Notes under the pieces: generated by a model
Told to the model about the DNA's origin: nothing
What the model saw: the letters and a program-made list of their open reading frames with translations, nothing else
Databases searched by the model: none
Assembly: GCA_903913215.1 (NCBI GenBank)
Contig: CAIWKE010000027.1
Span: 62,001 to 126,000 of the forward strand
Source of the DNA: an uncultured Holophagaceae bacterium
Lineage (GTDB): Bacteria > Acidobacteriota > Holophagae > Holophagales > Holophagaceae
DNA: 64,000 bases
Reading direction: 5' to 3'
Shown: piece after piece, positions 1 through 64,000 of the stretch
Layout of the letters: every line of letters begins with the position of its first letter
Numbering within the stretch: the first letter of the stretch is position 1
Program-made: the position numbers and the translations under genes

Positions 1-123
1 CCAGTGTCCCGCGACCGAATACATGGGCACTGTATTGGCGGCTTGCAAGGGTGATCCCGCCCTGCGAGGACCTTGGACGCCCATAGGATAGGTGTTCCCT
101 GCTGACCGGTTTATCCTCTTTGT

Positions 124-1593
124 ATGCGCTTCCTATTGGACACAAATGTCCTTATCCCCCTGGAAGATTCCCAGGTTGCATTGGCCCCAAGCCTCGCACT
201 CTTCGTCCGTCTTGCGAATGACCATGGCCATCCGCTGGTCTACCACCCATCATCCCAACTGGACATAAACAAAGACAGGGATCCCGCGCGTCGTCGGCAG
301 ACCCTCGAACGCCTGCATCAATATGTCCGCCTGGATCATCTCCCGGCCTGCCCGTGGAACGACGAGCGGACAGATTCGAACGATGCCATCGACAATGAGA
401 TCCTTCACGCTATCTCAAACCATGCGGCCAGGTTCCTGGTCACCGAGGACCTTGGGATCCACCGAAAGGCTCGTTCCCGGGGGTTGGAAGATAGGGTCCT
501 TACAATCCAGATGGCTGCGGACCTACTGCGCCGCCTTCACGAACGCGTCCAAGTTCATCTCCCGAACATTAACGAAGTTCCGCTTCACGCGATCGTTCAT
601 CAATTGCCCACCCCCTTCTTTGATAGCCTGCGCGAGGGTTATCAGGGATTCGACCATTGGTTCCGCGGCAAGGCCGAGGATGGGCGCAACGCATGGGTCT
701 GCCGGGCCCCATCTGGCACCCTTCGGGGTCTATGCGTTTTCGCGGTCCAGACCGATGAACGTGTCACGGATGGTGGCGTTTCGCTTTCTGGCCCTGCCCT
801 CAAGCTGTGTACCTTCAAGGTCGCTGAGCAGGAACGCGGCCAAAAGGTCGGAGAACTTCTACTGAAGGCGGCGTTCCAGTACGCTTCCCGGAACAGGGTC
901 GAGCACATTTTCATCACAGCCGATGGGGATCGGCAACAGCGTCTCATTGAACTACTTGAGGATTTCGGGTTCGGGTGTATCGGGAACCATGGTCGTGATG
1001 CGGTCTATGTGAAGCGCCATCCCTCAACCGCCCCGCCCCCTTGGCCCGATCCTGTGTCCTATCACCGGGCGTTCTTCCCCCACAATATGGATGGCGAAGG
1101 TATCCGAAAGTTCATTGTGCCGGTCGTCCCCAGGTTCCATCAGGTCCTGTTCCCCGATTACCACCGCACCGGCGACCCGACACCTCTTTTCGAAATCCCC
1201 CAGGAAATAGCCGTTGGCAACGCCATTAAACTGGCTTACCTGTGCCATGGAACCACAAATCAGGTTCGCCCTGGGGATCTGGTCTTCTTTTATCGGTCAG
1301 GGGACCACAAGGCAGTCACCAGTCTGGGGGTGGTCGAGCGATTCGAGACGCTAGAAGAAGCCGAAGCCATCATCGGACTGGTCCGGCGGCGGACCGTATA
1401 CTCCATGGATGAGATCCAGGGGATGGCGGACAGGCCGACCAAGGTGATGCTTTTCAGGCTTGTCCAACACTTCCGCCGAAATGTTCCCTTTCCCCGCCTA
1501 CTACGTGAATCAGTGTTGAAAGGTCCGCCCCAGAGCATCACGCAAATTTCACACGAGAAATACCAAAGACTGATGGAAGCGAGCCTTGCCTAG
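124..1593 (+). CDS. PIN-GNAT-ASCH/EVE-like fusion protein
   Basis: The 489-aa product has three parts. Residues 1-140 resemble a PIN nuclease: it begins MRFLLDTNVL with the first acidic residue at D6, and has later acidic positions in NDAIDNE and VTEDLG. Residues about 170-310 resemble a GNAT acetyltransferase, with a VAEQERGQKVGELLL acetyl-CoA-loop-like stretch. Residues about 330-489 look like an EVE/ASCH-type beta-barrel (VRPGDLVFFYRSGD), a fold family that binds modified bases or RNA. The start is the first ATG; no good ribosome binding site is visible. The end overlaps the next gene (ASCH) by 8 nt, so the two are likely translated together. PIN plus GNAT plus ASCH suggests an RNA-targeting conflict or toxin protein. 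That function is inference; the domain calls come from motif reading. Confidence 0.7.
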   Translation: MRFLLDTNVLIPLEDSQVALAPSLALFVRLANDHGHPLVYHPSSQLDINKDRDPARRRQTLERLHQYVRLDHLPACPWNDERTDSNDAIDNEILHAISNHAARFLVTEDLGIHRKARSRGLEDRVLTIQMAADLLRRLHERVQVHLPNINEVPLHAIVHQLPTPFFDSLREGYQGFDHWFRGKAEDGRNAWVCRAPSGTLRGLCVFAVQTDERVTDGGVSLSGPALKLCTFKVAEQERGQKVGELLLKAAFQYASRNRVEHIFITADGDRQQRLIELLEDFGFGCIGNHGRDAVYVKRHPSTAPPPWPDPVSYHRAFFPHNMDGEGIRKFIVPVVPRFHQVLFPDYHRTGDPTPLFEIPQEIAVGNAIKLAYLCHGTTNQVRPGDLVFFYRSGDHKAVTSLGVVERFETLEEAEAIIGLVRRRTVYSMDEIQGMADRPTKVMLFRLVQHFRRNVPFPRLLRESVLKGPPQSITQISHEKYQRLMEASLA

Positions 1594-2011
1594 AACCCTG
1601 CTGATCTCCATTCACCCCAGATTCGTTGATTTGATCCTCAATGGCGAAAAACGGATCGAATTTCGGCGTTCCTGGGCCAAGGAGCCCGTGGACCGCATAG
1701 TGATCTACGCAACCGCGCCCGTGATGCGGATCATGGCCGTGGCGTCCATCGCCGAGGTACATCGGGAATCGGTGACAGGTTTGTGGGAATTGGCAAAGGA
1801 ACACGGCGGAGGGCTCACCCGCCAGGAATTGCGGGGGTACCTTCGGGGCAAACCGCAAGGGTACGGAATCCGTTTGGGGAAAGTCACGAGGCTCCAGAAC
1901 CCAAAAAAACCCATGTCTATGTTCTCGACTTGCCACATCCCGCAATCCTTCCGCTATCTCACAGATGGCGAACTTGACGCGCTGGAATGGGAACTGAGGA
2001 ATCATCGATGA
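1586..2011 (+). CDS. ASCH domain protein
   Basis: A 141-aa protein that is essentially one ASCH domain. It opens with LLISIHPRFVDLILNGEKRIEFRR, here read as the typical I.P.....I..G.K..E.R signature, with conserved Lys and Arg residues. It continues with IVIYATAPV and an AVASIAEV strand. ASCH domains bind RNA or modified nucleosides, and some are nucleases or amidohydrolases. The start overlaps the end of the PIN-GNAT gene by 8 nt and the stop overlaps the following kinase gene in an ATGA arrangement, so the three genes form one coupled operon. The domain is well supported; the substrate is unknown. Confidence 0.75.
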   Translation: MPRTLLISIHPRFVDLILNGEKRIEFRRSWAKEPVDRIVIYATAPVMRIMAVASIAEVHRESVTGLWELAKEHGGGLTRQELRGYLRGKPQGYGIRLGKVTRLQNPKKPMSMFSTCHIPQSFRYLTDGELDALEWELRNHR

Positions 2012-2568
2012 CAGGGCGGATGTCTCTCGGGGGGTCGAGAATTCTTCTGGTGGGTGGTGTCCATGGAGTTGGGAAGTCCACGCTGTGCGCCAAGGTCTGT
2101 TCCCAGGTAGATGGGGAACACCTTGTTGCGGGAGAGCTGATTCGGACGGAATGCAAGTTACCGATCACCGTGGATAAGCGGGTCGAATCCGTGGACCGGA
2201 ACCAGGATGTGCTTGTGCGGGCCTTGGCCAGAGTCCTGCTTCCTGGCCACCGTTACCTGCTGGATGGCCACTTTGCCCTTTTGACATCCAACGGGCTGAT
2301 TAGTGACATCCCCCTGGAGACATTCGAGGGCATTTCGCCGATTTCGGCGGTCCTCATTCGAGATGACCCGGCAGCAATCGCCAAGCGCATGAAGGAAAGG
2401 GATGGCCGCATCTATGACGAGACGCTGATTGCCAGTCTTCAGGAAAGGGAATTCATTCACGGGGAAAAGGTCTGTGTATTTCTAGGAATCCCGTTGCTAA
2501 TCACCTGTCCACCGACCGCAGCGCAGGATCTGCTGGGGTTCGCTCTCGCCACTTTGGAAGCCAACTGA
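2008..2568 (+). CDS. Archaeal-adenylate-kinase-like P-loop NTPase
   Basis: A 186-aa P-loop protein. Walker A is GGVHGVGKS at residues 16-24. A YLLDGHFALLTSNG segment and an AVLIRDDPAAIAKRMKERDGR segment follow the order seen in archaeal-type adenylate kinases (VD.HA, then a base-binding strand and an Arg-rich lid). The start at 2008 overlaps the upstream stop (ATGA), with GAGG 9 nt upstream; an earlier in-frame ATG at 1987 lies inside the ASCH gene and is less likely. It is the third gene of the PIN-GNAT/ASCH operon. A second member of the family sits at 10593-11189 beside different partners. Nucleotide phosphorylation is the family expectation; a role in defence is inference. Confidence 0.7.
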   Translation: MTGRMSLGGSRILLVGGVHGVGKSTLCAKVCSQVDGEHLVAGELIRTECKLPITVDKRVESVDRNQDVLVRALARVLLPGHRYLLDGHFALLTSNGLISDIPLETFEGISPISAVLIRDDPAAIAKRMKERDGRIYDETLIASLQEREFIHGEKVCVFLGIPLLITCPPTAAQDLLGFALATLEAN

Positions 2569-2785
2569 AGCATCGGCTATATTTTGTGTTCATGAGCAAA
2601 ACAGATGATTTTGTTCATTTCAGTTCTTCTCAGGATTCCCGGTCCTAGCCTGCCAAGAGAGGGTCTTCACGACAGAACGGACCTGACGGGGCCTGCTGGG
2701 AAGCTTGGCTTGGTACATTCCCCCGGAATGCCCTTCAGCGTCGGCAGGGCTTCACCGAAGATCCGAATCGCTTCTTGGCGCATCA

Positions 2786-3468
2786 CTATGGGCGCTTTGG
2801 TTTCTTGAGATCCAGGGCGATGGGGGTGATTACGGGACGGTAGTCCTCATCGCAGATGCATGCGTTCACATGGGTGGTGCGTTTATCCTTGTGGACGCCG
2901 TAGCCCCCGTGGCTGTGACCGATCACATGCAGGCTGGGATGGATCGTCTTCACCCGGATGAGCAATTCCTCACAGCCGAGGTGATCGGGGTCTCCACAGT
3001 CGGGATCCCAACCGCCTATGGACACAAGTAGGCCCTGGTCCAGGATCCCTAAAGGAGGCCCATGGGTAACCAGGATGTCCGTATCGATGGGGATCTGGTT
3101 CCATTTTTCCCGAAGCATTCTACTCCGGGGGAGGTTGATAGCCCAGGACATAAACGTTGGCTGCCAGGGTGAACCCCACACCTTGAATCCACCAATATCG
3201 CACCCGCTGTCCTGCAGGTAGGTGATCCCCGGATGATCCTTAAGAAGTAGCCCCGCAATGCCGGGATCCTGCTGGAAGGCCCAATCGTGGTTGCCCGCGA
3301 TCAGGATCTTATGGGGATGTGGCAGGGAATCCAGCCAGTACAGAAAAGCCGCGATTTCGCGGAAGTCCCCGTCCCGGTGCCGTCCCCGGCATGGATGAGG
3401 ACATCCCCGGCCGGCACACTGATGTCCTTGTGCTGGTTGTGGGTGTCGCTGATGCAGACGACCTTCAT
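2786..3468 (-). pseudogene. Metallophosphoesterase, frameshifted
   Basis: Read on the minus strand from ATG 3468, the product begins with a calcineurin-like phosphoesterase signature (VVCISDTHNQH, then GDVLIHAGD). Near 3375 the frame breaks. The rest continues in another frame with LIAGNHDW, LVTHGPPLGILD and VIGHSHGGYG, which are the remaining metal-ligand motifs in the correct order. Restoring one G in a G run after the AGD motif would reopen the full frame of about 227 aa. This is either a genuine single-base loss or an assembly error. No close neighbour suggests its job. The 217 nt between the kinase gene and this one show nothing convincing. Confidence 0.75.
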
Positions 3469-3721
3469 GAGAAGGAGGGTTCCTTGGCTGGGTCGTCGGT
3501 CAGGAAAGCCTGCCGAGCCCGGCCCGCTTCATCAAGGCTAATCGGTGCCCTCTTCGCAAGAGATCTAAGGCGGAACACCCAATGATGGTAGATCTTCGCT
3601 GTCCGGGCGTTTGCGCAGCCCCAGGGCCCCTAGCCTAAGTGGTTCAATACCTGGAAGGCGGAAACCAAAACGACTACCGCCCTTATTTCATGTATTTAAG
3701 TGGCAAAAGGATTAACACGAA

Positions 3722-3746
3722 GGTGGCCTTTCTATGAAAGGCCACC
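3722..3746 (-). terminator. Hairpin terminator downstream of 3791-4609
   Basis: Perfect 11-bp inverted repeat (GGTGGCCTTTC / GAAAGGCCACC) with a 3-nt loop, about 45 nt downstream of the stop of the minus-strand gene ending at 3791. On the minus strand it is followed by TTCGTGTTAATCC, a weak T-rich tail. Confidence 0.6.
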
Positions 3747-3790
3747 ACTGAGCGGAAATTGAGTCAGTGATGGTCGATCTTCGGCAGGCG

Positions 3791-4609
3791 TTAGAATGCA
3801 GCAAACCCCATACTGAAAAGGGGCATGGACCGACCACTCTGGCGAAGCGCAGATAAACGTAAATCATGAACAAAATTGGACCATTCAGTGGCACTTGCGT
3901 CTCGGGCGATTCCTGCTATCTCATCAGCAAGATTCGCAGGCATGACGACACCATCTGCCAACCGCACACAGTAGGGTGAGAACAATTCCGCTTGGAAAGG
4001 AACTGGATATTTCTTGCCAGTGCCTTTGGGCAGAACCCCGAGCTTTGGAATGCGGCGAACCAGCGCGGTCACCTGAGAAAACCCGAGCCCCTTGTTGGTG
4101 GAGGCATTGCAGAGCTCGTTGAAATCCACCTCGTGAGTGTCATTATCGAGAAGGCTTCGATTGCTATGACAGAGCAACGCGTAATGCCGCTTTTGCATCC
4201 CGGCAAACTGGTCGTCCCCACGACTGGTCACTAGGGCATGGTGGGGCAACTCGTGCCGCACCCCTCGATCGTCGATGTAACTGAGCCAGAGAATCAGGAC
4301 GGATGGCTTTGAATCGACCGCACGCGGCTTCGACTGAATAGGTGAGAACAAAATAGGAACATTGCGATTCCCGGGAATGACTTCCCGTATGGTCGGACCA
4401 ACGGAATTCCCGATGCCCCAAACGAACACACCATCGCCAACCTGACGCTCCAGCTCCTTGCGACGAAGAATCGTCCCAAGATCCTGACCGGCTTCGACGC
4501 CCATTTTGGTCCAGCAGAACAGCCCGGGGACATCGTCTCGATGCGCTTTGCTATGGCAATGCAAATGGGCAAACGGCTCGTAGGCTGGGGCTTCAGATGT
4601 GCCGAGCAT
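3791..4609 (-). CDS. Conserved hypothetical protein with FVWGIGNSVGP motif
   Basis: A 272-aa soluble protein of unknown function. Visible landmarks are FCWTKMGVEAGQ near residue 30, VFVWGIGNSVGPTIRE near residue 65, LFSPIQSKPRAVD, and LPHHALVTSRGD. I recall similar sequences as a widespread unnamed family but cannot assign a reaction. The start at 4609 is preferred because GAGG lies 9 nt upstream and because a longer reading (to 4762) would overlap the divergent XRE gene. The 42-nt divergent gap to that gene contains a TGCATTAATGCA palindrome, so the two genes may share control. Confidence 0.65.
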   Translation of the reverse strand: MLGTSEAPAYEPFAHLHCHSKAHRDDVPGLFCWTKMGVEAGQDLGTILRRKELERQVGDGVFVWGIGNSVGPTIREVIPGNRNVPILFSPIQSKPRAVDSKPSVLILWLSYIDDRGVRHELPHHALVTSRGDDQFAGMQKRHYALLCHSNRSLLDNDTHEVDFNELCNASTNKGLGFSQVTALVRRIPKLGVLPKGTGKKYPVPFQAELFSPYCVRLADGVVMPANLADEIAGIARDASATEWSNFVHDLRLSALRQSGRSMPLFSMGFAAF

Positions 4610-4624
4610 AGGCTTGACCTCAGA

Positions 4625-4636
4625 TGCATTAATGCA
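4625..4636. promoter_or_regulatory. Candidate operator palindrome
   Basis: TGCATTAATGCA is a perfect 12-bp palindrome in the 42-nt gap between two divergent genes (starts 4609 and 4652), one encoding an XRE-type regulator. Position and symmetry fit an autoregulatory operator; binding is inferred. Confidence 0.4.
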
Positions 4637-4651
4637 ATAGTATATCAACCA

Positions 4652-5002
4652 ATGGTTACCCGCACAAGACCCCCAGAAGAAATCATCCAGGAACTGGGCA
4701 GGTTCCTTCACCAGCATCCGGACAAGCAAACCGAAATCGCTAGGATTGCGGGAGTTCACCAATCTACCATCAGCAGGATACGAAGTGGGAAAAACCGACT
4801 ACGGATATCGAGCGGGTTGAGAAAATTATGCGTTTATGCAAAAATTTCGATTGATCTCCAAGCCCCTGCATCCACTCCGGACCCCAGTAGCAGCTTCGAA
4901 CTGATGTCCGCCTTGAGGGATGTTTGGGATGGCACTCCAGGTCATGCAAAGGCGTTGGCGAGGCTTATCAGAGATTTGAATCTACTGTCACCTCGCCGCT
5001 AG
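4652..5002 (+). CDS. XRE-family helix-turn-helix regulator
   Basis: A 116-aa protein with a helix-turn-helix at about residues 27-47 (IARIAGVHQSTISRIRSG), typical of XRE/Cro repressors. The C-terminal half is short and shows no recognisable effector domain. The start at 4652 is chosen because upstream in-frame codons would run through the divergent gene. The gene is 56 nt upstream of an ImmA/IrrE metallopeptidase gene, a classic pairing in which the peptidase cleaves or relieves the repressor. It probably controls both directions of this locus. Confidence 0.75.
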   Translation: MVTRTRPPEEIIQELGRFLHQHPDKQTEIARIAGVHQSTISRIRSGKNRLRISSGLRKLCVYAKISIDLQAPASTPDPSSSFELMSALRDVWDGTPGHAKALARLIRDLNLLSPRR

Positions 5003-5058
5003 TCCCGGTAGGGTTGATCAAGGGTAGGCCGGTTAGTTTTGAGGAGGGTGATGACGAG

Positions 5059-6093
5059 ATGCCCCTGAAGGATCCCCACGACCAGCTATTCCAGGCCCTT
5101 CATGGGGCAGGACTCTCCAGGTCCCATATTCGGAAAATGCTCCCGGATTGGTGGACTGATGAGTTGCTTGATGATCAAGCCGCGCGGATCGAACTGGACA
5201 TCAGCCTGTCGAGGATGTTTGGGCTAAAGCTCTCAAATCTCCTGCAAGACAGACCACTTGTCACATTCGAATTGCCCGGAGGCGCAAAGTACAAGCGCTC
5301 AAGGAGAATTGGCGAAGGAGAATTAGCCCAGGCGACATCGATCATCCATTCGATATCGAAAATGGTCGTTGCCTGTGTGAGCACCGATTTCGTCCCCCTT
5401 CCAACCGATCCGTTGGTGGTTCGTCGAGAGGTCCTCGCTAAGCATCCGAAGCGTGTTTCGTTGATGGCCATGATCGACTACTTATGGTCCCACGGGATCC
5501 CTACGATCCATGTTTCAGAAATGCCTGATGGTCTGAAGAAAATGGACGGACTGGTGCTGAGGATCGATGACCGACCAGTTGTTGTCCTTTGCAAGCGATC
5601 CACGTATGAGGCGTGGCACCTGTTCATCGTTGCCCATGAACTTGCCCATTGTGCGCTAGGGCATGTGGAGGGCGATGAAGTCCTGGTGGACTGTACGCTT
5701 GGTGAGGAGTCTTACCTCATGGGTGAAGCTGACCTTGAAGAGGTCGCGGCAGATGAGTTTTCAATCGCTGCCCTAAACGGCGATCATGGCGTCATCTATA
5801 CCTCGGATGTCTCGGCAAATGCAAGCCAATTGGCGAATGCCGCATTGAGCTACCAGAGAGCACATGGGGTAGATGCAGGGCATATCATTCTCAATTATGG
5901 CCACCACAACAGTGCTTGGGCCGTGGCACAGGCCGCACTCCGACAAATCGACAAAGGATACGCACCACGGAAGATTAATCAATTCCTTCTCGACCACCTC
6001 GATCTTGGCTGGCTGCCAGAATCGTCGGCGGAGTATCTCCTAAAGGTTACCGGGATGGATTCCATCTACGGGCTTGGAGATACAGCAGAATGA
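5059..6093 (+). CDS. ImmA/IrrE-family metallopeptidase
   Basis: A 344-aa protein with a zinc-peptidase motif HELAHCALGH (HExxH at residues 193-197), followed by EEVAADEFS, which supplies the third ligand region as in the ImmA/IrrE family. The N-terminal 150 residues are helical and may bind a partner; the C-terminus (about 260-344) is also helical. The start at 5059 follows GAGGAGGG. Such peptidases act on XRE repressors in phage or stress switches. It follows an XRE gene and overlaps the next PIN-like gene by 4 nt (ATGA), so the XRE, peptidase and PIN-like genes look like one unit. Confidence 0.8.
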   Translation: MPLKDPHDQLFQALHGAGLSRSHIRKMLPDWWTDELLDDQAARIELDISLSRMFGLKLSNLLQDRPLVTFELPGGAKYKRSRRIGEGELAQATSIIHSISKMVVACVSTDFVPLPTDPLVVRREVLAKHPKRVSLMAMIDYLWSHGIPTIHVSEMPDGLKKMDGLVLRIDDRPVVVLCKRSTYEAWHLFIVAHELAHCALGHVEGDEVLVDCTLGEESYLMGEADLEEVAADEFSIAALNGDHGVIYTSDVSANASQLANAALSYQRAHGVDAGHIILNYGHHNSAWAVAQAALRQIDKGYAPRKINQFLLDHLDLGWLPESSAEYLLKVTGMDSIYGLGDTAE

Positions 6094-6770
6094 TCGCGAT
6101 CATCGACAATGACGTGATCCTGAAATTAGCCCGGTGGGACTTATTGAGTGAACTTACAACTCTGCTTGGGGGCGACGGCAAACGAATTTATTACCTTTCA
6201 ACATGCATTCCCGCACTATGTGGCAGGCCAGCCCGGATGAAGCGGACTGGATGCGACCAGGCTTCAGCGGAGCGGATTAGGAATTTCTGCTCCTCAGCAA
6301 ATACCCTCCGCGCCATACCAAAGGCCAGCACACTTGAATTACTCGCCGGCATCCCAGAGATCGATGTTGGCGAGGTCCAGATTTTCGCCATCTCATCCGT
6401 GGATGCAGATGCCATCACCTACATGGGGGATAAACGCTCTCTTGTCGCCTTGGCGGCAACTCCAGCAGCAAGGAGCGTGGCTTTGCTGCTGGCAGGTAGG
6501 GTGAAATGCCTTGAGCAGGTAATTGGCGAACTTATTCTGCAGTCTGATGTTGAGATTGTTGGTCAGAGGGTTTTGGCCTGTCGCCCGATCGCGGACACTG
6601 CAATTACTATCGCGTTCAGTGGCCATCCTGGGGTGCGACCTGAACCCCAGGTATGGGAGGCACTGTATTCGTATTATCAGGATCTAAGGCACGCTACCGG
6701 CGATTTGCTCGCCCCGTTCCCTTCCATTCGCGAGCACGACTCATCATCGCCGCCCCAGTCTGTTCCATGA
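6090..6770 (+). CDS. PIN-like domain protein
   Basis: A 226-aa protein opening with IAIIDNDVILKLA, which matches the first acidic strand of PIN-type nucleases (D6, D8). Further acidic residues lie in GIPEIDVGEVQIF and VDADAITYMGDKRSLVAL, in the order seen in PIN folds. It overlaps the ImmA/IrrE gene by an ATGA junction and ends inside a terminator hairpin, so it is the last gene of that operon. The likely role is a nuclease effector controlled by the XRE/peptidase pair; this is inference from context. Confidence 0.6.
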   Translation: MIAIIDNDVILKLARWDLLSELTTLLGGDGKRIYYLSTCIPALCGRPARMKRTGCDQASAERIRNFCSSANTLRAIPKASTLELLAGIPEIDVGEVQIFAISSVDADAITYMGDKRSLVALAATPAARSVALLLAGRVKCLEQVIGELILQSDVEIVGQRVLACRPIADTAITIAFSGHPGVRPEPQVWEALYSYYQDLRHATGDLLAPFPSIREHDSSSPPQSVP

Positions 6771-6786
6771 CTTTTCATGGGTTTTT
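6765..6786 (+). terminator. Rho-independent terminator
   Basis: CCATGA-CTTT-TCATGG hairpin followed by GTTTTTTCT. It overlaps the stop codon of the PIN-like gene and ends the operon. Confidence 0.75.
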
Positions 6787-6956
6787 TCTAAATAAAGCAG
6801 GGATAGGCATTTCTGTTGCTCACGGGTGACTCACTCGCCCGTCCATTTTCGGCGTAGAAGGGGCTTCCTCATATGGCGAAAGAGGCTCCGGGAACTCACA
6901 CCGTAGGGATTGTCCCCGCATCCATCACATATTCATGTGGTCAAGAGCTTAGTGAA

Positions 6957-8457
6957 GTCGGTCCTGAAAAACCCTATGCTGGCGATTAGGCCGCCACGAG
7001 GGCCTGCTGAGGGGCCGCCTCGGCTTCGAGCAAGGTGACGAGGGTCTCGATGGCCTTCCTGGGCTCGCCCATAAAAAGGCGCAAAAGGGCCATGAGGTGG
7101 GCCAGGATCTTCCTCATGTTGTGGCCAGCGCCGCTGAGGATGACGTTCTGGGCGTCTCCGACGACTCCCTTGAGGAAGTTCCGCCCGAGAAGTTCGTCTG
7201 ATTTCATGTGGCCCAGTTCTGGTTCGATGGGGGCTCGTCGTCGTAGGTCCCGTTTGAGCATTTTGCTGAGCCTTCGGGTGCCGCTTATGAGGACCGCGGT
7301 TCGGCCAGGATCCACGCCGTGGCCCTTGTACCCCTTGTCCACGAAGGTCGTGGCTGGCATTCGGCCTGTGAGTTGTTCAACCTGCCCCAGTTGACGCTCG
7401 AGCGTGTGGCCGTCGTACGGGTTCTATGGGCAGCTCATGGCGCCCACAACGAAGCCTTCCTTGTGCGTCACTGCGAGGCTTGCCTTCACGCCGAATTCGT
7501 AGGGCTTGTGCGCCTTCCCCTTGGCGATGCATTCGACCTCGGGTGCGTGCAGGCTGTAGACCTTGCCTTTGGTCGAGCGCTTCTGCGTGAGGATGAGGTG
7601 GGACAGGATCAGCGTGCCCCTGTGCTTCTGGAAGCATGCGTCGTCGATCTTCCGCTCGACGTCACGCATCACCCTGCCCGCCATCGTCTTCAGGCTCTTC
7701 AGAACCCTCTTCGCCCTCTTGAACTGCTTGGCCTTCGCGTGGCCGCCATGCTTGCGGAAGCCCCAATCCATGAGGTTCCGGTAGTTCTGTCGCAGCTTGA
7801 TCCCCTCTAGACCGGCGATGTGCAGCATGGCTGCGTGGACCTTCCGATACAGGCGCGCGTCCGTCGGATGCTGCACCGCCTTGGGCTGGACGGTCGTATC
7901 CACGATGACCTTCTCGAAACTGCGCTCCGTGATGGTCCCTGTGGCCTTCCCTGCCGTGATCGTGGCTTCCAGAAGTTTCTCCACACCCTTTTCGCCGATG
8001 CGCCTCCGCCAGCGCGTCATCTGCGAAGGGTGGATCGGGAAGTGGTGCTGGAACATCACCTCTCCGCAGAAGTGCTGCCAGTAAGGGTTCTCGACCCACC
8101 CCTTCACCACGTCCTCATCCGACAGGCCATAGGTGTGCTTGAGCAGGTGCAGACCAGCCATCAGGCGAATGGGGATCCCTGGACGACCCAGATCCGGCAC
8201 ATAGAGACGACCGAATTCCTGCGCCAGGTCGTCCCACGGGATCTTCGACGCCAGCCTCACCAGTTCGTGGTTCGGGTACAATGCCAAGTCCAATTCCCAC
8301 CCGATCACCGGCTGATCCTTCGTCGTCCGCCTCGGCTGTGGCTTCATTCGTACACCAGAAATACGGGGGTCTCCCCTTCCTTTCTGGTGTACCAGATATG
8401 CCGAAAGTTCCCTTAAATTGTTGTCATACCTGAATATGCGACTTGTTCAGGGCCGAC
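6957..8457 (-). mobile_element. IS5-type insertion sequence with 7-bp target duplication
   Basis: A 1,501-bp element. The left end reads GTCGGTCCTGAA and the right end, read inward, is GTCGGCCCTGAA, giving near-identical terminal inverted repeats. The sequence TAGTGAA lies directly outside both ends (6950-6956 and 8458-8464), a perfect 7-bp target duplication, so the insertion is fairly recent. The single transposase gene is on the minus strand and is interrupted by a stop codon. A second, truncated copy is at 45728-46913. Confidence 0.85.
6986..8347 (-). pseudogene. IS5-type transposase, nonsense mutation
   Basis: A 453-codon transposase gene on the minus strand. The N-terminal domain (WDDLAQEFGRLY, PIRLMAGLHLLKHTYGLSDE) is followed by a DDE catalytic region starting with VIVDTTVQPKAVQHPTD, and a C-terminal GAGHNMRKILAHL segment. 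After GAMSCP, at about 7424, a TAG replaces the GAG found in the second copy (CPENPYDG). The frame continues unchanged on both sides of the stop. The element is therefore probably immobile unless transposase is supplied by another copy. Confidence 0.85.
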
Positions 8458-8464
8458 TAGTGAA

Positions 8465-9134
8465 GGCAACCTTGGCGGACTGTTGCGTGAACTCCCAAGC
8501 CTGCCTTCTCGACAGGCGATCCTCTTAGAGTGGGCCACCCCCATCCCGTCCTGGTTGAAATGAATGAACTGGGAAAGGCCCAGCGACCGCGTTCGGACGA
8601 TCCGGATTTTCGGGATACATGGACCGGTCGTGCATAACGCGATATCGAATGGGGTGTAGTCAGTACCGACTGGGTCGGTAGGTCTCCATCTTGATCATGA
8701 GCACCCCGCTGGACACCTTCTCCAACCATGCCCGGGGGATCCTTTCCAGGGCTACCCAGTGGAGCTCCCCAACAGAAATGTGCCTTGAGGCGTTCATTGC
8801 CTGCTTTTCGGTCAGAATGGGTGTTGGACATCCACTCGGTTGTGATATTCGAACACCTTCAAATCAGACATAGGCTCCCCGGATTTGGATTACCCAGAAC
8901 AATTTGCGTGGGGATGGAATTCCCATGAATTCTCCGTTGTTGGCGACTCCGTAGCCCTATGCTGCTGTTAGAAATTAATATTCCCCAAGTCGTCCCCTCG
9001 CATTTTGGGCTTACCTCGGGCCAACTGGCCATCACAGTGACGAGGGTGCCCATTAGTTCACCACGCGTTCCACCTTGCTGGGCCTGCAAGGCCAGCCCCT
9101 GAATCAGTTGTTTTCGCTTACGAAGAACCCCCGA
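8465..9134. other. Gene-poor stretch, possible remnants
   Basis: No convincing gene. On the minus strand around 8650-8830 one frame gives a protein-like VGELHWVALERIPRAWLEKV stretch without a start, perhaps a decayed fragment. Directly after the stop of the gene ending at 9135 the same frame stays open to about 8859 (RKRKQLIQGLALQAQQGG), which may be a lost C-terminus or chance. Confidence 0.3.
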
Positions 9135-9710
9135 CTACCGAAGGAAGACGGCGAAGGGAGGCTGGAGCTTCGCAAGGAGGCTGATGCGGTGTATATCGCT
9201 AGCCTGGGGGGCTCCATTCATCTGAGTGGGGTCAACCTCAAGACAACCTTTGTCAACGCGCCCCTTGATGTAGTCGTGAGCACCCCTGCCCCTGGTTGGA
9301 CCAACGGAGACCCTGGCTTGCCGGAGGTTCAGGTCAAACCCTTCAATTTGAAGATCCTCTAAGACGAGAGCGTACCTGGACCCAAGCACATGAATCCCGC
9401 TCGGAACCCGTTTCCAAGTCACACCGTCATCTGAGTACTCTTCTGCCTCCTTTGGTTCGGCGAAGTGATTGGACTTGATCTCCTCCATCACCAAGACTAC
9501 TTCACGCCCAAGAACCAATTGCTGTTTTGCAAATGGCTGGACCATGGTTAAGGGGTGGCAGGTGTTGCCACCGTACCCCCAAAAAATTGCGCCTGATTCG
9601 ACGAACTCCTGGTGCTTACGGACGATGATTTGGTCGAGGGGTTCCCTCGCATGGACACCAACTTTCATGAACAATAGGGGCTGCCCAGGAACAATATGAT
9701 CGAAAGCCAT
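9135..9710 (-). CDS. Unknown protein, third gene of kinase/transferase operon
   Basis: A 191-aa protein with no domain I can name. The most distinctive stretch is GAIFWGYGGNTCHPLTMVQPFA near residues 40-61, with adjacent Cys and His that could bind a metal or act in catalysis. Further on are LVMEEIKSNHFAEPKEAEEYSDDG and YALVLEDLQIEGFDL. The start at 9710 has GAGG 6 nt upstream, embedded in the stop codon of the preceding transferase gene, so translation is coupled. It is the distal gene of a three-gene minus-strand operon with an adenylate-kinase-like protein and a BpsA-like enzyme. Confidence 0.65.
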   Translation of the reverse strand: MAFDHIVPGQPLLFMKVGVHAREPLDQIIVRKHQEFVESGAIFWGYGGNTCHPLTMVQPFAKQQLVLGREVVLVMEEIKSNHFAEPKEAEEYSDDGVTWKRVPSGIHVLGSRYALVLEDLQIEGFDLNLRQARVSVGPTRGRGAHDYIKGRVDKGCLEVDPTQMNGAPQASDIHRISLLAKLQPPFAVFLR

Positions 9711-9717
9711 AGGAGCC

Positions 9718-10542
9718 TCACAGTAGTTCAAGGGCATAGGTTGATTCGGGTGCCCTCCCACGATTCAGGTCGGGCAGTTCGCGTACATATTTGAACCTCA
9801 ATGGATTTTCACGGCCATAGAAGTTTAGCCTTCTCTCATCAGGTAATGGGAGACTCGCCGTTCCCCAAATTTGAGGCATGGCTCGTCTAAATACGCAGGC
9901 ACATGATTTCAAGTCGGGCGCATCGTCCAGATGGTAGAAGTGCTGCTCCGGAATCATCTCACTTACGAGAAAGCCGTGGTCATTGGCAAGCCTCTGGGAG
10001 TCCCTTAGGACATCCTGGGTCCATGGGATATCATGTGAATCGGCGATCACCAACATGCCCGATGCCTGTTCCCTTACTGCCTCGATTCCGCGCTCCATGA
10101 ATACCCGGACACTCTCACCCCCATTGAACTTCCCCCAAGGTGGGTTTGTGTAGAATGCATCCCATGAATGGAATACGTCGTCCGGCATGGGATCGAACAC
10201 GTTGTAGAGGCGAGCCTCGATCTGTTCAGAGAATTTGAAATGGTCAGCAAAATAGGTCGCGGCATTGACGATTCGCTCATCAAAGTCCAGGAGAAGTATG
10301 TGCTCTGGGCCAAAATCAATTTGCCCTAGGTTTCTGAGATGCAAGGCGCTCAGAGCGATGCTGTCGCCATCGCCAATGAAAACGACCCGCATTTTATCGA
10401 ATCGCTTTGCCATGAATACGGCCTGGGCGACCATGTCTCCAGCCTTCATGTAGATCTGATCAAACTGACGAAGGGGAAGCGGCCGATTCTGCATGACATC
10501 AGAGATGGCGTTTACCGCTGATCTCAAGTCGAACGAATCCAT
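9718..10542 (-). CDS. BpsA-like / Rossmann methyltransferase-fold protein
   Basis: A 274-aa protein with a class I AdoMet-type Rossmann order: VVFIGDGDSIALSALHL (motif I), ILLLDFDERIVNAA (acidic motif II), then FYTNPPWGKFNGG, an NPPW motif as in N-methyltransferases. The overall pattern (GDGD, then DFDER, then NPPW) resembles the C-terminal domain of branched polyamine synthase BpsA, an aminopropyltransferase. Substrate could be a nucleotide, polyamine or protein side chain. The start at 10542 is preferred over 10626 because GGAG lies about 7 nt upstream and the longer form overlaps the kinase gene. A reading from 10626 would add 28 low-information residues. Confidence 0.7.
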   Translation of the reverse strand: MDSFDLRSAVNAISDVMQNRPLPLRQFDQIYMKAGDMVAQAVFMAKRFDKMRVVFIGDGDSIALSALHLRNLGQIDFGPEHILLLDFDERIVNAATYFADHFKFSEQIEARLYNVFDPMPDDVFHSWDAFYTNPPWGKFNGGESVRVFMERGIEAVREQASGMLVIADSHDIPWTQDVLRDSQRLANDHGFLVSEMIPEQHFYHLDDAPDLKSCACVFRRAMPQIWGTASLPLPDERRLNFYGRENPLRFKYVRELPDLNRGRAPESTYALELL

Positions 10543-10592
10543 GTCATCACTCCGCGGTTCGAGTTGATCGTTTCCTGACGAGGTGGGGAAAA

Positions 10593-11189
10593 TTATGACT
10601 GCGGTGAGATCCGATCCCCTATCCATGCCGATAGCACTTCAAGGCTTTGTGCCGAGTCGAGAAAATGGATTGGGATCCCGGCACCAATGGCATAGATGAT
10701 GGCCACAGATGCTTGCAAACCAGTGTGGATCCCCGATTCAAAGGTTGTGACCATCGGACGTCCACCGGGATTGTTGCGAATCCGTTTTTGGGTCACTTCA
10801 GGCGAGGCGTAAAGGACGACAATTCTCGTCGGCAGCAGTGCCTTGAAGCGGTCCATCGGGAACGGAGTCACTCGGAAACCATAGGATTCCTTGGTGACTG
10901 CGTGAGAATCGACCAGGATGGGGCGATGGCTTCGTTCCCTGGCCACCAAGGCGATCAGTTCCGCATCCAAGGCATCAATGTCCTCCTCCGTGGCTATCCC
11001 ACCAGAGCGTTCCCTAAGCACCTCCTGGGAGGGTAAATCCCTTCCCTGGCGTTGGAGGTACCGCGTCAGTTCAGCGCCGTAGCTAAATATATGAAGCGAA
11101 GGGATCATTTCCCCCAGCCGTGCAGCGACCGAGGTCTTCCCAGATGCAGGCGCGCCGGTTAGGTAGATCACCGGGAAATCTGGAATCAC
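10593..11189 (-). CDS. Archaeal-adenylate-kinase-like P-loop NTPase
   Basis: A 198-aa P-loop protein, GTG start at 11189 with AGGAGG 8 nt upstream. Walker A is GAPASGKT (12-19). ILVDSHAVTKESYGFRVTPFP, ALLPTRIVVLYASPEVTQKRI and a late FLDS segment follow the order of archaeal AdkA-type adenylate kinases. It heads the operon that continues with a BpsA-like enzyme and an unknown protein. It is a distant relative of the kinase at 2008-2568, so two separate accessory operons here use the same kinase family. Nucleotide substrate and role are not known. Confidence 0.7.
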   Translation of the reverse strand: MIPDFPVIYLTGAPASGKTSVAARLGEMIPSLHIFSYGAELTRYLQRQGRDLPSQEVLRERSGGIATEEDIDALDAELIALVARERSHRPILVDSHAVTKESYGFRVTPFPMDRFKALLPTRIVVLYASPEVTQKRIRNNPGGRPMVTTFESGIHTGLQASVAIIYAIGAGIPIHFLDSAQSLEVLSAWIGDRISPQS

Positions 11190-11540
11190 CTTTCAACCTC
11201 CTGTTGGCTGCCTTTATTATATTGACAATTTTATACCAGTTGATCCCATTCAGTATTTGGAACCAGAAGGGGGTTGAGATCGAGCCACCCAACCGAAAAA
11301 TTCGAATGCTAACGGCCCAAACTAGGGCTCCATGTTCGATTAATCAGGCTTAACCGTTCGTCTTATGTAGCTAGAGGACGCGTCTGATAATTGGCATCGA
11401 GAGGGAGCGGGGGTAGGCCAATGCAACCTCCGCTGCGAGAATTGGGATAAAACCAGTGAAGTGTATGTGGTAGGAGACCGGTTCTCTTTGGACCGAGGGA
11501 CTGATACAATTGATTCGGTCCCCTCGCAACATCTCATGCT

Positions 11541-11714
11541 CAGAACGCCGTGCTCTGCGCCGCAGGGCACAACATGAAGTTGATCCTCGCCCACCTCATG
11601 CGTCATTTTGTCTTCCTTAGGGCTGGTTGCTGGTCGCGCTTAATCCTCGGCCGCGAAACCTTGCGTCGCAGGATGGTGCAGCCTAATTCGTGAAGGGGCT
11701 TTCTCAAGGCCGAC
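11541..11714 (+). pseudogene. Remnant of IS5-type transposase 3' end
   Basis: The plus-strand reading QNAVLCAAGHNMKLILAHLM matches the C-terminal QNVILSGAGHNMRKILAHLM of the intact IS in this window. About 20 nt after its stop lies TTCTCAAGGCCGAC, resembling the IS terminal repeat. The element is otherwise lost. The surrounding 11190-11727 stretch holds no other gene that I can see. Confidence 0.6.
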
Positions 11715-11727
11715 TACGACTACCAAA

Positions 11728-12327
11728 TTAGTTACAAGTAATGGTGCAATTAATCCCGTCGATACTTACAGATGTTGTCGGGCAGCAAGAAGAAATCGTG
11801 CCGCAGCGATCACTAGTGTAGGTGATGGGATAACACCCCTCGCCGCCGCCGCTACCACCAGATCCATCGCCCGGATCCTTCTGTTGAATGATACCCATGG
11901 AAATTGCTCCAGTTCGAGAGGTAGATTCATTTGGAACAATCAGGCGAACACTCCGCCTAGGCACTGCATGAAGGTGAAGGACTAACACTACGGAGTGTGA
12001 AGCCGGATCCCTTTCTAAAATCAGTCGTGTTTGACTAAGGTGGGTCAGACTAGCCGATGCCACTGGAGAAATTACCGTCCTTGAAATGATTGTCCTATCT
12101 GTTGACGATCGTTCTTGGTCGATATCGATTCCATTTTGCCCTGCAATTGAAAGGACGACTTCGGCTGAACCATCAGTGCGCAACGAACTCGTATATAGGA
12201 GTTCGACGGTATATCTCTCCTGCATGGGTACATTTGTAACCGTTTGGGCCTGGATGAGCGTCGGCGATACGCAAGTACACGCAACTAGGATTAAACCTTG
12301 TAAGAAAGGATAGGCGAATTTGGACAT
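11728..12327 (-). CDS. Exported protein with Cys-rich C-terminal segment
   Basis: A 199-aa protein with a signal peptide (MSKFAYPFLQGLILVACTC...QA). A beta-rich middle region (YTVELLYTSSLRTDGSAEVVLSI; LVLHLHAVPRRSVRLIV) is followed by a Gly/Ser linker (DGSGGSGGGEG) and a 36-residue tail with seven Cys, including the pair in SSCCPTTS and the ending INCTITCN. The start at 12327 has GGAG 6 nt upstream. The linker plus Cys-rich tail looks like a separable disulfide-rich module. Function unknown; it is isolated between an IS remnant and a 365-nt gap. Confidence 0.6.
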   Translation of the reverse strand: MSKFAYPFLQGLILVACTCVSPTLIQAQTVTNVPMQERYTVELLYTSSLRTDGSAEVVLSIAGQNGIDIDQERSSTDRTIISRTVISPVASASLTHLSQTRLILERDPASHSVVLVLHLHAVPRRSVRLIVPNESTSRTGAISMGIIQQKDPGDGSGGSGGGEGCYPITYTSDRCGTISSCCPTTSVSIDGINCTITCN

Positions 12328-12692
12328 AATTGCTCCATGGAAGTGGCGTGTCAATAAAAGCACGAATCGAGATATGGAACCCTAAATACCGCCAAACGGT
12401 CGTGTTTTCACCCCCGAACGGTTAGGGCATCGATGGTAGGCGAGCCGACTTAGAAATAATGGATGAATGTAATGGTATGGGCTTTAGAGTACTGAACGAG
12501 GGGTCACACCCTCAATTTTCGGATGTGCGGCTAATGATTGGCTGTGAAATCAACTTTGATTGAATCTGGCCTCTATTGCGGTTTCAAATTGGGAAGATCA
12601 AAGCAATTGTCCCTTGACCGGCAAAGATGCCATCGGCAAGTACAAGCTATAAAAAGCAACTATTTCAATCCTATGTCGAATTGGATTAGGGA
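12328..12692. other. Intergenic, nothing recognised
   Basis: 365 nt between the Cys-rich exported protein gene and the DUF6088 gene. It presumably holds the promoter of the exported protein. No ORF, RNA or repeat is convincing. Confidence 0.4.
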
Positions 12693-13304
12693 TCATGCGT
12701 TTTTGCCCTCTGGCTTGATGAGAGCCTCTAGGGCCTTGGTGATCCAGCCCTTCGCGGACAGGGTTAGGCAAAGGAACCTGGCAAATTCGGTTTCGGGAAG
12801 TTGCAGCAAGACCTTACATACGGCCGCTTGAGGTGCGGCGGGCTGGCCCATCCATCTCAGGGCAAGGATGGCCCTGCCGGCCTGGGTCTCGGAGAGTCGC
12901 ATCTCCTCTAGGGAGGTATGCCGGAGGGTGAGCCTAGTCTTGCCGAGGCGAACGCGCCGGGTCCGGCCATCCGTCAGGAAGGTCGGGCTGGTAATTACCT
13001 GGCTGATCAGTCCGAATCTCAGGGCCCAGTCGGCCCCATGGACAGCAATTCTCGCGCCTTCCTCTTCAGCGAGCGTTTGGGCGACCTTCAAGGCATCGGG
13101 GCGAACGATGCCAAGAATCGGATTCTGCCTTGGCTTAACGTAGACGCCACGGGCGACCCGCAAGATTTCTCCCGACTTGGTGAGCTTACGCAACGTGCGA
13201 ATCAATTCCTTCCCCTCTCCGCAGGCGGCCAACATGCCAGTCGCGAATGGCTGGTCGAGGGGGATCAAGCTAAGGCGCTTTCGGACCTTTTCCATCGTGC
13301 TCAT
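12693..13304 (-). CDS. DUF6088 / AbiEi-like antitoxin-type protein
   Basis: A 203-aa protein with an N-terminal winged helix (TLRKLTKSGEILRVARGVYV) and a C-terminal region (ALRFGLISQV, FLTDGRTRRVRLGKTRLTLRHT) typical of the DUF6088/AbiEi antitoxin group. In type IV toxin-antitoxin systems the partner is an AbiEii nucleotidyltransferase. No such gene lies on either side, so this is an orphan or its toxin is elsewhere. The start at 13304 has AAAGG 8 nt upstream; GTG at 13313 is the alternative. Confidence 0.75.
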   Translation of the reverse strand: MSTMEKVRKRLSLIPLDQPFATGMLAACGEGKELIRTLRKLTKSGEILRVARGVYVKPRQNPILGIVRPDALKVAQTLAEEEGARIAVHGADWALRFGLISQVITSPTFLTDGRTRRVRLGKTRLTLRHTSLEEMRLSETQAGRAILALRWMGQPAAPQAAVCKVLLQLPETEFARFLCLTLSAKGWITKALEALIKPEGKNA

Positions 13305-13452
13305 GAACGCCACCTTTCGTGTGGTGCAGGCGGTTGGTTTGGTGGGGGGGCAGGGACTAGCCGGCTGGGCGTATCATTCCCCCACCAGCGCTCGTTTCTC
13401 GGCTAGTGGAAGCAACGCACCGATTTCCAGAAGGAACAAAGCCTGAGGATCA

Positions 13453-13812
13453 TCAGGCCCGTGGCAGAAATTCTTCGATTCGCGCGACTCTGCACCGAAG
13501 TCCGTCCAGCTTCCTGGTCACTGCCCGTATGCATCCAAGAAGTGAGTGCCGCTGGTGCGCGGTCAGAAAGACCCCTTCCCCGATCGCCCCATCCATCGCA
13601 TCAAGTCCCATCCGTGCCGGAATGGCACTTCCCACGAGACACCCTATGTGATGTCCCAGCCTTCGGCCTGAACCACAGGCTAGGCAGGATTCCTCCCCTG
13701 GAGGGCCAACCCATTCTAGGCTATGGAGGGTGGCTTGCAGAATCCGGAATCCCATCGACATGGGGACTGATTTGGACACACGCTTTTCGGGCGCTGGATC
13801 AACGGCAGCCAT
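13453..13812 (-). CDS. Small Cys-motif protein, twin of 13822-14184
   Basis: A 119-aa protein with a CLACGSGRRLGHHIGC motif near residues 43-58, a probable zinc-binding site. The rest is helical, including GVFLTAHQRHSLLGCIRAVTRKLDGL and a closing RIEEFLPRA. The neighbouring upstream gene has the same architecture (CPCCGS...HGHAGACP, then DDLDMTLTNIQDFLHLL). The start at 13812 has GGAG a few nt upstream; the gap between the two genes is 9 nt. Together with the XRE gene at 14321-14716 they form a minus-strand operon. Function unknown. Confidence 0.55.
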   Translation of the reverse strand: MAAVDPAPEKRVSKSVPMSMGFRILQATLHSLEWVGPPGEESCLACGSGRRLGHHIGCLVGSAIPARMGLDAMDGAIGEGVFLTAHQRHSLLGCIRAVTRKLDGLRCRVARIEEFLPRA

Positions 13813-13821
13813 TGGTCTCTC

Positions 13822-14184
13822 CTACAGGAGGTGAAGGAAGTCCTGGATGTTCGTGAGGGTCATGTCCAGGTCATCCAACTCACGGACAGCGGTCGCGACC
13901 ATCGCTTCGAGCGCATGGCGATGCGAAATGATGGCCTGAATGCTGGTTGCCAGGGATTCCTTCAGGGTCCCCACCCCCTGGTCTGGAAGCAGGGCTAGAC
14001 GGACAGGGCAGGCACCTGCGTGGCCATGGGAGCGCTTGGATCCGCAACATGGGCAGGTACCGTTCCCGAAAAGCCCGCCCCATTCGACTTCGCAGATGGC
14101 GGCCGCCATCTGCCGGATCTGGAATTCCTGTTGGGCGGAATCCCGTCTGATGAAGGGCGGACAGAGATCTTCTGGTTCCTGCAT
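13822..14184 (-). CDS. Small Cys-motif protein, twin of 13453-13812
   Basis: A 120-aa protein with GTCPCCGSKRSHGHAGACP (four Cys and two His, probable zinc knuckle) and a helical C-terminus ending in LDMTLTNIQDFLHLL. The start at 14184 is preferred because GGGAGG lies 5 nt upstream; an extended reading to 14397 would run into the XRE gene. The twin downstream gene shares the Cys motif plus helix pattern, so the pair likely arose by duplication and divergence. No enzyme motif is visible. Confidence 0.55.
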   Translation of the reverse strand: MQEPEDLCPPFIRRDSAQQEFQIRQMAAAICEVEWGGLFGNGTCPCCGSKRSHGHAGACPVRLALLPDQGVGTLKESLATSIQAIISHRHALEAMVATAVRELDDLDMTLTNIQDFLHLL

Positions 14185-14320
14185 GCTTGCCTCCCAGTTC
14201 GTCGCAGGCTGGAAAGCATAGAGAGCGAAATTCCTCAGGGGAGGAGGGAAATATTCTCCTGGCAGGAGCAGGTAATCCTGGCCTTGCGACACAGAGGGCG
14301 ATGGAACCTTGGTTGACCGG

Positions 14321-14716
14321 TCAGCGGGGCTTCCGCTTGAGAAGCCTCTCCATAAGGCGATCAAGCTCAGGTTGCCTTGTCGATGGGATCTTGCCACTGA
14401 GAATCCAGTTGTTCACGGTCTTTTGGGCCACCCCAAGCTGGCGGGCGAATTCCGATTGGCTCATCTCAAGCTCCCTCAATGCCCGACCGAGCTTTTCAGA
14501 GGTCCAGGAATCGGCGGATTGGGTGTGAGGGGACGGGCGCTTGCCCCCACTCGTGTGCGGGCCATCCGGTTCCAGGGCTGCCTGGATCAGCTCGTCCAAC
14601 ACCTGACCGGCGGGGATACCCTTCCGGGCGGCCGTCACTCGAAGCCGGCGTGCTGAATCCACCGAGACGCGGGCCGTGATCGGGATCCAGTCCTCCTGCC
14701 GTTTCCTTCTCGCCAT
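14321..14716 (-). CDS. XRE-family regulator with ribbon-helix-helix-like N-terminus
   Basis: A 131-aa protein. Residues about 10-50 (ITARVSVDSARRLRVTAARKG; VLDELIQAAL) look like a ribbon-helix-helix or plasmid-partition-type DNA-binding segment. Residues about 85-125 form a helix-turn-helix (MSQSEFARQLGVAQKTVNNW). Two DNA-binding motifs in one small protein is unusual. The start at 14716 follows GGGGGAAGC. It heads the operon with the two Cys-motif proteins. An AT-rich AAATAAACAAATAGTTATTT stretch just upstream could be its operator. Confidence 0.65.
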   Translation of the reverse strand: MARRKRQEDWIPITARVSVDSARRLRVTAARKGIPAGQVLDELIQAALEPDGPHTSGGKRPSPHTQSADSWTSEKLGRALRELEMSQSEFARQLGVAQKTVNNWILSGKIPSTRQPELDRLMERLLKRKPR

Positions 14717-15040
14717 GCTTCCCCCTTGGCCTACGGGGGAATCCTCTCCAAACCGGAGTGGCGTCAACAAATAAACAAATAGTTATTTACCAACGTTGAA
14801 AGCTACTAGCATCCCATGTCAGCATCACCCGATGCTCCAAGGATCGGGATCGACACTTTCTTGCACGACCATTGGTGGCCATCGATGTGAAGATCGCATA
14901 TTACCTTTCCTTTGGTCGATGATGCATACGCGGGACTTCATGCTCGTGGCACATAGCAAAAAGGATAATTTCAAGTAGTAATAAAATGAACAAAAATCTA
15001 CTAGACCCAATTCAAAACTCACCTATCACAAGGATCTCCG
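14717..15040. other. Divergent promoter region
   Basis: 324 nt between the minus-strand XRE gene and the plus-strand lipoprotein gene. It is AT-rich near 14770-14795, with an imperfect AAATAA...TTATTT symmetry, and near 14960-15000. No gene is supported. Confidence 0.4.
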
Positions 15041-15919
15041 ATGAAGCATGCGCAACCCGCTTTGCTGGCCATGGTGGCTCTCTTCTTCCTGCTGGGCTGC
15101 GATTCCCACCCCAGTGAAGGCTTTCTGGACCTGGTCCGGAAGGACCGGGAAGGATCACTGGCACCGGAGATCGTCGTCCACCTTGGCAGGGCGCTTGAGG
15201 AACGAGCCTTAGTCGGGGCGCAGGGGACTGATCTACACAAGGTCATGGAGACGCTAGGAAATCAAATGGGCTTCCGGATCGAGGCTTCCAAGGGTGGCAC
15301 GCGGTACCTTGCGACCACGCGTTACGTGTTGGCGGACATCCAGGATCCTGGCCTTCCTGGGCTTTCCGTCACGCGGGAGGGGGATGTGGTGCGCATCCGC
15401 CCGGATTACCGGAAGGAGGCCATCATCGAATCGGCCACGACCCCCCACGAGGGCTTTGAGAGGATGGTGAACACGGCGAACCCAGGCCAGGACAAGCTGG
15501 GCGCTGAGGCTCTGCTCTACCTGTTTGGAGACAAGGACGCCAAGTCCACCGTATCCAAGCTGGAGGCCGTAGATCAGGAGACCAGAAAGCGCAAAGCGAC
15601 GGCCTTCGGGACCAACGTTGACCGCGTCCGGAAGGACAACGGCTATGCCAAGGCCTGGTTCATTACCTACCGTCTAAGACATGCCACAAACATCCCATCC
15701 GATAGTCCCTTTTGGACCCTGGTGGATGCGCTGGGGAGGGCGCGCACCAAGGACGTGATCGAAAGGAACACTGCCTTCAACGGGACGTCAGCCTTCTGGT
15801 TGGCGCGGGGCAAGCAGGACACCAAATCCACCCTGGCGACCTATTCCGTGGTGGCCTTCCAGGACTCCAATGGCGGCCTCGCCAAAACCGAAGGCTGGCT
15901 GGCCTTCAAGGGAGAATGA
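15041..15919 (+). CDS. Putative lipoprotein with STN-like segment
   Basis: A 292-aa exported protein. The signal peptide ends in a lipobox-like LLGC (Cys at about 20). Residues about 65-125 (LHKVMETLGNQMGFRIEA, then GLPGLSVTREGDVVRIRP) resemble the short secretin/TonB N-terminal fold. The C-terminal half is basic and mixed, with no known motif. It is the first of three consecutive genes for exported proteins, the next starting 2 nt after its stop. A periplasmic or outer-membrane assembly is suggested by the context, but no family is named. Confidence 0.6.
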   Translation: MKHAQPALLAMVALFFLLGCDSHPSEGFLDLVRKDREGSLAPEIVVHLGRALEERALVGAQGTDLHKVMETLGNQMGFRIEASKGGTRYLATTRYVLADIQDPGLPGLSVTREGDVVRIRPDYRKEAIIESATTPHEGFERMVNTANPGQDKLGAEALLYLFGDKDAKSTVSKLEAVDQETRKRKATAFGTNVDRVRKDNGYAKAWFITYRLRHATNIPSDSPFWTLVDALGRARTKDVIERNTAFNGTSAFWLARGKQDTKSTLATYSVVAFQDSNGGLAKTEGWLAFKGE

Positions 15920-15921
15920 CC

Positions 15922-17151
15922 ATGCTCAAGCAAATGACCGCATCCATCCTGATCCTGGTCGCTGGCGGGGCCATCCTGCGGGCGCAGCTCGTGGACACGA
16001 CGAGGCCGACACCAGCGAGGAAGAAGTCTGCCGGTTCAGCCCCGAAAGGCCCGGCCATCAAGGTTCTCGATAAGAACCTGCCCGATTTCGGGATCACGCC
16101 GCGCAGTCTCGCCACCTGGAAGACCACGGGCGGGAAACCGACCCTGGTCTTCCACGACGTTTCCTTCAAGAAGATCGAAAAGCCGGCGCCCGGATCATGG
16201 GAACGACCCGTGGACCCGAAGGCGCTCCTGGTGGATGGCCTGGCCCTGAACGGATTCCAGGTCCAGGGCGCCGACTTCCTGGCCAACGGGAAGGACTACC
16301 GGACCCTGGCGCTGCTGCGTCTGGCCAAGAAGGCGCCGCAGGCCTCGAAGGATGGCGGCAGGACCTGGACCGATGGTGAGAAGGTCGGGGAAGGGTGGGT
16401 CTTCGGGTTCGACAATGAGACGCTGACGATCAACAACGCGGATGAGTCCTTCACGCCCGTCGAATTCAAGGCGTGGGCCTTTGAGCGTGCGGCGGTGACC
16501 CGATCGTATGGTCGTCCCGAAGAAAAGGTGGTGCCCTATTTCCATTCAGCCGTCATCACGTTGGCCTATGGACGAAACGAGCTGCAGGGACTGATGAAGT
16601 TCCCAGGTTCCACCTATGTCATCGCCTTCAGGGGGATCCGTTTCAAGGATCGCTGGATCGCCAGGTCCTTGGACACCCAACCCTTCAATGCCACCCTCTT
16701 CAACAACACGTCCGGAAGCCAGAAATTCATAGGCGCCAAGCCCCTGAAGACTGACGAACATGTCTTCGAGCAGTTTGAGATCATGGGTGATCGCATCCAG
16801 GTGGGAACCGGACCGGCCTTCATCAACTACGCTCAGGACGGGGACAGCGCGGAACAGTTGCGAAGCGCCATGGAATTCGAGCTGAATCGCGGCGTCACCC
16901 TTCCGGATATCGCCGAAGCCTACAAGGCCAACATCAAGCGGAATCTCTGGACCCGGTCAGATGAGGAAGGTTCGTTCAGTCGTGAGGCAGAGAAGGCCTA
17001 CGCCGGGACTGGGAAAGTGGTGTGGTTCTATCCGCCTTTCTGGACGACCAATTCGGTGCTCGTAAGCAAGGATGGCGAAAACTGTTTAAACGCCATGGTG
17101 GATAGGATCAGGCCGCTCAGGGGAAAGATCGATCTCATCCCCTTGCGGTAG
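15922..17151 (+). CDS. Exported protein of unknown function
   Basis: A 409-aa protein with a signal peptide (MLKQMTASILILVAGGAILRAQ) followed by a basic linker (RKKSAGSAPKG). The mature part is soluble, with beta-rich segments such as GRTWTDGEKVGEGWVFGF and FPGSTYVIAFRGIRFKDRW. The start at 15922 has GGGAG 7 nt upstream; ATG 15916 overlaps the previous stop but is too close to that site. It is the middle gene of a three-gene set of exported proteins. I do not recognise the family. Confidence 0.6.
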   Translation: MLKQMTASILILVAGGAILRAQLVDTTRPTPARKKSAGSAPKGPAIKVLDKNLPDFGITPRSLATWKTTGGKPTLVFHDVSFKKIEKPAPGSWERPVDPKALLVDGLALNGFQVQGADFLANGKDYRTLALLRLAKKAPQASKDGGRTWTDGEKVGEGWVFGFDNETLTINNADESFTPVEFKAWAFERAAVTRSYGRPEEKVVPYFHSAVITLAYGRNELQGLMKFPGSTYVIAFRGIRFKDRWIARSLDTQPFNATLFNNTSGSQKFIGAKPLKTDEHVFEQFEIMGDRIQVGTGPAFINYAQDGDSAEQLRSAMEFELNRGVTLPDIAEAYKANIKRNLWTRSDEEGSFSREAEKAYAGTGKVVWFYPPFWTTNSVLVSKDGENCLNAMVDRIRPLRGKIDLIPLR

Positions 17152-17194
17152 CCACGGCCCAGAGTCCAGCCTGTCCGACCTTGCAGGAGTGCGC

Positions 17195-18367
17195 ATGCGT
17201 TTCCGTTCCCTACTTCTCTTCTCCCTCTCCGCGGCAGTCTTCGCGGCGGGACCGTCCCTCCCACCTGAGGCGCCACTCGTGGCGCACGCCGCTGGCATCT
17301 TTCGGCCGGCTTCACCCGCAGTCCCAGCCACTCCCGCGGACATCCTGAAGCTGCATCAGGAAGGGGACGCCAATCTCGCGTTCGGAGCCTTGACCGGACG
17401 CTGGATCGCGGATCGACTCGCCGAGGGGAAGGCCCCGGATGGGTCCCTGTTCCAGAGGATGCTGGCCGGATTCACCTGGGATGAGGCGGGCGTGCTCACA
17501 CTTTCCACGGCGGGTCTCGACAAGGGTGTCCTGCGGGCGCTGGCGACCGCCAAGCCCCTTGGCCTGTCTCAGGAGGCCCAGGACCGCATGACCAAGGCCG
17601 GCCTGGATTCCAGAATCGTGGGCAGGTTGGCTGCGCCCCCACCCGCTCCCCTGCCCCCCATGGGATCCATCGCTGATCAGGCCATGGGTGCGATGGCCGC
17701 TCATCCCATGGCCAATAATCCGATGTTCAAGTCCCAATTCGAGGGGATGCGGAAGAAGATCGAGACCGAGATGGCCGCCAAGTTCCGTTCTGAAGACTTC
17801 CGCAAGGAGATCTGGAATCGGATCCTTGACAACTGGAGATCCAGGATCCAGGTCGGTCTGGATGCCCGGGCGATGCTTGCGCCGATGGAAACCGAAATCG
17901 TGAACGCGCCGCCCGAAGCTGCCGGGGCAGGGGCCTCCGGAATGTTCGGCGCGGCCGCCGCCGGGAACGACCTGTTCCTCAAATCCTCGCCGCTCGCGTT
18001 GGGCCTTGGGGTGGCGGACATCCTTACGGCGCTGAAGTCCCGATCCACGGCCCTCATCAGGGCAACGAGACCCAACGACATTGAAACCTTCCGCTTCGAG
18101 GAAACGACTCACTTCCTGCTGCGCCGGAAGCCTTCGGACCTCGTGCTGATGAGACTCCAGGATGACCACGGGACCCCCACCGCGAAGGTCACCAATGGGA
18201 CCTTCCTTGGACGGGATTTCAAGCCTGCAGATGAGCCCGTTCCTGTAGATGTCAGTCAGGACGGTGACGCCTGGTCCGTGCGTCCCAAGACCCGGCTTGC
18301 CCCCGGCCCCTATGCCTTCATGATGGGCGGGCAGAACGTGGTCTTCGTGCCGTTCGTGGTCCGGTAG
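17195..18367 (+). CDS. Exported protein, central gene-family unknown
   Basis: A 390-aa protein with a signal peptide (FRSLLLFSLSAAVFAAG). The region at about 40-150 is helical and Ala/Leu-rich. A Pro-rich linker (APPPAPLPPMG) precedes a charged helix (FEGMRKKIETEMAAKF; FRKEIWNRILDNWRSRI). The C-terminal 90 residues (FRFEETTHFLLRRKPSDLVLMRL; LAPGPYAFMMGGQNVVFVPFVVR) look like a beta domain. AGGAG lies 6 nt upstream of ATG 17195. Last of the three exported-protein genes; no named family. Confidence 0.6.
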   Translation: MRFRSLLLFSLSAAVFAAGPSLPPEAPLVAHAAGIFRPASPAVPATPADILKLHQEGDANLAFGALTGRWIADRLAEGKAPDGSLFQRMLAGFTWDEAGVLTLSTAGLDKGVLRALATAKPLGLSQEAQDRMTKAGLDSRIVGRLAAPPPAPLPPMGSIADQAMGAMAAHPMANNPMFKSQFEGMRKKIETEMAAKFRSEDFRKEIWNRILDNWRSRIQVGLDARAMLAPMETEIVNAPPEAAGAGASGMFGAAAAGNDLFLKSSPLALGLGVADILTALKSRSTALIRATRPNDIETFRFEETTHFLLRRKPSDLVLMRLQDDHGTPTAKVTNGTFLGRDFKPADEPVPVDVSQDGDAWSVRPKTRLAPGPYAFMMGGQNVVFVPFVVR

Positions 18368-18568
18368 GCGCCATAAAACTGTTCCAGAAAACACTGAACC
18401 GACTTTGACCCAACCGAGGCTGGCGATCAAGTCGCATCCCTGCGTTACTCTATCCTCCGCCCAGGCGGGGAGACGATGACATGAACCAGGCCTAATTCCT
18501 GTGTCTGCCTTCATTCTCAAGCTAGGCTCAAAGCTCGGCCATGGCTCCTGAAAATGAGGGAAGACCAC

Positions 18569-21500
18569 ATGATGACTGACGCCCTCCATCCAAGTCTGGA
18601 ACTGCTCCGTCAGGAATATGTCCTCGTCCAGGCATGGAAGAAGACGGCATCGCATATCCGTTACCACAACTGGTATTCAGATACGCTTGCGCTCGATCGA
18701 GCCACGGTCAATCTGCCACGGTTTCTTGGCGAACTTGCCGAACAATTGCAGGCCCCGGACCAGTGGGTCAGTGATCCTTTGCGAATTGTGCCTGCCCCGA
18801 AAAGTCAGCAGTGGCGGGTGACGAAGGAAACCAAGGTCTGGGAGCCCGTAGACAGGAGCAATTCGTCATCGAAGCTGCGCCCACTGGCTCATGTAAGTCT
18901 GAAAGACCAAGTCGTCGCCACGGCGGTGATGATGTGCCTAGCAGACCGGACGGAATCCATTCAGAACGATCCGCGTAGCTCGATCACCGATGCAGACGCA
19001 AGAAGGCAGGTTATCTCCTATGGGAATCGCCTGTTCTGTGATGTCGCCAATAGTCAACTTCGCCATCGATGGGGATCGGGCAAGCTCTATCGCGCCTACT
19101 ACGAAGACTATCGAAGTTTCCTTGCACGACCCCAGATGGCTGCAGAGGCGGCATCAGCTCATATTGTCGCCGTCGATGGCAAGGCACGCATCTTGGTCAT
19201 TCATTCGGATTTGCGCCAGTTCTACGACCGTGTCCGCCCGGATCTCTTGGCTCAAAAAGTGAATGCCCTCACGCGACACGGTGACGATCCACTTTTTTTC
19301 AGCCTCGCACATCGCCTGCTGAACTGGGCATGGGACCCGAAAGATGCCACAGAAGTGGCCGAGTATAAGAAGCGAGCAGAGCTTCCCGATTTTTCAAGCA
19401 TTGCCCTTCCCCAGGGCTTGGTTGCAGCAGGGTTTTTCTCGAATATCGTTCTACTCGACTTTGACCAATGCTTGCGTGAATCCCTTCTTCAGGAAATCGA
19501 ACCCGGCCTGCGCATCGAGGACGCTTGTCGGTATGTGGACGATCTCCGGATCGTAATGAAGGATGAAGGTGAGAGAGATCTTGCTGAGATCAAGCGACTC
19601 GCCCTTGGATGGATACAGACACTGCTGGATAAATGTGCCCATGGGCTGGTGGCTTCTGAGGAAAAGACCCTCGTTGCAAAGTTCAAAGGAGATGAGCGGC
19701 CTCTGGTTCGCCAAAGTCGGAAGATGGCGCGCATTCAGAATGCAATTTCCGGAGGGTTCGATGCCATTGGGGGTGAAGAAATCCTGGATGCTGTCCAAGG
19801 GTTGATTCGATCGCAACAGCGATACTCCAAGGAAGGCATACAGGACCGCGGGTGGGCGCTATCACCGGTCCCAGATGTGGGCGATGCCACGGTCGCGCGG
19901 TTCGCCGCAGCAAGGTTCCGGAGCACGTTCCGTTCCCTCAGGCCGCTCCTAATGGACACGCTGAGTGATGGTGGATCGGCGGATACGGAGGCTAGTGAGG
20001 GGGCAGGGGGACGTTCTTGTGCACCACGCACTCAAGCTGAACTCGACGAAGATGCCAGAGCATTCGCTTTGGAACTCATCGAAAACTGGGTTGAGGATCC
20101 ATCCAATGTCCGCCTTCTTCGCATTGGGTTAGATCTTTGGCCCGCAGCCGATGTCATTGAGAATGTTTTGGGTCTTCTCCGCCCGTTCACCAAGAAGGGT
20201 GGAAGGCGGGGAGCCCCAAGGCGGGTTGCCTGGTACTGCCTGTCTGAGATTTTTCGCGCCGGGGCGACCGAAACCGGGTTTGTTGAGGACGGTGAATCTC
20301 TGCCTGCGGAGATCAATCTCACCGCCTTTCGACAGCTCCTATGGGAAGAAGCCGTCAGACTTGTTTCCCTGCCGTCTTCGACCCTGCCTTGGTACCTGAA
20401 ACAACAGATCCTCCTCTTCCTTGCGGCCAACAACAGGGCGAAAACCCCTGTCCTTCGAAGAGGGACCAATCCAGAGATCGCCCACTACCGAGAGCTGATT
20501 CGCTTCCTTGATGGCGAAGAAGCCGGATTGACGAGTGAGAGCTTTGCGACCCTGGCGATCCTGGCACGCCGATCCTTCAGCGATAAGGATTCGGCCATCC
20601 AATTGGTGAGAGCTGAAATGACCCCACGGCGTCTTCAGCAGATTGCCGAGCGTGATCCTTCCTATGGGATCGAAATACTTGCATCCCGTAAGGATCTGTC
20701 TGAAACCATTTCTCCCCGTCTCCGAGACGATCTTTGCCTCAGCCGAATTGTCGAGGACGGCGGGCGGCTATCGCTCAGTCAGGCTGTGCTTCTGGCGGAT
20801 CCGAACCACAACGGTCCATTACGAAACGAAATCGGGGTTCTTCGCTTTGCAATCAAATTCCTAACGAAATGGCCTGCAATCCCCGAGGCAGGGGCGATCA
20901 CTCCTGCTGATGTTCTGCTGGAGCTTCGAAACCCGATCGAAGGGCTTTCAGAATCGGATTCGATCAAGATCGTCCCTAGCCGCGTGGCTTCCTTGGGTTC
21001 GATGTACTCACCACCATCCTGGTGTCCCACTGAGGATTGGTGGCGGTTCCATCTCGGGTACCTTCTTCGATTCATCCTGTCTGCACGACAGGATTTTACG
21101 AAAACCGTGCGCACGCCCCACTGGAAGGAGGGCACAGCCACTTACAGGACACCCGAAAGCCACTGGTATCAGCGCCTCTACGGCTTCTACAACGGCCGTT
21201 CAGCTTTTGGAGACGACTGGTTGCCGATTTCCGACTGGGTCGAGCGCTTACTATCGGCCTTGCTCCAGTGGCCTGGGTGTCGCGATTCCGAAATGGCCAA
21301 ATGGGTGCGGGGTGGCATCGATGAGACTCTCACCAATATTGGGCTACGCCTGAAGGAAATCATCGCCAAACAAGGAGCCTCAGGCAGCGTGTTGATGCTG
21401 CCTTTGGATGCACCATGGCCAGACAAGCGGCAATTCCGAGCATGTGTGGTTCAAACGGTCATTCCAGTTGCGAGAGATTTTAAAGCGGACCTCACACTTT

Positions 21501-22360
21501 CGGATCCAGTGACTCGCAGGCGGCATAGGAACCATCTGTCATCGGCACTGGCGGCAGTGGGGCGGATGCTCGATCTTCGTGATACGCACTGCCCCAATGG
21601 CGCGGGCGGCGGGCGCCTGGATTGGCTGATATTACCGGAGCTATCGGTCCATCCTGATGACGTCAAGACGCACCTTGTTCCCTTCGCTCGTGCCAACAAG
21701 ACCATCATCGTGGCTGGGTTAGCCTATGAGAAGATATTTGCCGACCAACCGTTAATCAATTCCGCGCTATGGGTCATTCCGGTCAAATCCGCATCTCACG
21801 GTCTACAGGTGATGACAGTCCGGCAAGGCAAGCAACATCTCGCGCAAATCGAAAAGAATCACAATGCGGCAGGTGATGTCATACAGGGTTTCCGGCCCTG
21901 CCAATGGCTTGTGGGATATGAGTGGTCGGGGGCCGAACAGAAATCCCCACTGTGGCTTACAGCCTCGGTTTGTTACGACGCCACCGACCTCCAATTAGCC
22001 ACAGATCTTCGACGCAACTCGGATGTCTTCGCAATTCTGGCGTACAACAAGGATGTCAATACCTTCGACCAGATGGCGCTCGCTCTTCACTACCACATGT
22101 TCCAAATGGTGATTGTGGCCAACAATGGTTGCTATGGCGGGAGCAACGCCTATTCCCCATATGAAAAGTCATACGAAAGACAAGTCTTCCACCTGCATGG
22201 TCAACCGCAAGCATCTATGGCCTTCGTTGATATTCCAGATATCGCGTCGTTCATCACCCGCTACGAGGATGCAAGCTCTCCGGCTGATGCTGCCAAGATC
22301 GCTCCGAACTCCGGCCAATCATGGAAATATCCACCAGCGAACATGACCAATTCTTTGTAA
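18569..22360 (+). CDS. DRT1-type reverse transcriptase-nitrilase fusion (antiphage)
   Basis: A 1,263-aa protein. The N-terminal third is a reverse transcriptase: LVIHSDLRQFYDRV (first catalytic Asp region), ALPQGLVAAGFFSNIVLL, and the YVDDLRIV active site near residue 322. The middle is a long helical region. The C-terminal quarter is a nitrilase-like domain with a complete triad: Glu about 1024 (LPELS), Lys about 1096 (QIEKNH) and Cys about 1135 (ASVCYDA). This RT-nitrilase architecture is that of defence-associated reverse transcriptase type 1 (UG1/DRT1), known to protect against phages. ATG 18569 has GAGGG upstream and is preferred over 18554. It stands alone, as expected for DRT1. Confidence 0.9.
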   Translation: MMTDALHPSLELLRQEYVLVQAWKKTASHIRYHNWYSDTLALDRATVNLPRFLGELAEQLQAPDQWVSDPLRIVPAPKSQQWRVTKETKVWEPVDRSNSSSKLRPLAHVSLKDQVVATAVMMCLADRTESIQNDPRSSITDADARRQVISYGNRLFCDVANSQLRHRWGSGKLYRAYYEDYRSFLARPQMAAEAASAHIVAVDGKARILVIHSDLRQFYDRVRPDLLAQKVNALTRHGDDPLFFSLAHRLLNWAWDPKDATEVAEYKKRAELPDFSSIALPQGLVAAGFFSNIVLLDFDQCLRESLLQEIEPGLRIEDACRYVDDLRIVMKDEGERDLAEIKRLALGWIQTLLDKCAHGLVASEEKTLVAKFKGDERPLVRQSRKMARIQNAISGGFDAIGGEEILDAVQGLIRSQQRYSKEGIQDRGWALSPVPDVGDATVARFAAARFRSTFRSLRPLLMDTLSDGGSADTEASEGAGGRSCAPRTQAELDEDARAFALELIENWVEDPSNVRLLRIGLDLWPAADVIENVLGLLRPFTKKGGRRGAPRRVAWYCLSEIFRAGATETGFVEDGESLPAEINLTAFRQLLWEEAVRLVSLPSSTLPWYLKQQILLFLAANNRAKTPVLRRGTNPEIAHYRELIRFLDGEEAGLTSESFATLAILARRSFSDKDSAIQLVRAEMTPRRLQQIAERDPSYGIEILASRKDLSETISPRLRDDLCLSRIVEDGGRLSLSQAVLLADPNHNGPLRNEIGVLRFAIKFLTKWPAIPEAGAITPADVLLELRNPIEGLSESDSIKIVPSRVASLGSMYSPPSWCPTEDWWRFHLGYLLRFILSARQDFTKTVRTPHWKEGTATYRTPESHWYQRLYGFYNGRSAFGDDWLPISDWVERLLSALLQWPGCRDSEMAKWVRGGIDETLTNIGLRLKEIIAKQGASGSVLMLPLDAPWPDKRQFRACVVQTVIPVARDFKADLTLSDPVTRRRHRNHLSSALAAVGRMLDLRDTHCPNGAGGGRLDWLILPELSVHPDDVKTHLVPFARANKTIIVAGLAYEKIFADQPLINSALWVIPVKSASHGLQVMTVRQGKQHLAQIEKNHNAAGDVIQGFRPCQWLVGYEWSGAEQKSPLWLTASVCYDATDLQLATDLRRNSDVFAILAYNKDVNTFDQMALALHYHMFQMVIVANNGCYGGSNAYSPYEKSYERQVFHLHGQPQASMAFVDIPDIASFITRYEDASSPADAAKIAPNSGQSWKYPPANMTNSL

Positions 22361-22855
22361 AATACGCCTCCCCACATTCTTGAATCCAATTCCATGGTCA
22401 TGTCCTACACCAATGGATTGTCACGGAATGGAGTTGAGGAGAGCGACCTAATCCGAGATGCATAGCTACGGCACGTGGAGACCATCGGGACTGGAGCCTA
22501 GTGCTTCCAGATGGCGACAACGGGAGTCTGCCAAGGCGATGCCTGGCTCCAGGCCTGAGCTCTCAGGGACTGCATGGCCAGCGACTGTTTTGGCCTGGAT
22601 GAAGACGCGCTGTGAGAGGCGATCACGATGGGTTTTCTGGATCTTGCACTGGTCATTGAAGGATTGTTGCATCCCTACGAGCGGTAGTCTCCGAACATAC
22701 AAGTTTGCGAATCCAAATGCTTCCAATGGTGCCGAGCCAGACGCTTGGTGAAACCGGGGCGATCCAGGTTTGCCTCTTGGGCGTAGTTGCCAAAGAAAGA
22801 TGGTCGGCACCAAGATCCGTGATGGGGCCACCCCTGGCCTCAAAAAGGAGACACC
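22361..22855. other. Intergenic, nothing recognised
   Basis: 495 nt after the DRT1 gene. Several open frames cross it but none has a coherent protein sequence or ribosome binding site. The end holds the AAAAAGGAG site of the next gene. Confidence 0.4.
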
Positions 22856-23182
22856 ATGAATTACCTCACCCTTTTCCCTGCGGCACTGATCGGCATCCTG
22901 GCTCAGGCCGCCGGACTTGTGAAACTCCCAATTACCCAGGAGAATCATGCGTCCTGGATGCGCTGTCTTACCGACATGAAGCCTGGTAAATCCATCGTGG
23001 CGGTTCTGGCCCAGGATGTCACCACGATCGACAAAATCGTGGTTTCAAAGGGAAGCCGCATCTACGGAATGGTCTCGAAGGATGGTGCAGGTGCCGCCTT
23101 CACACGCGTCGTCTTGCCGGATGGCTCGATGTTGGACATTGAGCCCTTCACCATCAAAGGATTGTTGAAGGAAGGCGAGTAG
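22856..23182 (+). CDS. Small exported VirB10/TrbI-like protein
   Basis: A 108-aa protein with an N-terminal hydrophobic export segment (LFPAALIGILAQAAG). The segment VVSKGSRIYGMVSKDG followed by FTRVVLPDGSMLDIEP resembles the C-terminal domain of VirB10/TrbI conjugation proteins (KG-R-hG ... RhhhPDG). AAAGGAG lies 6 nt upstream of ATG. At one quarter of the usual length it lacks the TM-Pro-rich N-terminus of VirB10. A VirB9-like gene follows after a 350-nt gap, so the two may form a reduced secretion-channel pair. Confidence 0.55.
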   Translation: MNYLTLFPAALIGILAQAAGLVKLPITQENHASWMRCLTDMKPGKSIVAVLAQDVTTIDKIVVSKGSRIYGMVSKDGAGAAFTRVVLPDGSMLDIEPFTIKGLLKEGE

Positions 23183-23256
23183 TAAAGTGGCCATCTGGAG
23201 CTACCAGAGATAATGCCTTTCAGCTAAGTGTGGGATTTCATTGAGGGAACCCCCAG

Positions 23257-23302
23257 CACGACTCGACTGATTGAATCAAACGATTCAATCAGTCGAGTCG
23301 TG
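23257..23302. repeat. Perfect 21-bp inverted repeat with 4-nt loop
   Basis: Arms 23257-23277 (CACGACTCGACTGATTGAATC) and 23282-23302 are perfect reverse complements around an AAAC loop. No T-tract follows, so it is not a standard terminator. It lies in the 350-nt gap (23183-23532) between the VirB10-like and VirB9-like genes. The gap also holds a smaller TCCTAGGG/CCCTAGGA pair near 23398-23431 and no gene. Confidence 0.85.
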
Positions 23303-23532
23303 GAAATATACCCGTTCGGAGGCATAATAATACCGTTCACCGGACTAGGGATTAGAGAATTCGAATTGGGGTCTACGATTTCATGGTTTTGCAGAAATCC
23401 TAGGGTGATTACTCCGTACTATCCCTAGGATTGGACGGATGTCAGGCAAAGGTTACGGGAATCCTGCTTGATACAACCCCGGAAGGACCCATTAATTCGG
23501 TCGCTCGCCACTCACCACCCTAGGAGAACACT

Positions 23533-24204
23533 ATGCCCTTGCCTCGACTTTTCGCTCTCTTCCTATTGGCATCCTGGGGGATTGCTCAAACACCAGTAAA
23601 GGAGGCCCGATATCTTCCATGCCGAGTCGATACCCTCACCACTCTAATCTTCCCAAAGGCTACAAAAGTCGTGAATGCTGCCTCGACCAACGAAGGCGTT
23701 TTAGTTGAATTCAACTCAGGAGATAGGATCGTTCAAGTTAAGTCAAAGGCTGCATCTGAGGGGTCCCGTTTGGTCGTTACCACTGCGGAAGGTTCCACCT
23801 ACACCTATGAAATTCATCATGAGATTCTAAATGGAAAGGATTGCGGGGCTATCAATTTTTCGGTATGGCCATTGACTGACGACCAGATCATGAAGAGTTT
23901 CGAACCAGAAATCATTGCAGCAATCAACTCTGCACCGGTTAAGCAATACAACATTCATTACAGCAAACGAAAGCCATCCTTTTCAATTCAACCGACCGTG
24001 GGCTTTGACGGCAAACGAAGTGCCTTTCAAGTAGAGTCCCTCCTAAACGCTGCCGTCATGATTTACACGGGTACTAAGTCCGAGCATTTGCCTACGCAGA
24101 CAGTTCCTCTAAAATTCAATCCAAAGGTGTGGGTCTCTGACCGAGTATCAGAACACTGGTTTGTTAGGCATGAAGACGAATGGGCAACCATTGATGTCCA
24201 ATAA
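23533..24204 (+). CDS. Exported VirB9/TrbG-like protein
   Basis: A 223-aa protein with a signal peptide (LFALFLLASWGIAQ). Residues about 30-100 (LTTLIFPKATKVVNAAS; VLVEFNSGDRIVQVKSK; SRLVVTTAEGSTYTYEI) follow the VirB9/TrbG/CagX N-terminal pattern of strands ending in a T..G..Y.f motif. The C-terminal half is less clear (VWVSDRVSEHWFVRHEDEWATID). AGGAG precedes the ATG. It is paired with the small VirB10-like protein upstream; no ATPase or other channel gene is nearby. Confidence 0.5.
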   Translation: MPLPRLFALFLLASWGIAQTPVKEARYLPCRVDTLTTLIFPKATKVVNAASTNEGVLVEFNSGDRIVQVKSKAASEGSRLVVTTAEGSTYTYEIHHEILNGKDCGAINFSVWPLTDDQIMKSFEPEIIAAINSAPVKQYNIHYSKRKPSFSIQPTVGFDGKRSAFQVESLLNAAVMIYTGTKSEHLPTQTVPLKFNPKVWVSDRVSEHWFVRHEDEWATIDVQ

Positions 24205-24375
24205 TTTCTATCCCACTCTTCCTACCAACTTGATGGATGAACTTGGTCGTATTTATCAATGAAGTTATTTATCCGGATTGAACTGTGAAGCAGAAATAAC
24301 CAGCCATCAACATTCGAAAGAACAACCAACATGAATCTCCATCATCAATTTCCCTAACAACTAAGTTGAGGTAGT

Positions 24376-24804
24376 ATGAGCATTTTGAAAATTGTCGGTG
24401 AAGTCTCGAAAATGAATATTTCCAATGGCTGGAGGATTTGTGTGACTACCTCTTCGCCAAAGGAGCTGGAAACCGCCCTGTTGAAGGAAATCCCGCGTCA
24501 AGGTGGTTCAGAGAAAATCGCAACTATGCTTGAAAAGATTCAATCAGAGCATGGCATTCAAACTTGGGAGCGAAACGCGGACAACCAATTCATCCATTCG
24601 ACCAACGAAAGCAGTCAATGGATCGATCAAGGATATGTGAGTATTGAAAAAGTGACCGCGGAAACGTTGGTGCTTCAATCCTGTGCCAGCAAGCAAGCTA
24701 GTGACCCGACCTATGCCATGGGGCTGCTTGCCGGACGATTCTGCGAAATGCTTTTGACTCACTTCGGGAAGGTTGTAAAGGGAATCACGATCATTCCGGG
24801 TTAA
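24376..24804 (+). CDS. Hypothetical protein
   Basis: A 142-aa soluble protein with GAGG 6 nt before the ATG. Visible features are a charged helical segment (PKELETALLKEIPRQGGSEK), STNESSQWIDQGYVSIEKV and LLAGRFCEMLLTHFGKVVKG. No family recognised. It follows the VirB9-like gene by 171 nt on the same strand and may belong to the same small group. Confidence 0.5.
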   Translation: MSILKIVGEVSKMNISNGWRICVTTSSPKELETALLKEIPRQGGSEKIATMLEKIQSEHGIQTWERNADNQFIHSTNESSQWIDQGYVSIEKVTAETLVLQSCASKQASDPTYAMGLLAGRFCEMLLTHFGKVVKGITIIPG

Positions 24805-24810
24805 GGATGC

Positions 24811-25011
24811 TCATCGGTTTCGGTTGATCGCAGGTGATGGTTTCTCGCTTGATGTTGAACCCCCCCTTTCGCATTCCATGAAGGGGTTCCGCGGACCAGG
24901 ACCATCGGGGTTGGATTCAACTTCGATAAGCATCATGCTTTGAATATTGAAAGTGCCCGGTTCCCACGGACCATCAGGGTTCGGTTTAACTTCGATGAGG
25001 ATAATGGCCAT
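24811..25011 (-). CDS. Small ORF with internal duplication, doubtful
   Basis: A 66-aa reading with a duplicated unit (AIILIEVKPNPDGPWEPG and MMLIEVESNPDGPGPRN). The duplication is also visible in the DNA near 24900-24935 and 24970-25005. The ATG is directly preceded by GGGGGTGG, a poorly spaced ribosome site. It could be a tiny repeat protein or a degraded gene fragment. Confidence 0.3.
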   Translation of the reverse strand: MAIILIEVKPNPDGPWEPGTFNIQSMMLIEVESNPDGPGPRNPFMECERGGSTSSEKPSPAINRNR

Positions 25012-25110
25012 CCACCCCCGAGCGCCTTGTCTGAAATCTACAGAGGCGGGCAGCCGATATCCCCACGCAATGCGAAATCGGTTTCAGGGCTTGTGCCATG
25101 GGACTGTCGC

Positions 25111-25668
25111 TCAGGCCGAATTCAGCATCTTCCGGATCTCGGGCTTGATATGGGCCGTCCATTCGTCTCGCAAGAAATCTCGAACGTCCACGTGCGTTTC
25201 ATCGTCCTTCCGGACATCGTTCCATGCGGCCTCCGCAATTTCCGCAGCCTCACTGATTACCCGTTCGCACACCTCATCAAGATCTTCCCTCACCATCTCC
25301 GATGGGAATGCCGCCACGAATCCACGGACAGCGATGCCAAGTTCCTTGTCCAACCGCTTGTGGAGGGCCCCGGCCTTCACCCCATCGGCGGCCGAATCCC
25401 CGAGCGCGAAGAGGATGTTGAGGCCAAGTAGCCCATGGATGACGCAGATCCATGCGACGCGTTCAGCAGCTTCGGATGGAAGACCGATCCAGGGTGTAGG
25501 TGTATCCAGCGATCTGCGACCGGTTGGCTTGGTGCGTTCGCGCGCGTAGGCACCGGCGGCTTCCGCACGATCACGTTGCTCGTGGTCCTTCAGGCCGACA
25601 TATAGTCGCTTGAGGAAAGCGGTCGCGTTTTTGACCTGGGATAACCAGGTCGCCATCCGTGTGTGCAT
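25111..25668 (-). CDS. Hypothetical helical protein next to Tn7-like module
   Basis: A 185-aa helical protein (HTRMATWLSQVKNATAFLKRLY; LLGLNILFALGDSAADGVKAG; MVREDLDEVCERVISEAAEIAE; DDETHVDVRDFLRDEWTAHI). The frame is open upstream to 25830, but the extra residues are Pro/Ser-rich and the start is uncertain; no clear ribosome site is seen. It is divergent from the transposition genes, with 324 nt between its start and the TnsAB start. Upstream at 25835 is an AGATGGAGTCTAGTTTA sequence that resembles one upstream of the 31321-31791 gene. Function unknown. Confidence 0.45.
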   Translation of the reverse strand: MHTRMATWLSQVKNATAFLKRLYVGLKDHEQRDRAEAAGAYARERTKPTGRRSLDTPTPWIGLPSEAAERVAWICVIHGLLGLNILFALGDSAADGVKAGALHKRLDKELGIAVRGFVAAFPSEMVREDLDEVCERVISEAAEIAEAAWNDVRKDDETHVDVRDFLRDEWTAHIKPEIRKMLNSA

Positions 25669-25894
25669 GTCTGGCCGATTTCCCGTTGGTGGCGCGTGGC
25701 TTGGTGGTGAGGGGGGGGCGGATTCATTACTGGCGCCGTGTCCGAATGGCCTCCGCGGCAGCGACGATCCTGATTTCCTAGTGGGTCTTGACAGGTGGGA
25801 GCAAATGGGGAGAAGCTCTCTATTCTTCACCCTCAGATGGAGTCTAGTTTAAAGGGGGGGTTAGGGGGGATTAGTTAGTTGATAACTGATCTTT

Positions 25895-25916
25895 AGTAAC
25901 CAATTCATTGGTTACT
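25895..25916. promoter_or_regulatory. Perfect 10-bp palindrome upstream of tnsAB
   Basis: AGTAACCAAT-TC-ATTGGTTACT is a perfect inverted repeat in the AT-rich DNA 77 nt upstream of the transposase start. It could be an operator or part of the transposon end recognised by TnsB. I see no second copy. Confidence 0.5.
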
Positions 25917-25992
25917 GAATATAAGTCTTAGAAATTTAAGCTTTTAAAGTGGGATGTAACGATTGTGGCCTCGACGAAAGCGAGGTCGCAAC

Positions 25993-28740
25993 ATGGCCAG
26001 CACCAACCATTCCCATAGCCAGCAGATCCCCAGCCACCTGCCCAACCACGGCGCGCCAATTCCCCGAACCGCCGTCCGCAAGGTCCCCCGCAGCGCGGTG
26101 AGCCTCACCGGCAGACTGGCAAGCGTCAGGGGGTTCTCGCCCCAGGCGTTTGAGAGTTCCCTGGAACGGGACCTTCTGATTCTGCTCGATTCGGATCCCT
26201 CGGTCGACCATTACCAAGTTCAGCCGGTGAAGATCCTGTTCCAAGATGCCTTGGGGAAGGCCCGATCTTACACGCCGGACGTCTTTGTGGCATTCAAGCC
26301 GGACCCATTGACCGGCATGACGCGGAAATCGCTGCTGATCGAGGTGAAACCACGCCGTTGCCTGGCTCGGAAGTGGCCCCAACTGCGTCAGAAGTTCAAA
26401 GCCGCGATCCATCACGCCAATGGGCAGGGCTGGCGGTTCATGATTCTGACCGAACAGGAGATCCGGACTCCGGGATTCCTCGACAACCTCCGCTATCTGC
26501 GAGGGTTCATCAATCGCACACCGGACTCTCGCTGGGCCGTGGCGATCCTGGATGCCCTCCTCAAGCAGAAGGAGCAGGCATGCACCATCAGTCGGCTCAT
26601 GGAAAAGGTGTGCCAGCTTCCGGGTGACCAGGGATTGGCCATGCCTATCGTTTGGCACCTGGTGGCGACACGGAAGGTGTGGACGGACCTCCGGGTTCCC
26701 CTGACCAATGAAAGCGTGGTACGGCATGCGCTCCAGCCTGACCGAGCGTTCCTGTGGGGCACAGATGGACCGCCCCTTCGACGGCGGTTGACACCGGTAC
26801 CGGAACCTTTGCCTACCTGCAACCCGAGCGTGCAACCGTTGCTTTCTCTCGCCAGCGGTTCGCGGGTCATGGTCGAAGGTCGTCCTGGCGTCATCCTCAA
26901 AGTTCTTGATCTCCGGGAAGTGCTTGTCCGAGATGATGCCACCGGCCTCCCCGAGCGGGTGCGCATCGATTCCCTGGGTCCATTCATTCTTGCCAGCCCC
27001 AAACCGCGGATCATCCCCGATTTGGCAGGGGTTCCTGATGCTGCCTGGACCAAGGCGCTCGAGCGGGATGCGGTGATCCGGCCCCTGCTTTTCGGCCGTC
27101 GTACCCGTGAGCGGATCGAACAGGCGAGCAAGGAGGCTGGCGTGTCCAGGGTGACGATCTACCGATGGCTGGGCCAATTTAGGGAATCGGGGGAACGGGC
27201 ATCTTCCCTCATCCCACAGAAACCTTCCGGAGGACGCCACAAGTCCCGGCTGCCCGAGAAGGTGGAGGCGATCCTCCAGAAAGTCCTGGATGACTACTTC
27301 CTCACTGGCCAGAAGATGAAGATCGCCCCCACGATCAGGGAGGTCGAACTCAGGTGCAAGGCGGCCGGGATCAGGCCCCCGCACGCCAACACCATCCGGA
27401 AGCGGATCGAATGGATCCCGGAGGAGCGAAAGGTTCGTCGGCGCTTTGGGGCAAAGGCGGCCGATCACATGTTCCGCGTCGTCAGCGGGCCCTTCCCGAA
27501 TGCCGATTGGCCACTGGCCGTAGTCCAGATCGATCACACCCCCCTGGACATCATCCTGGTTAACGAGCTCGGCCGCGAATGCGTCGGCCGGCCCTGGCTC
27601 ACCGTGGTGATCGACATCTACAGCCGAATGGTGCTTGGGTATTACGTCTCCCTTGACCCGCCGGGGGACATCTCCACCGGTCTCTGCCTTTCCCAGGCGA
27701 TACTCCCCAAGGGCGAATGGTTGCGTTCCCACGATGTCCAGGTCGAATGGCCATGCTGGGGGCTTCCCGGTACGGTGCATGCGGACAACGCGAAGGAGTT
27801 CCGGGGGAACATGCTCCAAATGGCGGCCCGAGAATATGGCTTCAACCTGGAGTGGCGGGTCCTTGGAAAGCCGCAATACGGTGCCCATATCGAGCGATGG
27901 TTGGGATCCCTGGCCCGGGAGATCCACACCCTTCTCGGTACCACGTTTTCCTCCGTTGCGGACCGTGGCAGCTACAAGTCCACCAAGAAGGCGGTCTTCA
28001 CCCTGAAGGAGCTTGAGGTCTGGCTCGCGAATCACATTCTTGGCCAATACCACCACTCCAAGCATAGCGGACTTGAGGGAGACACCCCGCTAGAGCGTTA
28101 TGAGAAGGGGATCTTCGGGAGGGATGGTGCGCTCTGCCGAGGCCTGCCTGATCGCATTGGCAACGAAGCCAAGCTCAGGATGGACTTCCTGCCGTACTTT
28201 GAACGGACGGTCCAGCATCATGGCATCGAGATTGACGGGATCACCTATTTCCACCCGGTTCTGAGGACTTTCCAGAATGAGAGGGAGCCCGCCACGCGAA
28301 AGCTGAAACGGGAATTCATCGTCCGCCGCGATCCGCGTGATATCAGCGTGGTCTATCTTCTCGACCCGAAGACCCAGTCTTACCTGGACATCCCGTACCG
28401 TGATGCGTCACACCCACCCATCTCCATTTGGGAGTGGCGGGCGACATTGCCGGCCAAGAAGGACGGCGCATCCAATGGAATCAACGAGGAACTCCGGTTT
28501 CAAGCGATTGAGAAGATGCGTGCTGTGGAACGCGAAGCCGCACGGTGCACCACCACAGCCCGCCGTAACGTGGAACGGCAGAAGCGGAATGAGGAATTGG
28601 ACCTGCATGGCCGCAAGGCCAAGAAGGGTGCCAGTGATCGGGTGGAGGCACCGGCGACCAAGCCAACCAAGGCCCGGAGCCCGAAGCCGGTGATCCCACT
28701 CCGGACCACGCCGATCAAGGCTTTCGATGGTATCGAGTGA
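25993..28740 (+). CDS. TnsA-TnsB fusion transposase
   Basis: A 915-aa protein. Residues about 50-200 form a TnsA-type restriction-fold endonuclease with E58, D96 (YTPDVFV) and the ExK motif at 117-119 (LIEVKP). A winged-helix/HTH segment follows near 370-390 (EAGVSRVTIYRWLGQFRESG). The integrase core has D514 (VVQIDHTPLD), D598 (VHADNAKEF) and E634 (YGAHIERWLG), a normal DDE spacing. A basic C-terminus after residue 830 likely contacts the ATPase. TnsA nicks the 5' ends and TnsB joins the 3' ends, so the fusion would perform cut-and-paste transposition. GAGG lies 7 nt before ATG 25993. Natural TnsAB fusions are known but uncommon. Confidence 0.88.
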   Translation: MASTNHSHSQQIPSHLPNHGAPIPRTAVRKVPRSAVSLTGRLASVRGFSPQAFESSLERDLLILLDSDPSVDHYQVQPVKILFQDALGKARSYTPDVFVAFKPDPLTGMTRKSLLIEVKPRRCLARKWPQLRQKFKAAIHHANGQGWRFMILTEQEIRTPGFLDNLRYLRGFINRTPDSRWAVAILDALLKQKEQACTISRLMEKVCQLPGDQGLAMPIVWHLVATRKVWTDLRVPLTNESVVRHALQPDRAFLWGTDGPPLRRRLTPVPEPLPTCNPSVQPLLSLASGSRVMVEGRPGVILKVLDLREVLVRDDATGLPERVRIDSLGPFILASPKPRIIPDLAGVPDAAWTKALERDAVIRPLLFGRRTRERIEQASKEAGVSRVTIYRWLGQFRESGERASSLIPQKPSGGRHKSRLPEKVEAILQKVLDDYFLTGQKMKIAPTIREVELRCKAAGIRPPHANTIRKRIEWIPEERKVRRRFGAKAADHMFRVVSGPFPNADWPLAVVQIDHTPLDIILVNELGRECVGRPWLTVVIDIYSRMVLGYYVSLDPPGDISTGLCLSQAILPKGEWLRSHDVQVEWPCWGLPGTVHADNAKEFRGNMLQMAAREYGFNLEWRVLGKPQYGAHIERWLGSLAREIHTLLGTTFSSVADRGSYKSTKKAVFTLKELEVWLANHILGQYHHSKHSGLEGDTPLERYEKGIFGRDGALCRGLPDRIGNEAKLRMDFLPYFERTVQHHGIEIDGITYFHPVLRTFQNEREPATRKLKREFIVRRDPRDISVVYLLDPKTQSYLDIPYRDASHPPISIWEWRATLPAKKDGASNGINEELRFQAIEKMRAVEREAARCTTTARRNVERQKRNEELDLHGRKAKKGASDRVEAPATKPTKARSPKPVIPLRTTPIKAFDGIE

Positions 28741-28746
28741 GGTGAG

Positions 28747-29688
28747 ATGATGAGCATCGCGAGGAGTCTGTCCCATATGGGTCCCGAATCGGAATCCCAT
28801 ATCTCGGCCCTGATCCCGGTAGCGCAGAAGGTCGTGTTCGACCCCGAGGAGGATCGTATTGCCTTCGTGAATGAGACGAGGTGGATCCCCTATCCTCGGG
28901 CCAAGGAGGTCCTGGCGGATCTCCAGGACATTTACGAGCGGCCCCAATCGAACCGCCCTCCGTGTCGCTTGGTCCTGGGAGCCACGAACAACGGCAAGAC
29001 CGAGATCCTGAAGCGGTTCGTGAAGACCCACCCCAGGGTTGAACGGCCTGATGGTGAGGGGATGCTGATTCCTGCCATGTATGTCATCTCTCCCGGGAAA
29101 CCTGACGAAATGGAATTCTACGAGAGCCTTTTGCGGGCGTTGGGTGTTCCGTACAACACCACTGATCCGGTGCGCCGACGCCATGACCAGTTCCTACGGG
29201 TCGCCGAGGAAGTTGGCTTGCGGCTGCTGATGGTCGACGAGGTCCACAGCATCCTTGGCGGTCACAGGACCAAGCACAAGATGTTCCTCAACATTCTGAA
29301 ACTGATGAGCGGTGAGCTCCGGATTCCCATCGTCTGCGCGGGTACCAAGGCGGCGTTTTTCACGATGCAGTCGGAGCCTGAGGTCGGCAATCGGTTCGAG
29401 CCGATCGTCATTCCGCGTTGGGAATTTGATGATGGATTCCTGAGTCTTCTCGCGAGCTTTGAGGAAATCCTCCCCCTCAGGCTGCCGTCGAAGCTCGCAG
29501 AGGGGCATCTGGCCGAGAAGATCTTCAACAGGACCGAAGGGCGCATCGGGGAGGTCGCCAAGCTTCTGAGAGAAGCCGCGAAGGTGGCGATCCGCTCCAA
29601 GGTGGAGCGGATCGATACGCGGACCCTTGATGCCGCGAATTTTACCCCACCCCAGAAACGGATGGAGCTTCCCAATGGCATCGAATAA
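28747..29688 (+). CDS. TniB/TnsC-type AAA ATPase
   Basis: A 313-aa AAA+ ATPase with Walker A GATNNGKT (78-85) and Walker B LLMVDEVHS (about 160). It has the ordered features of TniB/TnsC: IPYPRAKEVLADLQ near the N-terminus, IPIVCAGTKAA as sensor I, and NRTEGRIGEVAKLL near the end. It regulates the transposase and links it to the target selector. It starts 6 nt after the transposase stop (ATG 28747 or 28750) and ends overlapping the tniQ start. Confidence 0.88.
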   Translation: MMSIARSLSHMGPESESHISALIPVAQKVVFDPEEDRIAFVNETRWIPYPRAKEVLADLQDIYERPQSNRPPCRLVLGATNNGKTEILKRFVKTHPRVERPDGEGMLIPAMYVISPGKPDEMEFYESLLRALGVPYNTTDPVRRRHDQFLRVAEEVGLRLLMVDEVHSILGGHRTKHKMFLNILKLMSGELRIPIVCAGTKAAFFTMQSEPEVGNRFEPIVIPRWEFDDGFLSLLASFEEILPLRLPSKLAEGHLAEKIFNRTEGRIGEVAKLLREAAKVAIRSKVERIDTRTLDAANFTPPQKRMELPNGIE

Positions 29689-31306
29689 TGGCGCCGCACG
29701 CAGCGTGCCGCAGCTCCACCATAAGTGTCTTTGGCCGGTGCATCCGAAGCCCTTTGCAGACGAAACCCTGACTTCCTGGCTGATCAGATTCGCCGCCACT
29801 ATGGGTATCCCCTTCCAGGATCTCTGCAAGGCCGCCTGGGCAGGGCGGAAGGTTCAGCAGACCAACCTCAATCGATGCCCCTCTGACATCATCGTGAACT
29901 CACTGAAAGCCGTGACTGGGCATAGCCTAGAGGAAATTCGATCGACGACTTTAGCCTCTCTGAACGGGGTGATGTTCCAGGGACCGATTGAAGGACGCAC
30001 CCAGTGGATTCTGCCCGCCTCGGAAGGGAAGCGCAAAGTGGGAAACCAGCAGTTCTGCCCTGAATGCCTTTCGGAAGACATGAAGCCTCATTTCAGGATG
30101 AGCTGGCAATTGGCTTTCGTGACCGGCTGCCCACGGCACGGAAGCCGTCCCCTTCTTGATGTCTGCCCGTTCTGTTCCCGCCCCCTGGATCCCGCCAACA
30201 ACCACGCCAAGAAGGATCGGAATGGCCCGGACCTTCCGATCACTGAATGCCGCTACTGCAAGAGTGACTTCCGGGAGGCGGTCGGAATGGATTCCGACAT
30301 CATCGAGCTCCTTCCCGCAAAGGCCGATGCCCTGGGCCAAGCACTTCAGGAGAAGTTGCGAGAAGCCATACGGGAAGGGTGGATGTTCATGGGTGGTGGG
30401 AATGCGATCCATTCCTGCCTGGCCTTTGACGGAATCCATCAAATTATGAAAATCCTGGTCGCCAAGCGGTCCGCAGCGAGCCTATTGAAGGTCATTGGGG
30501 AGCGGATGCGCTTGGAAGGTGACCGGCTTGTGCAGATCCTTGGGGCCAACGGCAACTGCTTGGAGGCCCTCGGAGTTCGCCAGCGCCGGGTCCTGATGGC
30601 GGTAACCGCATGGCTCCTAGAAGAATGGCCTCACAGATTCGTGTCGGTCTGCAAGGAGGCCAAGGTATGGTCCAACCAGATCAAACAGGATCGCCGGGAC
30701 CGAACGCCATTCTGGCTCGACAAGGTCATCGATGAGCACCTGAAGATTCAGCATGCAAAGTGGCGTGACTCGGCCCCGAAAGGGACGAAACGCGCAGTTG
30801 ACTCGTACACCCGCCTCGGGCGTCTCGCCTTGAGTCCACGTCTCGCTGACCGTGCCCGCAAGATCCTGTTCATCCGCGACCACATGGACCTGATCTCGGA
30901 CCTGCCTAGGCTGGCAGTCACCATGCGGGAGGCGAAGCTTTATTCGCCATCCACGCAGACCGGGAACATCGTCCGAGGATTGCCCAAACTGATCACGGCC
31001 GCGCAGGGGCCGTCAGACCCACATGCGATTCAGGGGGTTTCACTGGCGATGGCCATAAGAGATAAGAATTTCCCCTTCCCGCGTGGCCGGGCCTACATGA
31101 CGCCAGAAGAGGAAGTGGGTTTCATGAGCAGCTTCAAAGAACGGGAAGGGCGAGGAATTCCTATCACAGCGAAAGCCGTGCGGGAGGCAATGACGGAATT
31201 TCTCCGGCGGCCGGTGTCCGAGGCAGCCATTTACAAGTTCCTCAAGCGCCATGGCTGGGTGGCACCTGGAAGCCCCAAGAGGAAGCAGTCCAACAAAGTC
31301 CCGTAG
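29675..31306 (+). CDS. TniQ/TnsD-family target selector
   Basis: A 543-aa protein. The N-terminal TniQ domain has ADETLTSWLIRFAATMG. Zinc ligands follow in QFCPECLSED, VTGCPRHGSRPLLDVCPFCSRPL and ECRYCKSDF, as in the TniQ family. The C-terminal half is long, basic and helical and probably binds DNA, as in TnsD. The start at 29675 overlaps the ATPase gene by 14 nt and has GGAG about 6 nt upstream. The long C-terminus suggests site-specific rather than RNA-guided targeting; this is inference. Confidence 0.85.
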   Translation: MASNNGAARSVPQLHHKCLWPVHPKPFADETLTSWLIRFAATMGIPFQDLCKAAWAGRKVQQTNLNRCPSDIIVNSLKAVTGHSLEEIRSTTLASLNGVMFQGPIEGRTQWILPASEGKRKVGNQQFCPECLSEDMKPHFRMSWQLAFVTGCPRHGSRPLLDVCPFCSRPLDPANNHAKKDRNGPDLPITECRYCKSDFREAVGMDSDIIELLPAKADALGQALQEKLREAIREGWMFMGGGNAIHSCLAFDGIHQIMKILVAKRSAASLLKVIGERMRLEGDRLVQILGANGNCLEALGVRQRRVLMAVTAWLLEEWPHRFVSVCKEAKVWSNQIKQDRRDRTPFWLDKVIDEHLKIQHAKWRDSAPKGTKRAVDSYTRLGRLALSPRLADRARKILFIRDHMDLISDLPRLAVTMREAKLYSPSTQTGNIVRGLPKLITAAQGPSDPHAIQGVSLAMAIRDKNFPFPRGRAYMTPEEEVGFMSSFKEREGRGIPITAKAVREAMTEFLRRPVSEAAIYKFLKRHGWVAPGSPKRKQSNKVP

Positions 31307-31320
31307 GCAATGGAAATGTC

Positions 31321-31791
31321 CTACAGGAATTCCTGAATGTGCTCGCGCACCACCTCCCCAAAGTGGATATCCGCCATGGCCATGATGACCACTGGAATCA
31401 GGACGTTTTTCCTTTCGGCCAATGACTTCGCTTCTGGCCCGTTGCTCTGGGCCGCGACTCTGGCTACATCCACCGCATGCATGGCGGCACCGGGATGCTC
31501 ACCGGAAAGCCTGATCAGGAGGTTCGTTAGTCCCTCCTCGAAGGCTTTCCGCTCGGGCTGGTTCTCAGGTGCGTGGTGGATCGCGATTGCGATGGCCTTT
31601 GCCATTGCCAAGGCCTCATCGCCTTGATCGATAGCGGGAATGGGAATGCTTCCTGGGTCCCGCCGAAGTAGGACGGGGTCCAGCTTCAGCGGGATCACCT
31701 CAGGGTGCTGGAAGACCGACTCAAGGGCGGCCACGCTTGCTACGGTGCTCAGGGTTGCGGTGATGGGGTGTCTTGGGCGCCAGCCGGTCAT
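31321..31791 (-). CDS. Hypothetical helical protein
   Basis: A 156-aa protein converging on tniQ, with 14 nt between the stops. It has ALAMAKAIAIAIHHAPEN, a helical ERKAFEEGLTNLLIRLSG and an ILIPVVIMAMADIHFG-like end. No membrane signal or catalytic motif. ATG 31791 has GGAG 6 nt upstream. Possibly cargo of the Tn7-like element. Function unknown. Confidence 0.5.
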   Translation of the reverse strand: MTGWRPRHPITATLSTVASVAALESVFQHPEVIPLKLDPVLLRRDPGSIPIPAIDQGDEALAMAKAIAIAIHHAPENQPERKAFEEGLTNLLIRLSGEHPGAAMHAVDVARVAAQSNGPEAKSLAERKNVLIPVVIMAMADIHFGEVVREHIQEFL

Positions 31792-31931
31792 GGGCTCTCC
31801 TGCTCCATGAACCAAGCCTGCCATCGTTGAATTGACTGTGGTTTTTAGATCGGAGTCTAATCTAATCTTGATTCAAAGTGGCTTAGGCCGCGTGTCCAGC
31901 CATCTTAGGAAGTTGGAGAAACATTCAAACC

Positions 31932-32930
31932 TCACTGCCCTCCTGCCCTAGCCCCACTTTGACCAATGCCTCCTAATGGAGATCGGCCCGCAGCCCACCC
32001 CAAGGCTCCTGTAATCAACATGATGAGAATTTTCTCAAAGGCATCAGCCGCCTTGGTCATTTGCCATTTGTGGAACAAGAAAAATAGAACCAAGTTAACT
32101 GTTGCGAATATTACTGGTGCGATGATGGTTACTGTTTCTCGCCAAAGAGCATGTCGCAAGCCTTTATCTGCCCGAATGTCAGATTCCGTATCGGCATCGA
32201 TTTTCAGCTTATCTAAATGCCGATTCTCCTGAAGAGATTTGGTGTCAGCTTCCATCTGGAGCTTTAACAATTCCAAATTCTTTTCTGCTTCCATTCTCTG
32301 AATTTTAAGAGTTTCCAATTCAAGTTGAAGCCCACCGCGAACCTCCGCTCCCGCAATTGCTTCGGACCGCTTGCCCTCTCCTTCAAGAAGGCGGCAAAGT
32401 TCAAGCTTTACCTGATCAGAAGATTGATTGGCAATGGCCTCTAGGATTTGGAGCCGGAAGTATAGATGGTCGTCCCCAAGATCCTCAGTCTGGGGGTCTT
32501 CATTGTCTTCCCCTTCAAGTCCTTGGATTGGCTGGAATCTGTCTGAACCCTCACGGGTTGGCCGGCTGAAGTTCTCCCCTGTGCTCGGACCAGGATTCTT
32601 TGGCCGGAAGATTCCTGATCCTTTTCCACCCTCATTGGGGTTGTCTCGTAGAAAAACGTGGGCGGGTTCATCAGTACTTCCCAGGAGTTCCGTTCTTGTC
32701 CCTTGATCAGGTTCACGGAAGGAGCTGGGGGAGTGATCTGGATGTGGGTGATTTCTTCGTTCTCCCTCCGAACCACCCTCAAGTCTCTTGCCATCATCTT
32801 CGATTGCCGCACTTCGTTGGCCCGGGATTTGATGCGGGCTTCCAGTTCCTTCTTGTCCTTTTCCCGATCCTGTATCGCTTCCCTTAGGGTCTTGTACATC
32901 CGAGGTCCCTTCGTCAGATTTATCGGGCAT
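31932..32930 (-). CDS. Coiled-coil membrane protein with overlapping gene in its 5' half
   Basis: A 332-aa protein. Residues 1-165 are low-complexity and polar. Residues about 165-250 form a charged coiled coil (LQLELETLKIQRMEAEKNLE). Two hydrophobic segments follow: TIIAPVIFATVNLVLFFLF and ILIMLITGALGWAAG. The start (ATG 32930) has GGAG 6 nt upstream. A second ORF (32441-32899) lies in the +1 frame inside its first half, starting 31 nt later. The homologue at 52706-53554 has the same layout, ending ALGWAAR in the second TM segment. A membrane-associated partner for the overlapping product is plausible; no family is recognised. Confidence 0.65.
   Translation of the reverse strand: MPDKSDEGTSDVQDPKGSDTGSGKGQEGTGSPHQIPGQRSAAIEDDGKRLEGGSEGERRNHPHPDHSPSSFREPDQGTRTELLGSTDEPAHVFLRDNPNEGGKGSGIFRPKNPGPSTGENFSRPTREGSDRFQPIQGLEGEDNEDPQTEDLGDDHLYFRLQILEAIANQSSDQVKLELCRLLEGEGKRSEAIAGAEVRGGLQLELETLKIQRMEAEKNLELLKLQMEADTKSLQENRHLDKLKIDADTESDIRADKGLRHALWRETVTIIAPVIFATVNLVLFFLFHKWQMTKAADAFEKILIMLITGALGWAAGRSPLGGIGQSGARAGGQ
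32441..32899 (-). CDS. Overlapping +1-frame ORF inside membrane-protein gene (copy A)
   Basis: A 152-aa reading nested in the 31932-32930 gene. It starts with a charged helix (YKTLREAIQDREKDKKELEA) and continues with basic, beta-like sequence (HIQITPPAPSVNLI; NPPTFFYETTPMRVEKD; RILVRAQGRTSAGQPVRVQT). The composition is more protein-like than the polar host frame. GAAGGGA lies just upstream of ATG 32899. A similar nested ORF is found at 52737-53105, with the same 31-nt offset between the two starts. I take it as a likely real gene, though only comparison can show which frame is constrained. Confidence 0.55.
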   Translation of the reverse strand: MYKTLREAIQDREKDKKELEARIKSRANEVRQSKMMARDLRVVRRENEEITHIQITPPAPSVNLIKGQERNSWEVLMNPPTFFYETTPMRVEKDQESSGQRILVRAQGRTSAGQPVRVQTDSSQSKDLKGKTMKTPRLRILGTTIYTSGSKS

Positions 32931-32939
32931 TCCAGGCTC

Positions 32940-33224
32940 CTAGATTACCTGTATCAACGCGTTTGATGTGGATTGGTTCGAAAATATTGCGAGCTGTGCC
33001 GAATAGATACCTGCCATGTCCCCAGTAGCGTGGGCTATATGTGGTGATTTATAAGCGGATGCATTTCGGCCAAGAATATTGTGGAAAAGGCGATTTTGGA
33101 GCCTGGTTTCTCCTTGAAAAGAGTTGTTCTGCCCGAAGTCCTCCAGAAGCTCCTGAAGGGCTCCCGAGATCTGACTTGGTAGTTTGGCGATCTCCGTATC
33201 TTCAGGAGGGGAATTCCTTCGCAT
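32940..33224 (-). CDS. Hypothetical small protein
   Basis: A 94-aa protein with GAGG 6 nt before ATG 33224. It contains PSQISGALQELLEDFGQ and a mixed polar C-terminus (HIAHATGDMAGIYSAQLAIF). Its stop lies 9 nt before the start of the coiled-coil membrane protein, so they are probably cotranscribed. No family recognised. Confidence 0.5.
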   Translation of the reverse strand: MRRNSPPEDTEIAKLPSQISGALQELLEDFGQNNSFQGETRLQNRLFHNILGRNASAYKSPHIAHATGDMAGIYSAQLAIFSNQSTSNALIQVI

Positions 33225-33288
33225 GAATCGCCTCGCCAAGTCAGCGCTACATTCGATTGAAGACGCCCAACTGGATTTGCCTAGGTTG

Positions 33289-34389
33289 TCAACAATCCAA
33301 TGGATTTAACCCAAACTTCGGAAGGATGATTCCCATAACATTGGATCGATGGTCCTTCAATGCATCATGGAACAACTTCCAGTCGCTGCTATCAAAGTCT
33401 GGGTTCGATTCGAAAACATCAGAAGGATCATCCTTCTCTGCGTCAGTCTTGAGGGCCTTGTACTTCCATGAGTCTTGTCCCTTCGGGGAATAATTGAGCT
33501 CAAGTAGTTCCTGAGTTGATAGTGCCCCAAAACTGAACCGCTCCTGACTGAACAAGGACATCCATTCGGCATGGCGGGCGTCTCCATCTTCGGAATCGAA
33601 TGTCGTGAAGGCCCATTGGAGAGTTTCCATATCTTTTGACGACATGAAGGGAGTATCCTCAACACCTCGGTAGGATCGATGGAAGGCGATAATTCGTTCC
33701 GATGCCTGAAGAAAGATTTCTGTGTTCTTTCGGATATTCGAATTACCGTCGCGATCGACAAATCCCCAGGAAAGAAATGGTTGGTCTGGCAAGGTGAGAA
33801 CCATCCCGTGCCCGATTGGCATGGCTGCAAGCGCCTTTGATTGAGCATCTTCTTTTAATGCGTGAAGTCCAGGTTGGTCGTGAATTAGGCCATGGATTCT
33901 ATTAAACGAATGATTCAGCCCTACAAAGTCACGATGTACCCACGTATCGGCATACACATGGGTCGTAATGCCCAAACGATGAAGTCCGTTGGCATGGTTC
34001 CGATTGTCGATACAAGCGCGACACATTTCCGCAGCTACGGGACTATCGGTGGTGCATACAAGTCGGCGAACCATTTCCGCTTCGCGCCCATCCCCGACGG
34101 ATTTCCCGAGGTTCCCAGGCAAGAAGTGGAATGGAAGCCAGGCTTCAGCATTCAATGCGTTGTTGAGGTTGTCCCTGAATTCACCAAATTCTCTTACCGA
34201 TGTGGGCACAACTGTGTGTGCTGAGGCGATGTGATCGTAAGTGCGACCGTCCCTGAACTGAATCAAACCTTGGTTCTTGGCATCATCCACATACTGCGAT
34301 GCATAGGCAATGATGGTCGCCTCTGAATGACGAAAGCCCGCGATCCTAGAGAGTGCGTATGTAACCGCATGATGAAAATCGACCTGCAA
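33289..34389 (-). CDS. DUF6765-family protein
   Basis: A 366-aa protein beginning with a TTG codon that has AGGAGG 5-6 nt upstream. The N-terminal QVDFHHAVTYALSRIAGF and AYASQYVDDAKNQG match the DUF6765 family. GITTHVYADTWVHRDFVG has the His/Asp spacing of a metal site like that in zinc phospholipase C or S1/P1-type folds, so a metal-dependent hydrolase is possible. It precedes the small gene and coiled-coil membrane gene on the same strand. Substrate unknown. Confidence 0.7.
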   Translation of the reverse strand: MQVDFHHAVTYALSRIAGFRHSEATIIAYASQYVDDAKNQGLIQFRDGRTYDHIASAHTVVPTSVREFGEFRDNLNNALNAEAWLPFHFLPGNLGKSVGDGREAEMVRRLVCTTDSPVAAEMCRACIDNRNHANGLHRLGITTHVYADTWVHRDFVGLNHSFNRIHGLIHDQPGLHALKEDAQSKALAAMPIGHGMVLTLPDQPFLSWGFVDRDGNSNIRKNTEIFLQASERIIAFHRSYRGVEDTPFMSSKDMETLQWAFTTFDSEDGDARHAEWMSLFSQERFSFGALSTQELLELNYSPKGQDSWKYKALKTDAEKDDPSDVFESNPDFDSSDWKLFHDALKDHRSNVMGIILPKFGLNPLDC

Positions 34390-34588
34390 AATGACCTCCT
34401 GTTGAATGAATTACTTGGTTGTGATCAGATCCATGGTTTTTGATAAGCAGGATCAGTTGCCCTGCCAACTGATTGAGGATTGGACCTCTACACATCAGAT
34501 GTAATGCGTTTTGTTCCTGGTTACATTCCGTTGGACCCACAGCAAGCCTTACCATTGACTGGTCAACAACGTTCGGCTTGCAGAGTTA

Positions 34589-35254
34589 TCAGAACCGGAA
34601 GGTCGCAAAAAGGCCGATTTGGGATTTAGGTGCCATGGCCTGGAGCTGATCAGTGAAGACAGCATTTGGATTTCTAAGGGGGTCGAAGCGCCTGGTTGAA
34701 AGCGCCAAGTCACCTTCTATTCCGATATGGGTGTCGACAGGGAATAGCTTGATTGGAACCCCAAGATTCGCACGGAGCCACGGACGACCGAATTGAGTGC
34801 TGGTCACCCCGGAAGAGGCGGACTCAAATCGGTATTCAATTCCGAGCCCATAGGTGACTACAGCCTTGCATTCGGTGTAAAGGCCAGCAGATGCGTGGTG
34901 GTAGTCATAGTTGGCGGAAAAGGGTCCAACGTAAGGGTTCCCTTGAAAGTACACATTAGTTGTAATATTGGTCCCAATCTTTGGCTCGTATCCAGAAGTC
35001 AGTTCAAGAGTCCAAGCCTGAAGTTGGTAAAGTTCCAGGCCCACTCGAATCCCATAGGTCGTTCTGGCATCCAGCCGATTGTCGTTGACATATGGAACCG
35101 GATTGACGAGAGATGGGTTGCTCTGTTGGAACGAGAGCTGCTGATAAACTTGTCTGTCAACTTGCAATTCGACTGACAGGCCTGCAGCGATGATCGGCGA
35201 CGTGCCTAAAGCTCCGAGTGATAGTGCAACCACTGAATGAAAAAGTGTTTTCAT
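34589..35254 (-). CDS. Putative outer-membrane beta-barrel protein
   Basis: A 221-aa protein with a signal peptide (HSVVALSLGALGTSPIIAA). It has alternating beta strands (TTYGIRVGLELYQLQAWTLEL; YGLGIEYRFES; IGLFATFRF) and a terminal Phe, typical of outer-membrane barrels. GGAGG lies 9 nt upstream of ATG 35254. It follows the S53 peptidase gene on the same strand after about 40 nt, so they are probably cotranscribed. Role unknown. Confidence 0.65.
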   Translation of the reverse strand: MKTLFHSVVALSLGALGTSPIIAAGLSVELQVDRQVYQQLSFQQSNPSLVNPVPYVNDNRLDARTTYGIRVGLELYQLQAWTLELTSGYEPKIGTNITTNVYFQGNPYVGPFSANYDYHHASAGLYTECKAVVTYGLGIEYRFESASSGVTSTQFGRPWLRANLGVPIKLFPVDTHIGIEGDLALSTRRFDPLRNPNAVFTDQLQAMAPKSQIGLFATFRF

Positions 35255-35292
35255 TTTTCATGTCCTCCCCATGAACTGAACCTGGTTACGGG

Positions 35293-37446
35293 CTAGTAGT
35301 GAACAAGCACTGTAGTCGAGGTGGAAGCGGTGGCTCCAGATGAATCTGTCGCGACCACCCGAACGGTGGCTGGTAATGTCGCCCCCTTGGTGTAGTTGCT
35401 AGGGTCAATTGCCGGGGTCAGGCTGGTCGCTTGGCCAGACTCGCAATCATAAGTCTGGCCTCCTCGCGTGATCGACCATCTATAAGTGAGTTGTGCGGAT
35501 GGATTTGAATCATTAGGTGAGGCGTTGCAAGAAAATGAGGAATCGTTGTACACAATCTGGTTCGGAGTTGGGCTTGTGATTTGAATGCTCAATGTATTCA
35601 TGGTGGACGACCAATTGTTGACCATGGCTAGCACATTAGGGCTGCCTAGGCCCGTAACGCCGTCCCAGGCCGGCCCTGCGGTCGATCCAGATAGCCCAGG
35701 GACATCGTTGTTTCCATTCGTGATGTCGTGGAATACTGCCGAGCCCCCGAAGGCATACTGCATTATTCCAAGTCCATATAGCCGCGAATTCGGGTTACCC
35801 TGACGGCCACGCTTCTGCACGATCAAGGCCATCATTCCAGCAAAGGATGGAGCAGCGACAGAGGTACCGCCAGTAATCTGAAGCTGATTTTGGCTGAAGA
35901 TCATCATTCCATAATTTCCGAAGAACATGTCGGAGCCATCGAAGCAAACATCAGGTAGAAGGCGCTGTGTACTGCAAGGCACACCCGGGCCGATTTGCCA
36001 TGATGGGATACCGTACACCGAGGAACTGCCGCTGCCGGTGGCCCATAGGTGGCTGCCTCCAGGCACCGAGCCACTTTCATTCCAGGGGGTTTCAGGAATG
36101 TACCCCTTAGGAGTGCCATCGGAATTCCAATATGCGGATGAATTACTAAGTTGTGTGGCCCCGACCGCGACATTGTAGGGGGTCGATGCCAAGCCGTTCA
36201 CGCCTCCAAATCCACTTCCGCTGGTCCCACTCCCGGCTGCACAGCCTGCAGCACCTGCGTCACCTGATGAGACGCAGACGGAAATACCTTGCGCTGCGGC
36301 CTGCGCCCACAGATTGCTATAGAAATTATTCTCAGTCGTACCCATGGTCGATTCGCACGAACCATAACTGACAGAAATAATGTCCGCCAAATTAGTGGAA
36401 ACAGCATATTGAGCGGAAAGGTCAATTCCGTCGGTGGCCCCAGTCGACTTGGTCGTTACAAACTTGATGGTCGCACCGGGGGCCGTGCCACCGGCCCACT
36501 CCAAATCCAGATCCGACTCGCCACCATCTCCAGTAGCATAGCCGTCCCCGGGAGTGTTCCCATTCACGATCACAACAGGGTCATTGGTTGGGAGGCCCAG
36601 GGTACTTCTGAATGTGGTCCAATTACTAGAAGGAGGCAAAGCCTTTCCAAGCACCGCGATTGTCGCGCTGGTGCCATTTCCATTCACCGCATATGATGCA
36701 GCCGCATTATAAATGGTCGCCCAATCAACTGGACTCGTATACACGCTGGCCGGATGGCCAGGGTACGCCCAAAGTGGGGAGGCGCCAATACTGTAGTTTC
36801 GCCTCGGGACGTTGTGAAGAGAAACAACGCCATGAACCAGACTCGTGAACTTGGATGGTATGCGCAATTCCGTCGCATTGCCATGCCGGACCGTACCGTC
36901 GACCACGACATCCACCATTTTCACGCCAAAGGTTCGTTCAATCGCTGCCACGCTGGCAGAGCAAATGATGGTCATTCCTCCAGCGGGTTGGTCATCAATC
37001 TGAAACCCGTTTGAAACCAACCAATCGCTCACCAGATCGACCGATTTCGAGGTTGGGGCAAATCGTTCCTGGAATTCGAGTGGCGTGAGCCAGCGGTGGT
37101 AATTGGGAGAGGTCAAATCCTGTTGTTGAAGGATCAGCTCATCCAACTTGGCTTTGGCATCAGGTGCTAGTTTGAGGGAAAGGATGATCTTCTCCATCCG
37201 AAGAGACTGATCGGTTGAACCAACGATCATGCGACTGGTGAATTCGGGGCGAACACTGCCAGCGATGATGGTGGTGGACTCATCTACCGCTGGGGAGGCC
37301 TGGGGCGCGATGGCCGGTTCTTGACTTGATCCGGATATCAGCGGCGTGGCCATGAGGCTCCCAGCAATCAGAGGCATGATCGCTTTGAGTTTCAGGCTGT
37401 AAGGCCGGACTAAGCCGGTTACGTGGTTGGCCCAAGGATAATTCAT
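35293..37446 (-). CDS. S53 (sedolisin/kumamolisin-type) peptidase preproprotein
   Basis: A 717-aa secreted serine-carboxyl peptidase. A signal/anchor region is followed by a pro-domain (SPNYHRWLTPLEFQERFAPT). The catalytic domain has GGESDLDLEWAGG (Glu/Asp), SGDAGAAGC near the oxyanion Asp, and GGTSVAAPSFAG with the nucleophile Ser. AWDGVTGLGSPNV belongs to the calcium site near the end. A C-terminal Ig-like tail (QITSPTPNQIVYNDSS; YRWSI) follows. Such enzymes work at acidic pH. ATG 37446 has GGAGG 7 nt upstream. It lies near the RiPP locus and could process peptides, but is on a separate transcription unit. Confidence 0.88.
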   Translation of the reverse strand: MNYPWANHVTGLVRPYSLKLKAIMPLIAGSLMATPLISGSSQEPAIAPQASPAVDESTTIIAGSVRPEFTSRMIVGSTDQSLRMEKIILSLKLAPDAKAKLDELILQQQDLTSPNYHRWLTPLEFQERFAPTSKSVDLVSDWLVSNGFQIDDQPAGGMTIICSASVAAIERTFGVKMVDVVVDGTVRHGNATELRIPSKFTSLVHGVVSLHNVPRRNYSIGASPLWAYPGHPASVYTSPVDWATIYNAAASYAVNGNGTSATIAVLGKALPPSSNWTTFRSTLGLPTNDPVVIVNGNTPGDGYATGDGGESDLDLEWAGGTAPGATIKFVTTKSTGATDGIDLSAQYAVSTNLADIISVSYGSCESTMGTTENNFYSNLWAQAAAQGISVCVSSGDAGAAGCAAGSGTSGSGFGGVNGLASTPYNVAVGATQLSNSSAYWNSDGTPKGYIPETPWNESGSVPGGSHLWATGSGSSSVYGIPSWQIGPGVPCSTQRLLPDVCFDGSDMFFGNYGMMIFSQNQLQITGGTSVAAPSFAGMMALIVQKRGRQGNPNSRLYGLGIMQYAFGGSAVFHDITNGNNDVPGLSGSTAGPAWDGVTGLGSPNVLAMVNNWSSTMNTLSIQITSPTPNQIVYNDSSFSCNASPNDSNPSAQLTYRWSITRGGQTYDCESGQATSLTPAIDPSNYTKGATLPATVRVVATDSSGATASTSTTVLVHY

Positions 37447-38176
37447 TAACATTCCTCCAGGACGAATTGTGGGATGGGTTCAGCGCAATCCGAAGTTGGG
37501 GTGAACCGAGTGCGGTGGCAGACGGGCTGAGTTCAACTTTCGAATTGGGTGAACGATGTTTTCTTCTGCGACCCTAGCAACGGCCACGAACAAAGACTTG
37601 AATTCACCCTGATCGGGGTAATTTCACCTCCGAACCGTCGGTGCCCCTCCATCGATGGCGGAGAGCCTAGGCTGGTCTACCTCCCCTCCAATACGCGAAG
37701 GCAATCGCCGTTATTCAGCGCTTAATCATGCAAATATAAGAGATGTAGTCGCCTTAGGATCCATTCCGGATATCAGGGCCCTTCTGCGCAAGGATCCCCA
37801 CGCAATGGGGCGCATTCCCCGGTGGAGGATGGAAGCATGGTCAGCAGATTGCGGCTGTTGGCGTCACGCGACACCCCCAACCTTTAGCTCGAGTTTCGGC
37901 ACACCGCCGTAAAGGTGTGTCTTCCATCCGTGATCTGGATAGTGCAGTTCGGTGATCGCGAGATTCTGATTCTCCGCACCCTACGCTACCGAATTCGAAT
38001 GGGGCAGGGACAACAAGGCGTATCCCCTCAGCGGGTGCGGTGACGTCGATCGATCACGTTGGTCGTGCGGTTTACGTTTGATAGGTAACCTTACCTTGCC
38101 GACACAAAGGGTTCGTACCCATAAGTCCTGATCGTGTGAGGCAGAAAATTGGTTTGCTGTTGCCTTGAATGGTGCA
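37447..38176. other. Long gap without supported gene
   Basis: About 730 nt between the divergent-facing S53 gene start and the end of the LytTR gene. One 85-codon frame at 37655-37912 is open on the plus strand, but it has no ribosome site and its sequence is not convincing. It presumably contains the promoter of the S53 gene. Confidence 0.35.
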
Positions 38177-38917
38177 TTACGGTGTCACGGACCGAAGGAT
38201 TTCCTTCACCCGAGGTGTCATGGCCCTGCTGACAGGTAGTTCAACACCTTGAACAACCATGACTCTGATCCGTCCAACTGCCATTGGCCGGATCCCAATT
38301 GCCATTGATGGCCTGAGCAGTTGATGGCGTTGGATTCGAATCAACCCTTCGTCTGGAAACGCTTGTTCCACTTCAGACAGGGCCGACCAACGTGTCTTGT
38401 GCCGATTTCGCCCTCTGCAGGCGATGACATGATCGTTCTCCAATTCGAAATGGGTTATGGTGCTCAGTTCCATGAAAACTTCGCCTTCTCCGGCCTTCAC
38501 TGGGAAGCGGGCAGGAGGCGGAAATAGGGCCCGCATCTCGGATGGACTGAGCCTACGCACTAACCTCTCTTGCAACCGATCCAGGCATTTTGTCAGCCGA
38601 TCAGGAAACACGGGCTTCAGTAGATAGTCCACAGCCGCTAACTCAAAGGCGCGCACCGCATACTCGGAATAGGCTGTCACAAAGACCACAGGGGGGTAAT
38701 TCTCAGCTTCGGCTAGTACCTCCATCCCATTAAGCCCAGGCATCTGAATATCCAGGAAAATGACGTCCACTTGGTTTCCCTGCTTTAGCCACTTGAGGAG
38801 GGCTATGCCATCCTCAAGTTCATCGACAACTAGACATCCCGCTTCATGAAGGAGGCGGGATAACCGTTCCCTGGCCAGCGGTTCATCATCAACTACTAGG
38901 GTCTTTAGTTGTTTCAT
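38177..38917 (-). CDS. LytTR-family response regulator
   Basis: A 246-aa protein. The receiver domain has DDEP near 10-13, phosphoacceptor D56 (VIFLDIQMPG), and FVTAYSEYAV and VDYLLKPV as switch residues. The C-terminal LytTR DNA-binding domain has FELENDHVIAC and FPDEGLIRIQRHQLL. It overlaps the histidine kinase gene upstream by 29 nt. LytTR regulators often control peptide signalling and bacteriocin genes, which fits the precursor gene at the head of this operon. Confidence 0.9.
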   Translation of the reverse strand: MKQLKTLVVDDEPLARERLSRLLHEAGCLVVDELEDGIALLKWLKQGNQVDVIFLDIQMPGLNGMEVLAEAENYPPVVFVTAYSEYAVRAFELAAVDYLLKPVFPDRLTKCLDRLQERLVRRLSPSEMRALFPPPARFPVKAGEGEVFMELSTITHFELENDHVIACRGRNRHKTRWSALSEVEQAFPDEGLIRIQRHQLLRPSMAIGIRPMAVGRIRVMVVQGVELPVSRAMTPRVKEILRSVTP

Positions 38918-40088
38918 TGCTGCATTCTACTCGCGTGACCTCAAGCCGAATGCTGGCAAGTGTCCCAAGCTCTGAGGGACCGATCGAAAGTTCAGCCCGT
39001 GATCCGAAATGCAGGGACAACCGAGAACTCAGGTTTCTCATGCCTAGGCCACCAGGCCCCTTCTTTTCCTCGTATGGCAGCCCCGTATTCCATACTTCTA
39101 GGAATAATTTGCCACCTAACGCCCTTGCTCGGATGTGGACCTCACCACCGGGAATACTCGGCGAGATTCCGTGCTTGATCGCATTTTCAACAAGGGGTTG
39201 GAGCAGCAGAGGTGGAATCTCAACCTGATCAAGGGTATCGTCCCATTCCCAGGTGATTCGTAGGCGTTTGCCGAGACGGATGGCTTCCAATGCCAAGAAG
39301 TCGGTGATGATCTGCTTTTCTTCTCTAAGGGGAAGCCGAGTATGCTCTGAAGCCTGCATAATCCTGCGCAATAAATCTGAAAGATGGCGAACGGCAATTT
39401 CTGCGTCATTCGAATTCTTGTGGATCAGTTCCGCAAGGCCATTAAGTGCATTGAATAAAACGTGAGGGTGTATTTGGCTTTGAAGTAGCCTGTTTTTTGC
39501 GAACAGAGCTTCAACTTCTGAGGCTTCCCTCCGTTCCTCGGACCGCGCCTGGGCCGCAACCAGTCCACCAACGATCATCATGGCTGGGCCAACCAGGGAC
39601 GTGTATAGGTCCACAAGCCTGCCCATATTGAATTTGAGAGACCCATGAGCGAGTATCCAGGCATCGATGACAGGAAGGAGGGCTGCGACAACTTCGCAAC
39701 CAATCAACGAAAGAGCGAATCCAACAACGAATCGCCAGGGGGACCTAAGATTCCTTGGCAAAAGCCATGGCAGTGGGGCGAAGAAGGCAAACGCTCCCAC
39801 GTGAATCAAAGGTGAGAGGAAAGTACTGGCAAGTGTCCATCCGGAACCCAGCCGATGGTGGGTTATGTGCCCATACAGGACGAGAAGGACCCACAGGGAA
39901 TAGCAGGTGACTACGACACGCCAATTTTTTGTGAGAGGGAACAGTGGATTCCTCCTGTTCGCCGACGCCAACTCATCGCTGCGAGTGGCGTCGGCGAATT
40001 CAGAATGATCCTCAAGGAATGGTGACAGTGAGTGTCGTCGTGATGGTTGGATCCCATTTCTCACCGTGAGACCCCAGCCCCTTGGCAT
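38889..40088 (-). CDS. LytS/YehU-type sensor histidine kinase
   Basis: A kinase of up to 399 aa. Several transmembrane segments lie at about 55-180 (YSLWVLLVLYGHI; FVVGFALSLIGCEVVAAL). The phosphoacceptor region is LLQSQIHPHVLFNALNGLAE, and the ATPase has LLLQPLVENAIKHGIS and GGLGMRNL, the His_kinase/LytS signature. The N-terminus is uncertain: ATG 40088 lies inside the precursor-peptide gene with no ribosome site, and the only other starts before the TM region are non-ATG (for example TTG 39971). It is coupled to the precursor gene upstream and the LytTR gene downstream, and may sense the modified peptide. Confidence 0.85.
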   Translation of the reverse strand: MPRGWGLTVRNGIQPSRRHSLSPFLEDHSEFADATRSDELASANRRNPLFPLTKNWRVVVTCYSLWVLLVLYGHITHHRLGSGWTLASTFLSPLIHVGAFAFFAPLPWLLPRNLRSPWRFVVGFALSLIGCEVVAALLPVIDAWILAHGSLKFNMGRLVDLYTSLVGPAMMIVGGLVAAQARSEERREASEVEALFAKNRLLQSQIHPHVLFNALNGLAELIHKNSNDAEIAVRHLSDLLRRIMQASEHTRLPLREEKQIITDFLALEAIRLGKRLRITWEWDDTLDQVEIPPLLLQPLVENAIKHGISPSIPGGEVHIRARALGGKLFLEVWNTGLPYEEKKGPGGLGMRNLSSRLSLHFGSRAELSIGPSELGTLASIRLEVTRVECSNETTKDPSS

Positions 40089-40179
40089 TCTGGAAATCGG
40101 GGGAATTGTTGTTCAGTGATTCGCTCGCGTTGCTTGAGCACTGGATGGATTCCTTCTGGAAGGAAAGGCTGTTGCTCAT
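40012..40179 (-). CDS. Candidate RiPP precursor peptide
   Basis: A 55-aa peptide with GGAG 5 nt before ATG 40179. The N-terminal part is Ser/Asn-rich and polar with one Cys at position 14. The C-terminal part after KWDP is TITTTLTVTIP, unusually rich in Thr, as expected for a substrate of a Ser/Thr dehydratase. The classical FNLD leader motif is not seen. Its core has no Cys, so if modified it would be a linear dehydrated peptide rather than a lanthionine-ringed one. It lies in the promoter gap divergent from LanB and is the first gene of the operon with the histidine kinase and LytTR regulator. Function is inferred from location and composition. Confidence 0.6.
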   Translation of the reverse strand: MSNSLSFQKESIQCSSNASESLNNNSPDFQNAKGLGSHGEKWDPTITTTLTVTIP

Positions 40180-40379
40180 TGGATCTCCAAGGTAGCGCCA
40201 CGGGGCGCAGCCTTGGTTTTGGGACCGGACCGTGTTGAGGCCAATAGATTTCCATAAACGGTATATAAGCACAGTGCCAACCGTTGGGCCTCAATCAATG
40301 ACCATTCGAGAGCAGAAGTTGGCCCTTGACAGGTGGTGGTGGTGTCTTGGTGGATCTGACTTCCCACGGACTACGCGCC

Positions 40380-43300
40380 ATGGCATTACAACCTACATGC
40401 AGAACTGCGGGATTCTTTGTCCTTCGCACTCCAAGTCTGCCAGCGGATTCCTTGGCAACCAGCCCCCGATTGGTTGCTGGTTCTGGACAATATGCATCGA
40501 ACGATGATCCCCTGGAAGACAATCGGGCCGAATTTCGCAGGGTCATTCGCGATTTGGTCAGTCGAGGGGAGGTTCGGAATGCGATTGCCTTGGCCTCTCC
40601 TGATCTCGCTTCTCAGATCCCATCTTGGCTTGAAGGAACCTTAAGGGCGAAGGCTGCCAAAAGTGTGGAGAGATCCTTGGTGAAATACTTGAGCCGAATG
40701 TCCAGTCGTTCGACTCCCTTCGGCCTATTCGCGGGCATCGTAACCGGGGTTTGGGGTGATTCAACCACATTGACTCTCGGTCCCAATTCCGATGACCGGA
40801 AGGTGGTTCGATTGGATTGGGGAATCATCCAGTCCGTCGTGTGTAAGTTGGAGCAAGATCCAGTTGTGAGATCGTGGATCTCATACCGCCCCAACTCAAG
40901 TATTTACCAAAGTGGAGACTGCTATCGATATTTAGAACGAAAGAACCCAACAGGAAAATCTGGTGCCTTCCATTTGGAAGCCATCAAAGCCACTTCCCAT
41001 CTGGATTTAGTCCTATTGAAGGCGAAGGGTGGGGCCAAGTGGGAAGAACTTGTCGATGCACTTACTTCTGGGGCCGCCGTCGGCGCAGAGGAGGCGAAAG
41101 CATTTCTCAACAAGATCATCGATGCACAGGTGCTTTGTAGTAACCTTCGCCCCCCTCTTTCAAGCGCAGATCCTCTTGGTTACCTGATTAAGACCCTCCA
41201 TGAAATTCCGATGGGGGGGGTGCTTGCCGAACCCCTCGAAGCATTGGCTAGAGAATTGCGGCGGTTTGAGTGCGAACCAATGTCTAGTCATTCCAAATGG
41301 CGCGAACGGCTTCAAACGGTATTGACTGCAATAGGAATACCAGCCGATTCGGGAAATTTTATTCAGGTAGATCTGTACAAGTCTTCTGAGGGGTTGACAC
41401 TTTCATCAACCATCGGTGATGAGCTTGCGAAGGGCGCCGAAACGCTTCGGAGGCTCACTCCGGTCACACAACTAGGACCGATGGATCGATTTCGTTCCGC
41501 ATTTTCTGAGCGGTATGGTGATCGCTGGATGCCAATACTCGAGGTTTTGGACGAGGAGAGCGGGATAGGATTCGATGGGGCTACTCCCCTAGGATCATCC
41601 CTACTCGATGGAATCTCATTCCAGCGAACATCACCGTCAAAGATTCCATCGCGTAGAGATTTGTTTCTACTGAGCCAATCACATTGTTGGCAGGGAAGAC
41701 TCATCTGGGAATTAAATGAAGAAGACCTTGAGGGGCTAGAGAATCCAAATCCCCATCCCTTTTCGCATTCATTCTCCGCCCTTGTTAGCCTATCGGCTTC
41801 AAATCAGGATGCAATGGACCGCGGTGAATTCAGGTTCTTTATGGACCAGTTCTCCGGGGCTACGGCAGCCAGGTGGCTGGGGCGGTTTGCCGGAGGTGAT
41901 CCATTCTTAAAGAATTCTCTCATTGAGCACCTGAAACTGGAAGAAGCAGCCAATCCTGAAATCATATTCGCCGAAGTCATCCATAGCCCAGAGGGAAGGA
42001 TGGGGAATGTTCTGGCTCGGCCAGCCCTTAGAACCTATGAAATCCCATACCTAGCCAGTTTTGGAGTCGAGGAAGACCAAGCCATTCAGCCTGCTGATTT
42101 GATTGTGACCGTTCGAGGGGATCGGGTGTTCCTCGCTTCCCGTCGCCTAGGGAAGGAGGTCATCCCACGATTGTCCTCCGCACACAATTTCATGAGGGGT
42201 CCAGTCGTTTATCGGTTTTTAGCTCATCTACAAGACCAGGATGGCCGTCCGGGAGGCTGGTCCTGGGGGCCTTTGACGGACCTTCCATACTTACCAAGGG
42301 TCACACACGGAAAGCACGTTATCAGTAAAGCGCGGTGGAGGATCGAGGCCAGTGAATTGAAGGAATCCCTCGCTGAATCGAATGATCAGCCCTGGGATGC
42401 CTTCCAGTTATTGCGCGAACGTCGAGGGCTGCCGAGATTGGTGATGCTTGTCGAGGGCGACAATCACCTTCTGGTAGACATGGATCAAATAAACCGAGTG
42501 GAAACGTTACACCATATCGTTAAAGAGTTATCAGCTTTTAAATTGGTTGAGTGTTTTCCTGACCCGAATCAGTTGGTCGTAAATTCCCCAGAAGGGAAAT
42601 TCGCCCATGAATTAGTAATCCCCTTCGAGGCTTTGAATCACCAACCTGTTCGGAAAGCGCCTTTGACGCAAATAAAATCAGGGAGGAGCTTCAGGGCATT
42701 TCCACCGTATTCAGAGTGGCTTTATTTGAAACTCTACTGCGGAGCATTTAGCGCGGATCGTCTACTTCGGGAATTAGAGCCTCTCCTCAAGAGCACAAAG
42801 GGAGATGGGATATGGGATAAGTGGCATTTTGTTAGATATATAGATCAAGCTCATCATCTCCGGCTGAGATTTCATGGCCGGCCTGAGCGATTGCTCACAG
42901 AATTGCTCCCTTTGGTTCAACGGCACTTGGCAGGGGTGCTGGGCAGTGAAACGTTATGGAAAATTCAAGTGGATACCTACGATCAGGAACTGGAAAGATA
43001 CGGCGGAATCCTTGGTTTCGATTTGGCCACATCATGGTTTCATGTTGACAGTCAGAATATTCTCGATCATTTGATGGTTGGTGATGACCCCTGTCATCGA
43101 TGGAAAATCGGCCTGGCAGAAGTCGACGCAATATGGGCGGCAATGGGCCTAAATATTCTCGAGAGAATGGCCTTGGCTAGGTCGTCCCGAGATGCCTTCC
43201 GTGAAGAATTCCAGAAACCCGCATATTCGTTACCGGAAGTCAGCCGTAAGTACAGGGAGATTCGCAGCGAATTTCAGGACTTCATCCCGACACCTTTCAG

Positions 43301-43571
43301 CTCCAATCCTCCAACCAGATATTTTCACCTCATTTGCATTCGAGATGCCGCAGAGGAGGGAGCTCTTCAAGAGGATCTCCTATCGATAGCGAGAAGCATG
43401 GCTCACATGCATTTAAACCGCTTACTTCATGCAAACCAGCGTGAACAGGAGTGGGTCCTGATGGAATTGCTTGAACGATTCTACGCCTCAGCCCTCGCAC
43501 GTGGAGGGAAGGACTCTGCTCAAGGCCTAGACACTGCTGATTCGGTTGGAACAGGCCACAAATTCCTGTGA
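40380..43571 (+). CDS. Full-length LanB-type lantibiotic dehydratase
   Basis: A 1,063-aa protein. The N-terminal glutamyl-transfer region starts with GFFVLRTPSLP and has the SRSTPFGLFAG motif near residue 107, typical of LanB. The C-terminal 280 residues (EWLYLKLYCGAFSADRLL; FVRYIDQAHHLRLRFHG) are the SpaB_C elimination domain. LanB uses glutamyl-tRNA to dehydrate Ser and Thr in a precursor peptide. ATG 40380 is chosen; an open frame extends upstream to 40326. No LanC cyclase, transporter or leader protease gene lies next to it. The divergent 55-aa Thr-rich peptide is the best substrate candidate. Confidence 0.9.
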   Translation: MALQPTCRTAGFFVLRTPSLPADSLATSPRLVAGSGQYASNDDPLEDNRAEFRRVIRDLVSRGEVRNAIALASPDLASQIPSWLEGTLRAKAAKSVERSLVKYLSRMSSRSTPFGLFAGIVTGVWGDSTTLTLGPNSDDRKVVRLDWGIIQSVVCKLEQDPVVRSWISYRPNSSIYQSGDCYRYLERKNPTGKSGAFHLEAIKATSHLDLVLLKAKGGAKWEELVDALTSGAAVGAEEAKAFLNKIIDAQVLCSNLRPPLSSADPLGYLIKTLHEIPMGGVLAEPLEALARELRRFECEPMSSHSKWRERLQTVLTAIGIPADSGNFIQVDLYKSSEGLTLSSTIGDELAKGAETLRRLTPVTQLGPMDRFRSAFSERYGDRWMPILEVLDEESGIGFDGATPLGSSLLDGISFQRTSPSKIPSRRDLFLLSQSHCWQGRLIWELNEEDLEGLENPNPHPFSHSFSALVSLSASNQDAMDRGEFRFFMDQFSGATAARWLGRFAGGDPFLKNSLIEHLKLEEAANPEIIFAEVIHSPEGRMGNVLARPALRTYEIPYLASFGVEEDQAIQPADLIVTVRGDRVFLASRRLGKEVIPRLSSAHNFMRGPVVYRFLAHLQDQDGRPGGWSWGPLTDLPYLPRVTHGKHVISKARWRIEASELKESLAESNDQPWDAFQLLRERRGLPRLVMLVEGDNHLLVDMDQINRVETLHHIVKELSAFKLVECFPDPNQLVVNSPEGKFAHELVIPFEALNHQPVRKAPLTQIKSGRSFRAFPPYSEWLYLKLYCGAFSADRLLRELEPLLKSTKGDGIWDKWHFVRYIDQAHHLRLRFHGRPERLLTELLPLVQRHLAGVLGSETLWKIQVDTYDQELERYGGILGFDLATSWFHVDSQNILDHLMVGDDPCHRWKIGLAEVDAIWAAMGLNILERMALARSSRDAFREEFQKPAYSLPEVSRKYREIRSEFQDFIPTPFSSNPPTRYFHLICIRDAAEEGALQEDLLSIARSMAHMHLNRLLHANQREQEWVLMELLERFYASALARGGKDSAQGLDTADSVGTGHKFL

Positions 43572-43981
43572 TCCGGTGAGGTGAAACTACGGGGATGTAA
43601 TTGGAACCGGGTTGGTGGCATGACAAATGAGGAATCAACGGCGGTGAGGCATTTTGACCCTCCAGATCATTTTGGTTGGTCGGGATAATCCTGTTATCGA
43701 AGTCCCGCTTGGCCCCCGATTTGATACCGTTCGACGGAATTGGGCATCGCCCAGGTTTTTCAGGACTACCCTAGGCGTCGAACTTCCTAGTCGGCTCCAA
43801 CGCAACGCATTTATAAAAATTTACAAATCATTGTTTCACTAACACGATGGAGTTGATATGGCGTGATCTTGATTAAATTATAATGATAGTAACTGTCGAA
43901 TTTTGTTGACCACGACCATTGCTATGCTGGCCTCTAAATTGTGGTTATAAATAAAAATGATTATTAATATAGGAGATAAAA
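43572..43981. other. AT-rich gap downstream of LanB
   Basis: 410 nt with no supported gene. A 22-codon ORF (ATG 43620, beginning MTNEEST) and a 62-codon frame at 43654-43842 are open but unconvincing. From about 43800 the DNA becomes strongly AT-rich; it ends in an AGGAG site for the next gene. Confidence 0.4.
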
Positions 43982-44959
43982 TTGAAACCTATAATTGCCT
44001 TTGCATTGGTAAGTTTAACCCTGGGCGCTCAAACACCCGTTAACCCCGTAACCGCAAAGGATTTGCTATCGCTTCCAGTTATTGCCAATGCGAGCTTTCA
44101 AGTAAATTGCATGAACATGAATTTTTCAGAACAAAGTTATTTGAATACCTCTCAGGATTATAACAATATCCAAAATCAGGTATCTAATTGTTTGACAGGT
44201 TATGGCTTACTTGATAAAAGTTTTGGTTATCTGGTAAAAGGCGCCTTTACTTTATCAATAAATGGCGCTGCAGCCTCAACGGCAATCTCTATGGCCCTAT
44301 CTAACCTTACCGCAACATTTGCCTCGGAAAACGTCCAGTATAGGTATTTCGCTTTTTATCTTCCTGTCTCAGCGCCTTATGCTATTTCTGTATCACTGCC
44401 AGGCGATATTGTTTTTAATCCAAACAATAAGTTTGAATTATATAGTGCGGATTATGTGTATAGATGGTCGGCGCAATTATCCGCTGATGCAAATAGAACC
44501 TTCACTTTTGATTCCCTTCCTGCAGGGCCATATATCTGTATGGTTGGACTTGGCAGTACATCATCCTATTTCCATTCTGCTGGTAATATTACGCAAATTC
44601 AACTTCAAAGTCCAACTCCTGTAAATTGGTCGGCAAACACAATCGTAGCCATGCAACAAATGGATGGCGCCACTATTTTGCCAAATGTTGGGAATAATAC
44701 GACTGTGAGTGTGCCGTTCCTGCCGGTGCCAACAAATCAGAATATTATTTCGGGAACAGTTAGTTATTCTGATTTTTTACCTGGAGGAGTGTACGGTTCA
44801 TATTCTTATGTGGATACTTGGTGTTGGAAGGGATCACCAGGACGATGGATTCTCTATCCACAAATCAATGCGACCAACTCGTATATATCTGGTGGGAGTG
44901 CATTTTATAATTTAACAAGAGCGGCCAATGAGTATGAATACGTGTCTTGTAGCCAATAG
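43982..44959 (+). CDS. AT-rich-coded exported protein
   Basis: A 325-aa secreted protein starting at TTG 43982 with AGGAG 7 nt upstream. The signal peptide is short (IIAFALVSLTLGAQ). The body is Asn/Ser/Thr-rich and beta-like (FAFYLPVSAPYAISVSLPG; FDSLPAGPYICMVGLG), and a pair of Cys lies near the end. Codon use is far more AT-rich than neighbours, indicating recent transfer. It is followed 8 nt later by a lipoprotein gene. I do not recognise the family. Confidence 0.6.
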   Translation: MKPIIAFALVSLTLGAQTPVNPVTAKDLLSLPVIANASFQVNCMNMNFSEQSYLNTSQDYNNIQNQVSNCLTGYGLLDKSFGYLVKGAFTLSINGAAASTAISMALSNLTATFASENVQYRYFAFYLPVSAPYAISVSLPGDIVFNPNNKFELYSADYVYRWSAQLSADANRTFTFDSLPAGPYICMVGLGSTSSYFHSAGNITQIQLQSPTPVNWSANTIVAMQQMDGATILPNVGNNTTVSVPFLPVPTNQNIISGTVSYSDFLPGGVYGSYSYVDTWCWKGSPGRWILYPQINATNSYISGGSAFYNLTRAANEYEYVSCSQ

Positions 44960-44967
44960 GGAGGGAT

Positions 44968-45450
44968 ATGAAGTATTTTGCCTTCGTTTGTGTCCTATCG
45001 GTAGCATTTTTGACTACCATTTCATGCAAATACCCAAACCATCTGCCTAATGAAATTTCTAATAAATTTGTTAAAGGGAAGAATCTAGATAAGGTTTGGT
45101 CCGACCCATCATTCCGTGGCAGGTTTGAATATCGCGTTAATGTGAAATGGCATAATTCAAAAGAGGCAATGGAATACCAGGATTTTGTCAAAAACAAACT
45201 ATATATAATTGAAAACCCCGGTTCATCAAATGAACTAGTGCTATATATTCGACTAGACAAAAGTCCTTTAATGGTTGGGCTTGCAACACCCGGGGTATTT
45301 ATTGATGGGATTATATATAATAAGGACAGACGGATTATAGCTGCCTTTACCAACGAAAGATTAACCGTAATACCAAGCTCTACAAATTTGAAAAATGCGA
45401 TTGAGGATTCTTTGAAATTTATACACTTAGAATTCAATGCTAATCAATAA
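44968..45450 (+). CDS. Putative lipoprotein, AT-rich gene
   Basis: A 160-aa protein with a lipoprotein signal (FVCVLSVAFLTTISC, lipobox ending in Cys 20). The mature part has YRVNVKWHNSKEAMEYQDF and IIYNKDRRIIAAF. GGAGG lies just before the ATG. The gene shares the low GC content and operon of the exported-protein gene just upstream (8-nt gap). No named family. The 277 nt up to the IS remnant hold nothing I can identify. Confidence 0.55.
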   Translation: MKYFAFVCVLSVAFLTTISCKYPNHLPNEISNKFVKGKNLDKVWSDPSFRGRFEYRVNVKWHNSKEAMEYQDFVKNKLYIIENPGSSNELVLYIRLDKSPLMVGLATPGVFIDGIIYNKDRRIIAAFTNERLTVIPSSTNLKNAIEDSLKFIHLEFNANQ

Positions 45451-45727
45451 TAAATTCAATAAAATAAATCGATCGATTTTACTGAAATGGCGGGGACAAC
45501 GCACTGGTGGGCAAATCGACAATTTAGATATCACCAATACTAATTAAAAACTGTTTAATTGGTTAGTTGGTGCCGAAGTATTCAATTGACCCAAGTCAAT
45601 GGTGGTAAAAGGCTATTGTAACTTATTACAAATTCTTAAATTAAAACCACTTGGATGGTCCAATGATTAACTGTCCCTCCTTCATATCCACGAGGAGTAT
45701 GGCAAAAGCCTGCTCAGTCTTAATTAG

Positions 45728-46913
45728 TCGGCCCTGAAAAACCCCGTTCTGGCGATTAGGCAGCCATGATGGCCTGCTGAAGGCACGCTTCGATCTGGAG
45801 CAAGGCGATGAGGCCCTCGATGGCCTTCCTGGGCTCGCCCATAAGAAGGCGCAAAAGGGCCCTGAGGTGGGCCAGGATCTTCCTCATGTTGTGGCCCGCA
45901 CCGCTGAGGATGACGTTCTGGGCGTCTCCGACCACTCCCTTGAGGAAGTTCCGTCCGAGGAGTCCGTCTGATTTCATGTGGCCCAGTTCTGGTTCGATGG
46001 CGGCTCGTCGTCGTAGGTCTCGCTTGAGCATTTTGCTGAGCCTTCGGGTGCCGCTGATGAGGACCATGCTTCGGCCAGGATCAACGCCGTGGCCCTTGTA
46101 TCCCTTGTCCACGAAGGTCGTGGCTGGCATTCGGCCGGTGAGTTGCTCGACCTGCTCCAGTTGACGCTCGAGCGTGTGGCCGTCGTAGGGGTTCTCTGGG
46201 CAACTCATGGCGCCCACCACGAAGCCCTCCCCGTGCGTCACCGCGAGGCTCGCCTTCACGCCGAATTCGTAGGGCTTGTGCGCCTTGCCCTTGGCGATGC
46301 ATTCGACCTCGGGCGCGTGCAGGCTGTAGACCTTGCCCTTGGTCGTGCGGTTCTGCGTGAGGACCAGATGGGACAGGATCAACGTGCCCTTGTGTTTCTG
46401 AAAGCCCGCGTCGTCGATCTTCCGCTCCACATCCCGCATCACCCGGCCCGCCATGGTCTTCAGGCTCTTCAGAACCTTCCTGGCTCGCTTGAACTGCTTG
46501 GCTTTCGCGTGGCCGCCGTGCTTGCGGAAGCCCCAGTTCATGAGGTTCCGATAGCTCTGCCGCAGCTTGATGCCTTCGGCACCGGCGATTCTAAGCATTG
46601 CCGCGTGGACCTTCCGATACAGGCGGGCATCGGTCGGATGCTGAACGGCCTTCGGCTGTACCGTGGTGTCCACGATGACCTTCTCGAAGCTACGCTCCGT
46701 GATCGTCCCCGTGGCTTTCCCGGCTGTGATCGTCGCTTCCAGAAGTTTCTCCACGCCCTTCTCGCCAATGCGCCTCCGCCAGCGCGTCATCTGCGAGGGG
46801 TGGATCGGGAAGTTGTGTTGGAACATCACCTCGCCGCAGAAGTGCTGCCAGTAAGGGTTCTCGACCCACCCCTTCTCCACGTCCTCATCCGAGAGGGCGT
46901 AGGTGTGCTTGAG
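45728..46913 (-). mobile_element. Truncated second copy of the IS5-type element
   Basis: The left end (GTCGGCCCTGAAAAACC) and about 1.18 kb match the element at 6957-8457, but the copy stops after GTGCTTGAG at about 46913. The right 270 bp, with the transposase N-terminus and the other terminal repeat, are missing. The copy differs at many positions from the first, so the two are not a very recent duplication. Confidence 0.8.
45756..46913 (-). pseudogene. IS5-type transposase lacking N-terminus
   Basis: The minus-strand frame is open over 374 codons from 46880 and includes the DDE core (VIVDTTVQPKAVQHPTD) and an intact CPENPYDG where the first copy has a stop. The N-terminal domain (about 75 residues) is lost at the junction with a foreign gene fragment. 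The protein would be non-functional without its DNA-binding N-terminus. Confidence 0.8.
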
Positions 46914-47225
46914 GAGATCTGCTCCAACCGCAGCTCGGCCTGCGTGGTCAACTCGTCGGATTCATCCGTTCCACCATCCACATAGAACCTCACCGCCGTA
47001 TTTGGATTCGACCTGGGCGGCCACCAGGATGAACTCCTTACCTGCCTCGCGGTGCTGGAGGCAGACGGGCTCCAGCCTGCTGCACAGGTCCCGAATGAGC
47101 TGGTTCCAGCCGGGGCCGCTGACCCAGTGCCCCGACCTTCCGGGGTGGGAGTTCGACGTGACTTCCCAGGATCGATGTCGCTGGATGGCTGCGCCATTAA
47201 GCACCACACCCGTTTCCTTTCTCAT
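46914..47225 (-). pseudogene. Interrupted gene fragment abutting IS remnant
   Basis: On the minus strand from ATG 47225 the reading gives GHWVSGPGWNQLIRDLCSRL and FILVAAQVESKYGG. After a frameshift near 47005 it continues as VRFYVDGGTDESDELTTQAE before running into the IS. The pattern (GW..LI..LC..L, then hhQhK.KYG.hRFYVDG) resembles a small conserved protein often seen in prophage-like DNA. It has lost its 3' end to the IS rearrangement and carries a one-base frameshift. Confidence 0.55.
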
Positions 47226-47335
47226 TGTTTGTCGCGTTCTTTTCTATGCGTGATGACAGGGTGTATAACAAAACTGGACAATCATTGCGTGCGCAAATGA
47301 TCCATAATTAGGGCGGATGCGAATCGGGAGAGCGC

Positions 47336-47932
47336 GTGGAGGAAAAGAAACCAGCCGAGGAAGTGAAGCCAGTCGAGGAAGAAGCTAGCCCTGGATATGA
47401 GAGCCCTCAATACCGGATCTATCGGGAGGACTCGACAACTCTGGACGCCCAGAAGCTGGAAGTTTTCAAGATGTACAACGGCTTCCTGATCACCATGTCC
47501 ACGGCGATCCCCGGAGGATCATTGCTCGCGCTCAAGGAGTTCGAGGACATTCGATACCACTGGATTCTCGTTGTTTCGTGGGCGTTTTTCGCCATCACGA
47601 TCATCACTTCATTCCTTGAGCTGTATTTCAGCCAGCGAGCCTACGAGCGCCAGGTCGAGATTTCGGGCATGCAGTTCATGTCTCAGGACTACACCACCCA
47701 GCATGTGAATTGCTATTCATCCGCCTGCCGCTTTCTGCTGAAAACCACGACCACTGCGTTCATCTGCTCACTTCTGAGCATTGTTGTTTTCTTTTCCATC
47801 AATTTCTTTTTCATGAGACCTGCCAATGTCCGAAAAGAAGCCAAACCAGCCGCCAGCGGAGAGGCCAATCCAGAAAAGCATCCCGTCGGGGCATTTGGTT
47901 CATCCGAAAAGCCCGGTAAGCAACTCCAGTAG
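47336..47932 (+). CDS. Small multi-TM membrane protein
   Basis: A 198-aa protein starting at GTG 47336 with GGGAG upstream. The acidic/Lys-rich N-terminus (EEKKPAEEVKPVEEE) is cytosolic-looking. Hydrophobic segments include ILVVSWAFFAITIITSFLEL and AFICSLLSIVVFFSINFFF, with a weaker one at FLITMSTAIPGGSLLAL. Its 3' end overlaps a small peptide gene (47826-48002) in another frame. The layout of two or three TM segments with a charged tail resembles small membrane effectors, but no family is assigned. Confidence 0.6.
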   Translation: MEEKKPAEEVKPVEEEASPGYESPQYRIYREDSTTLDAQKLEVFKMYNGFLITMSTAIPGGSLLALKEFEDIRYHWILVVSWAFFAITIITSFLELYFSQRAYERQVEISGMQFMSQDYTTQHVNCYSSACRFLLKTTTTAFICSLLSIVVFFSINFFFMRPANVRKEAKPAASGEANPEKHPVGAFGSSEKPGKQLQ

Positions 47933-48002
47933 CAATCAGATTGCTCAAAACAATGTCCCCAAGGGGCAGACTGTGCATCCGATCCCGTCCGGAAAGAAGT
48001 AG
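47826..48002 (+). CDS. Small basic Pro-rich peptide, paralogue 1
   Basis: A 58-aa ORF overlapping the last 107 nt of the membrane protein gene. It begins MSEKKPNQPP and ends VPKGQTVHPIPSGKK. The motif P-S/K-G-x-x-V-H-P occurs twice (IPSGHLVHP and VPKGQTVHP). The next ORF (48041) is a clear paralogue with the same start, motif pair and Lys-rich end. Both ATGs are preceded by GAGAC about 9 nt upstream. Two related tandem ORFs argue that they are genuine genes. Function unknown. Confidence 0.6.
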   Translation: MSEKKPNQPPAERPIQKSIPSGHLVHPKSPVSNSSSNQIAQNNVPKGQTVHPIPSGKK

Positions 48003-48040
48003 AACTTAGGCCTCCATTCCCTTTCCAGTGAGACGCACCC

Positions 48041-48208
48041 ATGTCTGAAAAGAAGCCAAGCCAACCCCTAGGAAAGCCGCAACAACAGAGAAATACGCCG
48101 TCGGGTGGAGGCGTGCACCCAACCAGTCAGGGCCCTAGAAGCAACCACACGGCGAACGTTCCCAAGAACCAGACGGTTCATCCCGTTCCACCGTCAAAGA
48201 AGAAGTGA
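48041..48208 (+). CDS. Small basic Pro-rich peptide, paralogue 2
   Basis: A 55-aa ORF beginning MSEKKPSQP and ending VPKNQTVHPVPPSKKK, a paralogue of the ORF at 47826-48002. The twin motifs are TPSGGGVHP and VPKNQTVHP. A pair of terminator hairpins follows directly, so this is the last gene of the plus-strand unit headed by the membrane protein. No enzyme or membrane signal is visible. Confidence 0.65.
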   Translation: MSEKKPSQPLGKPQQQRNTPSGGGVHPTSQGPRSNHTANVPKNQTVHPVPPSKKK

Positions 48209-48215
48209 AATACCC

Positions 48216-48295
48216 ACTGCCGGAGTTCGGGAGAAGACCCTCCCGCTTTCCGGCAGTTTTAGAGAAGGGGCCTCGGCCCCTTCTCTGTGTTTTTC
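48216..48295 (+). terminator. Two consecutive rho-independent terminators
   Basis: First hairpin ACTGCCGGA / TCCGGCAGT (48216-48257) followed by TTTT. Second hairpin AGAGAAGGGGCC-TC-GGCCCCTTCTCT (48261-48286) followed by GTGTTTTTCCC. Both point to strong termination of the small-peptide operon. Confidence 0.8.
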
Positions 48296-48313
48296 CCCCT
48301 GCCGTGTGTCCCA

Positions 48314-48349
48314 GTCATGAGCCCCCCCACCAGCCGGGGGGCTCATGAC
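48314..48349. repeat. Perfect 14-bp inverted repeat
   Basis: GTCATGAGCCCCCC (48314-48327) and GGGGGGCTCATGAC (48336-48349) with an 8-nt spacer, 36 nt from the end of the convergent minus-strand gene. No T-tract on either side. Confidence 0.75.
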
Positions 48350-48384
48350 CGGGCGCGAGCGAGGTGCCTGATCTCTGCGGTCTT

Positions 48385-49116
48385 TCAGGGCTTGGATGGG
48401 GCTTGTGCTTCCACGGATGCCCCGTGTTCCGGGAGCGTACCAGGTGCTTTTTCTGGCGCGATCCCGGAGGGGCGGGCGGAGGTGTTCGCTCCACTGGTGG
48501 TCTTTTCACGCGTCCGTTTCAGAAGGTTCTGTGTCCGGCCGATCAGCTTCGCCTCGCTGGCATTGCCCACGGCCACGAGGAGCAACAGGAGGCCCACGGC
48601 GATGCGGAACGGGAGGCCCGAAAGGTGGAAGGGCGGGATGAAGATCAGGCCGAAGGCGGGAACAGCGCTGATGAGGTAGAAGAAGAAGTCCCAACGGCGC
48701 CGGGTTTCGAGCTTCGCATCGGTCCAGTCTCCCCGGGGTAGGAACGATTTCTCTGAGGCGGAGTAGGCCACGAATTTCGAGCATGCTCCGTATTCCAGAA
48801 CGTTGAGATACAAATCCATGGCGTGATTTTGTAGGAGCGCCAGGATCTCGTCGCTCTCCGGGAGGTAGGCTATGGCGCCGCCAAAGGCCGCATGGAATTT
48901 GGCCTGGACTGCGAGCGGATGAGCCTTTTCCTGGCCATCCTTTGAGCTGGTCAACGCATCGATGAGCTCGGACAGGTGCTTGCGTCGGAGCAGACGGTTC
49001 AGGCCAAGATCTGACACGTTCTTGGGGGCTACGAAAAACGCGGTGATCGCAGCACCGATGACAGCGGCTAAGGCGGTGAGGATTTTCACCGTGGGATCGA
49101 GGTTGGAAAGGTCCAT
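48385..49116 (-). CDS. Membrane protein, unknown
   Basis: A 243-aa protein with an N-terminal TM segment (ILTALAAVIGAAITAFFVAP) and two more near 165-205 (FFFYLISAVPAFGLIFI; AVGLLLLLVAVGNA). Between them is a soluble helical region (RRKHLSELIDALTSSKD; ALLQNHAMDLYLNVLEYG). The tail is polar and Pro/Ala-rich. AAGGAG lies 6 nt before ATG 49116. It converges on the small-peptide operon. No family recognised. Confidence 0.6.
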   Translation of the reverse strand: MDLSNLDPTVKILTALAAVIGAAITAFFVAPKNVSDLGLNRLLRRKHLSELIDALTSSKDGQEKAHPLAVQAKFHAAFGGAIAYLPESDEILALLQNHAMDLYLNVLEYGACSKFVAYSASEKSFLPRGDWTDAKLETRRRWDFFFYLISAVPAFGLIFIPPFHLSGLPFRIAVGLLLLLVAVGNASEAKLIGRTQNLLKRTREKTTSGANTSARPSGIAPEKAPGTLPEHGASVEAQAPSKP

Positions 49117-49201
49117 GAGGACTCCTTAGAAAGGCCAAGACTAAGCGGAGAAGATTTTTTCTCCGGGGTGCGTGGCAATCTTTTTTTCGGCATCACGATG
49201 G

Positions 49202-49259
49202 CGGGCCAGGAGGGAAACAAGGGCGCACTTGTGCGTCCGTCAATTTCCCTCCTGGCCCG
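49202..49259. repeat. Two-tier hairpin: 16-bp outer stem with inner stem
   Basis: Outer arms CGGGCCAGGAGGGAAA (49202-49217) and TTTCCCTCCTGGCCCG (49244-49259) are perfect complements. The 26-nt loop contains an inner CGCAC-TT-GTGCG hairpin (49224-49235). It lies in the 396-nt gap between a minus-strand membrane gene start (49116) and a minus-strand nuclease gene end (49513), which otherwise holds nothing convincing. It may be a terminator of the nuclease gene or a structured RNA/DNA element. Confidence 0.75.
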
Positions 49260-49512
49260 TGTGTGGGGAGGATTATGGGGTGATGTGGAGCCTAGAACCA
49301 TTTCCCGGAGGGAAGTGGCGGAGGGTGCTTCTTTTCTTGCAACCATTCACCGCAGAAGACTAACGGGAAGCTGTGTCTACCGCCGATTCCAGCGGAGATG
49401 CCCGATGGCCCTGAACTGGTTCAACCTGAGGTCTAAGACGGATCCCTCATCCTTCGGATCTTCAGCAAAGTACAAGAAGGCAGAATCGAACAACGCTGAG
49501 ACCCTCGCGGGT

Positions 49513-50475
49513 TCAGGTTCCCGGCATGAAGTAAGGATTCTTGTCCGCAAGGGCTGCGGTCACCTTGGCCCGCAGCCAATCCCGCACATCACCCTGACGC
49601 TCAAGTAGATCGACGATCTCCTTCAGTTGGCAGAGCATCACGATGGCCCCGCCAATCAACCCATCTCGGCAGGATACCACCGCGGCCGGCGTGAATTCCG
49701 TGTGGGAGATGAAGATCCCCCTGGCCTGACCTCCCCGCTGGTAGACCCGGACCAGGTGCTGTGAGACCTCCCCGGGGCCAAGTGGCTTGTTCCACCACTT
49801 CATCTCGACCAGGTAGAAGTGGCCGTCCAGTTCCACCAGTCCATCGATCTGCTCGATGACCCCCTCCTCACAAGCCCCGTTGACGGTGAAGGCTTCGCGG
49901 ACCTGTAATCCATCGAGCTGGAACAGGGCGTTCAGTACACCCTCAAGCAGCTTGCCGCGCTTGTGGGCATCGGTCTGGCCGAACAGCGCGAATAGATCCT
50001 GTTTGATTCGATCCCGGCGGCTGCGCTTTTCCTGCTGCTCGGCGGCCCGCGCATCCTGCTCTGCGATCCTCTTGGCGCGTTCCGCGTCCCTGTCCAGGGT
50101 GATCCGGGTGACGCTGTCCTTCACGTTTACCATTTCCCTGATGTGGGAAACCAGGCCCCGTGCCGCGAGTTCGTCGTTCGGCCAACAGACACTGAAATCC
50201 GAGAAGTCCACGACACGACGCAGGATCTCGCGCCGTTCGCCAAGGGTGCGCTCGCCCCTCTCATTAAGAAGGGTCAGGACCGATCTGGTTACGTTGTATT
50301 TGTTGAAGGATTCCTTGTCGGTCTTCAGAAGGTTCTGAAACAACAACATATCCGTCCGGCTGACGCCGGCACCCTGGAAGAACGTCAGGAGGTCCTGCTT
50401 GGACCGGCAGAGCTTCGGGATCGCCTCGATCAGGCGATTCATCAGTTCCGGTGGGTAGTGGAAAGCGATGTCCAT
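49513..50475 (-). CDS. Mrr-type restriction-endonuclease-fold protein
   Basis: A 320-aa protein. The N-terminal 130 residues are helical and winged-helix-like (LLTFFQGAGVSRTDMLLFQ; TRSVLTLLNERGERTLGERR). A charged helical linker (RAKRIAEQDARAAEQQEKR) follows. The C-terminal Mrr-like nuclease has GKLLEGVLNALFQLDGL, EQIDGLVELD and FYLVEMKWW (the Asp and Glu-x-Lys catalytic pattern), and ARGIFISHTEF. Such enzymes cut modified or foreign DNA. The start at 50475 has no strong ribosome site. It is solitary, with no methyltransferase next to it. Confidence 0.8.
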   Translation of the reverse strand: MDIAFHYPPELMNRLIEAIPKLCRSKQDLLTFFQGAGVSRTDMLLFQNLLKTDKESFNKYNVTRSVLTLLNERGERTLGERREILRRVVDFSDFSVCWPNDELAARGLVSHIREMVNVKDSVTRITLDRDAERAKRIAEQDARAAEQQEKRSRRDRIKQDLFALFGQTDAHKRGKLLEGVLNALFQLDGLQVREAFTVNGACEEGVIEQIDGLVELDGHFYLVEMKWWNKPLGPGEVSQHLVRVYQRGGQARGIFISHTEFTPAAVVSCRDGLIGGAIVMLCQLKEIVDLLERQGDVRDWLRAKVTAALADKNPYFMPGT

Positions 50476-50818
50476 CAGGCAGATCCGTTAGGCTCAATGA
50501 GGAGCGTAACATCGGTCTCCACTCATAGGGCCAATGTCCAGGCCCTGGCATGGAATGGCTTACGTCCCTGCTTGGCCCATCATGGGTTCGGTGTGAACGT
50601 CAGGGGCTCCGGAACGCAAATTACTCAACTTGAATCAGTTAACACGCCTGCCTGCGGATCGGTGAAGAAGGGCCTGACCATCCGGTTCAACCGGCTGTCA
50701 CATAGAACCTGTTTGTCGATCAGGTCGGGTTCATCGCCTTCATCGAATCTTTATGCCGCCGCTATCCGAGGAAATCTAAGACCATCCACCCATCCTTCGA
50801 ATTTTCAGGGAAGAACAG
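50476..50818. other. Intergenic, nothing recognised
   Basis: 343 nt upstream of the nuclease gene, presumably containing its promoter. No ORF or repeat is convincing. Confidence 0.35.
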
Positions 50819-50864
50819 CAAGAGGACCGGCCGGGCCGATGTCGCTGGCCTGACCGGTCTCTTG
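50819..50864 (-). terminator. Hairpin downstream of 47-aa gene
   Basis: CAAGAGGACCGG and CCGGTCTCTTG pair with one bulged base. On the minus strand the hairpin is followed by TGCTGTTCTTCC. It lies 15 nt after the stop of the small gene at 50879-51022. Confidence 0.5.
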
Positions 50865-50878
50865 TGTCCCGCACGCGC

Positions 50879-51022
50879 TTAGGCGATGCGAACCCAGACC
50901 GACCTGGGCCAACCGTCACGCATCCGGCGCACTTCCCCCGAACGGGGATTGCAGCGGGTTCGCGTTTCGATGATCACCCAGGTGCCGGGCTGGTCTGGTT
51001 TCTTTTTTCGTCGGTAGGCCAT
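50879..51022 (-). CDS. 47-aa basic small protein
   Basis: Begins MAYRRKKKPDQPGTW and continues VIIETRTRCNPRSG, ending WPRSVWVRIA. Calculated by eye it is strongly basic, with one Cys. GGGAGGTGG lies directly upstream at good spacing and a terminator-like hairpin follows, so this is a well-formed gene unit although very short. It may bind nucleic acid. No family recognised. Confidence 0.55.
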   Translation of the reverse strand: MAYRRKKKPDQPGTWVIIETRTRCNPRSGEVRRMRDGWPRSVWVRIA

Positions 51023-51135
51023 GGGCCACCTCCCTGAGAAGAGAAGACTTGCAGTCCTTCTGCGGGAGGCCCATAATGAAACCGCTGTTGTGGTTTCGTT
51101 GCGGGTCTTTCCTTTCCTCCCGCCGAAGCGTTTTT

Positions 51136-51170
51136 GAGGCGGCCACCTATTCGAACTAGGTGGCCGCCTC
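51136..51170. repeat. Perfect 14-bp inverted repeat
   Basis: GAGGCGGCCACCTA and TAGGTGGCCGCCTC with a TTCGAAC loop, 36 nt downstream of the minus-strand gene ending at 51206. It probably stops transcription but has no clear T-tract on that strand. Confidence 0.7.
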
Positions 51171-51205
51171 TCCCTTTCGGGAAGCTGTCGGGTTTCCGCT
51201 GCGTA

Positions 51206-51766
51206 TCACATGTTGTCCTCCCGAGGCCATTCGATTAGCCCCCACCTGCCGTTCTTTCCACGCAGCGCGAACTTCAGAGGTCTGGATTGCAAAACCCTGT
51301 AAAGGGTCCACCTGACTTCATGAGGGGTCGGATTCGCCAAATACGGGAACCCAGTCCACCCACCGGCTCGCAGTTCAACCTCCAGTTCACCCGAAGTCAT
51401 GGGGTGCCCTGCGCGTCTCAAGGCTTCCTCCGCCAATCTCGCCGTTGCCTTGTTTGTTTCGCGTGGGCTGCGCAGCGGAGACCCTGCCGCCTCGTCAGAC
51501 CGAGGGGTTTGAAGATCGACCGGATTCGCCTTCGCGGGAAGCCCCGAAGCGATCACGGCGGGTGAGTCCAGCACCATGGAAAGGGACAATGGCTCCCATG
51601 CCTCCATGGCGGTCCCCGCAAATATGTCAGGGAAAGCGTCCCTAAGCTTTGTCATGGCCTCCTGGCGCTTCGACCAAGTTGGATACCTGGCCAGGGCGCC
51701 GCGAATCAACGCGTCATCCGCAAGGAATTCCGTGACCATGTCCAGCTTCGTCGCATCTTCGCTCAT
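51206..51766 (-). CDS. Protein with C-terminal HARE/winged-helix-like domain
   Basis: A 186-aa protein. Residues about 1-75 are helical (MVTEFLADDALIRGALARY; KLRDAFPDIFAG). After a polar linker the C-terminal 80 residues (ATARLAEEALRRAGHPMTSG; EVRWTLYRVLQSRPLKFAL; NGRWGLIEW) resemble a HARE-HTH winged helix, a fold seen in restriction and chromatin-associated proteins. GGGAGGG lies upstream of the ATG. It may be a DNA-binding adapter or regulator of nearby defence genes. Confidence 0.55.
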   Translation of the reverse strand: MSEDATKLDMVTEFLADDALIRGALARYPTWSKRQEAMTKLRDAFPDIFAGTAMEAWEPLSLSMVLDSPAVIASGLPAKANPVDLQTPRSDEAAGSPLRSPRETNKATARLAEEALRRAGHPMTSGELEVELRAGGWTGFPYLANPTPHEVRWTLYRVLQSRPLKFALRGKNGRWGLIEWPREDNM

Positions 51767-52119
51767 TCACCCTCCCGCATCACAACAGAGAGGGTCTCAC
51801 ATCTTGATTCATCATTCCATAGAAAATTGAATATTTTTCAAGGGGTACTCATGTATATAGATAGGTGTAAATATGTAAATAAACACAAGAGCCGGTTATC
51901 AGATAAGCTAATTGCACAGTCCATGAAGTTCCGACTACCGCGAAGTGCCTGATGTTCATTGAATATATAAAAATTCTACAAAATTGATGGATTTTACATC
52001 ACAAAGCGCTTTATTGGGTCCGGCCATTTGTTCATCCATCAATAACAATGAGAACGGAAAGTCCCCACCCAGGCCGACACCACCGGGGTCATAGATGCGG
52101 GCTACCCAGGCATCAAGCT
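51767..52119. other. AT-rich intergenic region
   Basis: 353 nt rich in A/T with no supported gene. It likely includes the promoter of the winged-helix gene. Confidence 0.4.
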
Positions 52120-52578
52120 TTAGGTGTTGGGTGGAACTTCAGGACATAACCGGAGGCTCTCCCACCCCCTGCCTGTCTTCCGGGTGTGGTGCGCGTAGGG
52201 TCCCACCTGGGCACATTCGTTGTGTCCGGTGCGGAACTGCCTCCCGCAGCATTCGGCCTTGTAGTTGCTGATGACCAGCGATTGGCAGCACACTGGGCAC
52301 AGTACGGTGGTCCCGGGCCAGTAGGTGAACTTCAGGTAGGTGTTGCCCTTGGTGTCGTCATACAAAAATCAGGCACCCTTGTTTGGCCACCAGTATGCCT
52401 CGGGCCACCCATGCGAATACTTGTTCAAGGACACTTCAACCAACGAGCAAGTGGTGTCCTTGATTCTGGACCCAGGATCCCCGCTAACCCACCAAGTTTC
52501 CAGAGCCGAGGTCAGTGCTTCATTAACTTCCGGGGAATGCGCCCGTTTCCCGTCCCGAAACGAGCGCCGAAGGGGCAT
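52120..52578 (-). pseudogene. Zinc-motif protein interrupted by TGA
   Basis: In one minus-strand frame, ATG 52578 begins a 69-codon segment (MPLRRSFRDGKRAHS; VSLNKYSHGWPEAYWWPNKG) ending at TGA (52369-52371). The same frame continues without break as FLYDDTKGNTYLKFTYWPG and a zinc-like CPVCCQSLVIS...ECCGRQF motif, to 52120. A single TGG-to-TGA change would explain it. Nearby sequence gives no sign of a selenocysteine insertion element. Confidence 0.6.
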
Positions 52579-52705
52579 AGGTCTTCTCGGCGGTATCAAT
52601 CCGGTCTATGGATCGGTGGGCAACATTTGCAGAATGACTAGACAAGCCTGTAACATCCGCCTGTGACAATTGGCTAATTTGAACCCCCTTTTCAATGGTG
52701 GCAAT

Positions 52706-53554
52706 ATGGACGATAAGGACAAAGGTGAGGCTGGGAATGACCAAACTCCAGGTTCTACGAAGGGCATTGGAAAAGGAAGCTCGGGAAGTCCTCGAGGAGA
52801 CGGAACAATCCCCTCTGCCCAACAATACCCTTCAGATCCAGAACGGCAGGGTCATCATCAGGACTCGTCAGCAGCAGCCGGTGGTGGTGAATCCGGCCCG
52901 ACCTCGACTGGTTCAGATCCAATGGGAAGCGACTCCGAATTCAAAGGGTCTTTTTCCTTTCAACCCGGATCCGACGACTCTTTGCCAAGTGGTGATTTCC
53001 AACGCTTCGACAGCGACCCTTCAGGTGAATCAATCATCGAAGGCGACCCATTCGAAGAAGAAGACGACCTGTCCACCCTCCCGCTTTCGCTCCTTAGTGA
53101 GCTAGCGGCCAAAGAGAAGGACCCCAAGCTTCGATTATTCCTGTACAAGGAATTCAGTCGTGCATTGCGGAATTGGCGCGATCATCAGCATGCATACGTA
53201 TTGAAAGTGTTTGATGATCGAAAGCGTGAGCGCGAACATCATTTAAAGAAATACAGGATCGTAAAGCGCCTTGAACTCCGGGCCGGGTTCGGGGAAATGA
53301 TCGGCAAGTTGATTGAACGAGTAGTTCCCGTTGTCCAGACCTTCGCGGAATGGGCTCTCCCGGCAGTAATGGTGTTCTTGCTCGCGAAGTGGATGACCAC
53401 TTCTTACTGGATGAAGAGTGAAGAGGCTGCGCGCAGCTTGAAAGAATTGATGGTGATGATTATGGCGGTCGCTCTTGGATGGGCAGCGCGATCAGGTTTC
53501 ACTGGCCGAAAAGGCAAGAACACCCCCACACAGGCACACGCCGAAGAAGACTGA
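52706..53554 (+). CDS. Coiled-coil membrane protein with overlapping gene (copy B)
   Basis: A 282-aa protein and homologue of the 31932-32930 gene. The first 125 residues are polar and Ser/Gly/Asp-rich. A helical region follows (RLFLYKEFSRALRNW; RKREREHHLKKYRIVKRLEL). Two hydrophobic segments (FAEWALPAVMVFLLAKWM; ELMVMIMAVALGWAAR) end with the same ALGWAA signature as copy A. Start ATG 52706 has GGTGG upstream. A +1-frame ORF begins 31 nt downstream at 52737. The conserved layout in two divergent loci indicates a functional arrangement. Confidence 0.65.
   Translation: MDDKDKGEAGNDQTPGSTKGIGKGSSGSPRGDGTIPSAQQYPSDPERQGHHQDSSAAAGGGESGPTSTGSDPMGSDSEFKGSFSFQPGSDDSLPSGDFQRFDSDPSGESIIEGDPFEEEDDLSTLPLSLLSELAAKEKDPKLRLFLYKEFSRALRNWRDHQHAYVLKVFDDRKREREHHLKKYRIVKRLELRAGFGEMIGKLIERVVPVVQTFAEWALPAVMVFLLAKWMTTSYWMKSEEAARSLKELMVMIMAVALGWAARSGFTGRKGKNTPTQAHAEED
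52737..53105 (+). CDS. Overlapping +1-frame ORF inside membrane-protein gene (copy B)
   Basis: A 122-aa reading nested in the 52706-53554 gene. AAGGTGAGG lies 7 nt upstream of ATG 52737, a better ribosome site than that of the host gene. It starts with a charged helix (MTKLQVLRRALEKEAREVLE), then basic beta-like sequence (LQIQNGRVIIRTRQQQPVVV; RPRLVQIQWEATPNSKGLF; QVVISNASTATLQVN). The nested ORF at 32441-32899 has the same order and offset. It probably encodes a small soluble protein working with the membrane partner. Confidence 0.6.
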   Translation: MTKLQVLRRALEKEAREVLEETEQSPLPNNTLQIQNGRVIIRTRQQQPVVVNPARPRLVQIQWEATPNSKGLFPFNPDPTTLCQVVISNASTATLQVNQSSKATHSKKKTTCPPSRFRSLVS

Positions 53555-53922
53555 TCGAAGCGGACTCGCAGCCTCGGATATTGCCTTTGGACGCCCGAAA
53601 CGCTGCCAGAAAAAAGCCCGTTCCCAGCTCCGATGGGCGCCGGAAGGACATTGGCCTTCAGGAAAGCGTCAATGAAGCGGTCGCTAGTCCTTTCACATCA
53701 GCACCTTGGGGTGCGAATACACGGCGCGACAAATTATGGGTTACAAAACGCACGGGGCGACAAACTATGGTTCCACATCCAAGTAGTGTCCAGAAGTTTC
53801 TGTAAGTCCTCGAAGGTGGATGGATCGCCGTGAATGCAGGGGGCCAGCGAAGGGAGGTGTACAGATGCGGACAAAGTGGATTCTATGCACACTCAAAGTT
53901 TCAACTACTTGTAGATAGAATT
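53555..53922. other. Island edge, no supported gene
   Basis: 368 nt between the copy B membrane gene and the truncated radC. Only short open frames without ribosome sites are present. The sequence loses accessory character and joins GC-rich backbone near 53960. Confidence 0.35.
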
Positions 53923-54510
53923 TCAGCCTCTGCTGTTGAGTATCATTCGCTTGCAGAAGTGACACTGGAGGCGCCGGGTCTGCTGCTGGTCTTCGCGGCT
54001 GGGGGTGGGGTCGCCGCTGGGGTGGTTGTGGAAGGCCAGGGCCGTGGTGGCGCCGTAGCGCAGGGCCTCCCGGAAGAACTCCCGGGGGCTGATGAGGGTG
54101 GCCGTAGTGGTGCCCTGGCTGAGGATGCGCTCCGCCAGTAGATCCCCCTTGGCGTTGAGGGCCAGGAGGCCGAAGCGCTCCTCGGTCCAGCCGCAGTGCC
54201 GGGGCAGAAGATACTCCCCGGCGGCCCGGGGACTGGTGATGCGGAGGCGTTCGGTGCTGCGGTGGCCACGGCGGGTGAGTTCCAGGGCAGCCCAGAGCTG
54301 GCCGGCCTTGGCGGGCCCCAGGCCTGGCTGCTCCAGCCAATCGTTCAGCCCCAGGCCCAGGAGGCCCTGGGCCAGCTCTACGGCGCTCTGGCCCCGGCGC
54401 CCCGTGCCCCAGAGCAGGGCCAGCAGGTCCGCGTCCGCCAGGCTCTCACCCTGGCCCGCTAGCAGGCGTTCACGGGGGCGCTGATCGGGGGAGAGGTCCA
54501 GGATGCGCAT
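53923..54510 (-). pseudogene. radC: RadC/JAB-domain protein, truncated at 3' end
   Basis: The N-terminal HhH-like region and the JAB/MPN motif (AFHNHPSGDPTPSREDQQQTRRL) of RadC are intact. The family's usual C-terminal 40-50 residues (after the D..T..L helix, ending in the LLDHLI strand) are replaced by 15 unrelated residues (CHFCKRMILNSRG) and a stop. GC content drops at the same point near 53960, so the gene was cut by the island junction. AAGGAG precedes ATG 54510. The product may be partly folded, but is probably inactive. Confidence 0.75.
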
Positions 54511-54992
54511 GGGGGCTCCTTAAACAGGTGGACCAGGTGCCCAGCAGGGGGCGGTAGCGGAAGAGTTCCACGGTGCCGCCGAGGCCCAGGCAGAGGCATA
54601 GGGCCTGACGACCGTGGTGGAGGAACCAGACGTTGGCGGCGGCGCGGTGCTCGGGCATCACCGTGACGGGCTGGGGGTGCTCGCCCTGCCAGCCGCTGCC
54701 CGCGAGACAGGGCGGCAGGGGCGTCGCGGGAGGTCGGCCCCAGGCCACACCCTGGGGCAGGTGCACCGGGAGCAGGCCGTGGCCCGCCTTGGGTCCAGGG
54801 TTCAGCACCACCCCGGCGGTGGAGGGAGGCCAGCTCGAAGGCGAGCTGGAGCCGCCGCTGCAGCTCCTTCTGCGCGACCCGCAGCGGGGGGCAGGGCAGG
54901 GCAGGGCAGGGCAGGGCGGGCAGGACCTGGGCCGCCAGCTTGGCCACCTTGGGCATGGGGCGCAGGAGGTTGATTCGGAGCTTGGGCATCAT
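54470..54992 (-). pseudogene. Pseudopilin-like protein, frameshifted, with 5-bp repeats
   Basis: Starts at ATG 54992, overlapping the stop of the preceding pseudopilin gene. RVAQKELQRRLQLAFELAS in one frame is continued in another by GHGLLPVHLPQGVAWG and ANVWFLHHGRQALCLCLG, which align in order with the neighbouring pseudopilin (LPVQLGHRIKWG; ASVWFLNDGREALCMRL). The break lies near 54815. A run of five CAGGG units (about 54893-54918) lies upstream within the gene. No clear prepilin cleavage site is seen. Confidence 0.5.
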
Positions 54993-55497
54993 TGGTTCAT
55001 CCAGGTTTTGCGGTCGTGCTTCCAGCGCAGCACTTGCAGGTGCCCCCGACCGGAGAGGCGCATGCAGAGGGCCTCTCGGCCGTCATTGAGGAACCAGACG
55101 CTGGCCAGGGCCGTGCGCCGGGGGGTGACCGTGATGATGGGATGGGACTCGCCGGTGTTGGCGGCCACCAGGGGGGCGTCTATGTCCGGCGGCAGGGGGA
55201 TGGACGGCGGTTTGCCCCACTTGATGCGGTGACCCAGCTGGACCGGGAGGTGCTCCCCGGCCCCGCTGGCCTTGCCCAGGGCCACGGTGACATTGGTGCC
55301 CCGGGCCTGGCCCGGGCCAGGGTGAAGGCCTGCTCCAGGCTGCCGTGGATCTCCTGGTGGGCAGCGCTCAGCTCGATCCCCCCATCCTCCATGGTCCAGG
55401 TGCCCGCCAGGGTGAGAACCCCGGCAATGGCCATGGCCAGACAGAGCTCCAGCAGGGTGGAGCCGACCTGAGCGGGGTACGGGCAGCCTGGGCGCAT
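54989..55497 (-). pseudogene. GspH/FimT-like pseudopilin, one-base frameshift
   Basis: Start at 55497. The prepilin motif is VG/STLLELCLAMAIAGVLTL, with Gly before the cut and Glu at +5. The reading EQAFTLARAR breaks near 55310 and continues in the next frame as RGTNVTVALGKASGAGEHLPV through ASVWFLNDGREALCMRL to 54989. One missing base in a G/C-rich run explains it. It could be a sequencing artefact. It belongs to the comEA-radC competence/pilin cluster. Confidence 0.6.
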
Positions 55498-55506
55498 GGC
55501 CGCCTC

Positions 55507-55827
55507 CTACTTCTTCGCAGTCGCAGCATTTGGGCGCGGTGTCCCGCCGACATTGAGGTAGGGCTTGAGCTTGGCGTAGGATTTCTCCCGGATGCCCTTG
55601 ACGTTCATGTGCTCCTCGGGTCGCTGGAAGCCGCCATGCTGGTACAGGAAAGCGACGATGCGCTCCGCGGTCTTGGCACCCACCCGGGGCAGCTGCATGA
55701 GCTCTGTGACGGAGGCCGTGTTGAGGTTCACGGGGTGGGCCGGGGCGCGATGGCTGGAGCCCGTCGCGGCAGAGAGGGGAAGGGCCAGGGCGAGCGCCAA
55801 GGCCAGGGTGGTGAAGGGGTTGGACAT
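55507..55827 (-). CDS. comEA: ComEA-like helix-hairpin-helix DNA-binding protein
   Basis: A 106-aa exported protein with a signal peptide (LALALALALPLSAAT). The HhH motif is VNLNTASVTELMQLPRVGAK followed by TAERIVAFLYQHGGF, as in ComEA, the periplasmic DNA receptor for natural transformation. AAAGGAG lies upstream of ATG. It is 9 nt upstream of the pseudopilin gene on the same strand. The protein is short but typical of soluble ComEA forms. Confidence 0.85.
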   Translation of the reverse strand: MSNPFTTLALALALALPLSAATGSSHRAPAHPVNLNTASVTELMQLPRVGAKTAERIVAFLYQHGGFQRPEEHMNVKGIREKSYAKLKPYLNVGGTPRPNAATAKK

Positions 55828-56002
55828 GAATGACTCCTTTCAGGCAGTCATGTCTCATCGAGGATTGTGCCGGTAGGTAAGTCGTTTGATGTCTGCTGCT
55901 AAATTTTTTCTGCGAAAAAATTTAGTTATGAAAAAACAACAAATGTTGAATATTTTTTTATAACTTAAATTATTTCAATATTTTTATTGTGTAACAAAAT
56001 TT

Positions 56003-56089
56003 CGAAGAAATTTTGCATTACGACACCGTCAGTTCGAAGCGCCCCCCCCCCCGAAGAAATTTCGCATTACGACACTGTCCGTTCGAAGC
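56003..56089. repeat. Two 38-bp direct repeats in AT-rich leader
   Basis: Units 56003-56040 and 56052-56089 share CGAAGAAATTT(T/C)GCATTACGACAC(C/T)GTC(A/C)GTTCGAAGC with three mismatches, separated by a C-rich 11-nt spacer. They lie in a very AT-rich stretch between comEA and the ahcY riboswitch. Each unit contains TTCGAA. Confidence 0.8.
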
Positions 56090-56116
56090 ACCTTCCACGA
56101 CCGGCTATCCTGAGTG

Positions 56117-56199
56117 GGTCCGAGGAGCGCTGCAGGACCCGGCAGATTGGCTGCGTGGGATCTCAGGCTCGGACACATCCCGAAGGAACGGCGCTCACC
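56117..56199 (+). promoter_or_regulatory. SAH riboswitch
   Basis: GGTCCGAGGAGCGCTGCAGGACC, then CTCAGGCTCGGA and AACGGCGCTCACC, match the conserved core of the S-adenosylhomocysteine riboswitch. The final GCGCTCA can pair with the loop to form the pseudoknot. It is directly upstream of ahcY, the standard location, and would raise AhcY expression when SAH accumulates. Confidence 0.9.
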
Positions 56200-56262
56200 T
56201 CAACCCTGGACCAGGTCGATGAGGTGCTTCGCGCCCATTGTCCGTCCCTTCGAGGAGCACCC

Positions 56263-57660
<1,398 letters not shown>

Positions 57661-57702
57661 TTATCAAGTTGGTATCTGCTGAATCGCTGCACGATGAAGC
57701 TG

Positions 57703-57726
57703 GCTGGGCGCCCTAGGGCGCCCAGC
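57703..57726. terminator. Bidirectional terminator-like palindrome
   Basis: GCTGGGCGCCCTAGGGCGCCCAGC is a perfect 24-bp palindrome between the convergent ahcY and caspase-like genes. T-tracts are weak on both sides. Confidence 0.65.
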
Positions 57727-57731
57727 TCTAT

Positions 57732-58610
57732 TCAGGTGGGCATCTCCGTGGGCAGAGGGGCCACGCTGGGGGGCACCTCCAGGGCCTTCAGTGCCGCGTG
57801 CCGGGTGATGGCCTCGCAGTCGAGCTGCGGGGTCTGGGTGAAGTGAGCGTGGCTCAGGTCGGAGCGGACCTTGGCCAGGATCTTGGCGCGGGAGAGGTGG
57901 TTGGCGCTGGCCCGGGCCTCCCGGCAGAAGTGGTAGGTGAAGGCCCCATGCCAGCTGTCCTGGATGAAGGTGTCGACCGCCACCTGGCCCTCCTTGCAGG
58001 CGGTCCAGAGGATGTGGTGGGAGAGCCCCTTTTCCATGAGCTTGATGTGGGCGGAGCGAGCCCGCCGGTACTCGATTTCGCGAAAGGCCTCCACGGAGGG
58101 GGGCGGCAGGTAGCGGGGGCGCCGGTCCAGGAGCAGGTCCGCGGCCCGGAGCCCTGCGCCGCTGTGGCTGGTGTCCAGGTAGACCTCCAGGATCACGGTC
58201 GGGGGCAGCAGCACGAAGAGGTCGTGGAACTCATCGTCCACGATGAGGTGATCCCGGTCCCAGCGGCCGCTGGTGGCAGCCAGGTCATGGGGGCAGAAGG
58301 CCTCATCGGCACGGTCGAACTCGTCAAGGTTGAGGTCCGGAACCTGGGTTCCGTGGCCGGCAAAGGACAAGACCAGATGATTGTATTTTTTGGCGAGGGC
58401 GCCTTCAACCATCCGCTTCAGCTCGCGCAGGATGTTGGCCTTGGTGGCCGATTCGTCGGTCATCAGGCAAATGTTGGAGGCTTCGAAGCCCAGCATGTCC
58501 TTCAGAAGGGAGGCCATGTCCTGGGCATCCTGGACGCAGCCGCTCAGGCTGGCCTGGGGGAAGTTCTGGTATCGGTTGATTCCAACGCATAAAGCCGTTC
58601 TCTGGAGCAT
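57732..58610 (-). CDS. Caspase-like (C14) protein lacking catalytic Cys
   Basis: A 292-aa protein with the caspase/metacaspase fold: ALCVGINRYQ at the first strand, LVLSFAGHGTQ with the catalytic His 86, and YLDTSHSGAG at the site where DxCHSG is expected. Ser 148 stands in place of the catalytic Cys, so it is either a pseudo-protease or a Ser variant. GGAGG lies upstream of ATG 58610; a longer frame to 58652 is less likely. Convergent to ahcY. The 318 nt upstream (58611-58928) hold the divergent promoter region. Confidence 0.8.
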   Translation of the reverse strand: MLQRTALCVGINRYQNFPQASLSGCVQDAQDMASLLKDMLGFEASNICLMTDESATKANILRELKRMVEGALAKKYNHLVLSFAGHGTQVPDLNLDEFDRADEAFCPHDLAATSGRWDRDHLIVDDEFHDLFVLLPPTVILEVYLDTSHSGAGLRAADLLLDRRPRYLPPPSVEAFREIEYRRARSAHIKLMEKGLSHHILWTACKEGQVAVDTFIQDSWHGAFTYHFCREARASANHLSRAKILAKVRSDLSHAHFTQTPQLDCEAITRHAALKALEVPPSVAPLPTEMPT

Positions 58611-58928
58611 GGCTGACCTCCTTGGTGGGCAGCGGGCAGGCAATCCCTGCACGCAGTAAATGCGTGTTCACTCGCTGGCGCGGAGGTGGACTGCGATTCA
58701 CGGCACACATCCCTGAAGCCTCACTGTCCACCATAGGCTTCCGGGACGCTGCATCAAGGGACCGGGTGGGGCATTGTGGCCCTCCAGACCTTGGAGATCG
58801 GAGCCATCTGGCCCAACCCCCAGACTCCAGACCCCGGGCTCAGGATCCGCTTGGGGACACGGGAGCTGGGGTGGACCCTCCCCCATGCCCGCCCCCATAC
58901 TGTGATGTGAACCCACCGAAGGATCGCC

Positions 58929-60182
58929 ATGCCCACCCAGGACCGTCCGAAGGAATCCCCTCGGACCCTCGTCCCAAAGGACCCGTTCTACTACCGCCTG
59001 CTGGGTGGCGTCTTCGTGATCACCCTCCTGGTGGCGTCCCTGGTGGCGTTGTTCCTCACCAACAGCCGTCACCAGTACGAGCACTTGGCCGGGATCTGGA
59101 CCCAGAACATCGCCAAGGTGCTCGAGGTGAACATCTCCGGTGCCTTTGACAAGATCGATATCGGCCTTCTGGACATCGCCCATGAGGCCGAGCGACAGTT
59201 GGCCCAAGGGGGGATCCGGCCCAAGGAATTGAACGCTGCTATTCAGAAGCAGCATGCCCAGTTGACCGAGCTCTACGGGCTGCGGGTCACCGATGCGGAT
59301 GGGAACATGCGCTACGGCACGGACATCCCCACCGGGGAACCCGTGATTATCCGCGACCGGGACTACTTCGAGCGGCTGCGGTTCAATCCAAATGCGGGCC
59401 TGGTGACTTCAGGCCTGATCCAGGGGAAAGTGTCGAAGAAGTGGAACATCACACTGGCCCGCAGGGTCAACCGGCCTGACGGCACCTTCGCAGGCGTGGC
59501 CTTCGCCAATTTCAGCGTGGACTATTTCGATGACCTCTTCTCGCGGCTGGACATCGGGGCCCAGGACGCCATCGGCATCCGGGACCAGGATTTCCGCCTG
59601 GTGGCGCTGCATCCGAGGGGCCCCGAACCCGGCAGCCAGATCGGCTCCCAGGTGGTCTCTCAGAAGACCAGGGACATGATCGGGAACCACCCCGTCACGG
59701 CCACCTACAACACGGTCTTCGCCAGGGACGACAAGGAGCGGACCGTTACCTTCCGGAAGATCGGCCGCTACCCGTTCTATGTGTTTGCCACGAGTGCTCC
59801 CGGAGACTACCTTGCGCCTTGGAAACGGGAGGCGGCCATTGCCGGGGCCCTCTTTACCGCGTTCGTGGTGGTCACCCTCCTGATGAGCCGAGGCATCCTC
59901 CGAACCCGTGCCATCGAACAGGCGCGATTCGAAGCCGTGCGCCTCACCGAGGACATGCGCCTCCAGAACAAAGCCCTGACGGAAGCCCTCTCGCGGGTGA
60001 AGCGCCTGGAGGGCTTCATCTCCATCTGCTCCTACTGCAAGAAGGTCCGCACCGAACAGCAGTCCTGGGAACAACTGGAAACCTACATCTCCGAGAACTC
60101 AGACGCCATGTTCAGTCATGGGGCCTGCCCGGAGTGCGCCCGGGCCCAGATGGAGGAATACAAGGCCCAAAAACCCAAGTGA
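58929..60182 (+). CDS. Membrane sensor with dCache domain and Cys4 C-terminal module
   Basis: A 417-aa protein. TM1 at about 24-45 (LLGGVFVITLLVASLVALFL) and TM2 at about 298-320 (AAIAGALFTAFVVVTLLM) enclose a periplasmic dCache-like sensor (YGLRVTDADGNMRYG; VIIRDRDYFERL; AVTA-like ending in TFRKIGRYPFYVFATSAPG). After TM2 a coiled coil (TEDMRLQNKALTEALSRV) leads to ICSYCKKVRTEQQSWEQLE...FSHGACPECA, a Cys4 module often found after sensor or kinase domains. No kinase or GGDEF domain is present, so it likely signals by partner interaction. Confidence 0.8.
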   Translation: MPTQDRPKESPRTLVPKDPFYYRLLGGVFVITLLVASLVALFLTNSRHQYEHLAGIWTQNIAKVLEVNISGAFDKIDIGLLDIAHEAERQLAQGGIRPKELNAAIQKQHAQLTELYGLRVTDADGNMRYGTDIPTGEPVIIRDRDYFERLRFNPNAGLVTSGLIQGKVSKKWNITLARRVNRPDGTFAGVAFANFSVDYFDDLFSRLDIGAQDAIGIRDQDFRLVALHPRGPEPGSQIGSQVVSQKTRDMIGNHPVTATYNTVFARDDKERTVTFRKIGRYPFYVFATSAPGDYLAPWKREAAIAGALFTAFVVVTLLMSRGILRTRAIEQARFEAVRLTEDMRLQNKALTEALSRVKRLEGFISICSYCKKVRTEQQSWEQLETYISENSDAMFSHGACPECARAQMEEYKAQKPK

Positions 60183-60192
60183 GGCGGGGCTC

Positions 60193-60636
60193 CTATCGTT
60201 CCTGGCGGATATCGGCCACGAGGTCCAGGGGGTAGCGCTTTCCTGCGAGGGCATCCTCCAGGCACCGCAGCACCCAGCCGGAGCGGAGCTTCGCGGTGCG
60301 CAGCTCTGCGAGGCTGAGCCAGTGGCAGCGGAGGATGTCGGTGTCTTCGGGACTGGCCACGGCACCCTCCGGCACAGTGCCGGAATAGCAGATGCGAAAG
60401 TAGTCCTGGCCGTTGGCGGCCTTCAGGGGATACAGGCCCACGATGGCCGTGGGGCTGAAGTCGAGACCTGCTTCCTCGCGCACCTCGCGAACCACGGCGT
60501 CCAGCAACGACTCACCGGGTTCCACGTGGCCCGCGGGCTGGTTGAGCACGGGCTGGCCCGTCACCTTATCGGGCTCCTCCACAAAGAGGAAGCTTCCCTC
60601 CCGCTCGATGACGGCCGCCACTGTGAGGGCCCACAT
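60193..60636 (-). CDS. NUDIX hydrolase (NudJ-like)
   Basis: A 147-aa protein with a canonical Nudix box beginning GHVEPGESLLDAVVREVREE and completed by AG.D. The rest fits the phosphatase NudJ group (HWLSLAEL). Such enzymes hydrolyse nucleoside diphosphate-linked or thiamine-pyrimidine phosphates. ATG 60636 overlaps the stop of the upstream DUF4337 gene (TGATG), indicating translational coupling; the frame extended to 60705 lies inside that gene. Confidence 0.85.
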   Translation of the reverse strand: MWALTVAAVIEREGSFLFVEEPDKVTGQPVLNQPAGHVEPGESLLDAVVREVREEAGLDFSPTAIVGLYPLKAANGQDYFRICYSGTVPEGAVASPEDTDILRCHWLSLAELRTAKLRSGWVLRCLEDALAGKRYPLDLVADIRQER

Positions 60637-61160
60637 CAGAAGAAGAGGAAGAAGCCGTTGACGAAGTAGACGACGCCCACCACCCCCACGATGAGGCCCA
60701 CCCAATACACGGGCTTCTGCTTGAGCAGGGCCGCGATGGACGAGAGCAGGATGCCGATCTGGAGGTAGATCACGGCGAGGCCGAAGGGGGCGCCGTGCTT
60801 TTGCGCGTCAGCCTTGGCAGCTTCGAAGCCTTTGGCCACCTTCTCGATCTCGGTCTTCTCACCGTCGTACTTGGCGACTTTCTTCTCCACATCGGCCAGG
60901 CTCTTTTCCAGCAGGGGCAGGGCGGTCTTGGGGGCCAGCTCGATCTCGCGCTTGAGGCGCATGGCCTCCACTTCGTAGAGGTTCCCCTTGATGCCCTTGG
61001 CCTGATAGTGGGCCCACTCGTCTGAAGCCTGGGCTTGGCTCAGCACCGTGCGCGTGGAATGCCCGCCCCCCTTGAAGGTGGCCAGCGTCGCGCAGACCGC
61101 GAGGATCACCGTCGTCAACGCCAGCAAATTCAGCCAGGGTTCCTTCTTCTCGTCGGCCAT
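60636..61160 (-). CDS. DUF4337-family membrane protein
   Basis: A 174-aa protein with three TM segments: LLALTTVILAVCATLATF near the N-terminus, and FGLAVIYLQIGILLSSIAALL and VYWVGLIVGVVGVVYFVNGFF near the C-terminus. In between is a helical stretch (WAHYQAKGIKGNLYEVEAMRL; LADVEKKVAKYDGEKTEIEK). This matches DUF4337. GGGAG lies before the ATG. Coupled to the downstream Nudix gene. Function unknown. Confidence 0.8.
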   Translation of the reverse strand: MADEKKEPWLNLLALTTVILAVCATLATFKGGGHSTRTVLSQAQASDEWAHYQAKGIKGNLYEVEAMRLKREIELAPKTALPLLEKSLADVEKKVAKYDGEKTEIEKVAKGFEAAKADAQKHGAPFGLAVIYLQIGILLSSIAALLKQKPVYWVGLIVGVVGVVYFVNGFFLFF

Positions 61161-61248
61161 TTAATCTCCCATTCATTCTCTTTATTATACAAAACATGGG
61201 CGCCGAATGGCGCCCATCTGACTGAATCGTGCAGCGATTCAGCTGGCC

Positions 61249-61989
61249 TCAATCTTCCTGCAGATTCGGCAGCTCCTCGAAGCCCTTGCGCAGGGCCTTG
61301 GCCCAGCTTTCGGAGATGGCCGCGAAGCGGGGGTCATCCTTCTCGATGCGTTTGCGGGTGCGGAAGGCGATGGCATCCTTCTCGATGACCGCCAGGTCCA
61401 GGGGCATGCCCACGCTGAGATTGCTGCGGATGGTGGAGTCCATGGAGATGCAGACGGCCTTCATGCACTCCTCGATGGAACTCTTGGGCGTGATGATGCG
61501 GTCGAGGATGGGCTTGCCGTACTTGTGCTCACCCAGTTGGAAGTAGGGCGTGTCATCGGTGGCCTGGATGAAGTTGCCTGCGGAGTAGATGAGGAAGAGC
61601 CGGTGCTTGCCGCCCTTGCGCTGGCCCGCCAGCAGGATGGAGGCATCCGCGGAGGTGCCCTGGTTGACGATGGACTCCCGGTTCTCGTCCTGCATGCGCC
61701 GCATCTCGGCGCCCACCAACTGGGCGACCTCGAAGAGGCTCTCCACGCTCATGATGGTGGGATGGCTGGGATCCTGGGCGCCCCGCTGGATGCCGTAGCG
61801 CAGACGGGCGATGACGCCCTGGGTGATGGAGAGGTTGCCCGCTGTGAGCAGGGTCATGACCCGCTCGCCGGGCTTCTCGAAGGTGAACAGCTTGGTGAAG
61901 CGGGAGACATTGTCCAGGCCCGCATTGGTCTGGGTGTCCGCCAGGAGCACCAGTCCCTCCTGAACCCGGAGGCCCACGCAATAGGTCAT
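61249..61989 (-). CDS. Anbu (bacterial proteasome-like) peptidase
   Basis: A 246-aa Ntn-hydrolase of the Anbu/BPH family. After Met, the sequence TYCVGLRVQEGLVLLADTQTN is the proteasome-type N-terminus with Thr 2 as nucleophile candidate and D18 and further basic residues as usual. ASILLAGQRKGGKHRLF and SMDSTIRSNLSVGMPLDLAVI follow. ATG 61989 is chosen because of the MTYCVG start. The next upstream genes encode a transglutaminase-like protein, alpha-E and an ATP-grasp protein, the standard Anbu cluster. Confidence 0.9.
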   Translation of the reverse strand: MTYCVGLRVQEGLVLLADTQTNAGLDNVSRFTKLFTFEKPGERVMTLLTAGNLSITQGVIARLRYGIQRGAQDPSHPTIMSVESLFEVAQLVGAEMRRMQDENRESIVNQGTSADASILLAGQRKGGKHRLFLIYSAGNFIQATDDTPYFQLGEHKYGKPILDRIITPKSSIEECMKAVCISMDSTIRSNLSVGMPLDLAVIEKDAIAFRTRKRIEKDDPRFAAISESWAKALRKGFEELPNLQED

Positions 61990-62005
61990 TGTGCCGATCC
62001 CTTCG

Positions 62006-62842
62006 CTACTGTTGCTGCTGATTCTGCTGGGCCGCGTCCGGCCGGGTCTCATTGATCATGACATCAGCCTGCACCGCGGTGGCGGTCGCGCCGAAGGCCG
62101 AGCCCCTCACTGGGGCTGCCTCCTGGGCATCCAGGCCGCAGCAGAGGCGGACGTAGTGGTCCGTGACGCAGAGGCCGTTGGTGGCGTCGAAGCCGAGCCA
62201 GCCCAATCCCTCCACCCAGGCCTCGGCCCAGGCATGGGTCTCCCGCAAGGCCTGGCTGGCATCGTCGGCCAGGAGGTAGCCGGCCACGTAGCGGGCGGGG
62301 ATGCCGAGCACCCGGGCCGCGCTCACGAAGAGGTGGGTGTGGTCCTGGCAGACGCCTTGGCCCTGGGCCAGGGCTTCGGCGGCGGTGGAGGCCGTGGAGG
62401 TGCTGCCGGGGCGGTAGCTGATGACTTCTCGCACCAGCCCAGAAAGGGCGTGGAGGCGGCCGAGGGTGTCCGGGCCGACGACACTCTGGGCGAAGGCACG
62501 AATGGCCGCATCGGGTCGGGTCAGGTCCGTCTGGCGGAGGAAGACCGGCAGGGGCGCCTCCTGGCGGAAGCCCGACACTACGCCGTGGCGGTCACTGGTC
62601 TCCACGCTGCCCGAGGCCACGATGCTGAGCTCGCGGACGGGGCGCCGTTGCTGGAAGAAGGCCTCGCTGTCTCCGAAGCCATTGGCATGGAAGGTGGACA
62701 CAGGCTCGCCGTTGACCGAGACCTGCCAGTCCCGTGGTGTCTGGCAGTTCAACTGAGGGGGCTGGAGCCGAAGGAGCAGCGCGATCTGGCCCACGGGCGT
62801 GTCATAGCGATACGTCGTCTGGTGGAGGACGGTGAGTTCCAT
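62006..62842 (-). CDS. Transglutaminase-like cysteine peptidase family protein
   Basis: A 278-aa protein. The N-terminal LTVLHQTTYRYDTPV is the typical bacterial transglutaminase N-region. The triad is GQGVCQDHTHLF (Cys), RETHAWAEAW (His) and GFDATNG (Asp). ATG 62842 is preferred over 62878. It is 16 nt upstream of Anbu and 8 nt downstream of the alpha-E gene, in the widespread Anbu cluster thought to be involved in peptide ligation or turnover. Confidence 0.88.
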   Translation of the reverse strand: MELTVLHQTTYRYDTPVGQIALLLRLQPPQLNCQTPRDWQVSVNGEPVSTFHANGFGDSEAFFQQRRPVRELSIVASGSVETSDRHGVVSGFRQEAPLPVFLRQTDLTRPDAAIRAFAQSVVGPDTLGRLHALSGLVREVISYRPGSTSTASTAAEALAQGQGVCQDHTHLFVSAARVLGIPARYVAGYLLADDASQALRETHAWAEAWVEGLGWLGFDATNGLCVTDHYVRLCCGLDAQEAAPVRGSAFGATATAVQADVMINETRPDAAQQNQQQQ

Positions 62843-62849
62843 GGTGTCC

Positions 62850-63779
62850 CTAGAAGTGGTAGGACTCGGCGATTTCAAGGGCCAGCTGGTTGGTCATCTT
62901 GAGGCACTGCTGCACGGATTCGTGCAGGCCCCGCTGGAAGATTGCCCCATCCCGGCCCTCCAGCAGCAGCTCGAAGATCTCGTCCACGGTCTCGTGGCAA
63001 TCCGCATGCACGCCGTGCTCCTCGGCCAGGCGTTCCAGGTGCCAGCGCATCTGGTCTACGCAGTAGGCCACGGAGCGGGGGAAGGCCCGGTTAACCATGA
63101 GGAAATCGGAGATGTGGGCCGGGGAGTAGGCCCCGCCATAGACGTGGTGGTAGGCGCGGATGCCAGAGAGGGCGTGCAGGACCGAGGTCCACTGGTAGTG
63201 GTCCCGCCCGCCGCCCACCACATCCGTCTCCGGCAGCAGGACGAAGTACTTCACGTCGAGGAGACGCAGAGTCATCTGGGCCCGTTCGAGAGCCCCGCCG
63301 ATGGACATGAAGGCGTGGCCCGCGTGGCGCATCATCCCGGTCTCCGCAGCCCCCCGGAAGACCGAGGCGCGGGTCTTGACCCAGTCGATGAGCGCCGGCA
63401 GTTCCTGGCAGGCCTCGGCGGCGCTGAGCCCCTCGAAGCGGCGCCAGCTCATGTTGAGGGCCTCCCACATCTCCTGGGTGAGCCGGATGCGCACGGAGCG
63501 GCCATTGGCGCGGGCCCGCACCAGGCAGGCCTGGATGGAGGCGGGGTTCTCGGGGTCCAGCAGGAGGATGCGGGCGATGTCCTCTTCGGTGATGGGCGCC
63601 CCCGGCTGCACGAAGGACTCGGAGTCCGTAACCCGCAGCACGGAGCGCCACTCGTCCCGGTAGGCGGAACCGGGCAGCACGGCCATGCGTTGCCCCATGG
63701 TGATGAGGCGGGCCGTGCTCTCGGCCCGCTCCAGGTAGCGGGCCATCCAGAACAGGTTCTCGGCAGTCCGGCTCAGCAT
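62850..63779 (-). CDS. Alpha-E domain (DUF403) protein
   Basis: A 309-aa helical protein beginning with MLSRTAENLFWMARYLERAE, the hallmark of the alpha-E family. Later RGAAETGMMRHAGHAFMSIG and RRFEGLSAAEACQEL fit. It acts with a circularly permuted ATP-grasp enzyme and a transglutaminase-like protein in a predicted peptide-modification system. The ATP-grasp gene lies 2 nt upstream. Confidence 0.92.
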   Translation of the reverse strand: MLSRTAENLFWMARYLERAESTARLITMGQRMAVLPGSAYRDEWRSVLRVTDSESFVQPGAPITEEDIARILLLDPENPASIQACLVRARANGRSVRIRLTQEMWEALNMSWRRFEGLSAAEACQELPALIDWVKTRASVFRGAAETGMMRHAGHAFMSIGGALERAQMTLRLLDVKYFVLLPETDVVGGGRDHYQWTSVLHALSGIRAYHHVYGGAYSPAHISDFLMVNRAFPRSVAYCVDQMRWHLERLAEEHGVHADCHETVDEIFELLLEGRDGAIFQRGLHESVQQCLKMTNQLALEIAESYHF

Positions 63780-63781
63780 GG

Positions 63782-64000
63782 CTAGTTCCTCAGTACCCAG
63801 GTGTCCTTCACGCCGCCGCCCTGGCTGGAGTTCACCACCAGGGAGCCCTCTGTGAGCGCCACCCGCGTGAGGCCGCCGGGCACCAGGCGCATCTGCTTGC
63901 CCACCAGGCAGAACGGGCGGAAGTCCGCGTGGCGACCCACCACGCCAGCCTCGCCCAAGGTCGGCACCGTGGACAGGTCCAGGGTGGGCTGGGCGATGAA
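63782..64000 (-). CDS. Circularly permuted ATP-grasp protein, partial (3' end)
   Basis: The last 72 codons of a gene that continues beyond the window edge. [26 protein letters not shown] and [17 protein letters not shown] are the C-terminal signature of the circularly permuted ATP-grasp family (formerly DUF404/407). It heads the alpha-E, transglutaminase and Anbu cluster. Confidence 0.9.

Follow-up and report, generated by a model that had tools for sequence, protein, structure and literature searches.

Results

A LanB gene divergent from a precursor, kinase and regulator operon

The window (the whole 64,000-nucleotide stretch of DNA analysed here) comes from a soil and sediment bacterium related to Geothrix and carries a conserved four-gene unit (Table 1). 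A gene for a RiPP precursor peptide (MSNSLSFQKESIQCSSNASESLNNNSPDFQNAKGLGSHGEKWDPTITTTLTVTIP) heads an operon that continues with the genes for a histidine kinase (HK) and a response regulator (RR); the gene for the modifying enzyme, LanB, is divergent. The ATG of the precursor is preceded, at a distance of 5-8 nt, by a GGAG ribosome-binding site. LanB translation likely begins at ATG 40380, with TTG 40326 as an upstream alternative. The original prediction had proposed a genuine 55-aa peptide, a divergent full-length LanB and a LytTR regulator following the kinase on the peptide strand, all of which the present analysis bears out; the interval that it gave (40012-43571) takes in the peptide and LanB but leaves most of the HK and RR genes outside.

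Table 1. Features of the window locus and of its surroundings.
Feature	Position	Strand	Remarks
RiPP precursor peptide, 55 aa	40012..40179	-	Leader and Thr-rich, Cys-free tail kept in 30 modules
Precursor parts: leader MSNSLSFQKESIQ...; predicted core ~PTITTTLTVTIP	within 40012..40179	-	
LanB, full-length class I dehydratase, 1063 aa	40380..43571	+	PF04738 and PF14028; NisB catalytic positions kept
Histidine kinase, PF06580 family, four TM helices and kinase domain	38889..39971	-	Start uncertain
Response regulator with LytTR DNA-binding domain	38177..38917	-	Domain matches
Control element AACGGTT-N16-ACCGTTTATGG, two LytTR-like half-sites	40252..40285	-	
Third half-site GAATGGTC, consensus GAACGGT, LanB side	40300..40307	-	21-22 bp from AACGGTT
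Conserved 5′ leader hairpin CCAAGGCTGCGCC-CCGT-GGCGCTACCTTGG	40187..40216	-	3′ arm overlaps Shine-Dalgarno sequence
Kumamolisin-like (S53) protease, long, secreted-looking	35293-37452	-	About 730 bp past the regulator
Transposase-like ORF	45756-46880	-	LanB side of the module
Short ORF MSEKKPNQP..., 58 aa	47826-48002	+	Ends ...TVHPxPxxKK
Short ORF MSEKKPSQP..., 55 aa	48041-48208	+	Related to the preceding, in tandem; same ending

The regulator matches both a receiver (E=3.6e-25) and a LytTR domain (E=7.4e-8), and the kinase matches PF06580 (E=2.5e-18). The designation "LytS-like" given previously to the kinase holds for the kinase domain and fails for the sensor, which consists of four predicted transmembrane (TM) helices; the domain search found no other sensor domain, 5TM-LYT included. 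In a structure model of the kinase, which is of low confidence (pLDDT 58), the long helices anticipated at the N-terminus are visible. The HK reading frame is open up to ATG 40088, an extension that is not conserved: homology to relatives sets in at approximately residue 24-50 of the longest ORF, and TTG 39971 aligns with ATG, GTG or TTG codons of the relatives. With this start, a gap of about 40 nt separates the peptide stop codon from HK. A start at CTG 39944 was discarded as this codon is not conserved in the relatives.

The S53-like protease is probably unrelated to the module, as genes of its cluster are not seen next to any other module.

The precursor family

On a different contig, the same genome harbors the complete unit once more, with a precursor that ends in a different tail (MSNSLSFRKETIQHSSSTSTIPSTQVDVTRDSKFDGGANDPKAPITTILTTIYP). 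Altogether, 30 intact precursors (29 extracted automatically and one, L074, by eye) were obtained from 29 genomes of Geothrix and other Holophagaceae. Recurrence of the same leader and tail in the second module and throughout this set indicates that the peptide ORF is no chance reading. Shared traits are the leader LSFRKESIQ, found in place of the FNLD motif whose absence had been noted before, and a variable Thr-rich tail devoid of Cys. Positions M1, L5, F7, R8, K9, E10, Q13, S16, S19 and T51 are invariant or nearly so, while tails vary widely (ISLTTLLTL, TLTTTVFTI, FSFTVTATITII, SITVTYTTSM, ASITITTTLTHTDWLD). Across 29 precursors, Ser and Thr account for 42% of the 12 C-terminal residues, compared with 24% in the remainder, and none of the 348 residues in these tails is a Cys. 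The earlier statement that the peptide has no Cys thus applies to the core, where it reflects a conserved trait, but not to the leader of the window copy, which has a Cys at position 14 (the only such case among the 29). When 396 genomes of the phylum were searched with a profile of the peptide, nothing credible appeared beyond the family; the sole other match (E=0.009) contains three internal stops.

LanB relatives are present in 36 of the 77 family genomes. The conservation check proposed with the original prediction was run: the peptide, HK and RR recur in the same order beside related LanB genes, and module LanBs adjoin HK and RR wherever the contig reaches far enough. Apart from the four, no gene is a consistent neighbor of the module. 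Precursor, modifier, membrane kinase and regulator form one conserved unit, as in peptide-autoinducer systems. Named hosts include Geothrix fermentans DSM 14018, G. oryzisoli, G. limicola, G. campi, G. terrae, G. paludis, G. fuzhouensis and G. rubra. At one locus (L070, G020:C78, ~11631-11870), the start and the LSFRKE sequence have been lost from the precursor, which still ends in the tail AITTTITLTIP; the other three genes (LanB, kinase, regulator) are intact there.

LanB is predicted to be catalytically complete

Ligase-type LanB proteins lack the elimination domain. The window LanB has both the glutamylation domain (Lant_dehydr_N, E=1.6e-154) and the elimination domain (Lant_dehydr_C, E=9e-51) of class I enzymes, the latter complete (255 of 255 positions), which places it outside the PEARL group. 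Its residues were positioned by phmmer alignment to NisB, the positions considered being those assigned to glutamylation or elimination. Counterparts are present for NisB R87/T89 (RSTPFGLF), D121 (RLD), D299 (IQVD) and R464 (GRF), as well as R784/R786 (HLRLRF) and E823/R826 (YDQELERYGG). Eight module LanBs show no variation in any of these columns, nor at H1009 of a C-terminal HMHLNR motif. Because the NisB residues are so maintained, the protein should both glutamylate and eliminate.

LanC and export genes are absent

The lack of a nearby LanC gene, previously noticed in the sequence, extends to the entire genome and to the whole module clade: LanC (PF05147) was found neither in the genome of origin nor at any module locus, so lanthionine formation by a distant LanC was discarded. 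Within the family, 7 of 77 genomes have LanC; the six copies considered, those of all these genomes but G066, each adjoin a LanB outside the module clade. As also noted before for the window, no transporter is conserved beside modules, and the same is true of peptidase and immunity genes (neighbors of all modules). The genome encodes no C39 peptidase and module precursors share no GG site, and export through a GG-peptidase ABC transporter was rejected on these grounds.

In a FastTree phylogeny of 65 LanBs, module LanBs form one clade (support 97), sister (100) to the LanC-associated type of locus L054 and nested among LanC-bearing lineages. The precursor encoded on the same stretch as the L054 LanB (MEKQDGKKKLSLNKETLKSLTQKEEGEVAAGGLSYFVCRTDYCGTKGRSCWC) has a leader of similar style, a GG site and a Cys-rich core. 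Two neighbor protein clusters are common to several LanC loci; judging from length and position, they represent a putative ABC transporter and a putative HlyD-like protein. Given the nested position of the module clade, loss of LanC, of precursor Cys and of the GG site is the simplest history, and LanC was probably lost in the module lineage. With neither LanC nor a core Cys, no lanthionine ring can be expected. That the product is linear and dehydrated is a well-supported inference, since LanC is missing genome- and clade-wide and the Cys-free, Thr-rich tail is conserved.

A putative control element confined to module and receiver-only loci

Three half-sites lie between the divergent genes in the order GAACGGT, 21-22 bp, AACGGTT, N16, ACCGTTCATGG. 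The distance from AACGGTT to the precursor start is 106 nt in 28 of 29 loci (exactly so in the window) and 105 in the other. Half-sites two and three match, on one strand or the other, the LytTR half-site consensus [TA][AC][CA]GTTN[AG][TG]. Allowing up to three mismatches, the element gave 29 matches in 27 of the 47 genus genomes, all at modules or at the receiver-only loci described below. Neither the element at any other place nor a reversed control pattern was found in the 47 genomes, and no wider regulon sharing the element came to light in this set. The predicted DNA target of the kinase-regulator pair is thus only the promoter region of its own unit.

Covariation in the 5′ leader hairpin is modest, with double changes in 5 of 12 pairs (none of 500 shuffles scored as high), and RNAalifold retains just a 5-bp core. 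Assignment of the 5′ leader to a known RNA family was rejected, the microRNA matches being all below threshold.

Receiver-only loci

Three loci (in G010, in G011 and the second locus of G021) have the control element followed directly by intact HK and RR genes, without peptide or LanB. G011, whose genome is 100% complete on a single contig, lacks LanB. Nucleotide flanks are nearly identical in all three cases, suggesting that the receiver-only state probably arose in a single event. The dN/dS ratios (0.20-0.31 for HK, 0.17-0.22 for RR) are close to those of the module genes and indicate that both genes are under purifying selection; they could be serving another function at these loci. At a further locus, L077 (G021:C1), LanB is reduced to a truncated remnant (~8410-9018), with peptide, HK and RR intact.

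Co-divergence of the tail and the kinase sensor

Across 27 modules, tail distances track those of the HK sensor domain once the distances of kinase, RR, LanB, 5′ UTR, spacer and leader are taken out (partial Mantel r=0.31, p=0.0025, in a type of test that is liberal), and show no such relation to LanB (r=0.00, p=0.52). That the adjacent 5′ UTR does not follow the sensor (p=0.15) speaks against physical linkage as the sole cause. The leader spacer also tracks the sensor (r=0.30 after removal of the core), so that the co-divergence is not specific to the tail. As a sign of sensing, the tail-sensor relationship is suggestive.

Similar loci in Bacteroidota

Among Bacteroidota LanBs fetched from named genomes, loci without LanC (judged within 6 kb) often place LanB next to genes for a PF06580 kinase and a LytTR regulator and also encode a short peptide whose tail contains Ser/Thr. 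Examples are found in Dyadobacter (L145, L153), Siphonobacter (L163), Hymenobacter (L157), Fibrisoma (L175), Mucilaginibacter (L178, L183; tail ...TTTETGTITATATGII) and Chryseobacterium soli (L184; tail ...TSISISSSFF). These LanBs fall in clades other than that of the Geothrix module in the 65-LanB tree. Some of the candidate peptides contain Cys, LanC could lie farther off than 6 kb, and some of the adjacencies may be due to chance as kinase/LytTR pairs are common in these bacteria. In six Chryseobacterium loci (L150, L152, L159, L172, L176 and L182), LanB is split into parts of about 730 and 280 aa, with no LanC within 6 kb.

Discussion

Taking the gene set and its conservation, the catalytic residues, the lack of LanC and C39, the control element and the receiver-only loci as read from the genomes, we infer a pathway of dehydration, cleavage, export, sensing and autoinduction. 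LanB would bind the LSFRKESIQ leader, glutamylate Thr and Ser residues of the tail using Glu-tRNA and then eliminate glutamate, producing a linear, hydrophobic, dehydrobutyrine-rich peptide without lanthionine rings. The tail would be released and exit the cell through housekeeping functions. The four-TM kinase would sense it in the membrane and phosphorylate the LytTR regulator which, by binding the shared divergent control region, would raise expression of LanB and of the precursor-HK-RR operon. We favor, as the probable explanation, a self-contained RiPP signalling module in which a LanB-only, ring-free dehydrobutyrine peptide acts as a self-sensed signal. Sensing of the modified tail by the kinase would account most economically for three observations: the peptide gene leads the operon of the kinase, sensor and tail diverge together, and receivers are retained on their own. 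The promoter element, the receiver-only loci and the tail/sensor co-divergence lend self-sensing indirect support, and the kinase-regulator pair appears to control the module's own promoters. Counting against a signal, no exporter or leader peptidase was found (among module neighbors, or genome-wide for C39), the sole predicted target of the regulator in the 47 genus genomes is the module itself, the leader spacer shares the co-divergence with the sensor, and the HK and RR of receiver-only loci could have another role.

LanB products of class I lantibiotics are often antimicrobial, and the peptide might be a secreted bioactive directed against relatives, with the kinase and regulator merely inducing its production in response to the peptide, as for nisin, or to some cue. 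Divergence of the tails between species and the coexistence of two differing modules in one genome would suit such a role; yet genes for immunity, transport or proteolysis are not conserved in any module, a peptide that is purely an antibiotic would not be expected to leave receiver-only loci and the control element occurs solely at the module, making this explanation unlikely. Slightly less likely again is a scheme in which the kinase responds to another cue, such as envelope or redox state. The dehydrated peptide would then be the output and act as an effector inside the cell or in the membrane, without its tail being sensed. This would fit with the missing exporter, with the retention of the HK/RR pair at peptide- and LanB-free loci of three genomes and with the absence of the element from any other gene; against it speak the co-divergence of core and sensor beyond that of kinase, RR and LanB, and the location of the peptide gene directly 5′ of the kinase gene, an arrangement shared with peptide sensing systems. 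Finally, the substrates of uncharacterised LanBs are unpredictable from sequence, and the enzyme might leave glutamyl esters or act in the manner of a peptide ligase, the product then not being rich in dehydrobutyrine. The complete elimination domain, absent from ligase-type LanBs, and the invariance of the elimination residues at NisB R784, R786, E823 and R826 and of the HMHLNR motif in the eight LanBs make this highly improbable.

On the preferred reading, that of a self-sensed signal, the module appears to represent a type of bacterial peptide signal that has so far gone unrecognised and that lacks the rings typical of lantibiotics. More tentatively, and with slightly less than even confidence, we propose that LanB-only, ring-free dehydrobutyrine peptides make up a pheromone class of bacteria, sensed by small-sensor PF06580/LytTR systems. 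This class would have arisen independently in Geothrix (Acidobacteriota) and in Bacteroidota and been overlooked because class I lanthipeptide surveys take LanC as their starting point. LanB enzymes are familiar from antibiotics; the present one is tied to a kinase and a regulator alone, without cyclase, exporter or immunity. If the peptide is a signal, it would represent a Gram-negative pheromone class with new chemistry, for which a cultured host (G. fermentans DSM 14018) and natural receiver-only strains are at hand for tests, and would explain the blindness of LanC-based mining (PMC7268733). Such loci would have escaped that large lanthipeptide survey because LanC was used as bait (PMC7268733). 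Among the papers searched, none joined Geothrix with a lanthipeptide, and none on LanC-less LanB with LytTR systems was found.

Comparison with known systems

The module resembles the nisin system (NisA/B/C/T/P/R/K) in its full-length LanB, leader/core precursor and two-component control of the peptide genes. It differs in lacking LanC, core Cys, transporter, protease and immunity genes, and in having a four-TM PF06580 kinase and a LytTR regulator in place of NisK/NisR. The LSFRKESIQ leader is reminiscent of the KLxLxKETI leaders of Bacteroidota-type class I lanthipeptides (NCBIfam lant_leader_L1a, NF038153). This model matched neither the window peptide nor the precursor of the second module, while the precursor of the sister, LanC-bearing Holophagaceae type scored just below its cut-off of 22 (21.4 bits, E=2e-4). 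Peptides of the lant_leader_L1a type have GG sites, Cys-rich cores and LanC, and their Holophagaceae relatives have putative ABC transporter and HlyD-like genes, whereas the module has none of these.

Goadsporin and the thiopeptides likewise contain LanB-made dehydroamino acids without LanC or lanthionine rings. Their biosynthesis involves a split LanB and YcaO azole formation (PMC10676384); no YcaO-type gene is conserved in the module, the four genes alone being consistently adjacent at module loci. In organisation the unit resembles Agr-like operons, with a small precursor, a dedicated modifier, a membrane kinase, a LytTR regulator and a promoter region that is predicted to be self-regulated; in contrast to Agr, the modifier is a LanB, the kinase is of the PF06580 (four-TM) rather than the AgrC type, the predicted product is linear and peptide sensing is putative. 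Another gene resembling a lanthipeptide synthetase and tied to a peptide quorum-sensing operon is the LanM-like CA_C0082 of Clostridium, located downstream of agr (PMC10301443). CA_C0082 lacks catalytic residues and is an effector rather than a signal maker, whereas the module LanB is, by its residues, catalytically complete.
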